From Nitrososphaeria archaeon (GTDB taxonomy: Archaea; Thermoproteota; Nitrososphaeria; Nitrososphaerales; JACAEJ01): a stretch of DNA of 35,387 nucleotides. The stretch spans positions 1 to 35,387 of the forward strand of contig JARVKB010000025.1 of the NCBI GenBank assembly GCA_029775925.1. Direction: 5' to 3'. Shown here piece after piece: positions 1 through 35,387 of the stretch. Under the pieces are notes generated by a model. That model was not told the DNA's origin. It saw only the letters and a program-made list of their open reading frames with translations, and ran no database searches. The position numbers and the translations under genes are program-made. The stretch's first letter is position 1; each line of letters begins with the position of its first letter.

Positions 1-2
1 AT

Positions 3-215
3 GAAAGTTCCAAAAGGAAAAAGAAACGAAACATCTCTCGGAGAAATCTGCACAAAAAATTAGTCACAACTTTTCCAGAAGAATCAGTAGCAGAAGCCTT
101 CGAAAAAATGAACAAACACAACATTGGAAGATTACTGGTCGTCAGCAAGGAAAACAAGGAAACACTGCTTGGGATTCTAACAAGAAGCGACATAACACAC
201 GCATTAAGAACCTAA
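3..215 (+). CDS. C-terminal CBS domain of a protein cut by the left edge
   Basis: The reading frame is open from the window edge to the stop at 213-215, so only the last 70 residues are seen. After a basic stretch it reads as the second half of a CBS domain: a VTTFPEESVAEAFEKM-type helix, then IGRLLVVS, then LLGILTRSDI and a short tail. In archaea this ending is common in ClC-type chloride channels with paired CBS domains and in stand-alone CBS proteins, where the domain usually senses adenine nucleotides. The upstream part is missing, so the family cannot be chosen. The ATG at base 1 is in another frame and stops at 61-63; it is not the start of this gene. Confidence 0.6.
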   Translation, partial: ESSKRKKKRNISRRNLHKKLVTTFPEESVAEAFEKMNKHNIGRLLVVSKENKETLLGILTRSDITHALRT

Positions 216-279
216 CACAAAAAGCAATTAATATCCGAACTATTCCATTAACAGCGACTAACAAAGATGGTGTGCGTTT

Positions 280-1299
280 TTAAGCCATAACTTTTGTTTT
301 TAATTCTCGCAATTTGTTTAGGAATTTTTCAATTTCTTCCTTATTTTTGAAGAAGCCTTCATATCCGGAGTATTCTGGGTCGGTTTTAGAGAATGCCCAT
401 TCGCTTTTATTTGAGGGCAGGATTTGTTCGGCCTCAGCCTCTGATATATTAAAGTATCTTGCAAACCTCTTTAGGTATACTTGGAATTTTAATCCATCTT
501 GCTGGTTGCTTTGGCCTGGCAGTATGTTAAATATTGTGTTCATTCTTCCATTTTGCCGTCCAATAAAAGTCACTGAACTTAGGGTTGTCCCCCAATCGTC
601 AAACAACTGCTCGAGCTCCTTAACTAAGATGGAATACAGTTCATCAACACCATTATCTTGGGCTATCTTTCTTAACTCCTCCTCTGTTAGATAGTATCTC
701 CTTTTTGTTTTCCGCACTTCTTCAGCGCTTTTTGGAATTAACATAACTCTTGCTAGGAACTCTTGATCGTTATTTCTAAAATAGTTGAATGTTACAGCGT
801 TGATTCGAATTCCATATTCAGAAAGATAGCGGATTACCCTTTCTCCTTGATCGTCTAAATCCGACGCCACTATAAGCATTTCGTGGGACTCATTTAGGAC
901 ATCTGGAAGCTGCTCCTTCCCGAACTTTCTCCCAAAAGCCTCTTCGAAAGTGATTCCCTTCTTTCTAAAGTAATTATTTGCAATATTCACGATTTCCTCA
1001 TAAGACAGGTCGTCCACCCATGATGCATACTCCAGAATTTGGGCTATCACTTCCCGCGGAGCCTTATCCCTCTTTAACTCTACTATGACCAAGTCGCCGT
1101 TTCGCTTGATACATAAAAGATCAATGTATTTTTCAAAAGCCGTCTTTACTTGCCGACCGATAATAAGCAAATCATCAGATATTATTGAAATGTCATTCTC
1201 AAGCCATTCCTCTAAGCGCTCCTCAAAACTGAGTCTATCCCTCGGAATCTCCACCAATTCCCTATCCTTCACTTCCCACAACCGAATTTCCTGAGACAT
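280..1299 (-). CDS. NucS/DUF91-like PD-(D/E)XK nuclease-domain protein
   Basis: 339 residues from an ATG. The N-terminal 100 residues match the nuclease fold of the DUF91/NucS group: after a predicted helix (FEERLEEWLENDI) come IDLLCIKRNGDLVIVELKR and APREVIAQILEYASWV. The likely catalytic residues are D60, E74 and K76, with Q87 on the next helix. The remaining 240 residues are charged and mostly helical and match nothing I recognise; they may bind DNA or a partner. Known NucS cuts mismatched or branched DNA, but the N-terminal DNA-binding half of canonical NucS is absent, so this is a nuclease-domain relative rather than NucS itself. A possible TATA element on the minus strand lies at about 1322-1337. 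The gene stands alone beside accessory DNA. Confidence 0.7.
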   Translation of the reverse strand: MSQEIRLWEVKDRELVEIPRDRLSFEERLEEWLENDISIISDDLLIIGRQVKTAFEKYIDLLCIKRNGDLVIVELKRDKAPREVIAQILEYASWVDDLSYEEIVNIANNYFRKKGITFEEAFGRKFGKEQLPDVLNESHEMLIVASDLDDQGERVIRYLSEYGIRINAVTFNYFRNNDQEFLARVMLIPKSAEEVRKTKRRYYLTEEELRKIAQDNGVDELYSILVKELEQLFDDWGTTLSSVTFIGRQNGRMNTIFNILPGQSNQQDGLKFQVYLKRFARYFNISEAEAEQILPSNKSEWAFSKTDPEYSGYEGFFKNKEEIEKFLNKLRELKTKVMA

Positions 1300-1438
1300 A
1301 ATTACAACTAAAATACTACTTCGGATAAAGCTTTTTCCATCATCTAATCTTTCTGTTAGCGATGACTAATAGAATACTTCGCGTTCTTCGTGAATCCAAT
1401 TTCATTTGCATCAAGCATGTTCGAACTTAAGAGAATGA

Positions 1439-1762
1439 CCTATAAATGGTAGCTCCCTCCTTCCTTCTGATCTTCTTTACATTATAGTAGATATATCAAG
1501 TACAGATGGAGTAAGGGTTACGATAAAGGATAAGACAGGAACTCTCCTTGATTATACATCCAAAGAACATTATCATAACTTCTATGGTTATGGACCAGTA
1601 CTTGACGTGGAAGTATATAACCCAACAGGCATCTTCTATAATCCTGATACTGTAATTAGTGGGGAGATAAGGATATCCTACTACGATACCTATCAGTCAT
1701 GGGAGATTGTGGACTATACAACTTCAACTAGAACGGAGATGAAACCTTGGTGGATGCCGTAA
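1439..1762 (+). pseudogene. 5'-truncated beta-rich protein fragment
   Basis: The frame is open from just after a TGA at 1436-1438 to a TAA at 1760-1762 and encodes about 107 residues with no ATG, GTG or TTG near its beginning. The sequence looks like real protein: alternating hydrophobic and polar strands such as VRVTIKDKTGTLLDYTS, VLDVEVYNPTG and ISGEIRISYYDTYQSWEIVD, ending PWWMP. This resembles an extracellular Ig-like or fibronectin-like domain. I infer the remnant of a larger surface protein whose start has been lost. It lies at the left edge of the patch of broken small genes. A non-standard start is possible but unlikely. Confidence 0.35.
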
Positions 1763-1865
1763 AGTTGACATATTAAAGTCATACACATATTTATGATGGA
1801 GCATGAGGGTATTTTATGGTATGTTTTTATATATGACTGGATAATGAGAACAAGTGAGTCGATAA

Positions 1866-2009
1866 ATGGTCGAAGGATTTTGTGTGAAATGTAAGAAGAA
1901 GGTAGAGATGATAGATCCTAAACAAGTAGAATTAAAGAACAAGAGACAAGCTATTAAGGGTACATGTCCTACATGCAAAAGTACAGTGTATAGAATAGGT
2001 AAGCTATAG
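1866..2009 (+). CDS. Small zinc-ribbon protein, DUF5679-like
   Basis: 47 residues, ATG to TAG. It starts MVEGFCVKCKKKVEM, continues with a basic linker, and closes with GTCPTCKSTVYRIGKL, giving two C-x2-C knuckles that would hold one zinc. This layout (FCVKC early, a GTCPTCK knuckle near the end) is that of the DUF5679 family, small zinc ribbons frequent in archaea and archaeal viruses. Their function is unknown. A TATA-like stretch (TTTTTATATATG) lies about 35-40 bases upstream, so it probably has its own promoter and a short leader. Confidence 0.65.
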   Translation: MVEGFCVKCKKKVEMIDPKQVELKNKRQAIKGTCPTCKSTVYRIGKL

Positions 2010-2171
2010 ATTAGAGAGAGCATAATAACATCAGAGTCAAATAGAGAGAAATAATCATTTATGTATACCTAATATTTATCTACTCTTATCAGCGTAACTT
2101 AAGTAAGTGAAGGAAGATTTATAGAGAAGAGCTAAAAAGGCAAATAAACAGACTTATTGTTAAAGATACTA

Positions 2172-2391
2172 ATGCTAACAGATAGACATAAAGTGATTCT
2201 TGAAAAAGCAATTTCAGAATTCTATAAAACCTATAAGGAGAGATTTAAAGATGTAGAGAGAGCAATCAAAGCAACAAGAAATTATGCTACAGAATACGCA
2301 AAAGAAATGTTTTGAGAAAAGACTCGAGCTCTCAGACTATGAGCATATTGAGCGAAAACTTAACGAGCTAAGGCTTTCTGATGATGTTTGA
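2172..2391 (+). pseudogene. Small helical protein gene split by a frameshift in a T run
   Basis: An ATG at 2172 opens a 47-residue charged helical protein that stops at 2313-2315, right after the run TTTT at 2310-2313. Reading one T fewer continues smoothly into EKRLELSDYEHIERKLNELR and a stop at 2389-2391, giving about 72 residues of uniform coiled, charged character. The two halves fit together, so I read this as one gene broken by a single extra base. It could instead be a genuine 47-residue protein. No family is recognised. It lies between two small zinc-ribbon genes on the same strand. Confidence 0.4.
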
Positions 2392-2457
2392 TTTTAAATT
2401 TAAAGAGCTACCAATGTATACCGAAATGTTATCAATTCTCATAACTATAGCATTGAT

Positions 2458-2664
2458 ATGGCAAAAGAATCATGCCCAAAATGTGGTGAGAAAGGATTCA
2501 AATTCATGAAGCCAGTAAAGTCAAGAGGTAAAGCATACTCTTACCTATACTATGGTCATTATGATGCTGATAAGTATCAGAGGAATGGAGGAAATAAGTC
2601 TCATATAAGATGGTGCTATATAGGGAAGCGTGATCAAAGTAAGGAGAAAGATGAGGATGGCTGA
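2458..2664 (+). CDS. Small zinc-binding protein of unknown function
   Basis: 68 residues from an ATG. It begins with a zinc knuckle (SCPKCGEKGF), then a basic stretch and an aromatic stretch (YSYLYYGHYDADKYQRN), and closes with KSHIRWCYIGKRD and an acidic-basic tail. The layout of a C-x2-C knuckle followed by aromatic strands and H-x3-C is typical of small archaeal and archaeal-virus proteins, but I do not recognise the family. An A/T-rich TTTAAATTTAAAG element at about 2393-2405 could serve as its TATA box. Its last bases overlap the start of the next zinc-ribbon gene, so the two were probably co-transcribed. Confidence 0.55.
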   Translation: MAKESCPKCGEKGFKFMKPVKSRGKAYSYLYYGHYDADKYQRNGGNKSHIRWCYIGKRDQSKEKDEDG

Positions 2665-2967
2665 GAAAAGCATGACCAAATGCCCAATATGTGGCGGAAA
2701 CGTCGTTGGAAGCCAGAGAAAAGTTGGCAGTATGGTATCTATAAGGTGAAGAAATATAAGTGTGAATATGGTCATCCATTCAATCTTTATGAAAATGAGA
2801 AAAAAGTTTTCACTATTCCAAAGGCTAAAGTTAGTACTGATATCAAACCTGAACCAAAGTATAAGGTAGGCGAAGTATTAACACACTCAAAGCACGGAAA
2901 AGTAAAGGTGATCTCAGCGAGCTTTAAGGATGGAAAATGGTTCTATGAAGTTGAAAAGGTGGTATAA
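2657..2967 (+). pseudogene. Zinc-ribbon protein gene with a frameshift in an A run
   Basis: From the ATG at 2657 the frame reads MAEKSMTKCPICGGNVVG and then stops early. The frame that continues (from about 2725) reads KSWQYGIYKVKKYKCEYGHP, then a lysine-rich linker and GEVLTHSKHGKVKVISASF to a stop at 2965-2967. Adding one A to the AAAA run near 2727 joins them into a protein of about 103 residues with a complete ribbon: C-x2-C in the first frame and C-x2-H in the second. Neither half holds a full zinc site alone, which is the best evidence for a broken gene. An internal ATG at 2680 gives a 95-residue open frame, but it would begin inside the ribbon. The start overlaps the end of the preceding gene. 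Confidence 0.5.
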
Positions 2968-3068
2968 GCAAACTGAAGCATGAAAGATTTGTGGTCCCCG
3001 AGGAAGAGTTGAAGAGTCTATCACCTATTAAGGAGACAATCATAGTTGGTGAAGAGGAGCTTAAAACA

Positions 3069-3412
3069 TCAAAGATCGATCCTCTTCAAACCACTATACT
3101 CATCAGCCACATCTAACACAAATATAGGATACTGCGCTTCTTGCATCAACGATTTAGTGAACGTTGTCTTTCCTGATCCTGGATTGCCAGTAAGAACAAT
3201 AGGCTTACTATCTTTGAATATAAGTTGCTTGGATGCTGGTGGCATAACTCCTTCTCTATTAGGAAGGTCAATAATGCATTATAACTTCTAAATCCAATCT
3301 TCCTCTTCAATTCCTTCATTCTTACTATGTTACTCCTCGATACTCTATAATTGGTATAGCCTTCTATTGGTGGCTTTGAGATACTTGTGTAACTTTGACT
3401 TAACTCGCTCAA
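3069..3412 (-). pseudogene. Remnant of a P-loop ATPase with an N-terminal helical domain
   Basis: On the minus strand a TTG at 3412 opens a frame encoding about 56 residues ending NALLTFLIEKEL, resembling a small DNA-binding or helical domain. At 3245 a second frame takes over, starting MPPASKQLIFKDSKPIVLTG and running through a Walker A motif (GNPGSGKTT) to VLDVADEYSGLKRIDL, where it stops after 58 residues. The junction looks like a one-base frameshift; an alternative is two genes, with GGAG just before the second ATG. A P-loop domain cannot fold in 58 residues, so the ATPase is truncated. Such ATPases occur in archaeal viruses and plasmids, which suggests a decayed integrated element. Confidence 0.5.
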
Positions 3413-3506
3413 TGAACTTATTATCCAATTATGCTATGCACATGAATGAATATTACCTTTTCGATGTTTATATATGGTATTACCCTAAAACAACTGATGA
3501 AAAACG

Positions 3507-4238
3507 ATGACTGAGGAAGATTTTGAAAGTGTTATTGAGAAGTGGATTAAAGAGCTGATCGAGTGGAGATTTCCGTTACGGCTTCGCAGCAGGTATAGGC
3601 TAAAGGGGGATAGCGGTAACTACCATGAAATTGATTTTATAATCGAAGGTGCAGTAGCTCCACCTGAAAACTATAAGGAATTACTAAAATCTGTTGAAGA
3701 AGCTCATAGGCGAGTGGAAGAAAATAGAGAACTTTCAGAAAAAAGTTTAGACGCTCGTTTAGCCCTTATAAAGAGTATAGATGACTTTGTGGCTACAGCT
3801 AGCCGTCTTTTGAATGCTTTTACATATGATGCCAAAATCCTCATCGAAGTCAAGGGCATGGGCTGGGCTGGTGAAAAGCCTACTGAACAAACATATAGAG
3901 AGCATATGTTACGTGCCTATGCCTGTCTTGGAGATTACCGCAATCAAAAGGATAAAAAGAAGTACGTTATAGTTCCGTATAAAAGCATTAGGCAAAGAGC
4001 TTCCAATTATGAGAGCTATTTCAAAAGCATCAACACGACTCTTTTAGACTACAGTGATCCAAAGGAAAGGTCTATTTTGGAGGACGAGATAAAAAGGCTG
4101 AGAGAGGAGTTAATGTCTAAGCTTAGACATTATGATTTAAAAAGCATAGCTTTTAGGGCAACACCATGGCTATTTCCTTATGGAAGCATGAACTTATCAA
4201 ACGCTAGTCGCCCTAGAATTGGGCATTTTCCAAACTGA
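3507..4238 (+). CDS. Restriction-endonuclease-like protein with a coiled-coil insert
   Basis: 243 residues from an ATG. The core pattern is that of PD-(D/E)XK nucleases: a predicted helix (IEKWIKELIEWRF), then YHEIDFIIEG with D43 as the likely metal ligand, and ILIEVKG with E114 and K116. Between them sits a long helical, probably coiled-coil stretch (about residues 50-105). A second helical segment (EDEIKRLREELMSKL) follows the core. This arrangement resembles archaeal proteins related to rRNA-intron-encoded or Holliday-junction-type nucleases, but the exact family is not clear. The last nine or so codons (from PRIGHFPN) lie inside a 36-bp repeat found again at 6694, so the natural C-terminus may have been replaced. 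A TATA-like stretch lies about 35 bases upstream. Confidence 0.55.
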   Translation: MTEEDFESVIEKWIKELIEWRFPLRLRSRYRLKGDSGNYHEIDFIIEGAVAPPENYKELLKSVEEAHRRVEENRELSEKSLDARLALIKSIDDFVATASRLLNAFTYDAKILIEVKGMGWAGEKPTEQTYREHMLRAYACLGDYRNQKDKKKYVIVPYKSIRQRASNYESYFKSINTTLLDYSDPKERSILEDEIKRLREELMSKLRHYDLKSIAFRATPWLFPYGSMNLSNASRPRIGHFPN

Positions 4239-4248
4239 TAGTCTTATA
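4213..4248 (+). repeat. 36-bp direct repeat, left copy
   Basis: The segment starting CTAGAATTGGGCATTTTCC and ending GTCTTATA recurs at 6694-6729 with three differences (33 of 36 identical), 2481 bases away in the same orientation. Flanking bases do not match. The left copy overlaps the 3' end and stop codon of the nuclease gene. The pair brackets the retropepsin operon and two gene remnants. Confidence 0.7.
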
Positions 4249-4351
4249 ATTAAAAGCTGAGCATTAAGTTTAAAGAGCGTATTCATAAAATCGAAGCCAA
4301 AGTATTAGAGGATTTTCATCTACAAAACCAGTCTTAGATGGAAAGTATGCC

Positions 4352-4792
4352 CTAGCGATTTATATCGTAGGATAAAAGAGAAAGAACTTGTTTCGGACCA
4401 TCGAATTCCGCAATCCATTTATCTAAAAACTGTCGCCCTATAAGAAATGGAGGTAGACCAAAACAGGATAACTTCGTAGGGACCGGCGGGCTAAGGCGAT
4501 AGTTAGTTATGCTAGATATCTCAGCAATTTCTGCATCAAATATTGAGGTTAAAACGCGTGTACCGTCGGCTAAAAGTGCGACAGAATCGATGCCTTCAAT
4601 GCCGAGTCGCTCTAAGATTCGAATGTAATTTTTGGATAGTTTTAAACCTCCATTAAAACCCGTATCAACCATGAAATCTTCGGTGAAGTCGTGACCCAAA
4701 CCAGAATTGTCTCTAACAATAAATGTGACCTTTAGAATCGGAGTACTGCTGATGTATGGCCTTTGAAGAACAAGTTTACGGTTTAGAGCCAA
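4352..4792 (-). CDS. Retropepsin-like clan AA aspartic protease, DTGF type
   Basis: 146 residues from an ATG. The active-site motif is DFMVDTGFNGGLKLS (catalytic D43, then T44, G45, F46), followed by a flap-like stretch (LLADGTRVLTSIFDAEI) and the closing FLIGRQFLDKWIAEFDG, all typical of the small bacterial and archaeal clan AA proteases with DTGF. These have one active-site Asp per chain and should act as dimers like retroviral protease; substrates are unknown. Its start overlaps the last 10 bases of the DUF5678-like gene, so translation is probably coupled. It is the last gene of a three-gene minus-strand operon. The family assignment is firm; the role in the cell is not known. Confidence 0.85.
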   Translation of the reverse strand: MALNRKLVLQRPYISSTPILKVTFIVRDNSGLGHDFTEDFMVDTGFNGGLKLSKNYIRILERLGIEGIDSVALLADGTRVLTSIFDAEIAEISSITNYRLSPPVPTKLSCFGLPPFLIGRQFLDKWIAEFDGPKQVLSLLSYDINR

Positions 4793-5262
4793 CCTTCAGT
4801 CGCCTTAGCGCCAACTCTATGTAGGAAGATTTGAGTTCTTGGTAAGTTTAGTTCCCTGATCTTCTTCAGCAGGTCTATGTCACTCTTTGACGAGGCGACT
4901 ATCTTGCCTTCATACGTTATCGCAACAAAGAGACCCTCATAATCTCTTTCTAGAATAGGTTTAAGGCGACTTACTATTTCATCTTGCAATCGTATCTTGT
5001 CCTCTTCTAAACGCATTAAGCCTTTGGTCGTCAAGACTCTTTCTATATTTGAAATTCTGTCAAGAGCCTCCTCCAACTTTCTATGCTCTTCGGCTACAGT
5101 TATACTTAGAGGTATCCTAGTGCCGTACAATATCTCTATACTTGCAGTACCAAGCTCAGATGGTTTAAGGGTGTCAACTGTCTGTCTAGATAATATTCTT
5201 CTGAACAATTCTTCTATCCTTTTTTGCTCAACTGTTTTTTCTTCATTAGTAATCGCTTGCAA
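4783..5262 (-). CDS. DUF5678-like protein with an N-terminal coiled coil
   Basis: 159 residues. The first 100 are charged and helical, with a likely coiled coil (EEHRKLEEALDRISNIERVL). The C-terminal 50 residues (DYEGLFVAITYEGKIVASSK then DIDLLKKIRELNLPRTQIF) match the DUF5678 pattern, a short beta-alpha-beta unit common in archaea and often next to a small aspartic protease. The only plausible start is the TTG at 5262, which directly follows the stop of the upstream gene; a GGGGGTGG stretch just before it can serve as ribosome-binding site. The repeated pairing of DUF5678 with DTGF proteases suggests partner, substrate or inhibitor, but that is inference. Confidence 0.65.
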   Translation of the reverse strand: MQAITNEEKTVEQKRIEELFRRILSRQTVDTLKPSELGTASIEILYGTRIPLSITVAEEHRKLEEALDRISNIERVLTTKGLMRLEEDKIRLQDEIVSRLKPILERDYEGLFVAITYEGKIVASSKSDIDLLKKIRELNLPRTQIFLHRVGAKATEGWL

Positions 5263-6030
5263 CTAGTGACCACCCCCTAAGATTACACTATTATACAAGA
5301 AAGTCCCAATAACGAAAGATATGAAAGTTCTTACGGTTTCACTCCGATTAATTGCTGGTACTTCGGTGAGCGCCTTGAGTACAGATGGGTATTTTTTTAA
5401 GAAACTTTCGTCTTCCGTTAAAGACAAGTATATACTTGCTGGGTCTTCAAGCTTTGGTATAGCTGGCTCTCCTGCTATTCGCTTTGAATGATATACTGCC
5501 ATTGCAAGCCTGTAAATAATTGTGTCTGGATCTTTAGTACCTGACATTATCACATCTTTCGCAACGGCAAATAGATGAGGTTTTGACTTAATTTCTTCCA
5601 AGACGCCACTTGCACGCAGTATTTCTTCTGCTATTGTTAAAGCCTCTTCATTCTCATGACTGGCTTGAGGGATTGGTGACTTTTGTTTTGCTAAGAAATT
5701 CATCATATATTCTCTGGACCTTGAAAACCAGCTTTCTAAAGGAGACATCAGTTTTAACTCACTTAGGATACGAAAAGTGATCATCATATCTTTTGTCCAA
5801 GCCCCAACGATCCCTGACGCTAAATCATAGTAAAGAGCGATTCGATCTTCACCAAATTGATCTACAAGTGATTCATAAAGTTTTGAGCCTACTTCTAAGG
5901 TTAGGATTGGAGGCTTAAGTTTTGTTGTTTGTTTTAGTTGAATGAGACAAAATGGGTATGCAGGACCGTGAGCTGTTTCTAGCAATGTTTGTGAAGGTTT
6001 AGGTCTTATAATTTCAATTCTCTCTCCCAA
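5263..6030 (-). CDS. Unknown helical protein leading the retropepsin operon
   Basis: 255 residues, no family recognised. It opens with beta-like segments (IEIIRPKPSQTLLETAHG, PFCLIQLKQTTKLKPPILTL) and is then mostly helical, with acidic segments (HENEEALTIAEEILRASGVL) and a hydrophobic end (FISFVIGTFLYNSVILGGGH) that could be a membrane helix or a buried one. The start is a TTG supported by a very strong Shine-Dalgarno site (AGGAGGGG at 6037-6044). The stop abuts the start of the DUF5678-like gene, so the three genes form one unit. A conserved partner of the protease is likely; the function is unknown. Confidence 0.6.
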   Translation of the reverse strand: MGERIEIIRPKPSQTLLETAHGPAYPFCLIQLKQTTKLKPPILTLEVGSKLYESLVDQFGEDRIALYYDLASGIVGAWTKDMMITFRILSELKLMSPLESWFSRSREYMMNFLAKQKSPIPQASHENEEALTIAEEILRASGVLEEIKSKPHLFAVAKDVIMSGTKDPDTIIYRLAMAVYHSKRIAGEPAIPKLEDPASIYLSLTEDESFLKKYPSVLKALTEVPAINRSETVRTFISFVIGTFLYNSVILGGGH

Positions 6031-6036
6031 TTCGAA

Positions 6037-6044
6037 CCCCTCCT
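6037..6044 (-). promoter_or_regulatory. Strong Shine-Dalgarno site deciding a TTG start
   Basis: AGGAGGGG on the minus strand lies six bases before the TTG at 6030. It is among the strongest ribosome-binding sites I noticed in the window and fixes the start of the 255-residue gene where no ATG is available. Confidence 0.65.
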
Positions 6045-6076
6045 TTTAAAAAGAATGCCTCTCATTGGCAAGAATA

Positions 6077-6450
6077 CTAATAGAAAAGCAAGTCTTTAAG
6101 GATTACTAATTTTGGCTCTATTGCCCTGAACTTATAAGCCAATGCTTTGATTTCGCAATTTACTGTGAAATTTCTAGCGATACCTATTCTTCAAAGCTTC
6201 CATTAATATAGGTGATGTCGGTAACGTTCATACAGATCTAAGGAATATGTACTTTTGTTTCAGCATTATTTTTGATAGTAATATCAAATTTACATCGCCA
6301 TTTATCGTCCTTTTTTATTGATCCCTTGAACTCCTATAATTTGTATGGTAGAAGTTGGCGCGAGTATAGGTAATATCGCGATAATGGACAAAAGCGTCAG
6401 AGTTACTATCGAAACAACAATCAAAAGTTTGATCTATTCTTCCTCTTCAT
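6077..6450 (-). pseudogene. Decayed gene for a secreted protein
   Basis: On the minus strand the ATG at 6450 starts MKRKNRSNF and stops at once. One added base leads into a clear signal or anchor segment, KLLIVVSIVTLTLLSIIAIL followed by PILAPTSTIQIIGVQG. A second shift continues as KKDDKWRCKFDITIKNNAET and then KVHIP before a TAG; past the stop the frame reads MNVTDITYINGSFEE, and a third frame gives RNFTVNCEIKALAYKFRAIE to the stop at 6077. Together these outline an exported beta-rich protein of about 120 residues with at least two frameshifts and two in-frame stops. It sits inside the right edge of the repeat-bracketed block. Confidence 0.5.
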
Positions 6451-6510
6451 TATCTTCAAGGCACTCTATTCCTCAATAAAGGTTCCTTTTCGGTATCTCA
6501 CCACTAGTAA

Positions 6511-6693
6511 GCACTGTATGGACATCTCATTCCCCAGCAATATCAATTTTTAGTAGACTTATCAAAAGATATTTTCTCATGTCCTTGTTGTCATGGCACT
6601 GGAAGGCATCCATCACAGATGCATAAAGGTAAAATCGAAGAATATGGTTATGGTTGTTCAACTTGTGAGGGAAAGGGAACCCTTAAGGGTTGA
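6511..6693 (+). pseudogene. DnaJ-type zinc-finger fragment without a start
   Basis: The frame opens after a TAA at 6508-6510 and ends at 6691-6693. It encodes 60 residues with two C-x2-C-x-G-x-G motifs, CPCCHGTG and CSTCEGKG, the zinc-binding pattern of the DnaJ cysteine-rich domain and of several small archaeal zinc proteins. There is no ATG, GTG or TTG before the first motif (a CTG at 6514 is the only option), so I read it as a 5'-truncated remnant. It ends exactly where the right copy of the 36-bp repeat begins. Confidence 0.45.
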
Positions 6694-6729
6694 CTAGAAT
6701 TGAGTATTTTCCAAACTGGTAGTCTTATA
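6694..6729 (+). repeat. 36-bp direct repeat, right copy
   Basis: CTAGAATTGAGTATTTTCC through GTCTTATA matches 4213-4248 at 33 of 36 positions in the same orientation. It starts directly after the stop codon of the zinc-finger fragment. The next intact gene on the right begins 110 bases later. Confidence 0.7.
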
Positions 6730-6838
6730 CACAAAGGTATATACAGAGGGTTCATAACCATACTTAATTCCTCTAAACTGAGTCCTATGTCAAAGATAAT
6801 AAATAACTATATTAATTGTCTGGGCAAGGGAAGGTAGG

Positions 6839-7501
6839 ATGTCAATAGAATACTCTGGTCTGTTTCTCTCAATTGAGAGTGGTAAGAAATCCAAAATTCT
6901 AAATGCGCTCTCTAAAACATATGATCTAATAGACGGAGTTATGATAAAAATGCCATTTTGGCTTACTGAGTCTATTAGAGCAATTAAAGAAATTAAAGGT
7001 GTAGTTAAAGAAAAGCGAGTACTGGTCGACCTAAGGCTAGAGGGATCTTCTGCTGAGGATGTTCGATATTTCTCAACCATGATTGGAGATCAAGGTGCTG
7101 ATGGTTTTACGGTGATAGGTTATTATCCAGAAAGCATGATTTGCTCTTACGTGAAGTCTGCAACCTTAAGTGTATTCTCAATTCTAGATGTTGGCTTACC
7201 GAATTATGAGAAACGGTTTCCAGACGATGTGCTTCTTGAGGCTACCAAAGTAGCGAAACGTTGTGGATGTAAAGGAGTCATCATGACAACTATGCGTATT
7301 GAGAGAATAGCTAAAGCCCGCTATATTGTTGGACGTGATCTTGAAATCTTAGCTTCACTTGACGGAGAAGCAAAGTCAGGTGAAGGAGTTCTAAGTGGTG
7401 CAGATTTTGAGATTATTCCACAAAGGTTATGGTGTACTGATAAGCCTAGAGAGGCTGTTCAAGCGATAGCTGAATCAATTCTAAAAAAGAAAAGAGAATA
7501 G
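6839..7501 (+). CDS. OMP-decarboxylase-fold protein with altered active site
   Basis: 220 residues, ATG start. The layout follows orotidine-5'-phosphate decarboxylase: an early strand (GLFLSIES), a lysine strand (IDGVMIKMPF, K37), the segment RVLVDLRLEGS at the catalytic position, GADGFTVIGYYPES, and a C-terminal GADFEIIPQRLW. The canonical catalytic D-x-K-x-x-D reads D-x-R-x-x-G here (D64 kept, Lys replaced by R66, second Asp lost), and the phosphate-binding G-R-S near the end is replaced by P-Q-R. It is therefore unlikely to be an ordinary decarboxylase. It faces a second OMP-decarboxylase-like gene 45 bases away. The fold is well supported; the function is unknown. Confidence 0.65.
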   Translation: MSIEYSGLFLSIESGKKSKILNALSKTYDLIDGVMIKMPFWLTESIRAIKEIKGVVKEKRVLVDLRLEGSSAEDVRYFSTMIGDQGADGFTVIGYYPESMICSYVKSATLSVFSILDVGLPNYEKRFPDDVLLEATKVAKRCGCKGVIMTTMRIERIAKARYIVGRDLEILASLDGEAKSGEGVLSGADFEIIPQRLWCTDKPREAVQAIAESILKKKRE

Positions 7502-7545
7502 CGATGTTTTGGTTCTTCGCTGAAGAATGAAAAAATAAAGTATTA

Positions 7546-8268
7546 CTAGGTATCACGGGCTAACGCCGTGACTCTATATTGAGCAACCTTTGAACTTTCT
7601 TCTAGCCTGACCTTTAGTTGAGAGCATAATATAGATGCGACATGTCTGGGATCTTCAGCCATATAGATAGAACGCCCGATGATTTCAAAGTTAGCTCCCT
7701 CTAAGATGGCATCGCCTAACTTGCCTCCTTGTGCACCTACACCTGGGCAGATTATGAGCATATCATTACCAACAATGTTTCTGTACAATCCTACCCTATT
7801 AGGTCTAGTTGCTGGTGCGACTATACCACGAGCATTCAGTTCTTTAGCCATCTTGGCTATTTTTATTCCTATTTTTTGCATGAAGTCTAGGGCGCCTGGG
7901 TGCGACATTTCGGTAATCACAAATACATAAGCATCACGTTGATTAGCAACTTTAATGCATTCCTTAACGACATCACGACCCACGAATCCATGCACAGTAA
8001 CGCCGTCCGCACCAGCATCTATGATTTCCTGTATCATTTCTTTGCTTATCTCAGGGATATCAGCTGTCTTAAAACAAGTCAGAATTGGTACATTAACAGT
8101 CTCTCTTAGCTTACTTATTGCTCTAAGACCATTCCGTAGTACAAAGAGTTGAGAAACTTTTATTGCATCGACGTAGCCTTGCACTATCTTAGCTATCTCT
8201 AAAGCTTTGTCTAGATCTTTAATGTCAAGAGCGTGAATTATTCTATTATTTTCTATTAATCTCCTCAT
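7546..8268 (-). CDS. pyrF: Orotidine-5'-phosphate decarboxylase-like protein
   Basis: 240 residues, ATG start. The family landmarks are clear: IHALDIKDLDKALEIAK (D15), DAIKVSQLFVLRNG (K37), TCFKTADIPEI, GADGVTVHGF, TEMSHPGA, ATRPNR, PGVGAQGG and IIGRSIYMAEDP. The enzyme normally converts OMP to UMP in pyrimidine synthesis. The catalytic motif is D-F-K-x-A-D in archaeal enzymes but reads C65-F-K67-T-A-D70 here, so the first aspartate, thought to destabilise the substrate carboxylate, is a cysteine. The Thr of the usual IPET is Ile. It may be the cell's PyrF with an odd active site, or a repurposed paralog. No other pyrimidine gene is nearby. Confidence 0.75.
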   Translation of the reverse strand: MRRLIENNRIIHALDIKDLDKALEIAKIVQGYVDAIKVSQLFVLRNGLRAISKLRETVNVPILTCFKTADIPEISKEMIQEIIDAGADGVTVHGFVGRDVVKECIKVANQRDAYVFVITEMSHPGALDFMQKIGIKIAKMAKELNARGIVAPATRPNRVGLYRNIVGNDMLIICPGVGAQGGKLGDAILEGANFEIIGRSIYMAEDPRHVASILCSQLKVRLEESSKVAQYRVTALARDT

Positions 8269-8366
8269 CTAAGACACCACCAACTGGTAAGACTACCTTT
8301 ATAACCCCTTTGGTATTTAGTTAAAGTCGAATATGAACTAACTTTGTGTAAATGCTTAAGATGCAA

Positions 8367-8600
8367 TTACTGGCCACTCCTTTCTAACCAAAATACATTA
8401 GGTACACGGGATGAGTCTTTCCGAACTCCCTCAGACTTCAAAGCTTCAAGATCGACACGTATAGTTGATTCGGATTCGTTGGTTCCATTTGCGATCTCCT
8501 TAACCGTTTTTCCACGTTTAATATCAAAGGCTTGTCCCTTCTCTAAGAATTTGATGATCTTGTTCCTTCTCTCCACAATTCTCTTTTGCCTTTTATCCAT
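8367..8600 (-). CDS. Small helix-turn-helix protein
   Basis: 77 residues, ATG start. A basic N-terminal helix (RQKRIVERRNKIIKFLEKG) precedes a helix-turn-helix region, KTVKEIANGTNESESTIRVD followed by LEALKSEG, and an aromatic end (VFWLERS) that could be the wing. It resembles the DNA-binding half of DeoR or winged-helix regulators but is too short to hold a ligand domain. A TATA-like sequence (CTTATAAATA on the minus strand, about 8640-8649) and GGTCGGAG upstream of the ATG support expression. The A/T-rich repeated motif upstream (8671-8711) could be its own operator; that is inference. Confidence 0.6.
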   Translation of the reverse strand: MDKRQKRIVERRNKIIKFLEKGQAFDIKRGKTVKEIANGTNESESTIRVDLEALKSEGVRKDSSRVPNVFWLERSGQ

Positions 8601-8670
8601 GATTATGTTCTCCGACCGTTAAATATCGAACATAAAACTATTTATAAGTTTAGTTACACGTTGAGAAACG

Positions 8671-8711
8671 AGTTTAAAAACCAATTTAAAACGAATTTAA
8701 GATTTTAAACG
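8671..8711. repeat. Repeated TTTAAA-type motif between divergent genes
   Basis: Four spaced copies of a motif close to GA/CA-ATTTAAAAC occur: AGTTTAAAAAC, AATTTAAAAC, AATTTAAG and ATTTTAAAC. They lie between the HTH gene (start 8600) and the small gene at 8786. The spacing of 10-11 bases, about one helical turn, suits a protein binding one face of the DNA. Confidence 0.4.
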
Positions 8712-8785
8712 GTGTTTTTATACTTGAAGCTAGAATCCCCCTAGGGGCTTTTAACCTAAAATGAAATACACTTTTCTTCCTGCTT

Positions 8786-8986
8786 ATGGCTATGATAACT
8801 AAAATTGATATTCATGGCTTTGATGTTAGGCTTGAAAGAGCTGAGAGAAAGCTTCACAACCCTCTTTCTAGAATGAATACTGAATTAGTGAAGAATTTTG
8901 AGAAGGCAATTTTGAAGGCTAAAGATGAGCTATTGCCTGAGGATCTTCTTACGGAGGAAGAGGTAAAAAGAATAATTTATAATTAA
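8786..8986 (+). CDS. Small charged protein of unknown function
   Basis: 66 residues; the ATG at 8786 is followed by another at 8792, and either could be used. The sequence starts with a short beta-like segment (ITKIDIHGFDVRL), continues with charged helices (NTELVKNFEKAILKAKDELL) and ends LTEEEVKRIIYN. The size and helical character would fit an antitoxin or a small DNA-binding protein, but no partner toxin is present; the 3' neighbour is an amidohydrolase-type gene. An alternative is the N-terminal piece of a recombinase that has lost its remainder. I do not recognise the family. Confidence 0.45.
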   Translation: MAMITKIDIHGFDVRLERAERKLHNPLSRMNTELVKNFEKAILKAKDELLPEDLLTEEEVKRIIYN

Positions 8987-9035
8987 TATCTTCTTAAGTT
9001 TAAATTAATATCCTCTTTTAGTATTGGGTTGAAAG

Positions 9036-9716
9036 ATGGACCTAGAAAGGATTGAAGGCTACATAGAGCTTAAAGGTCAAAAGCCTATCTTACTCACAGC
9101 TTTGCATGGTTTCGGAACAGATAGATATAAGTTGCTGGTGAAGGAGCTTAAGAGGCATGGTTTTCATGATCAGATGAGAAATCTTTATCGTAGCTCATCG
9201 GCCGTCGATCTCTTCTCAGGTGAGATAGTTGTGAAAGTTGGGATAGCCAAAGATTGCTGGGTCATGCTTCCCACTCTAAGTAAGGTAGATGCTCCAGAGG
9301 GCATAAATACACCTGATGCGAACCTCAACAAGGAGTATGCAAAAGACAGTTTCTTCTGGAAGCGAATAGACCAAATTATTGACTCAGGTGCAGTAAAAGC
9401 CATGATAGACCTGCACGGAATGAAAAACATTAAAAAATGGCCTGATGTCTGCATAGCATGTGGAGGCTACACTACAGCATCAGAGAAACTGGTAAGAAGC
9501 GTAATCGATGCACTGAAGAAATATGATCTAAAGGTGGCTGTTGATACGCCCTTTAAGGGTGGGTATTTTATAAGACGGTTCGGCAATTCCTCAGGGATAG
9601 AGGCCTTTTCGATAGAATTGAAAAGAAATCTGAGGACCCTAGGAAGCTCTATTGCCATGAAACTATTACAGACTGTTGTGGACAAAGTTCACGAGCACAT
9701 TTCTGGTAATGCTTAA
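9036..9716 (+). CDS. N-formylglutamate amidohydrolase-family protein
   Basis: 226 residues, ATG start. Signature segments of the FGase family (zinc-dependent, related to carboxypeptidases) appear in order: ILLTALHGFGTDR with the first metal-binding His, MIDLHGM with the D-x-H pair, a middle region with CIACGG, then DTPFKGGYFIRRFG and the FSIELKRNLR segment with a conserved Glu and Arg. Classical members hydrolyse N-formyl-glutamate in histidine breakdown; many archaeal members stand alone and their substrates are unknown. No hut genes are nearby, so only the fold is assigned. A 43-residue reading frame overlaps the last eight bases. Confidence 0.7.
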   Translation: MDLERIEGYIELKGQKPILLTALHGFGTDRYKLLVKELKRHGFHDQMRNLYRSSSAVDLFSGEIVVKVGIAKDCWVMLPTLSKVDAPEGINTPDANLNKEYAKDSFFWKRIDQIIDSGAVKAMIDLHGMKNIKKWPDVCIACGGYTTASEKLVRSVIDALKKYDLKVAVDTPFKGGYFIRRFGNSSGIEAFSIELKRNLRTLGSSIAMKLLQTVVDKVHEHISGNA

Positions 9717-9840
9717 TTCCCTAATTTTTTATTATGATTTATACGTGAGAAAAGATCAAACTCTAATAGACCCTTTACTTGTCGCTAAAGCGAAACAAGA
9801 GTTGGACCATGGCAACCTAAAATATTATCTCAAAATTTAG
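9709..9840 (+). CDS. Possible 43-residue protein coupled to the upstream gene
   Basis: The ATG at 9709 overlaps the stop of the amidohydrolase-like gene (ATGCTTAA), and the frame runs to a TAG at 9838-9840. The product starts MLNSLIFYYDLYVRKDQ and continues LIDPLLVAKAKQELDHGNLK to the end. The second half is protein-like and amphipathic. The overlap would allow translational coupling. The 3' end overlaps the convergent transporter gene by 11 bases. I do not recognise it; it may be a chance frame. Confidence 0.3.
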   Translation: MLNSLIFYYDLYVRKDQTLIDPLLVAKAKQELDHGNLKYYLKI

Positions 9841-10102
9841 AGGAATTTTTATATGATATTTTCATTATTGCAAGCATGAATACTAAAATGAAAATTATCA
9901 AATTTGTCCAAACGATGAACAGATCTGATCTGCTAAAGCCATAAGCAATCCAAGATATAGTTGCTATCATCAATAGAAGTAAAGTATAAAATGAGAGATC
10001 TTCAGCCTTCTTTGTCTTGAAAGTCTTTATTAATTGAGGAAAGAAGCCTACTGATGAGGCGATTAATGCTATGAATCCAACTATCTGAAAGACATCTATC
10101 AT
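9830..10102 (-). CDS. SemiSWEET-type sugar transporter (MtN3 family)
   Basis: 90 residues, ATG start, a good length for a SemiSWEET half-transporter. Three membrane helices are visible: residues about 5-25 (VGFIALIASSVGFFPQLIK), 37-57 (SFYTLLLLMIATISWIAYG) and 62-84. P22-Q23 is the conserved PQ turn of the first helix. Two copies pair in the membrane to form a sugar channel in known members. The substrate here is unknown. It is a single gene; its 3' end meets the amidohydrolase region. Confidence 0.8.
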   Translation of the reverse strand: MIDVFQIVGFIALIASSVGFFPQLIKTFKTKKAEDLSFYTLLLLMIATISWIAYGFSRSDLFIVWTNLIIFILVFMLAIMKISYKNSSKF

Positions 10103-10263
10103 AATATTGATTTATTCATGCATATTTAAAAGCCTCTATGTCATGAAAATTTTTCCATTACTTTATATTTCCCATTAGATAAAATTTTATTATCTCTTAA
10201 TCTATCTAATTGACTGATCAATTATCTTTGTGAAGCATTGGCCTTGTATCTATCAATTTCTTG

Positions 10264-11658
10264 CTAAGCTTCGTGCTCTTCACCTACTACTGCCAAATCC
10301 CTGTCTTTCTTAATAACAACTACTAAAGCAGCCAAAACCAATAAAAATGAAGGAAGAGATGTGTACTGAGTTATAATGTTCAGTTTTACTGTTTTTGAGT
10401 TTGTTGTAAAAGTATAGGTTAAAGGCTCGCTTTGCACTATTCTGTAAACATTGCCGTAAACTTGTATACCTATTGCTTGAGTTGTAATGACCCCTTCACT
10501 ATACTCTATGAAGCCTTCAGAATCGTATTTTCCTCTAAATCCATAAATCGTCGTGTTAACGTAAACAACTTTAACGTTTGCTCCAATAGCGATCTTTACG
10601 GGCAACTTCTCATTCAAAATATTCAATGCTATCTCCTCACCAGCCTTGGCTTCATCGTAAATTAGCCCTGCAGCATAAAGCCTGTTCAAAAGTATTCGTG
10701 TTGCATCTGAAGGTATGCTGGAAATATCATCTTCAATGTTCGAAGTGCGAATACTCACATAATCTATGTTAGAGTTTCCTTCCAAAACATATTGAAGAGT
10801 TACTGATTTAACATTACTTTGCCCAGTCAAACCTAGAGAGGCGTAAGTAGTTCCAGCCAAAAGGGAAATTAAAAGTATGGTGATCATTATCTTTGTAGTA
10901 CGGTTTAGACCGCTAGTTTTAGGGCGTATAAAAATCCAGTTTAAGGGAGAACGTTGTGCTAACTTTAATTTTCCTATCCTATCTTTGTTTACTAATATTG
11001 GAAGTATAGCGATTCCAGCCACAAAACCTCCTACATGAGCAAAAAACGCTGTACCTCCTAAAGGGGTGAAGTAACCGTAAAGAAGTTGTATTGCAAACCA
11101 GAATAATAGATAGTACGCAGTTTTAACCCTCATGAAAAAAGGGAAAATAAAGAAAAACCAACCCATGATAAGAGATGTACCTGGGTAGAGGATAAGGTAC
11201 GCACCTAGGATTCCACTGATGGCTCCAGAAGCTCCTATGGCTGGGATCATATAAGCAATTGAACCTCCTAAGAAGCTGAATGTTGTGTGAAACATGGAAG
11301 CAGCAACTCCAGCCACAAAATACAAGATAAAAAATCTAATTCTGCCCAACGCGTTTTCAATAGTTCTTCCGAAGAGGTATAGAAAATACATGTTAAAGAG
11401 AATATGGAAGAAGTCTGCATGAAGAAACATCGAGCTGAAGATTCTGTAAATTTGTGAAGGTATTACTATCATGGATGGGATAAAACCGCCTAAGTTCACC
11501 CAGTAATAGCTAACTTCAAGGAAAAAGTTTTCATAAGAGGTTATAGCGTAAACTAAAATATTAACAGCTATTAGGATTAATGTAGCTAAAGAAGTCTTTC
11601 TATATTCAAAAGAATTACCCAATGGGATGCCTGCACTTCTTCTAAGATTGTTCAACAA
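10264..11658 (-). CDS. Rhomboid-family intramembrane protease with extra C-terminal domain
   Basis: 464 residues; the start is a TTG at 11658. The rhomboid core spans about residues 20-225: MFLHADFFHILFNMYFLYLF before helix 2, IGASGAISGILGAY with catalytic S144 in the GxSG motif, and AFFAHVGGFVAG with catalytic H208. These enzymes cut membrane proteins within or near their transmembrane segments. After the core come another membrane helix (about 257-275), a beta-rich domain of roughly 150 residues, and a final membrane helix (about 430-448) with a charged tail. The added domain is unusual for the family and probably faces outward, where it could choose substrates; that is inference. Confidence 0.85.
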   Translation of the reverse strand: MLNNLRRSAGIPLGNSFEYRKTSLATLILIAVNILVYAITSYENFFLEVSYYWVNLGGFIPSMIVIPSQIYRIFSSMFLHADFFHILFNMYFLYLFGRTIENALGRIRFFILYFVAGVAASMFHTTFSFLGGSIAYMIPAIGASGAISGILGAYLILYPGTSLIMGWFFFIFPFFMRVKTAYYLLFWFAIQLLYGYFTPLGGTAFFAHVGGFVAGIAILPILVNKDRIGKLKLAQRSPLNWIFIRPKTSGLNRTTKIMITILLISLLAGTTYASLGLTGQSNVKSVTLQYVLEGNSNIDYVSIRTSNIEDDISSIPSDATRILLNRLYAAGLIYDEAKAGEEIALNILNEKLPVKIAIGANVKVVYVNTTIYGFRGKYDSEGFIEYSEGVITTQAIGIQVYGNVYRIVQSEPLTYTFTTNSKTVKLNIITQYTSLPSFLLVLAALVVVIKKDRDLAVVGEEHEA

Positions 11659-11723
11659 TTTTTCACTACCTTCACCAACAAGAATGCTACTATATTGTTT
11701 AGAAGATTTTCACGTCGCTCTTT

Positions 11724-12680
11724 TCACTTGGTTAAGTATCGCCATGATAGCATTATGCCAATTGTGGCTAAAATCGATGCAAATATCCCGAGGCATATAA
11801 AGTCGAACATTAGAGTGGAAAGGTCTAGAGGCATTATCGTTAATTGCCTAACAGCATCTGTTAGATAAGTGAGCGGGTTAACTTTTGCTACTACTTGTAT
11901 CCAATATGGCATTAGAGAGATAGGAAAGAAGGTGTTGCTTGCAAACATTAAAGGCATCGTAATTAGGCTTATTATTTGCATCGGTCTCTCCATTCTGGTG
12001 GATCTTAATGAAAATGCGATGAAGACTGATGAGAGCCCGATGCCAAGTAAGAATATTGCAGCATAAACTCCTAACAAATTAAGCAATGTAAAGTTTGAGC
12101 TCAATTGCAACCCTAATAGGTACGCGAGTGCTAGAATTACTGTTGCTTGAAATATTGCCCTTAAAGTTGCGTTAAGAACTTTCGCAAATATTATTGCACC
12201 ACGTGGTACTGGGGTACTCAATACTTTGTCTAGGAAACCTAAACGTCTATCCCAAACTATGGACATGCCAGTGAACATTGTTGTGGTCATAACAATCATG
12301 GAAACCATACCAATAGCCATATAGCTAAAGTAATCTATAACACCAAAAGTATCCTGCATAACTTTTGTGCCTATTGTGGAAAACATTTGCTGAAGTTGCT
12401 GTGTAATAAATGCACCAGGAATAATCAAAACTCCATTAACAGGTGGGTTCAACAGGCTTCCAGGTACTTGGATGTCAGGTATTTCTAGGTTAACTAAGCT
12501 TTTAGATGAGAATATGGCGTTTATGTTTATCGATTTACCTAAAAGACCCATCCATATTAAAGGTTGGAGCACAAGCATTAAGACCATTACTGGATCTTTC
12601 AACCATTTTTTGAGCTCTCTGACTGTTAAAGCCCATAAGCCACGAAGCATGCTAGGATTATACTCGTTTACCTTGCTCAT
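11724..12680 (-). CDS. ABC-2 type transporter permease
   Basis: 318 residues, ATG start. It has a cytoplasmic N-terminal amphipathic segment (LWALTVRELKKWLKDPVMVL), a first membrane helix, an exterior loop, and then five helices with the ABC-2 core SMIVMTTTMFTGMSIVWDRR and GFLDKVLSTPVPRGAI. The ending is typical of drug- or polysaccharide-export permeases (NPLTYLTDAVRQLT). The start overlaps the stop of the ATPase gene by four bases (ATGA), so the two are translated together and form one exporter. The PadR regulator in the same operon points to xenobiotic or antibiotic efflux. Confidence 0.85.
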   Translation of the reverse strand: MSKVNEYNPSMLRGLWALTVRELKKWLKDPVMVLMLVLQPLIWMGLLGKSININAIFSSKSLVNLEIPDIQVPGSLLNPPVNGVLIIPGAFITQQLQQMFSTIGTKVMQDTFGVIDYFSYMAIGMVSMIVMTTTMFTGMSIVWDRRLGFLDKVLSTPVPRGAIIFAKVLNATLRAIFQATVILALAYLLGLQLSSNFTLLNLLGVYAAIFLLGIGLSSVFIAFSLRSTRMERPMQIISLITMPLMFASNTFFPISLMPYWIQVVAKVNPLTYLTDAVRQLTIMPLDLSTLMFDFICLGIFASILATIGIMLSWRYLTK

Positions 12681-13681
12681 TCTGCTCTAGCTCTCCTTAT
12701 GGCTATTCTTTGCATTCTAACTGCTTCCTTAGACTCTTCAATATCTCTGATGGCTCTACCCGTATATTCAAGGTAAACCTCGTTTAATGTAGGCTCTGTA
12801 AGAGAAAGCTTGATAACTGTATAGCCCTTTTTCCGCAAAGCCTCGATTATAAGGGGAGCAGTTACCTCTCCAGACTCCACCTTAATCCTATAAGAGCCAT
12901 TTTCATTTTTAACGTCTTTAACATGTTCAACGCTACGGATTAACTCACTTATATCTGCATTTTCTTTAATGCTTATAGTTATTATATCACCACCTAGGCT
13001 GTCTTTAAGCTCGTCTGGTGCACCTATTGCTACTATTTTGCCATGATCGATTATGGCTATACGATCACAAAGGATATCTGCTTCCTCTAAATAATGAGTT
13101 GTCATAAAAAGCGTCATGCCATATTCCTCCTTAAGCTTACGAATGTAGCTCCACGTAGCAGCTCTGGTTTGAACGTCTAAGCCTAATGTAGGTTCATCTA
13201 GGAAAAGCACTTTGGGCCTATTGATCAAACCACATGCAAGTTCAAGCCTTCGGCGCATCCCACCAGAGTAAGTTTCAACTCTTTTATCTTTAAATTGAGT
13301 TAGCTCTACAAGTTCCATGAGTTCAAGAGCACGCTTTTTTGCAATATCTCGAGGAATTCCATATAAATCTGCGCATAGCATTACGTTCTCATATCCAGTT
13401 AAGTCTTCATCAGCTGTATACTCCTGTGGTACTACCCCTATGACTTTTCTCACATTGTTTGCTTGCTTAACAATATCATAGCCTAAAACATAAGCAAAAC
13501 CTTCTGTGGGCTTCAGAACAGTTGTCAACATGTTTATTGTGGTTGTCTTCCCAGCACCATTCGGCCCGAGAAAGCCGAATATTTCCCCACTTTTAACACT
13601 AAAGTTTACATGATCTACTGCCACTAGACTTTTATTGAAAATTTTGGTTAACCCTTCGGCTTTGATCACTTCTTCGCTCAT
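12677..13681 (-). CDS. ABC transporter ATP-binding protein (DrrA-like)
   Basis: 334 residues, ATG start. All motifs are in place: Walker A GPNGAGKTT (39-47), a Q-loop near VVPQEY, signature YSGGMRRRLE (138-147), Walker B KVLFLDEP (157-164) and the switch His in TTHYLEEAD. The C-terminal 100 residues form the extra domain typical of DrrA/CcmA-type exporters (ending EPTLNEVYLEYTGR and a basic tail). It overlaps its permease and the upstream PadR gene by four bases each. It powers the exporter encoded by the next gene; the substrate is unknown. Confidence 0.9.
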   Translation of the reverse strand: MSEEVIKAEGLTKIFNKSLVAVDHVNFSVKSGEIFGFLGPNGAGKTTTINMLTTVLKPTEGFAYVLGYDIVKQANNVRKVIGVVPQEYTADEDLTGYENVMLCADLYGIPRDIAKKRALELMELVELTQFKDKRVETYSGGMRRRLELACGLINRPKVLFLDEPTLGLDVQTRAATWSYIRKLKEEYGMTLFMTTHYLEEADILCDRIAIIDHGKIVAIGAPDELKDSLGGDIITISIKENADISELIRSVEHVKDVKNENGSYRIKVESGEVTAPLIIEALRKKGYTVIKLSLTEPTLNEVYLEYTGRAIRDIEESKEAVRMQRIAIRRARAE

Positions 13682-14205
13682 ATCTTTTTACCCTGCAGTT
13701 TTTTGTCTATTTCCTCAAGTTTTTGGGCAGTCTCATTTAAAACCATCAACATCTCTTTTAGGGCTTGCTCTGAAAACTTAGTCTCCAAATCCATACCTAA
13801 ACTGAAGAAGGCTCTTATAAAGCGACTTAAAGCGGTTCGAAGTTCTTCTACTTCTTCAGAAGGGATTTGCAGCCATAAGGTGCCAAAAAACGGGGGCGCA
13901 AAGATTTTCCATCCTTTACAAAACTTTCCTTTCAATTTCCTTTGCTCTTCTAGAAGCTGCCTGCCCTTATCTGTAAGCATATACCTCTTTATTCCGCTTT
14001 CCTGCGTAGGAACTTCTTGTATATAGCTATTGTCCTGAAGCCAAGCCAGCAATGGATAAACCGATCCCGGACTGGGGCGCCAGGTTCCGCTCGTTTTCCT
14101 TTCAATCTCACTCATAATTTCTGAGCCTGAGAGTGACTTCTCGTTTAAAAGCTCGAGCACCTGGTATCGTAAAAACCCTTTTGGTACAGCAGCCATGTGC
14201 CTCAT
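13678..14205 (-). CDS. PadR-family transcriptional regulator
   Basis: About 175 residues. The winged-helix region is classical for PadR: FLRYQVLELLNEKSLSGSEI, then TSGTWRPSPGSVYPLLAWLQ and a wing with IKRYMLTDKGRQLLEEQ. A C-terminal helical domain follows for dimerisation. I chose the ATG at 14205; an upstream TTG at 14247 and an ATG at 14196 are alternatives, and the residues before 14205 look non-coding in character. The gene heads the operon with the ABC ATPase and permease, and a large inverted repeat lies just upstream, so it probably represses its own operon until a toxic compound binds. Confidence 0.8.
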   Translation of the reverse strand: MRHMAAVPKGFLRYQVLELLNEKSLSGSEIMSEIERKTSGTWRPSPGSVYPLLAWLQDNSYIQEVPTQESGIKRYMLTDKGRQLLEEQRKLKGKFCKGWKIFAPPFFGTLWLQIPSEEVEELRTALSRFIRAFFSLGMDLETKFSEQALKEMLMVLNETAQKLEEIDKKLQGKKI

Positions 14206-14251
14206 CCAATGCCTGAAAGGTGGGAAATGTATGGCACAATCAATCAAGCAA

Positions 14252-14289
14252 ATATCACTTTTGATATCAATATTGATATTAAGTGATAT
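14252..14289. promoter_or_regulatory. Inverted-repeat operator upstream of the padR operon
   Basis: A 38-bp near-palindrome: outer arms ATATCACTT (14252-14260) and AAGTGATAT (14281-14289), inner ATATCAATATTGATAT, with only three mismatched base pairs. The minus-strand TATA-like stretch TTTATAT overlaps its promoter-proximal edge (about 14286-14292). A PadR dimer bound here would block the promoter. This is the expected position for autoregulation. Confidence 0.65.
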
Positions 14290-14409
14290 AAACTTTATGA
14301 TCTTTTGAGATAAGTTATCTTAAGCAACTATTCCAAACTTGTATGGATCGAGGAAAAGGTTGACGATAGACTTTCTTGTTCTACGCTCATAGATAATATT
14401 AACTTCTTA

Positions 14410-14757
14410 TTAATAACATATTTCAGACCTTAAAGATGAAAGACTCCTTAATGTATTTGATAATTCTTGAATCATATCATCTATTCCTATGAAATCATAC
14501 GCTCTTTCGATAAGCATGCCAAGAGCTAATAAAGGAATCCCAAAAACATCACTTAATCCTGTCGGTTCAGGGAGGACAATCAACCCTATGCCCAATGCAG
14601 CCAGATTCATACCCGGTCTTTTTCTCTTCTTTATCGTCTGTAAATTTTTGGCTACATTGTAATCTAACTTTTTAAAGTTGAGTAAAGTATAGCACTCTTT
14701 TAGTTCACTTGCAAGTATTTTTGAGAATTTTGCCTTTGAAAGAACCATCTTAATCAT
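14410..14757 (-). CDS. Small membrane-associated protein of unknown function
   Basis: 115 residues from an ATG. The first 48 residues are basic and probably cytoplasmic (KAKFSKILASELKECYTLLN, then TIKKRKRPG). A hydrophobic hairpin follows (about 49-85, MNLAALGIGLIVLPEPTGLS and GIPLLALGMLIERAYDF), then a short helical tail. The conserved-looking LPEPTG turn between two hydrophobic segments suggests a re-entrant or two-helix membrane anchor. No function is recognised. It stands alone, 160 bases upstream of the padR operon and on the same strand. Confidence 0.5.
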   Translation of the reverse strand: MIKMVLSKAKFSKILASELKECYTLLNFKKLDYNVAKNLQTIKKRKRPGMNLAALGIGLIVLPEPTGLSDVFGIPLLALGMLIERAYDFIGIDDMIQELSNTLRSLSSLRSEICY

Positions 14758-15001
14758 GTATAGATAAACATTAAGTCTTTAACACATAGGAGATTAAGCT
14801 TATAGACAAAGATGTAAAATCTATTAAAGTAGCCAAAAGCATTTTATAATTATCTTTTCAAAAATCACATTTTTCTTTTTAACTTTGAAATCTTTATGCC
14901 TTATCCTGATATGGCTCTCTTGTCTATCTGTATTATTTGAAGCCAGATCCTTCTGAGCTCTATGATCAATTGAAAGATTTTATTCTTATGAGGTCAAGTT
15001 T

Positions 15002-15730
15002 TTATTTTATTAAATCTTTGATATATTTGCTATAGAGGGCTATTACAGGATTATGCCCCAATAACCGATCCTTGACTATCAAAGTTGTTACTGGTGCCTT
15101 TGAATTCATTGTGAAGAGCATGTCGTGCCCTATACATAAACCAACAATAACATTGATGGCTGTATTAGCATCGTTTAAAAGCTGAGCCTGAAGGATAGGG
15201 TTGCAAGCAGCCTCGAATTCCGATGGATCCCCGATCTTATACTCTTTAGCCACATCGAGTTTTGTTTTATCTATGGCACCACATTTGCACATAATCGATG
15301 CAATCGAAAACCCAGAATCTTCAAGAATCTTCACTATTCTGATAGCCTCATCCTGTAATCCAACACAAAAAGCCACTCCAATCTTTTCAGCTTTTATAAG
15401 CTTACAAAACTCTATAAGCTCCTTGATTCTAGGGCGAACAGGCATCAAATTACCTTTAACAAATTCATAACCCTCTTTTTCTGTGATTGCAGCAGGAATG
15501 TAAATTCTTTTTACATCATCTTCTTTATACCTCTTAATTACTTTATTGATGATTTCTTCACTTACCTTCATGGGACAAAAGCCTGGAAGCAGATCCTTGT
15601 TAATATCTTCGAAGGATGTTTTGCTACAATAAGCTTTTGAACAATCCGCACATCTGGGATAAGTATCCAATTTATACCCCTTCTTTAATCTTCTAAAAAT
15701 CCTTTTTATTGCTTTTTGAAATTTTATCAA
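15002..15730 (-). CDS. DUF1847 metal-binding protein
   Basis: 242 residues; start TTG at 15730. Cysteine motifs match the DUF1847 family: CADCSKAYC near the N-terminus, FCPM, a Rossmann-like middle (KIGVAFCVGLQDEAIRIVKI), MCKCGAIDK, CNPILQAQLLN and VGLCIGHDMLF near the end. The many cysteines suggest a bound metal or iron-sulfur cluster. Members are uncharacterised and often sit beside redox genes. Here it is divergent from a nitroreductase across 84 bases, so the two probably share a promoter region and possibly a redox role. Confidence 0.75.
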   Translation of the reverse strand: MIKFQKAIKRIFRRLKKGYKLDTYPRCADCSKAYCSKTSFEDINKDLLPGFCPMKVSEEIINKVIKRYKEDDVKRIYIPAAITEKEGYEFVKGNLMPVRPRIKELIEFCKLIKAEKIGVAFCVGLQDEAIRIVKILEDSGFSIASIMCKCGAIDKTKLDVAKEYKIGDPSEFEAACNPILQAQLLNDANTAINVIVGLCIGHDMLFTMNSKAPVTTLIVKDRLLGHNPVIALYSKYIKDLIK

Positions 15731-15814
15731 AATCTGCTTTTTATATTGAAATTATTTTTAACAGGATTAACATAAAATTCTTAAACCTTCTCGAGGTAAT
15801 GATAATGATTCCTA

Positions 15815-16339
15815 ATGGATTTATTTGAAGCAATTAAGAATAGGAGGAGTATAAGAGCTTTCAAGCAAGAACCAATCTCAGATGAAGTATTAAGAAAGAT
15901 TTTAGAGGCTGCGTGCTGGGCTCCATCGGCTGGTAACCTTCAGCCTTGGGAGTTCGTAATCGTTAAAGATCCAATTATAAAAAAGGAATTGTGCAGAGCT
16001 GCTTTGAATCAATATTTCATTCACGAAGCTCCCGTGGTCATAGTGGTGTGTGCGAATCTTGATAGATCATCAAGAAAATATGGTTCAAGAGGAAGAGATT
16101 TATATGCAATTTGTGACGCTTCTGCTGCTACTCAAAATATTCTTTTAGCAGCTCATGCTTTAGGATTAGGCTCATGCTGGATAGGAGCATTTTATGATGA
16201 TGAAGTATCAAAAGTGCTTGAACTTCCTTCTGGAGTAAAGCCGATAGCAATCGTTCCTATTGGATATCCTGATGAGAAGCCATCTCCTCCATCAAGATTG
16301 CCTTTAGAGAGAGTAGTTCATAGGGAGAAATATAAATAA
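15815..16339 (+). CDS. Nitroreductase-family FMN oxidoreductase
   Basis: 174 residues, ATG start. The family pattern is complete: NRRSIRAFKQEPI near the start (FMN-phosphate arginines), AACWAPSAGNLQPWEFVIV, a middle helix with SAATQNILLAAHALGLGSCW followed by IGAF, and a C-terminal IVPIGYPDEKPSPP. Members form dimers with one FMN per active site at the interface and use NAD(P)H to reduce flavins, nitro compounds or quinones. It is 52 bases upstream of the ribbon-helix-helix gene. The physiological substrate is not evident. Confidence 0.85.
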   Translation: MDLFEAIKNRRSIRAFKQEPISDEVLRKILEAACWAPSAGNLQPWEFVIVKDPIIKKELCRAALNQYFIHEAPVVIVVCANLDRSSRKYGSRGRDLYAICDASAATQNILLAAHALGLGSCWIGAFYDDEVSKVLELPSGVKPIAIVPIGYPDEKPSPPSRLPLERVVHREKYK

Positions 16340-16351
16340 AAGCTGAATTTT

Positions 16352-16373
16352 ATTAACATATATATATGTTAAT
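16352..16373. promoter_or_regulatory. Perfect 22-bp palindrome upstream of the RHH gene
   Basis: ATTAACATATA followed by its exact reverse complement TATATGTTAAT. It ends 18 bases before the ATG at 16392 and overlaps the only good TATA-like stretch. A ribbon-helix-helix dimer or tetramer bound here would silence the promoter, so I infer autoregulation. Confidence 0.6.
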
Positions 16374-16391
16374 TATAATAGATAGTACATT

Positions 16392-16766
16392 ATGGCTAAG
16401 AAATTTGTATCCATAAGCCTGCCAAAAGACCTTATAGATAAAATTGACCTGATCATAAAGGCTGGCACGCTAGGTTATGATAGCCGTCCAGAATTTATAA
16501 AAGAAGCTATAAGAAAAAGATTATCAGAGCTAGGTTATGAAACTGTTAAAGTAACTTATCCTTTTAGAATTTGGAATATGAATATGGATCGTGTAACTAT
16601 ATATGATGAAGCTTTGGGTAGATGGGTGAACATTCTTATTAAAGAAGGTAAGCTAATATGTGAATTAGATAGGTCTGAGGATTGTATCCATGTGAAGTTT
16701 GTTTCTGAAAATCCTCAAGTTGTAGAAATGTTCAAAAAAATGGGTTGGAGAATTCCTAGAAGCTAA
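16392..16766 (+). CDS. Ribbon-helix-helix transcriptional regulator
   Basis: 124 residues, ATG start. The first 50 residues are a typical archaeal ribbon-helix-helix domain: the strand KKFVSISLPKDLIDKIDLII, a helix, and YDSRPEFIKEAIRKRLSEL. The rest (RVTIYDEALGRWVNILIKEG, then LDRSEDCIHVKFVSENPQV and a helical end) is a small alpha-beta domain seen in a group of archaeal regulators, without the His/Cys set of NikR. It could sense a ligand or only dimerise. A perfect palindrome overlaps its promoter. The target genes besides itself are unknown. Confidence 0.75.
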   Translation: MAKKFVSISLPKDLIDKIDLIIKAGTLGYDSRPEFIKEAIRKRLSELGYETVKVTYPFRIWNMNMDRVTIYDEALGRWVNILIKEGKLICELDRSEDCIHVKFVSENPQVVEMFKKMGWRIPRS

Positions 16767-16808
16767 TTCTATTAAACTTAAAAACTAGGTGAGTTTTATT
16801 AAGGATAG

Positions 16809-16910
16809 GCGGGGGTTGCCAAGCCAGGTCAAAGGCGCAGGCCTGAAATTCGATTTGGCCATAGGCGCCTGTCCCTCAGGGGTTCGTGGGTTCAAATCCC
16901 ACCCCCCGCA
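16809..16910 (+). tRNA. trnL-GAG: tRNA-Leu, probably GAG anticodon, with a 17-nt intron
   Basis: Acceptor GCGGGGG (16809-16815) pairs with CCCCCGC (16903-16909); the discriminator is A73, which in archaea separates Leu from the other long-arm tRNA, Ser. D stem GCC/GGC, anticodon stem CAGGC (16838-16842)/GCCTG (16867-16871), a long variable arm TCCCTCAGGGGTTC, and T stem GTGGG/CCCAC with loop TTCAAAT. The anticodon loop is 24 nt instead of 7. Removing 16846-16862 leaves CTGAGGC, anticodon GAG. A different cut would give CTTAGGC (UAG). CCA is not encoded. Confidence 0.88.
16846..16862 (+). other. Putative non-canonical tRNA intron
   Basis: A bulge-helix-bulge is predicted: GGCC (16840-16843) pairs with GGCC (16857-16860), flanked by the three-base bulges TGA (16844-16846) and ATA (16861-16863). 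Cutting each bulge after its second base removes 17 nt between positions 34 and 35 of the anticodon. The usual archaeal site is 37/38. Confidence 0.55.
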
Positions 16911-17074
16911 TTGATAATGATTTGGAAGCATAGTAGATTTTATATCCTCGACAAGACTAACCTTTACCACTGCATTGGCACCATCACACGCACATCCTAA
17001 ACTCATTATTAAGATATATAATAGCGAGATTAGGTGGTATGTGAGTAATCAACGAATATATTAAAATCGTGAGG

Positions 17075-18052
17075 CTAAAATTTATATAAGTTTCCAACGC
17101 TGTTCCAGACAAAGGCTTTTGGCATTGACATAGCAAGGGTATAACTTCCACGCCAGCCTGTGCAGTGTGAGGGTGCCAATAAATTAGGTTTTATTCTTTT
17201 AATCTCTTTCACTGTTTGGCTTATACGTTGTTCAGATTCTTTTCCTGCTAAGTGGAATCCGCCTAGTAAAGCATGAATAACTTTTATTCCCGTTATTCGT
17301 TGTGCGTATAGTGCTGTGTTTATTATTCCTGCATGAGCGCATCCAGAAATAATTACCAAACCTTTATTTTTGACGTTGATTATGAGTGCACGATCGTCCC
17401 ATATCCACGGATCAGGCTGCCATTTACCATCTATGAAGGCTTTATGTTGAGAATATCCTTTCTCAAAGCTTGTTTCTCTTGGAATTTCGCCTGTGACGAG
17501 TATAAGGCCATTCGCTATCAGATACGGTTGCTTGGTTTTGATATATTTGGCTGGCTTCACCATTTCTTCTTTTGGGAAAGCTGGATATTCTCTTATGTTT
17601 CCTTTTGGGCTAGCTACGCCACGCTTCTTGAACATATCTTCATGCACGATTATTGGTAAGTTATCCTTTCCAACGGCTTTAACTACATAGATTAACCCAC
17701 CGAAATGATCATAATGCCCATGAGAGAGAACTATGTATTCTACTTCAGCCAAGTTTATCCCTAGCCTTTTAGCGTTTGTTACAACACCATTTAGGCTACA
17801 GCCTGTATCAAATAGTACACTATGAACCTTACCATCATAAAAGACTCGGATGAACATTGAAAATCCATGTTCAGCTATTGGAAGGCGAAAATGCTTCTTG
17901 GTCCATTCCCTAACGCTTTTAACTTCATTTCTCCTAATCGTTGAGAGAATGTCTAAAGAATTATCCATTAGACTGATTATTTCTAAGCTTTGAGCTTCTA
18001 TTAGCTTCAAACCTGAACCTTTACTTCCTTCACTCATAAAGTTTAACCCCAT
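17075..18052 (-). CDS. Metallo-beta-lactamase-fold hydrolase
   Basis: 325 residues from the ATG at 18052, whose A is shared with the TAA stop of the upstream regulator (TAATG), so translation is coupled. A second ATG at 18037 is also possible. The metal-binding motif is SHGHYDHFGG (H111 to H116), preceded by VLFDTGCSLNG and followed by VIISGCAHAGIIN and LLAPSHCTGW. This pattern matches the archaeal group annotated as dihydropterin-ribofuranosylaminobenzene phosphate synthase-like, with role unproven. Its neighbours suggest metal or cofactor handling. A longer frame begins at 18097 inside the regulator gene and is unlikely. Confidence 0.8.
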   Translation of the reverse strand: MGLNFMSEGSKGSGLKLIEAQSLEIISLMDNSLDILSTIRRNEVKSVREWTKKHFRLPIAEHGFSMFIRVFYDGKVHSVLFDTGCSLNGVVTNAKRLGINLAEVEYIVLSHGHYDHFGGLIYVVKAVGKDNLPIIVHEDMFKKRGVASPKGNIREYPAFPKEEMVKPAKYIKTKQPYLIANGLILVTGEIPRETSFEKGYSQHKAFIDGKWQPDPWIWDDRALIINVKNKGLVIISGCAHAGIINTALYAQRITGIKVIHALLGGFHLAGKESEQRISQTVKEIKRIKPNLLAPSHCTGWRGSYTLAMSMPKAFVWNSVGNLYKF

Positions 18053-18621
18053 TAAAGAGTTCCCTTGTAATGGATTGTAGTGGGACAACCAACGCATTTA
18101 TTGTTGATGTAGCGTGTGCATGGTTTGCAGTCTACGTTGCATGGTGCTTTTTCTTTTCCCTTATGAGTTAAGTATTCCCTTATCGGTAAGAATGGCGTGA
18201 AGTGGATTTCTCCTATCGGGTAGAATTCCGATCTGCGTATACCTGAGATGCTTCTTAGAGAGCATTTTTCTATGGATATACTTTCGAGGGTATCTTGATT
18301 TTCCGCTATGACTAAGGCGATTAAGTTGTAGCCTCCTATGGTTTTGAAGATTTGGATGACTCTTGGGCATTCTTTAAAGCGTTCAAGGAGTTTTTGCATC
18401 ACTTCGGCACTTTCCATCTCTAATAGGACGACGGCTGGGAAAAGTTTGAAGAAGAGAGGGTTCATCAAAGCGGATACTTTTATTGCACCTTTTTGGATAA
18501 GCCTTTGTAGCCTTCTCTTCACTCCCATGCTTGTGAATCCAACATATTTAGCAAGTTCTTCCAGAGTCGTTCTTCCGTCTGTTTGAAGTCGAGAAATTAT
18601 TTTTCTGTCGACTTCGTCCAA
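18052..18621 (-). CDS. Lrp/AsnC-type regulator with a C-terminal cysteine cluster
   Basis: 189 residues; start TTG at 18621. The N-terminal helix-turn-helix is typical (DEVDRKIISRLQTDGRTTLE then GFTSMGVKRRLQRLIQKGAI). An RAM-like ligand domain follows to about residue 145. The last 30 residues carry C161-x3-C165-x2-C168 and C176-x2-C179 (PCNVDCKPC and KCVGCP), absent from ordinary Lrp proteins and able to bind a metal or Fe-S cluster. It probably senses metal or redox state and controls the MBL gene it overlaps and the divergent Mrp operon; an inverted repeat lies between them. Confidence 0.75.
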   Translation of the reverse strand: MDEVDRKIISRLQTDGRTTLEELAKYVGFTSMGVKRRLQRLIQKGAIKVSALMNPLFFKLFPAVVLLEMESAEVMQKLLERFKECPRVIQIFKTIGGYNLIALVIAENQDTLESISIEKCSLRSISGIRRSEFYPIGEIHFTPFLPIREYLTHKGKEKAPCNVDCKPCTRYINNKCVGCPTTIHYKGTL

Positions 18622-18663
18622 AGCCTTACCCCTATTTATTTTTTAAACATAAAATATTAATAT

Positions 18664-18680
18664 AGTTTATTTATTAAACT
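18664..18680. promoter_or_regulatory. Inverted repeat in the Lrp/Mrp divergent promoter
   Basis: AGTTTA-TTTAT-TAAACT is a perfect 6-bp inverted repeat with a 5-bp spacer. The same region holds AAACATAA in two direct copies (about 18648 and 18681). The 88-base A/T-rich gap must contain both promoters, so this is a plausible site for the Lrp-like regulator. Confidence 0.45.
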
Positions 18681-18709
18681 AAACATAACAGACAGATTTA
18701 AGACAATCG

Positions 18710-19657
18710 ATGGAAAGACGTGGAGAGGAAAATAGCATGAGTGTAGAATGTGATGGTGGATGTGAATCTTGTTCAAAAAAGAGCGAGTGCAACGATCCTA
18801 GAAGAGAAAGGTGGGAGGAGAAGCAGAGGTTAAAGGCGAATATGAGCGAGATCAAACATAAAATAGCTGTTATAAGCGGCAAGGGTGGCGTTGGAAAAAG
18901 CACAGTAACAGTTAATCTTGCTATTGCCTTTGCAATGCATGGTTATGCAAACCGTGTAGGAATCTTAGACGCTGACATTCACGGCCCAAGCATCCCAAAA
19001 ATGCTTGGTCTAAGAGGACAGAAACTTCAAGCCCTCGCTGGAATGATTTTCCCTGTGATCGGGCCTTTAGGGATAAAAGTGGTTTCTATGGACTTTCTGC
19101 TTCCAAGTGATGAGTCACCGGTGATCTGGCGAGGTCCATTAAAAATGAGAGCTATTCAACAGTTTCTATCTGATATCAAATGGGGAGGACTCGACTTCCT
19201 TTTTATCGATCTTCCGCCTGGAACTGGTGACGAGCCGTTAAGCGTTATACAGCTTATTCCAGATATGGACGGTGTAGTCATAGTTACTATGCCCTCTGAA
19301 GTTTCGCAGATCGTCGTGAAGAAGGCTGTGGCCTTCGCTAGGCAGCTAGGTGCTCCTGTAATTGGCATAATTGAAAACATGAGCGGTTTCATATGCCCCA
19401 AATGTGGAGCAGAAGTGAACATTTTCAAATCAGGAGGCGGAAGAAAAATAGCAGAAGACTTGGCTGCTCCATTTTTAGGAAGCATACCTATAGATCCAGA
19501 AATCTGCTCCTATTCAGATGAAGGGAAACCCTTCATAGTTGGGCATCAAGATTCACCAACCTCAAAAGTATTTATAGATATTGTTAAAAAAATTGAACAA
19601 TACATTGAAAAAAGAAATCATATGGAAATTCCAGTTAAAGAAGATGTATGCGAGTAA
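18710..19657 (+). CDS. Mrp/Nbp35-type Fe-S cluster carrier ATPase
   Basis: 315 residues, ATG start. A deviant P-loop GKGGVGKST (57-65) and VGILDADIHGPSIPKMLG mark the MinD/Mrp group, followed by LDFLFIDLPPGTGDEPLSVI and the C-x2-C of GFICPKCGAEV (C229, C232), which holds a bridging Fe-S cluster in a dimer. An additional N-terminal cluster C14-x3-C18-x2-C21-x5-C27 (CDGGCESCSKKSEC) resembles the ferredoxin-like N-terminal motif of Nbp35. Such proteins deliver Fe-S clusters to client enzymes. The NifX-like gene follows after 39 bases. An ATG at 18737 is a second possible start. Confidence 0.9.
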   Translation: MERRGEENSMSVECDGGCESCSKKSECNDPRRERWEEKQRLKANMSEIKHKIAVISGKGGVGKSTVTVNLAIAFAMHGYANRVGILDADIHGPSIPKMLGLRGQKLQALAGMIFPVIGPLGIKVVSMDFLLPSDESPVIWRGPLKMRAIQQFLSDIKWGGLDFLFIDLPPGTGDEPLSVIQLIPDMDGVVIVTMPSEVSQIVVKKAVAFARQLGAPVIGIIENMSGFICPKCGAEVNIFKSGGGRKIAEDLAAPFLGSIPIDPEICSYSDEGKPFIVGHQDSPTSKVFIDIVKKIEQYIEKRNHMEIPVKEDVCE

Positions 19658-19696
19658 ATTTTGCTAGAAAGGTATGAAAAGAAAGAGGCGAAAAAG

Positions 19697-20065
19697 ATGA
19701 GGGAAAGATTGGTTATTCCAGCTGAAGATGGAAACGGGCTTGATGCTAGGCTTTCAGAACATTTTGGAAGAGCACCATATTTTATCATCGTGGACCTTGA
19801 GGAAGGCAACATTTTAAACGTTCAGGTAGTGCCTAATGAAAGTGAACACTTTGGTGGATTCAGTCGACCGTCAGACAGTATCTTACAGTTTAGGCCAAAC
19901 GCTGTAATTACCTTTGGAATGGGACCAAGGGCTCTAAGTATTTTACAAAAGGAAAAAATCACTGTCTTAAAGGCTAATGCAAGCACTGTTAGAGAGGTTA
20001 TTGAAGCATATGGACAGGATGGACTTGAAGAGCTAACAGAGGGATGCCACGCACATCATAGATAG
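19697..20065 (+). CDS. NifX/NifB-type dinitrogenase cofactor-domain protein
   Basis: 122 residues from the ATG at 19697, with GAGG eight bases upstream; a TTG at 19661 would add 12 charged residues and is less likely. The fold is the NifX/NafY/NifB C-terminal domain: RLVIPAEDGNGLDARLSEHF, then GRAPYFIIVDLEEGNILNV, a middle region PNAVITFGMGPRALSILQ and EVIEAYGQDGLEELTEGCHA ending HH. These small proteins bind metal clusters or their precursors; most archaeal members are unrelated to nitrogen fixation. The His/Cys-rich tail could hold metal. It follows the Mrp gene and was probably co-transcribed. Confidence 0.85.
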   Translation: MRERLVIPAEDGNGLDARLSEHFGRAPYFIIVDLEEGNILNVQVVPNESEHFGGFSRPSDSILQFRPNAVITFGMGPRALSILQKEKITVLKANASTVREVIEAYGQDGLEELTEGCHAHHR

Positions 20066-20348
20066 CACTCCTTCAGGTTTTCAAGGTAAAATATCTGGAG
20101 AAGATGAAAATAGAAGTCTTTTGCTAAGAGTTGGTTATTCGGTCAAGGCTATAACTTTAACTGAAAGATTTTTGGGTTACGCTTACATTTCAAAGACGGA
20201 TACGAGTTTATGTATGCCTTATTAAGCTGACGAATCGAATTGGAAAATTATGATACTGATTGGACAGAATACCAAACTGTCAGCTGAAAGGAGAAAAGCA
20301 CTCTTATAATAGTGTGTGGAATAAGCTTTGTAAAGAGTTAGTTCTGAG

Positions 20349-21314
20349 ATGAATTATTTGCAAAATATCAAAACGCTGGTTTTTGGACCTATTCCTTTAA
20401 GGCGTTTGGGAAGAAGTTTAGGGATAAACAATGTTCCACTGAAGACATGTTCTTACTCATGTGTTTACTGCCAATTGGGGAAAACTAGCCATATGCTAGT
20501 TAAGAGGCAAGCTTTTTATAAACCGGAACATGTGTTGATGCAAGTTAAAAGGAAAATTAACGAGATAAGATCAAAAGGTGAAAGAATAGATTATATCACT
20601 TTTGTGCCTAATGGAGAGCCCACTTTAGATGTTAACATAGGTAAAGAGATATCCCTCTTAAAGCTTCTAGGATTTCCCATAGCAGTTATAACAAATGCCT
20701 CTTTGCTCTGGCAAAGTGATGTAAGGAAAGATTTGATGATTGCAGATTTTGTTTCATTAAAAGTTGATGCAATCAGTCAAGACTTGTGGAGGCGTATAAA
20801 CAGACCACATAAAGACTTAAAATTGGACATAATTTTTGATGGTATAAAAAAGTTTTCAGAAACTTTTAGGGGCATTCTTGTAAGCGAGACAATGCTTATC
20901 GATGATATAAACTACGAAAGCGAATTAGCAGAAATGGCAAACTTTCTTGGAAGTTTGAGCAAAATAGATAAGGCTTACATTACAGTACCAACAAGACCTC
21001 CTACTGAGAGATGGGTTAAACCAGCTAAGGAAGAAATTATAAATGCAGCTTTTAAAAAATTTTCTGAAAAGCTTGGAAGCAAAGTAGAATACTTGATAGG
21101 GTATGAAGAGGATACGTTCGTTTCCATTAGTGATGCTGAAGAGGATTTGCTAAGCATAACGACAGTTCATCCTATGAGAAAAGAAGCAGTAGTAGAATTT
21201 TTGAAGAAGGCAAATGCCGATTGGAAACTCATTGAGAAACTTCTCAAGGAAAGCAAGCTCATAGAGCTTGAATACGAAGGAAAGAAATATTATATGCGAA
21301 AACCTGAAAGTTAG
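20349..21314 (+). CDS. Radical SAM protein
   Basis: 321 residues, ATG start. The cluster motif is C34-S-Y-S-C38-V-Y-C41 in LKTCSYSCVYCQLGK, after FGPIPLRRLGRSLGINNVP, an N-terminal signature of a distinct archaeal and bacterial radical SAM group. SAM-binding elements follow: DYITFVPNGEPTLD and AVITNASLLW. The C-terminal 90 residues contain a winged-helix-like part (FVSISDAEEDLLSITTVHPM then LLKESKLIELEYEGKKYY). The reaction is unknown. The TATA-like CTTATAATAG about 30 bases upstream gives its own promoter, so it is a neighbour of the Mrp/NifX pair but not certainly in the same operon. The 280 bases before it hold no gene I can support. Confidence 0.85.
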   Translation: MNYLQNIKTLVFGPIPLRRLGRSLGINNVPLKTCSYSCVYCQLGKTSHMLVKRQAFYKPEHVLMQVKRKINEIRSKGERIDYITFVPNGEPTLDVNIGKEISLLKLLGFPIAVITNASLLWQSDVRKDLMIADFVSLKVDAISQDLWRRINRPHKDLKLDIIFDGIKKFSETFRGILVSETMLIDDINYESELAEMANFLGSLSKIDKAYITVPTRPPTERWVKPAKEEIINAAFKKFSEKLGSKVEYLIGYEEDTFVSISDAEEDLLSITTVHPMRKEAVVEFLKKANADWKLIEKLLKESKLIELEYEGKKYYMRKPES

Positions 21315-21499
21315 CCCTTATAAACCTAGAATATACAGAACAAAATTCTAGGATGAACTTTAGTTACAATAGACCTTTGACTTTTAAAGATTATTTTGGT
21401 ACAAACTAAATTACTAAATTCCTTGATATCATTTTGACATTTTAAGTTATTACAAAAAGCTATCCAATCACAAGATTTTATTATTAAAGCTGAAATAGT

Positions 21500-22300
21500 T
21501 TAATCTAGTATTGCTCTCTTCTTAAGGCTTAAAGAATCTGGTTTAAAGGCAGAAACGATGATAAGAGCGAAAAGGATGACTGTTAGAAAATAGAAGGGGA
21601 AGATAGAACTTGAGGCATTACTCTCAAAAAATAGTATCGTATTTGATGCATTTGTGGATGCATGATATAGAGATGTAATAAACAAGCTTCCATTGCTAGA
21701 GTTGTAAAGCCATGTATAAGAAATCGAGTATAAAGGCATGAAAACAATAAATAAAAGAAAATTGTTGTAATTGATGGCCATGATGCTATCTTTAACTGCA
21801 AAATGTGGCCAATGCCATAATGCCCAAAATACTCCAACAATCACGCTTGAAATAAGAGCGTTATATTTCTTTTGCAGTTCAGGTAAAGCATAACCTCTCC
21901 ATCCTATTTCCTCCCAAACATTCATCAAGAAGCTCGCAATTAGGGCTAGTGGAAAATCGAATAGCCTCGTTAATTCTAGAGTATATGATCCTCTAGCTAT
22001 CGACCAAAATGAAACTGAAAAAGCTGCAAGAGCCAATGGAATAAGAAAAGCTACTAAAAACCACGACTTTGAAAACCCTCTCCGGAAAAATTGACTGAAT
22101 AAATACTTTGCTCCTTTCTTCTCAAATTCGATTTTTGCTACTATAAGTGCAGCAATAGTTGGAGAAGTACCGCCGATGATTATGAAAATAAAAACCAAAT
22201 CGTATTGAAACATATTATATGAAGCAAAAATCCAAGGGGCATAGGCTACACTACTAATTAAAAGAACCAATCCAAAATAATAAAAAATGAACTTATTCAA
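21500..22300 (-). CDS. CPBP-family intramembrane metalloprotease
   Basis: 266 residues; start TTG at 22300. At least seven hydrophobic segments. The CPBP (CAAX protease / bacteriocin-processing) motifs are present: NVWEEIGWRGYALP with E130-E131 and R135, FWALWHWPHF with H163, and a third motif near SLYHASTNA. Rce1-like enzymes cut C-terminal CAAX peptides or process small peptides, but most archaeal members have no known substrate. It lies alone between a radical SAM gene and the thioredoxin/permease operon, 54 bases after the permease. Confidence 0.85.
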   Translation of the reverse strand: MNKFIFYYFGLVLLISSVAYAPWIFASYNMFQYDLVFIFIIIGGTSPTIAALIVAKIEFEKKGAKYLFSQFFRRGFSKSWFLVAFLIPLALAAFSVSFWSIARGSYTLELTRLFDFPLALIASFLMNVWEEIGWRGYALPELQKKYNALISSVIVGVFWALWHWPHFAVKDSIMAINYNNFLLFIVFMPLYSISYTWLYNSSNGSLFITSLYHASTNASNTILFFESNASSSIFPFYFLTVILFALIIVSAFKPDSLSLKKRAILD

Positions 22301-22353
22301 AAATGATCAACTTTTTCCGAACCGTTCTCTTTGCTCCATCACATATAAAAAAT

Positions 22354-23403
22354 TTACAGGCTTTCACTTAATGTTCCATAGAGTAGTCCAAAGACTACGC
22401 TACCTGCCCAAGCTATAACCATGTATGTCAGCACAACCTTCCATTTGGCTATTCTTGAAACTGCTAAAGCGTTGGCGAAATCATATGGTTGCCCCATAAG
22501 CCAAGCGAGTAGTGCACCTTTTGATAGTATTATGCCTTCTCTAACCCATATGCCTCTTCCCAAAACTATCTCTACTAATGTTGGTGTGTAAAGAGGACCA
22601 CCCACGACCGAGGCTAAAAGAACTCCATTTACGCCTGTTAAATATTCCTTTATTATTTCTTCTGGAAGAAAAGCTTCTAGATAGCTTACAATAATTAAGC
22701 CTAATATAAAGTAGGGTAGAATTTGCTTTGCTAGATAGCCTCCAAACTTTAATGCAGCCCAAAGCCTCTCGTCCAATGGAGGCTTAACAATTTCAACTTT
22801 AGCTGATTTTTGATCTGCACTATTTATTTGATGTTCCTTTTCAATCGCTTTTCCCCAAGGAGTTTTTGATATAACTATACCTGCAACAAGAGCTACTGTT
22901 ACTGAAGCGATTATTCGAACGCCTGCAAGCTCCCATGAAATAAGCTCTCCAGTAAGCAGAATTGCTAGTATGTTGGCTGCTGGAGCCATTAAGAGAAAAC
23001 TTATTGCTGGTCCTATTCCTGCTCCTGCGTATAGAACGCCTCCAAAAAGAGGAACCATCGTGCATGAACAAACTGTTAGAAAAGGTGCAATTCCAAGAGC
23101 AAGCCCATATCCTGCTGCTTTGCTACTTCCCATGTACTTTGTAATTACTTCTTTTGGTACAAACTCGTAGATTAAGCCTGCAACAGTAAATGCGAATAAT
23201 AAGCATATTGTCCCATGACTGAAATAGTCATAAAGATAAACTATTGGGATAGCCCATAAAGGATAGCCTCGAAGTTCGATTGGTGTTGATGTTGGTGCAA
23301 GCGAGTATGCTTGTATGCGGCTGTAGATTAGCAGCCCTATGACGATGATTACAAATGCTAGTATTAAGCTTGATCGAATGGTTCTTTTGGTTTTTTCTTT
23401 CAT
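22354..23403 (-). CDS. ArsP-like (DUF318/UPF0718) permease
   Basis: 349 residues, ATG start, eight or more hydrophobic segments. Each half contains the family's pattern: FLTVCSCTMVPLFGGVLYAG with C112-x-C114 in the first, and VVGGPLYTPTLVEIVLGRGI in the second. Members export organoarsenicals or other metal-related compounds, and related ones of the SO_0444 type move copper or zinc. A long loop at about residues 180-215 separates the halves. It lies 11 bases after a redox-active thioredoxin-like gene under an ArsR-type regulator, which supports metal or metalloid resistance. The substrate is not determined. Confidence 0.85.
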   Translation of the reverse strand: MKEKTKRTIRSSLILAFVIIVIGLLIYSRIQAYSLAPTSTPIELRGYPLWAIPIVYLYDYFSHGTICLLFAFTVAGLIYEFVPKEVITKYMGSSKAAGYGLALGIAPFLTVCSCTMVPLFGGVLYAGAGIGPAISFLLMAPAANILAILLTGELISWELAGVRIIASVTVALVAGIVISKTPWGKAIEKEHQINSADQKSAKVEIVKPPLDERLWAALKFGGYLAKQILPYFILGLIIVSYLEAFLPEEIIKEYLTGVNGVLLASVVGGPLYTPTLVEIVLGRGIWVREGIILSKGALLAWLMGQPYDFANALAVSRIAKWKVVLTYMVIAWAGSVVFGLLYGTLSESL

Positions 23404-23414
23404 AAATTTATCCT

Positions 23415-23687
23415 CTATTCGATTGCTTCTTTGATCATTCTTTCCATTTCTTCAGAGCTTGGAACTCTTCCCATAACTTTAACAGTATCGTTTATCGCTA
23501 TAGCTGGAGAAACGAGAACACCGTATTTCTGAACAATTTCCTTAGACATTATATTAGCCTTTTCTATTTTCACGATTAAGCCTGATTGCTTAAGCTTTTC
23601 AGCAGCTTTTTCTACAGCTTTTTTAGCTGATTGGCATCTCATGCATGGAGGTTCAGTCCCTATAACTTCAACTTTAACTTCTTTCAT
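23415..23687 (-). CDS. Thioredoxin-fold small protein (MTH895-like)
   Basis: 90 residues, ATG start. The active site is PPCMRCQSA (C15, C18), followed by a helix and the strand IVKIEKANIMSKEIVQKYG, then VLVSPAIAINDTVKVMGRVP with the cis-Pro that closes the site. It belongs to the small thioredoxin/glutaredoxin-like group that often precedes DUF318 permeases. It could reduce a metal-thiol substrate for the permease or pass on bound metal. It begins eight bases from the shared palindrome, so its mRNA has almost no leader. Confidence 0.85.
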   Translation of the reverse strand: MKEVKVEVIGTEPPCMRCQSAKKAVEKAAEKLKQSGLIVKIEKANIMSKEIVQKYGVLVSPAIAINDTVKVMGRVPSSEEMERMIKEAIE

Positions 23688-23694
23688 ATTTTTT

Positions 23695-23734
23695 CATAGT
23701 ATATAACAATATTTAAATATTGTTATATACTATG
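23695..23734. promoter_or_regulatory. Perfect 40-bp palindrome: shared ArsR operator/promoter
   Basis: CATAGTATATAACAATATTT is followed directly by its exact reverse complement. The centre ATTTAAAT (23711-23718) can be the TATA box for both directions: about 27 bases outward reaches the thioredoxin ATG (23687) and the ArsR ATG (23746). An ArsR dimer bound here would block both promoters. Confidence 0.85.
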
Positions 23735-23745
23735 TTTCAATTGAT

Positions 23746-24057
23746 ATGAAAAACAGTAATAAGTTTAAAGCTAAGATCTTTCGTGCACTTTCTGATCCTA
23801 CAAGAATCGAGATTCTTGAATATTTGAGAGATGGAGAAAAATGTGTCTGTGAGATAGTACCCTATTTAAAGATAGCCCAACCATTGGTTTCTAGACATTT
23901 AGCTATTTTAAAGAGAAACGGACTCGTTATGGAAAGAAAGCAAGGAAATAAAAGGCTCTACTCGCTAAGCAATCCTTCTGTAATTAAGTTGATATATGCT
24001 ATTGATGATGAATTTATGGATTTAATTTTAAAAAATATTATTGAACAAATGGCTTAA
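23746..24057 (+). CDS. ArsR-family metal-sensing repressor
   Basis: 103 residues, ATG start. Typical winged helix: FRALSDPTRIEILEYLRDGE, EIVPYLKIAQPLVSRHLAIL as recognition helix, and NGLVMERKQGNKRLYSLSN as wing. C33-V-C35 (GEKCVCEI) matches the ELCVCDL metal-binding motif on helix alpha-3 of ArsR/CadC sensors. Metal binding should release the operator. It is divergent from the thioredoxin/permease operon across a perfect palindrome, the classic autoregulated resistance layout. Confidence 0.9.
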   Translation: MKNSNKFKAKIFRALSDPTRIEILEYLRDGEKCVCEIVPYLKIAQPLVSRHLAILKRNGLVMERKQGNKRLYSLSNPSVIKLIYAIDDEFMDLILKNIIEQMA

Positions 24058-24611
24058 TAGTAGATTCAAATAGTTTTTAAGATTAAGATTTCACCTCAAC
24101 TATCATGTGCAGACTGTATGAAACTGATGTGATAAAGTATATTGGACCTTGTGAAGAGTTTAAAAAATACGGCTTAACATTTGTTCAGCGATTGTTTTAA
24201 AGAAGGTAAGATAAAGATTATTGTTGTGTCTATTCGATTAATGCAAAACTAAATTTCTGCTTGTTTAGGTTTTAGAATGCTAATAGCTACTTTTATTCCC
24301 TCTATTTCTTAGCGAGCAATTCTTCTTATTACACCATTTTATACTGCGAGTTTTAAATCCAAAAGGTTGGACTAAGTAGCTCTTTTTATCAAAGTATGGA
24401 TATTCATGAAACAAAAGAAAACTCGATAGAGTTTTATGGTTGTTTGAAAAGAGAGATTTTCCTTCACTATTAAATAACCCCCAATAATTATACTAAAATG
24501 GAAAGTGCTTATAATTTTTGAGACTCTCGTTTCTTAAGCCATCCCTTTCATCATACCAAGCTCTAAATGCATCAAAAGTACTTTTATAAGCATACTCCAT
24601 TATAATACAAT
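24058..24611. other. Intergenic stretch without a supportable gene
   Basis: No open frame of useful length. A scrap near 24090-24136 reads SPQLSCADCMKLM in one frame, and a 31-codon ATG frame starts at about 24104; neither is convincing. The left bound is the ArsR stop and the right bound is the TnpB remnant, so part of this may be decayed transposon or its flank. Confidence 0.4.
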
Positions 24612-25025
24612 ATGGCATTAGGCAAAGGAGCGAAGCTATGGTATTATAATGGAGAAGATTAAAGGAATAAGAAAGTTATATCAAAGAGGTAAGGACAAAG
24701 TAGAAACTATAGAGCAAAGATGAACTCATGGAGCTATTATGAGCTTCAAAGACAAATCGAATATAAGGCAAGATGGGAAGGATTGAAGGTAATATATGTG
24801 GATGCCAGAGGGACATCAAGCCTATGTGCGGCATGTGGGTCAAAGTTAAACTCGAATAGCACAAATAGGCAACTTTGGTGTCCAAAGTGTAAAATTTTGA
24901 TAGATAGAGACGTGAATGCGGCTAGAAATATTCTAGCTAGAGGGCTTGGTTCAGCCCTGACGCCTCAGCCATGTGAAGCGATGGTACAGGAATGGCGTAA
25001 GCCTAATCCTGAAAGTCGATGGTGA
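24612..25025 (+). pseudogene. TnpB C-terminal remnant (IS200/IS605)
   Basis: Three frames join to one protein: KGAKLWYYNGE, then KIKGIRKLYQRG, then RNYRAKMNSWSYYELQRQIE and EYKARWEGLKVIYVDARGTS. The zinc finger is complete (SLCAACGSK and LWCPKCK), followed by IDRDVNAARNILARG with the last RuvC aspartate. TnpB is the RNA-guided nuclease of these elements. The N-terminal two thirds and the first RuvC residues are missing, and at least two frameshifts occur, so it is dead. An ATG at 24720 opens the longest intact piece (101 residues). No TnpA is present. Confidence 0.8.
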
Positions 25026-25028
25026 GGA

Positions 25029-25053
25029 GTTAACTTACCAACCTTAAGTTAAC
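25029..25053 (+). mobile_element. Right-end hairpin of the IS200/IS605 relic
   Basis: GTTAACTT and AAGTTAAC form a perfect 8-bp stem around a 9-nt loop, four bases after the TnpB stop. Elements of this family end with a subterminal hairpin just downstream of tnpB, which TnpA recognises and which belongs to the guide (omega) RNA region. Confidence 0.6.
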
Positions 25054-25104
25054 AGAACCCTTGATAACTTATTAAATATTAAGGAAAAATTATATCCGAT
25101 TGGA

Positions 25105-25854
25105 ATGCGTTTAATCCAAATTTCTGACATACATTGCGGTCCATATTTTCGTCAATCAGTATTCGATAAAGCTGTTGATGAGATAAATAGATTGAAGCCA
25201 GATATTTTGATAATAACAGGCGATCTTACAGAAAATGGTATAATTCAAGAGTATGAATGTGCAAAAAGAAATCTTGAGAATATTAATTGTAAAAATAAAA
25301 TTTATTGTAGTGGAAATCATGATTATAGATCGACAGGCTACCTTTTATTCAAAAAATTCTTTGAGCCTAAAAGGGTAATAGAATTCGAGGATTTTGTTAT
25401 AATAACTATAAGTACTGCGAGGCCTGATCGTGATGAAGGAGAGATAGGTTATAGACAGCTTCTTTGGCTTCAAAAAACTCTATCAAAATATGTTAATAAA
25501 AAGAAGATATTGGCTATGCACCATCATGTTATACCTGTTCCAGATACAGGAACTGATTTGATAACTGTTCTTGATGCAGGAGATGCTTTAAGGACTTTTT
25601 TATATTCTAACGTTGATCTAGTTTTAAACGGTCATAGGCATAGACCTTGGATTTGGAATCTTGAAGGTTTAACGATAATTCATGCAGGAACTTTATCATC
25701 AGAGAGAATGAGAGGATTCTTTGAAAATAGCTACAATATAATAGAGATTGAGGATGAGATAAAGCCTAGCTTAAAAATTGTAGGGGGAGAATTGATAGAT
25801 CTTGAGGATTTAAGAAGGAAATCTTTTGAAGAGAGTGCAAAGATTGAGGACTGA
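25105..25854 (+). CDS. Calcineurin-type metallophosphoesterase
   Basis: 249 residues, ATG start. Motifs: QISDIHCG (D8, H10), ILIITGDLTENG (D40), CSGNHDYR (N71, H72), LAMHHHVIP (His 139-141) and NGHRHRP (H177, H179), i.e. the five-block phosphoesterase with two metals. It resembles Icc/CpdA-type enzymes, which cleave phosphodiesters including cyclic nucleotides, but the substrate is open. The 3' end overlaps the ADP-dependent kinase gene, so the two are co-translated; a sugar- or nucleotide-phosphate role is possible. Confidence 0.8.
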   Translation: MRLIQISDIHCGPYFRQSVFDKAVDEINRLKPDILIITGDLTENGIIQEYECAKRNLENINCKNKIYCSGNHDYRSTGYLLFKKFFEPKRVIEFEDFVIITISTARPDRDEGEIGYRQLLWLQKTLSKYVNKKKILAMHHHVIPVPDTGTDLITVLDAGDALRTFLYSNVDLVLNGHRHRPWIWNLEGLTIIHAGTLSSERMRGFFENSYNIIEIEDEIKPSLKIVGGELIDLEDLRRKSFEESAKIED

Positions 25855-27010
25855 TACGATTAGAAATAGATTTGCAACCGGACTTTACACAAACTGGGAT
25901 TCGTTCATCGATTTTAATGATAATGTATTGGAATGGTTGAAGAAAGCTGATAAGACAAGACCGAAAGGAGTAGTTTTAGATACAATAGAGGAAGCAGCGT
26001 ATATATTGGATAAAGCAATAATAGAAGGTGGAAAAGAGTTTTTAATTTCAGATAGGCTTTATTTGAAGTTAAAATCATTATTCAAGATTAAAAAAAGAGA
26101 ATTAGGTGGTAATGGTTTTCATATGGGAAGAGCGTTGTATGAATTGGGCTTTAATCCATTAGTATCCTATCCTTTTAGACCAAAGAGTATAATGTTGGCA
26201 TCGCCAAACTTTAAGATAGCCTTTAAAAAGAGCATAAAGAGTCCAAAGGAAGCAATAAAAGATAGCGATCCAGAGTATGATCATTTAATATTCGAGTTTA
26301 AAAAAGATTTGAGTAAAGGGATAATGAATAGTGGGAGGCAGATATTTTCTTGGGATTTGATGTCATCAAAAGGGATTTTTGATTACGATTTTTTAGAAAT
26401 AGCTTCAAACTCAAACTATACTGATGTTTTGATGATAGGTTATGCCCATTTACTCTTGCCAGATTATAAGAGAAAGACTGATGAGATAATAGAATATATT
26501 AAAAATCATAAAAGACCAAAGGTTCATTTTGAATTAGGTAGAGGTAACGAAGATTCAGTAATATACGCAATGAAGAAGTTTTCAGATAACAATTGCTCTG
26601 AATCATGGGGAATGAATGAGGATGAATGCTTTACATATTTAAAGGCTGAATCAATGAACATTAATGATTTGATAAATGCTTCTTTAGAAGGGATTAGAAA
26701 TTACGATTTGAAAAGAATTTGTGTTCATTCTCAAGATTTTGCATTCTCAATTTCTAAATACGATATGAAAAAGGAGTTAGAAGCATTAGAGATGGGATGT
26801 ATCGCTTCTACAGCTTTAACTCTTGGTAGCATTAAAGATAATCTTGATAAAGTAAATTCATTGCCAAGATCGAATATTGAACCAATAAAAAAGAACATAG
26901 ATGGATACAACTTATGCTTAATTCCTACATTTTTGAATTATGAACCAAAGATACTAACAGGATTAGGTGATACATTCGCTGGAGTACAAGCAGCTATTGC
27001 TTTAAGCTAA
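25826..27010 (+). CDS. ADP-dependent sugar kinase (ADPGK/ADP-PFK family)
   Basis: 394 residues. The ribokinase-like fold of the ADP-dependent family is shown by RELGGNGFHMGRALYELG (about 92-108), HFELGRGNEDSV (E, phosphoryl site region), ESWGMNEDE and TGLGDTFAG (379-386, catalytic D382). The enzyme uses ADP instead of ATP to phosphorylate glucose or fructose-6-phosphate in the modified archaeal Embden-Meyerhof route. I cannot tell the sugar from sequence alone, and some family members use other substrates. The TTG start at 25826 overlaps the phosphoesterase by 29 bases; GTG at 25835 or TTG at 25844 are alternatives. Confidence 0.8.
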   Translation: MKRVQRLRTDTIRNRFATGLYTNWDSFIDFNDNVLEWLKKADKTRPKGVVLDTIEEAAYILDKAIIEGGKEFLISDRLYLKLKSLFKIKKRELGGNGFHMGRALYELGFNPLVSYPFRPKSIMLASPNFKIAFKKSIKSPKEAIKDSDPEYDHLIFEFKKDLSKGIMNSGRQIFSWDLMSSKGIFDYDFLEIASNSNYTDVLMIGYAHLLLPDYKRKTDEIIEYIKNHKRPKVHFELGRGNEDSVIYAMKKFSDNNCSESWGMNEDECFTYLKAESMNINDLINASLEGIRNYDLKRICVHSQDFAFSISKYDMKKELEALEMGCIASTALTLGSIKDNLDKVNSLPRSNIEPIKKNIDGYNLCLIPTFLNYEPKILTGLGDTFAGVQAAIALS

Positions 27011-27192
27011 TTAAAATTCACTTCTTTTTATATAGTGATGTAATAGGTAAGGAAAAAGAAGGCTAAAAAGATCGAGAAGAATGAGCAAGCTCATAAGGTT
27101 AAGTTTGATTTCTATCAATAATTGAAAGCAATCATAGGATAGTGCTATTCACAATACTGTTTATATTGCTTATAGAGTAAATTTAGAGTAAA

Positions 27193-28500
27193 TTGATATT
27201 ATCGGTATCTGGTTTTAGAGGAATAGTTGGCTTAGATTTAAATCCTATTGAATTGATGAGAATTGCTAAATTATTTGGAAATTATATCAATGGTTCATGT
27301 GCAATAGGTAGAGATACGAGAAAATCGAGCATTATGATATCAAAGGTAGTTATTGCAGGTCTTTTAAATGCTAATTGCAATGTTATCGATTTTGGTATAT
27401 TATCGACACCAGCTTTGTTTAAAGAAGTTTCTCGAAGAGGTTTAGAAGGAGGATTAATGATAACAGCATCTCATAACCCTCCTGAATGGAATGGATTAAA
27501 GTTCATAGTGAAAGGAAGAGGAATTTTTGAAGAAGAATTGAATGATATTTTAAAATTAAATTCTAATTTAAGCTTAAAGTTTGGTACTTATTCAAAATCA
27601 TCTTCAAGATACATTTATGATTTAATATCTTATATTGGTAAAGATTCTTGCTTAGGAATAAAATTATCTTTAGATCTTGGAGGAGGAGCAGGTAGCTTAT
27701 TAATTCCAAAGCTATTCAAAGAAATTGGATGCAACGTTTTAACTATTAACGATTCTCCTGGAATATTCTCAAGAATTATAGATCCTATTGAAGATAATCT
27801 CAAATATCTCTCAGAAATGGTATTAAAAAATGGTTTTAATGCTGGTTTTGCTTACGATTGTGATGCAGATAGAGTTGCAATAATTGATGATAAAGGAAGG
27901 AAGCTACCAGCAGACTTCACTCTCATTCTCTGCTTGAAGTATTTAATGGAGAAGATTGGATTAAGAGAAGTTGTTGTAAGCGTTGATACATCTATGGCAT
28001 TAGAAGATATTGTTAATGAGTTTGGTGGTAAGGTTTACTACTCAAAAGTTGGAGAAGCAAACGTAGTTAAAGAGATGATGAAGAGAAATTGTAGATTAGG
28101 AGGAGAAGGGAGTAGTGGAGGATTGATAGTATCAGATTTTGTAATGTGTAGAGATGGAGCATTAGCCTCAGCTTTAATATCAAAAATGATAAAGCAAGAA
28201 GGTCAATTAAGTGATTTGATTAAGCATCTTCCTCATTATCATCAAATAAGAAATAAGATTCATTGTAGTAAAGAAGATGCTGAGAGAATAATCTCAATAT
28301 TGGCTCAAGAGCATAATGATTTTGATACTAAAGATGGTATAAAAATAAAGAAAAAAGATTCATGGATTTTAATAAGACCATCGAGGACTGAAGAATTGTT
28401 GAGGATATCTGTTGAGGCTAAATCAAAGGATACTGCTGAAGATATAATGGGATATTATTTGAGGAGAATAAAATCTATAATGAGTGATCATAATGAATGA
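27193..28500 (+). CDS. Phosphohexomutase-family protein with altered phosphate loop
   Basis: 435 residues; the TTG at 27193 is the likely start because SVSGFRG should lie at the very N-terminus. The catalytic serine loop TASHNPPEWNG has S93 to be phosphorylated. The metal loop reads DCDADR rather than DGDGDR but keeps all three Asp. The sugar loop is GGEGSSGG, and the last loop is RPSRTEELLR where typical enzymes have RPSGTEPLIR. The second paralog at 29688 is canonical, so this one may act on another sugar phosphate. It ends overlapping thiL by eight bases, and a TTTATATTG element about 30 bases upstream is the likely TATA box. Confidence 0.75.
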   Translation: MILSVSGFRGIVGLDLNPIELMRIAKLFGNYINGSCAIGRDTRKSSIMISKVVIAGLLNANCNVIDFGILSTPALFKEVSRRGLEGGLMITASHNPPEWNGLKFIVKGRGIFEEELNDILKLNSNLSLKFGTYSKSSSRYIYDLISYIGKDSCLGIKLSLDLGGGAGSLLIPKLFKEIGCNVLTINDSPGIFSRIIDPIEDNLKYLSEMVLKNGFNAGFAYDCDADRVAIIDDKGRKLPADFTLILCLKYLMEKIGLREVVVSVDTSMALEDIVNEFGGKVYYSKVGEANVVKEMMKRNCRLGGEGSSGGLIVSDFVMCRDGALASALISKMIKQEGQLSDLIKHLPHYHQIRNKIHCSKEDAERIISILAQEHNDFDTKDGIKIKKKDSWILIRPSRTEELLRISVEAKSKDTAEDIMGYYLRRIKSIMSDHNE

Positions 28501-29467
28501 TGGTATTGATGAATTTGAGATAATAAGAATAATCGTTGATGTGATTGGGCAACCAAAACCAAGATTCTCAAGAATAGGTGATGATTTAGCATACCTTCCT
28601 AAAAAAAGAGGAAAAGTGATGATAAAGAGCGATATGCTCGTTGAAAAGACAGATATTCCAAGAGGGATGAGCTTAAAGCAAGCTTCAAGAAAGAGTATAG
28701 TGATGTGTGTGAGTGATTTTTCTGCTAAAGGAGTAATGCCTTCAGCTGCACTAATCTCATTAGGTATACCAAGAGGAATAAAAGAATCTGATATCAGAGA
28801 AATTGCATTAGGATTAAAAGAAGCGAAAGAAGAGTTTGGTATTGAGATTTTAGGAGGAGATACGAATGAGGCAGATTGTATTATAATAGATTGCTTTATG
28901 GTAGGATTCTCAGATAAAATTGTTGAGAGAAAAGGAGCAAAGCCTGGTGATATAGTTGTAACATCTGGTTTTTTTGGTTATTCTTCATCTGGATTGAAGA
29001 TAATGCTTAATGGTTTAAACGCTGATCAAGAATTCAAAGAGAGAGCGATTCAGTCTGTTTTAATGCCAAATCCAAGGCTAAGATTAGGATTAGCATTAGC
29101 AAAGAATAATCTTATTTCATCATCGATAGATTCTAGCGATGGTCTTGCAATTTCTCTTCATGAGATAGCAATGAATAGTAAAGTTGGGATAGAGATAAAC
29201 CATCTTCCTACTACAGATGAGGTTAAGAAATTTGCTGAGATGAACAATTTAGAATTAAATAATTTAGTTCTTTATGGAGGGGAGGAATACGAGATAGTAG
29301 CTACGATACCAAAGAATAAATTTAATAAAGCTCAAAGATTGGCGAAAAGAATCGGAGAAAATATAATACCAATAGGCAAGGTTACAAAAAATTTTCCTAA
29401 GGTTAATCTATCTTTAAACAGTAAAATTATTGAGATTGAGAGAAAGGGATGGGTTCATCTCAAGTGA
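28493..29467 (+). CDS. thiL: Thiamine-monophosphate kinase
   Basis: 324 residues from the ATG at 28493, which overlaps the stop of the mutase gene; a GTG at 28484 is a second option. Family landmarks: SRIGDDLAYLP, KSDMLVEKTDIPRGM (metal-binding Asp), VCVSDFSAKGVMPSAALISL, LGGDTNEAD, SIDSSDGLAISLHEIA and YGGEEYEIVATIP. It phosphorylates thiamine monophosphate to the diphosphate with ATP and is built like PurM/AIR synthetase. It is translationally coupled to a phosphohexomutase-type gene, an uncommon partner. Confidence 0.9.
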   Translation: MNDGIDEFEIIRIIVDVIGQPKPRFSRIGDDLAYLPKKRGKVMIKSDMLVEKTDIPRGMSLKQASRKSIVMCVSDFSAKGVMPSAALISLGIPRGIKESDIREIALGLKEAKEEFGIEILGGDTNEADCIIIDCFMVGFSDKIVERKGAKPGDIVVTSGFFGYSSSGLKIMLNGLNADQEFKERAIQSVLMPNPRLRLGLALAKNNLISSSIDSSDGLAISLHEIAMNSKVGIEINHLPTTDEVKKFAEMNNLELNNLVLYGGEEYEIVATIPKNKFNKAQRLAKRIGENIIPIGKVTKNFPKVNLSLNSKIIEIERKGWVHLK

Positions 29468-29513
29468 AAAGTTTAAATCTCATCTCTCATATGAGATATA
29501 TTGAGGTGGAATA

Positions 29514-29702
29514 ATGTCTACTGGTAGCAAGTACACTAAGGGTCAGACATGGGGAGCATTGAAGAAGGCTTGGAAAGCTTACAAGATCGCTAAAGTCCAA
29601 GGCGACAAAGAGAAGATGAAAGAATACGCCATGAGAATTAGAACTCTTCAAGAAGAGCTCGGTGTAACAAAAGCAAAATTCCCAGATTTAGGGCTTACTT
29701 AG
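29514..29702 (+). CDS. Small lysine-rich protein, likely highly expressed
   Basis: 62 residues: KYTKGQTWGALKKAWKAYKI, then a charged helix (KEKMKEYAMRIRTLQEELGV) and a short hydrophobic end. I believe similar small proteins occur in other archaea, but no function is known to me. A near-perfect Shine-Dalgarno GAGGTGG lies eight bases before the ATG, and the codons use more AAG, ATC, TAC and GGC than the neighbouring genes, a sign of high expression. The basic, helical make-up would suit a nucleic-acid or ribosome partner; this is inference. The T-rich run after the stop may end transcription. Confidence 0.6.
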   Translation: MSTGSKYTKGQTWGALKKAWKAYKIAKVQGDKEKMKEYAMRIRTLQEELGVTKAKFPDLGLT

Positions 29703-31079
29703 CCCACATCTTTTTATTTTTTCTATGCTATCTTTTGCTATTGATGAGTATTTATCTATTAATTCATCTAATTTATTAGCATCTTTTGATTCTCCAAATA
29801 CTCTTATCAAAGGTTCTGTTCCACTAGGTCTCAATAATACCCAAGTGTTATCATCAGTCCATACCTTCACTCCATCTATCTTCTCTATTCTTCCAATTGA
29901 TTTTCTTTCTATCTCTTCCATGACTAACTTCTTAATCTCATTAGGACAATCAAACTTTGCCTTTCTTTGATGAAACTTAGGAAGAGCATCCAGTATTTCG
30001 GATAATGGTTTATTTATGCTCGATAACGCTTCTAATAGCAATACCGATGCTATCAATCCATCTCTCGTTTGAATATGAGGTGCATAAAAGAGGCCACCAT
30101 TCTCCTCTAATCCTAATAGAGCATTATTATCTATCATCGCTCTCGATACATCAACACTACCTACTCTCGTCCTTAAAACCTTAGAATGGTATTTTTCAGC
30201 AATAAAATCTATTATTTGTGATGTGCTAACAGTAGTTATTACCAATGCTCCTGGATTTTTTGATAATACATAATCTATCAATAAAGCTCCAGTCCTATCT
30301 CCCCAATGGATAACTCCTTTCTCATCACAGAATATTGCTCTATCACCATCGCCATCGTAAGCGATACCAACATCAGCATTGAAAGATTTGACAGCATCCG
30401 AAAGTCCAGACAAATTTGATGGTGTTGGTTCAGCTCCTCTTCCTGGAAATTCTCCATCTACATGCCCGTTTATCGTTAAGACTTTACAGTTAAGGCTTGA
30501 TAGAGCATAGGGAGCAGCAATAGCCATTACTCCATTGCCAGGATCCAATACTACTCTAAACCCTCTTTTCTTTATAGCATTAATATCGACATGGCTTAAT
30601 ACACTTTTTATGTAGTTTTGAATGACTGAACATTCTTGATTGCAATTTCCAACATTCTTCCAATCTGCTTTTCTATATGATTTATCAAAGTATATTCTCT
30701 CAATTTTAGCCTCATCTTCACGAGATATTTCTACACCATCCCTCCCTACAACTTTTATTCCATTGTATTGAGGAGGATTGTGAGATGCTGTTATCATCAC
30801 TCCTCCTTTATAACCTAATTTCTTTACTGCGCATTGTAAAGCAGGAGTTGGTGTGAGATTAGCTTCCATAACATCCAAACCTGAAGCCATGATTCCTGCA
30901 GATACTAATTTTGATATTAAAGGGCTTGATAATCTACCGTCGTAGCCTATGAGAATTGGACCCTGATCAAAATAAGTCCCTATCGATTGTGAAATCTCGA
31001 TTATAAAATCGGGCATTAAATCCTTTCCTAATATCCCTCTTATTCCATTCGTTCCGAAGAATTTTCTCTCAACGATCAT
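29688..31079 (-). CDS. glmM: Phosphoglucosamine/phosphomannomutase, archaeal type
   Basis: 463 residues, ATG start. All four loops are canonical: FGTNGIRG at the start, TASHNPPQYNG with S99, YDGDGDRAIF for metal, LEENGGLFY for sugar recognition, and RPSGTEPLIRVFGES for the phosphate. The enzyme interconverts hexose-6-phosphates and hexose-1-phosphates on the way to UDP-GlcNAc or GDP-mannose; in archaea one enzyme may do both, so the symbol is tentative. It is convergent with the small protein gene, overlapping by 15 bases. A shorter, altered paralog lies at 27193. Confidence 0.85.
   Translation of the reverse strand: MIVERKFFGTNGIRGILGKDLMPDFIIEISQSIGTYFDQGPILIGYDGRLSSPLISKLVSAGIMASGLDVMEANLTPTPALQCAVKKLGYKGGVMITASHNPPQYNGIKVVGRDGVEISREDEAKIERIYFDKSYRKADWKNVGNCNQECSVIQNYIKSVLSHVDINAIKKRGFRVVLDPGNGVMAIAAPYALSSLNCKVLTINGHVDGEFPGRGAEPTPSNLSGLSDAVKSFNADVGIAYDGDGDRAIFCDEKGVIHWGDRTGALLIDYVLSKNPGALVITTVSTSQIIDFIAEKYHSKVLRTRVGSVDVSRAMIDNNALLGLEENGGLFYAPHIQTRDGLIASVLLLEALSSINKPLSEILDALPKFHQRKAKFDCPNEIKKLVMEEIERKSIGRIEKIDGVKVWTDDNTWVLLRPSGTEPLIRVFGESKDANKLDELIDKYSSIAKDSIEKIKRCGLSKP
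29710..29721 (+). terminator. T-rich stretch after the small gene
   Basis: TTTTTATTTTTT shortly after the stop of the 62-residue gene. Archaeal RNA polymerase stops at such T tracts on the non-template strand. It lies inside the 3' end of the convergent mutase gene, as an overlapping convergent pair would require. Confidence 0.4.
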
Positions 31080-31213
31080 TTTATTGAATTTAATCGATTA
31101 AAGTTATTAAATTTATTGAGAGAATACTTTAAAGGGTATTTTGCATTTTTGAGATCTATCACTTATCTTTAAATCTCCTTCACTGATAAAATAGTCTAAG
31201 ATTGTCGATGAGC

Positions 31214-31579
31214 TTATCGATCAGACCTATCTGCTGGCTTGTCTGAGTTCGGATCTTCGCTTACACTCACTCTCCCCAAAAGTCTGTTCAACTCTATGAA
31301 TCTTTCCATAGCATTAGTATTGCATTTCTCATCTCCCCAGAAGTCTATCCATACACCCTTCATGGACTCTGGAGCATCTTTTCTTACTGAGGATATGATA
31401 TAATCTCGGAAGATCTTCTCCACCTCAGGGTAGTCTTCGAAGGGTACTTGTGCAAGATGACTTTCTTTTGAGATAGAACCCTTTCTCAGGTTGCATATAC
31501 TTGAATCTCTACAACATGGTGGGGGTAGATTATAAAGCTGTATAGCCCTGAATAATTCCTCTTTTGTCTTTCTTAGCAT
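31214..31579 (-). CDS. Unknown protein with a small cysteine cluster
   Basis: 121 residues, ATG start with GGAGAGG just upstream, which supports real translation. The N-terminal part carries PPPCCRDSSICNL, so three cysteines within eight residues and one more later (DEKCNTNAME). The middle is helical and acidic (DYPEVEKIFRDYIISSVRKD), followed by a tryptophan segment (GVWIDFWGD) and a polar, probably disordered tail (SEDPNSDKPADRSDR). I do not recognise it. It is divergent from the purine operon. A metal site is possible but unproven. Confidence 0.5.
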   Translation of the reverse strand: MLRKTKEELFRAIQLYNLPPPCCRDSSICNLRKGSISKESHLAQVPFEDYPEVEKIFRDYIISSVRKDAPESMKGVWIDFWGDEKCNTNAMERFIELNRLLGRVSVSEDPNSDKPADRSDR

Positions 31580-31710
31580 AATTCCTCTCCTCTATAAATT
31601 CGGTCATCTTTTTAAAACTTATCCAAAAATTCCATATCTATAACAAGTAAGCAATTTTCTCAAAAATGCTACAATAGGATTAATATCTGTGGATTTAAAT
31701 TCAATTTGGA

Positions 31711-32484
31711 ATGAAGGATGATTTTAGTGCTTTAAAAAATATGCTCTATATTGGTAGAGGAATAATAATAGGGATGAATCCATCAGGAAAGCCCTTCATT
31801 GGTTATTCTTTAACAGGAAGAAGCCCATCGAGTAGAGCAAGAATTTTAGTTCAAGAGAAGAGGACGAAAATAATAAGAACTGAGGTAATCGATAGGAAGA
31901 GTTTGGAAGAAGGTAGTCCTGCTTTGCTATTGTATCCTGCTATTATTCCTTTTAAAGAAGCTATGATTGCAGGTAATGGTGCTCATACAAAATTGATATA
32001 CTCATCATTAATAAACAGCTTAAAAAACTCAAATAGAATAAACCCTGTGAGCATATTAAAAAATGCTTTTGAGAAGCCATTTTTTGAGTATGATGAGAAA
32101 GAAGATAGATGGATCGATTTAACAACTTATGAGCCAGATCCTCAAAATACTCCAAGAATAAGTGCTTGTCTTGCTAACGATCATGGAGCGATGCAGATTG
32201 TTAGATGCAATGAAAAAGGAGAAAAAGAGCAAGAAATCCATGAATTTGATTTAAAGCCAGGTTTTTGCAAAATAATAACGACATACTTAGGAATGAGTGA
32301 AAAGATTCTTAAGCCTTTTAATGGAGAGCTTTTAAATGCTAAAATTTCTTCTGAGAGAGTAGAGGATATTGCAGAAAGTTTGTATGCTTCTATTAGAGGT
32401 AAATCAGAGCAAGATTATAGAGTTGCAGTTGCTGTTATGATGATCGATCTTGAGGCTAAGATAATAAATAGAATTGAGAGGTGA
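31711..32484 (+). CDS. purO: IMP cyclohydrolase, PurO-like
   Basis: 257 residues, ATG start. The opening MLYIGRGIIIGMNPSGKPFI followed by GYSLTGRSPSSRAR matches the PurO family (archaeal IMP cyclohydrolase, PF07826), as does GNGAHTKLIYSSL and TPRISACLAND later. It closes FAICAR to IMP, the last step of purine synthesis. The first ten residues before M11 are less typical, so an ATG at 31741 is a possible start. The next gene, four bases away, makes FAICAR from AICAR, so the operon carries out the last two steps. Confidence 0.85.
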   Translation: MKDDFSALKNMLYIGRGIIIGMNPSGKPFIGYSLTGRSPSSRARILVQEKRTKIIRTEVIDRKSLEEGSPALLLYPAIIPFKEAMIAGNGAHTKLIYSSLINSLKNSNRINPVSILKNAFEKPFFEYDEKEDRWIDLTTYEPDPQNTPRISACLANDHGAMQIVRCNEKGEKEQEIHEFDLKPGFCKIITTYLGMSEKILKPFNGELLNAKISSERVEDIAESLYASIRGKSEQDYRVAVAVMMIDLEAKIINRIER

Positions 32485-32488
32485 ATAA

Positions 32489-33667
32489 ATGCGCAAAGGA
32501 ATCGATGTTACGAATATCACGAGAACTTATAGGACTCGAGTTAAATGTGATCTTCCTGATAAGCTCATTGTAGAATTAGAAAAAGAATCTGATTTGAGAT
32601 ACGGTGAGAATCCAAATCAGCCAGGCTCGATATACAGATTGAAAGGAAATAGTATAGCAGATATTGTAGAGATAAATTTAGTTAAAGAAGGAAAGGAAGG
32701 ATTGTCTGCTACAAATTTTATGGATGTTGTAAGAGCATTGGATATATTGAAATTTTTTGATAAACCATCAGTAGCCATAATGAAGCATAATATCCCTTCT
32801 GGTTTTGCAACACAATTCGAAAATAATAGCTTATGTGAAATTTATAAAATGGCTAGAGATGCTGATGCAAGAAGTGCCTTTGGTTCTGTAGTAGTTATGA
32901 ATAGAGCTTTAGATGTCCAGACTGCTGAGGAGATAATAAAGACTTATGTTGAGTGTGTTGCTGCTCCAGGATTTGAAGATGGTACAATAGAGATATTGAG
33001 TAGAAAGAAGGACATAAGAGCTCTTTGCTTCTCAAACTTGGATAAAATACCTAAATTCATTGGAGATAATGTTGAAGGATTGTATGATATAAAATTCTTA
33101 CCAACAGGTAGAGCAATAGTTCAAAAACCATACTTGAGTAGGATAAAAAGTTATGAAGATTTGATTCTCAACCCTTCTGTTAAAAGAATAGATAAAAATG
33201 GAATTGAAAAAGAGTATGTTGTTGAGAGAAAACCTACTGAATCAGAATTGAGAGACTTGTTAACAGCATGGTATGTGAATATTGGGGTGAGAAGCAATGG
33301 AATTGTATTCGTAAAGAATGGTGTTACCCTTGCAATAAGCTCTGGGCATCAAGAGAGAGTAGGAGCGGTTGAGCATGCAATAATAAAAGCCTATCAAAAA
33401 GCGATGGATAGAGAAAATATTCATTACGATCCTCTTGAAGGTGCATCATCGAGAAGTAAATTATCAAAGAATCCTTTAGAAGGAGCAGTAGTATCTTCAG
33501 ATGCCTTCTTTCCTTTCAGAGATTCTATCGATCTTATTGCAAGAGTAGGTATAAAAGCAATCATTCAGCCAGGAGGCTCAATAAACGATCATGAGATTAT
33601 AGAAGCAGTTAACGAGCATAAAATTGCTATGGTATACACTTTAGAAAGATGCTTTGGGCATTTTTAA
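32489..33667 (+). CDS. purH: AICAR formyltransferase, stand-alone
   Basis: 392 residues, ATG start, with AGGTGA inside the end of purO as ribosome-binding site. AICARFT motifs: DLRYGENPNQPGSIYR, IMKHNIPSGFATQ with the catalytic K99-H100 pair, RSAFGSVVVMNR, SGHQERVGAVEHAI, SDAFFPFRDSID and PGGSINDHEIIEAVNEHKIA. It formylates AICAR with 10-formyl-tetrahydrofolate or an analogue. Bacterial PurH carries a cyclohydrolase domain before this one; it is missing here, and PurO supplies that step. It overlaps the convergent CapA-like gene by 27 bases. Confidence 0.9.
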   Translation: MRKGIDVTNITRTYRTRVKCDLPDKLIVELEKESDLRYGENPNQPGSIYRLKGNSIADIVEINLVKEGKEGLSATNFMDVVRALDILKFFDKPSVAIMKHNIPSGFATQFENNSLCEIYKMARDADARSAFGSVVVMNRALDVQTAEEIIKTYVECVAAPGFEDGTIEILSRKKDIRALCFSNLDKIPKFIGDNVEGLYDIKFLPTGRAIVQKPYLSRIKSYEDLILNPSVKRIDKNGIEKEYVVERKPTESELRDLLTAWYVNIGVRSNGIVFVKNGVTLAISSGHQERVGAVEHAIIKAYQKAMDRENIHYDPLEGASSRSKLSKNPLEGAVVSSDAFFPFRDSIDLIARVGIKAIIQPGGSINDHEIIEAVNEHKIAMVYTLERCFGHF

Positions 33668-34753
33668 TATTAAATTATCATTTAAATGAACTGATATTCC
33701 AAATCTCTTACATTCTCTATTCAAAACATCTTTAAGCCATGATGCATCTTTTCTTAATGCTTTATTAACTCTAAATTTTTTGATTTGAGTTGGTATCATA
33801 TGAAGAGAAATGAGATTACAATTTTCATCTAAGCTTAAAAAGTACATCAATCCTAAATCGCTTCTATACTCTTCATATCCAGTTATCCCTTCGTAATCGT
33901 TAATAAAATCTCCACAACCATAAATTATAAGCTTCTTATTGTAAACTTCGATTCCTTTAACATGGTGAGAAGAATGTCCATGTATAACATCAAAATTTGC
34001 ATCATCGATAAGCTTATGAGCAAATTCTATATGCTCATTAGGGATCATGTACCCCCAATTACTACCCCAATGAATAGAAGCTATTGCTATATCTCCTTTC
34101 TCCTTAAACTCTCTCACTTTCTCTTTAATGTGAATTAAATTTTCTCTTGATAAATCTTTTAAAAGATTTAATCCTGCTCTATCCTTTTTTGCAGCCCAAG
34201 TTAAAGGTATTCCACTATCTTCTAATCCATAAGAGAATATTATCACTTTTCTATTTTTAATATTAAATATTGCTGGAGATTCTGCTTCATCGATGTTCAT
34301 TCCTGCTCCTGCACTTTTAATATTTGCCTTTTTCAAAGTATCCAAAGTCTCTATGAGCCCTGAGTATCCCCAATCAAGAGTATGATTGTTTGCTAGAGAG
34401 CAAAAATCTATATTGGCTACTTTAAGGCAAGGAATATTATCTGGATTCATTCTATAATTTATACCTTTATCAAAATAATCATCACTCTTCGTTATCGCAG
34501 TTTCAAGATTGATTATCCTTAAATCAGGCTTCTCTTTTTCAAGCTCTTTAAGAGCATCTCCCCAAATATATGAGAATTCAACAGGCTTTGAAATATAACC
34601 ATTTGCCATTTCTCCTAATCTAACATACTCTTTAGCATCTTTTACAAAGGGCTCATGTATAATAGGATTGGATGGATAAGGAAGGATTTGATCTATTCCT
34701 CTACCTGTCATTACATCTCCACACATGAATATTTTTATTGAATCTATGCTCAT
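33641..34753 (-). CDS. CapA-family metallophosphoesterase-like protein
   Basis: 370 residues from the ATG at 34753; a TTG at 34762 would add three residues. Motifs of the CapA/PgsA group (PF09587): IKIFMCGDVMTGRGID, INLETAITKSD, FCSLANNHTLDWG, ASIHWGSNWGYMI, VIHGHSSHHVKGIEVY and IYGCGDFINDYEG. The family is related to calcineurin-type phosphoesterases and needed for poly-gamma-glutamate capsule export in bacilli, where it is membrane-anchored. I see no signal peptide or anchor here, so a cytoplasmic hydrolase is more likely. No capsule genes are nearby. Confidence 0.8.
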   Translation of the reverse strand: MSIDSIKIFMCGDVMTGRGIDQILPYPSNPIIHEPFVKDAKEYVRLGEMANGYISKPVEFSYIWGDALKELEKEKPDLRIINLETAITKSDDYFDKGINYRMNPDNIPCLKVANIDFCSLANNHTLDWGYSGLIETLDTLKKANIKSAGAGMNIDEAESPAIFNIKNRKVIIFSYGLEDSGIPLTWAAKKDRAGLNLLKDLSRENLIHIKEKVREFKEKGDIAIASIHWGSNWGYMIPNEHIEFAHKLIDDANFDVIHGHSSHHVKGIEVYNKKLIIYGCGDFINDYEGITGYEEYRSDLGLMYFLSLDENCNLISLHMIPTQIKKFRVNKALRKDASWLKDVLNRECKRFGISVHLNDNLILKMPKASF

Positions 34754-34762
34754 CTCAAACAA

Positions 34763-35173
34763 TATTATTGATATTAATTTGTAAGCTTGTTATAACTCTT
34801 TTTCGTCTCTTTACTTTTCAATTTTTTCTTAACAATAGAATATCCTAAGTGAAAAGTTCATGCATAATGTATAGTTATGATCACAAGCTCTAAATTCAAG
34901 CTAAAATAGCTTCTAGTGCTGATGATATAAGCACAACCTTCAAGGTGCTTGATGTCTTACTTAGCGAGTATGTCGATAAAGCTGCAGCATAGCAGGTTAT
35001 GATAGATATAACTGATCTGGTACTGTAAACTATGCTTACTCAATAATATAATCCACCATAATCATAAATCCCCACCCTTATTTTTTATAAAATGATAAAA
35101 TTTAGCAAATTAGAATTATATAACTCATTAGAAAACTTCAAATAAATTAAAGAGAATTTAATTCTAGACTAAA
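34763..35173. other. Intergenic stretch with one broken small gene
   Basis: Between the CapA-like gene and the coiled-coil gene no intact gene is seen. The only coding-like piece is the frameshifted small gene at 34877-34992. The rest is A/T-rich and carries no repeat I can identify. Confidence 0.4.
34877..34992 (+). pseudogene. Small protein gene broken at an A run
   Basis: The ATG at 34877 reads MITSSKFKLK and stops at a TAG. Adding one A to the AAAA run near 34902 continues as IASSADDISTTFKVLDVLLS then EYVDKAAA to a stop at 34990-34992, giving about 38 residues. The joined sequence looks natural and amphipathic. It fits the pattern of one-base losses at short A or T runs seen elsewhere in the window. 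No family recognised. Confidence 0.3.
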
Positions 35174-35387
35174 TTGACTGAAAAGATACCAAGCTGGATT
35201 GAAAGGCTTTTACTACCAAGATTAAGTGAGATAACAGGAGAAATAAAGGCTATACATGCAAGAATAGATAGCTTAGATAAGAGAATAGATAGCGTAGATA
35301 AAAGGATAGATAGTTTGGAGAAAGAGATAGCAAGCTTAAGAAATGAGATGAATGGTAAACTTGAATCTTTAAGAAATGAGATGAATA
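35174..35387 (+). CDS. Coiled-coil protein, cut by the right edge
   Basis: 71 residues are visible from a TTG at 35174: TEKIPSWIERLLLPRLSEIT, then a heptad coiled coil of near-identical units (RIDSLDK, RIDSVDK, RIDSLEK) and two SLRNEMN-type units. Similar proteins with a conserved N-terminal IPSWIERLLLPRL segment followed by long coils occur in archaea, with unknown function; some carry a nuclease-like or DUF3782-like C-terminal part, which would lie beyond the window. The start is inferred from the conserved segment since no ATG precedes it. Confidence 0.6.
   Translation, partial: MTEKIPSWIERLLLPRLSEITGEIKAIHARIDSLDKRIDSVDKRIDSLEKEIASLRNEMNGKLESLRNEMN
35261..35323 (+). repeat. Three tandem 21-bp coding repeats
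   Basis: AGAATAGATAGCTTAGATAA-type units at 35261, 35282 and 35303, each encoding RIDSxxK. They differ at a few positions and keep the heptad frame, so the coil could lengthen or shorten by unit slippage. Confidence 0.75.

What the first reader, a model, noticed from the sequence alone, without database searches (positions are those of the whole stretch)
4213..6729. Repeat-bracketed cassette carrying a three-gene retropepsin operon
Seen: a 36-bp direct repeat (33/36) brackets 2.4 kb holding a tightly packed minus-strand operon of an unknown 255-residue protein, a DUF5678-like protein and a DTGF aspartic protease, with a stop next to a start and a 10-base overlap. Known: DTGF clan AA proteases are small, dimeric and uncharacterised in archaea. 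Inference: protease plus DUF5678 partner plus a third component could be a proteolysis-based stress or defence module that moves as a cassette. This is the best candidate in the window for an undescribed system.
Basis: partly seen in the sequence, partly recalled or inferred. Interest (0 to 1): 0.72.

Follow-up and report, generated by a model that had tools for sequence, protein, structure and literature searches.

The report
Toxin-antitoxin-like operon with aspartic protease
A small accessory gene cluster in an archaeon puts a retrovirus-like protease in the place where a related cluster carries an RNA-cutting toxin, which suggests a toxin-antitoxin-style switch that works by cutting proteins; this is inferred from gene order and has not been tested.

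Summary
In detail: a real 33/36 direct repeat and a tight minus-strand operon of a 255-aa protein, a DUF5678-like protein and an apparently intact DTGF (clan AA) protease. The contig is native to a Nitrososphaerales archaeon, but this end of it is accessory.

The three genes are not a conserved set. Two things are. (1) A DUF5678-like protein directly upstream of, and usually overlapping, a clan AA protease is a widespread archaeal pair; the longer partners begin like ribbon-helix-helix antitoxins (weak matches). (2) The 255-aa family is very rare (3 genomes found). Each time it is the first gene of a compact three-gene operon, but the third gene differs: the protease here, a RelE-family toxin in G009, and an unassigned 123-aa protein in Nitrosocosmicus.

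Best reading: a toxin-antitoxin-like module with the protease as effector, the DUF5678 protein as its docking or holding partner, and the 255-aa protein as a third component shared with a RelE operon. The nearest catalogued proteases sit in type III-G CRISPR operons.

The repeats have no demonstrated role in mobility. The fold of the 255-aa protein, toxicity and protease targets are unknown. New variant of a known kind; function inferred.

The parts
4213..4248 (+). left copy of 36-bp direct repeat; encodes the last eight residues and stop of ORF 3507-4238
6694..6729 (+). right copy of 36-bp direct repeat (33/36), directly after the stop of a zinc-finger ORF remnant
5263..6030 (-). gene 1: 255-aa protein, no known family, Shine-Dalgarno AAAAGGAGGGG; relatives in G063 (33% identity) and G009 (split in two)
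4783..5262 (-). gene 2: 159-aa protein, poorly predicted N-terminal part, long helix, C-terminal DUF5678-like beta-beta-alpha-beta domain and ...EGWL tail
4352..4792 (-). gene 3: 146-aa clan AA (retropepsin-like) aspartic protease, VDTGF and LIGRQFL motifs, overlaps gene 2 by 10 bases
6031..6693 (.). stretch without a long ORF; ends in a relic of a CxxCxGxG zinc-finger ORF

Best explanation
A toxin-antitoxin-like three-component module whose effector is a small, probably dimeric aspartic protease. The DUF5678-like protein (gene 2) occupies the antitoxin position. Its C-terminal domain and short tail bind the protease and keep it inactive or restrict what it cuts; in many archaeal relatives the same kind of domain is carried on a protein that begins like a ribbon-helix-helix DNA-binding antitoxin. 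The 255-aa protein (gene 1) is a third component, a sensor or dedicated chaperone acting on gene 2, and the same family also heads an operon carrying a RelE-type RNase toxin. On a stress or virus signal, gene 1 or gene 2 is lost or changes shape and the protease cuts host or invader proteins. Shown: gene order, overlaps, the recurring DUF5678-protease pairing, exchange of the third gene behind the 255-aa family, and accessory distribution. Inferred: binding, inhibition, toxicity, trigger and targets.
For: 255-aa relatives, always first gene: window (DUF5678 + protease); G063 (207 aa, 1-base overlap, then 123 aa, 4-base overlap); G009 (108 aa, then an 89-aa protein matching ParE-like_toxin 6e-5 and RelE_StbE 6e-4). 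In G032 the same kind of DUF5678-like protein (40% identity) and protease (33%), overlapping by 4 bases, follow a different 214-aa gene by 6 bases. Two independent family searches place DUF5678 directly upstream of the protease in G330, G344, G355, G291 and G244. Of 30 loci fetched by PF18929 alone, at least 12 have a clan AA protease directly downstream. Partner N-termini in L067 and L086 resemble the FitA-like RHH antitoxin domain (5e-3 and 1e-3, below cut-off). A profile built without the window's protein finds it at 3e-5, above all 200 shuffles. Defence link: proteases from RHH-type pairs match PADLOC PEPT_D, 'aspartyl protease, in the type III operon in Sulfolobales', at 1e-8 to 1e-4; PEPT_D proteins lie beside type III-G Cas7/Cas10 (G221) and CARF7 proteins (G298, G293). 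Accessory: absent from other genomes of the genus and family; the G032 operon lies by terminase and ParB-like genes, and the G063 operon has a weak integrase match about 4.5 kb away.
Against: No toxicity, binding or expression data. The 255-aa family has only three members, so 'exchangeable effector' rests on three loci, and only one third gene (RelE) is a recognised toxin; the 123-aa G063 protein matches nothing. The RHH matches are below Pfam cut-offs, and the window's own gene 2 shows no RHH domain. The second genes of G009 and G063 are not similar to the DUF5678 domain. The window's protease does not match PADLOC. Many clan AA proteases sit without a DUF5678 neighbour and several DUF5678 proteins without a protease. 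The 255-aa model is low confidence and matches no known fold.
Confidence: 0.42

Rival explanations
1. Regulated proteolysis without toxicity: the protease cuts its own DUF5678 partner (or gene 1), as ImmA-type proteases cut their repressor, or as CRISPR-Lon cuts CRISPR-T, and this releases a bound DNA-binding protein or other factor. The partner is substrate rather than inhibitor.
For: Partners often look like DNA-binding proteins. Precedents: COG2856 proteases with Xre repressors linked to RelE/PIN toxins (PMC2701414) and the Lon-SAVED/CRISPR-T pair (PMC9704534). Tail sequences encoded next to the protease gene are recurrent and aromatic in the long partners.
Against: The window's gene 2 has no recognisable DNA-binding domain, and no separate toxin is encoded in the operon.
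Confidence: 0.3
2. Only the DUF5678-protease pair is functional as a unit; the 255-aa gene is an independent accessory gene that happens to be first in operons at toxin-antitoxin-rich sites.
For: The pair is common without the 255-aa gene. In G032 the first gene is unrelated to the 255-aa protein (alignment score below its shuffled mean).
Against: In all three occurrences the 255-aa gene is tightly packed ahead of two small genes, with abutting or overlapping junctions in the window and G063.
Confidence: 0.15
3. Ordinary protein quality-control or maturation protease, unrelated to conflict or stress switching.
For: TIGR03698-type proteases are common in Thermoproteota (104 of 250 genomes) and many stand alone.
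Against: Patchy presence, strong divergence, overlapping two-gene organisation and neighbours of relatives such as terminase, CARF and type III-G genes.
Confidence: 0.13

Closest known systems
PADLOC PEPT_D: aspartyl protease of Sulfolobales type III CRISPR operons
   Same: Small clan AA DTGF protease encoded directly after another, overlapping gene; proteases of DUF5678 pairs match its profile at 1e-8 to 1e-4.
   Different: The window has no CRISPR or CARF neighbour recognised, its protease does not match PEPT_D, and the CARF and Cas7 tails are not significantly DUF5678-like.
COG2856 (ImmA-like) Zn protease with Xre repressor, proposed as TA-type systems (Makarova 2009, PMC2701414)
   Same: Protease in a two-gene unit with a DNA-binding-type partner, sometimes linked to RelE/PIN toxins.
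   Different: Metalloprotease (HEXXH), different partner fold, often fused.
Tripartite toxin-antitoxin-chaperone systems with a SecB-like chaperone (e.g. CmdTAC, PMC11618068)
   Same: Three-component layout: toxin, antitoxin and a dedicated third protein.
   Different: The 255-aa protein shows no SecB or other fold match, and the TAC toxins known to me are RNases or ADP-ribosyltransferases, not proteases.
Type II TA systems of RelE/ParE family
   Same: The G009 relative carries a RelE-family toxin as third gene behind the 255-aa family.
   Different: The window has an aspartic protease in that place.

Membership tests
Clan AA DTGF aspartic protease (TIGR03698) | profile score above curated cut-off | tested here: not met
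   21.9 bits against 57.35, E=1.7e-4; distant relative, not a member by the curated rule
Clan AA retropepsin-like fold | D-T/S-G catalytic motif and distal hydrophobic-hydrophobic-Gly motif | tested here: met
   VDTGF and LIGRQFL in sequence, conserved in G032
DUF5678 (PF18929) | profile score above gathering cut-off | tested here: not met
   20.2 bits against 23.2, E=5.4e-4; an own profile of protease-linked partners gives 3.2e-5
DUF5678-protease gene pair | DUF5678-like C-terminal domain encoded directly upstream of, and usually overlapping, a clan AA protease | tested here: met
PADLOC PEPT_D | profile match and type III CRISPR context | tested here: not met
   no match at E<=1; no CRISPR gene recognised next to the operon
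Type II toxin-antitoxin | toxin and antitoxin encoded in an overlapping small operon | tested here: inconclusive
   layout met; no recognised toxin or antitoxin family in the window, RelE in the G009 relative
Type II toxin-antitoxin | effector toxic alone, neutralised by partner | not testable with these tools
   needs an expression experiment
Toxin-antitoxin-chaperone (SecB-like) | SecB-like third protein | tested here: not met
   no SecB match by profile or in the fold search listing, with a low-confidence model

The most novel reading that the evidence does not exclude
A previously undescribed archaeal family (the 255-aa protein) is a control component that works with interchangeable effectors, an RNase toxin in one lineage and an aspartic protease in another, making this a toxin-antitoxin-type system that acts by proteolysis, with DUF5678 as the protease-binding antitoxin domain.
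Probability: 0.28. Interest if true: 0.78.

Novelty: new variant of a known kind. Interest (0 to 1): 0.55.

Why it matters
DUF5678 has essentially no literature (one paper naming it in the library searched), and I know of no assigned role for small archaeal retropepsin-like proteases. The recurring overlapping pair gives both a testable partnership. The shift from RelE to protease behind the same first gene would, if confirmed, add protein cleavage by an aspartic protease to the effector repertoire of toxin-antitoxin-like systems, and would connect the aspartyl protease of type III-G CRISPR operons with stand-alone modules.

Tried and rejected
Contamination of the bin: rejected. The phosphoglucomutase-like gene at 29688-31079 is 79% identical to both same-genus genomes, and the right end of the contig shows conserved genes.

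Repeats as att sites or transposon ends: no tRNA, no recombinase between them, no other copies, no stable RNA fold, no Rfam match.

Empty-site comparison: not possible. The direct neighbours 3507-4238 and 6839-7501 are absent from the relatives, and the OMP decarboxylase 7546-8268 has only distant (about 30%) matches there.

Wider spread of the 255-aa family: none in IMG/VR, plasmids or 398 phylum-wide genomes (own excepted). The genome-contig scans found only the Nitrosocosmicus locus.

Structure: 255-aa model pLDDT 63, no Foldseek match; gene 2 model confident only in the long helix and DUF5678-like part (pLDDT about 91-94), no Foldseek match.

DUF5678-like tails on CARF and Cas7 proteins: looked alike by eye, but the profile score is weak for CARF (4-8 of 200 shuffles as good) and absent for Cas7 (57 of 200); not claimed.

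Second genes of G009/G063 as DUF5678 relatives: not supported. HEPN identity of the 123-aa G063 protein: suspected by eye, no profile or PDB match; not claimed.

Trp-containing C-terminal tail as a rule for protease-linked partners: 12 of 29 linked against 0 of 19 unlinked, but confined to the long partners and biased by locus choice.
Full report
OBSERVATION. The 36-bp direct repeat at 4213-4248 and 6694-6729 is real: 33 of 36 positions agree, no second match is expected by chance, and the 23-base core occurs nowhere else in the genome at up to 3 mismatches. Between the copies lie 2445 bp. The minus-strand genes are as described: 255 aa (5263-6030), 159 aa (4783-5262, start abutting the previous stop) and 146 aa (4352-4792, 10-base overlap). 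Gene 1 has a strong Shine-Dalgarno sequence (AAAAGGAGGGG) six bases before its TTG start.

FAMILIES. Gene 2 matches DUF5678 just below the Pfam cut-off (5.4e-4). Gene 3 matches clan AA DTGF well below the NCBIfam cut-off (1.7e-4), but keeps VDTGF and LIGRQFL, so it is probably an active, dimeric retropepsin-like enzyme (inference from sequence). Gene 1 matches no library.

HOST. The window is contig C20 of a 1.4-Mb genome. A core gene at 29688-31079 is 79% identical to the two same-genus genomes, and several genes at the right end are conserved there, so the contig is native. Genes 1 and 3, ORF 3507-4238 and 6839-7501 are missing from the six other genomes of the family searched; the left end of the contig is accessory.

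GENE 1 AND ITS PARTNERS. Among 151 relatives, gene 1 has homologues only in G063 (E 3.5e-37, 33%) and G009 (two adjacent ORFs, together full length). A phylum-wide draw of 398 genomes found only the window's own copy. In G063 it is followed by a 207-aa gene (1-base overlap) and a 123-aa gene (4-base overlap), neither with a family match. In G009 it is followed by a 108-aa gene and an 89-aa protein of the RelE/ParE family (ParE-like_toxin 6.1e-5; RelE_StbE 6.2e-4). The first gene is therefore kept while the third gene changes. The second genes of G063 and G009 are not detectably related to DUF5678.

GENES 2 AND 3 AS A PAIR. In G032 a DUF5678-like gene (40%) and protease (33%) overlap by 4 bases and follow an unrelated 214-aa gene by 6 bases. 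That operon lies close to terminase and ParB-like genes, so it is in or near a provirus-like region. Across 250 phylum genomes, 104 have a TIGR03698 match and 38 a DUF5678 match; the two lists give directly adjacent pairs in G330, G344, G355, G291 and G244, DUF5678 always upstream on the same strand. Of 30 loci fetched by the DUF5678 family alone, 11 have a protease directly downstream by profile, one more (L072) is seen, and three more (L056, L069, L070) show D-T/S-G by eye. Junctions are mostly overlaps of 4-49 bases; a few abut or leave short gaps. The loci were partly chosen for linkage, so only the, 36 lists and the count are free of that bias. The longer partners start with a segment resembling FitA-like ribbon-helix-helix antitoxins (weak). 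A profile from those partners finds the window's gene 2 at 3.2e-5 and above all 200 shuffles.

DEFENCE CONTEXT. Proteases from these pairs match PADLOC PEPT_D at 1e-8 to 1e-4. PEPT_D itself lies in a type III-G operon in G221 (Cas10g 1e-254, Cas7_IIIg 2e-54) and behind a CARF7 protein in G298 and G293. This shows that related proteases are attached to CRISPR sensing genes. It does not show that the window's protease is; its own sequence does not match PEPT_D. The apparent DUF5678-like tails of the CARF and Cas7 proteins are not statistically supported.

STRUCTURE. The gene 2 model shows a long helix followed by a confident beta-beta-alpha-beta C-terminal domain (pLDDT about 91-94). The gene 1 model is poor overall (pLDDT 63), with a mixed alpha/beta N-terminal part and a helical C-terminal part. 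Neither matches a solved fold.

MECHANISM. I favour a toxin-antitoxin-like module: gene 3 as effector, gene 2 as docking or inhibitory partner, gene 1 as a third component shared with a RelE operon. The gene order, the recurring pair and the change of third gene are shown. Binding, inhibition, toxicity and trigger are inferred. The main rival is regulated proteolysis in which gene 2 is the substrate, as proposed for COG2856/Xre (PMC2701414) and described for Lon-SAVED/CRISPR-T (PMC9704534).

REPEATS. No role found. They flank the operon and a 663-bp stretch without long ORFs; there is no recombinase, no tRNA, no further copy, and no similar bracket around the relatives in G063 and G009. 'Cassette' is a description, not a demonstrated mobile unit.

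LITERATURE. The library holds one paper naming DUF5678, incidental by its title, none with 'clan AA' and toxin-antitoxin, and none with CARF plus aspartic protease and type III CRISPR. The library omits most subscription papers, so absence there is weak evidence.

Noticed in passing
window 280-1299 (-): Protein matching PADLOC PDC-S11 (phage defence candidate, 2.3e-69) with a NucS_C-type nuclease domain; another accessory defence-type gene at the same contig end.
   Followed up: no
window 3507-4238 (+): 243-aa protein with a PD-(D/E)XK-like pattern (EIDFII ... ILIEVKG) by eye; no family match above cut-off; its C-terminus runs into the left repeat.
   Followed up: partly
window 3069-3412 (-): Adjacent short ORFs that look like pieces of one broken gene, one with a P-loop (TGNPGSGKTTF).
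   Followed up: no
window 6839-7501 (+) and 7546-8268 (-): Two convergent OMP decarboxylase-like genes; the first is divergent (E 6e-4 to Pfam) and absent from the family, and a third copy lies on contig C23 of the same genome.
   Followed up: partly
window 6541-6693 (+): Relic of a small CxxCxGxG (DnaJ-type) zinc-finger ORF ending directly before the right repeat.
   Followed up: no
window 24720-25025 (+): ORF resembling the C-terminal zinc ribbon of a TnpB/IS605-type protein, by eye.
   Followed up: no
L078 10732-12007 (G298) and L079 9644-10925 (G293): CARF7 (Cas_APE2256) protein directly upstream of a PEPT_D-type aspartic protease, overlapping; a possible cyclic-oligoadenylate-controlled protease pair.
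   Followed up: partly
L080 8156-14082 (G221): Type III-G CRISPR operon with the aspartic protease between two Cas7-like genes, overlapping both.
   Followed up: partly
L005 1157-1881 (G009): The 255-aa relative is split into two ORFs with a 4-base overlap, at the boundary between its alpha/beta and helical halves; a true split gene or a frameshift.
   Followed up: no
L004 2855-3226 (G063): 123-aa protein in the third-gene position, HEPN-like by eye only; no profile match.
   Followed up: partly
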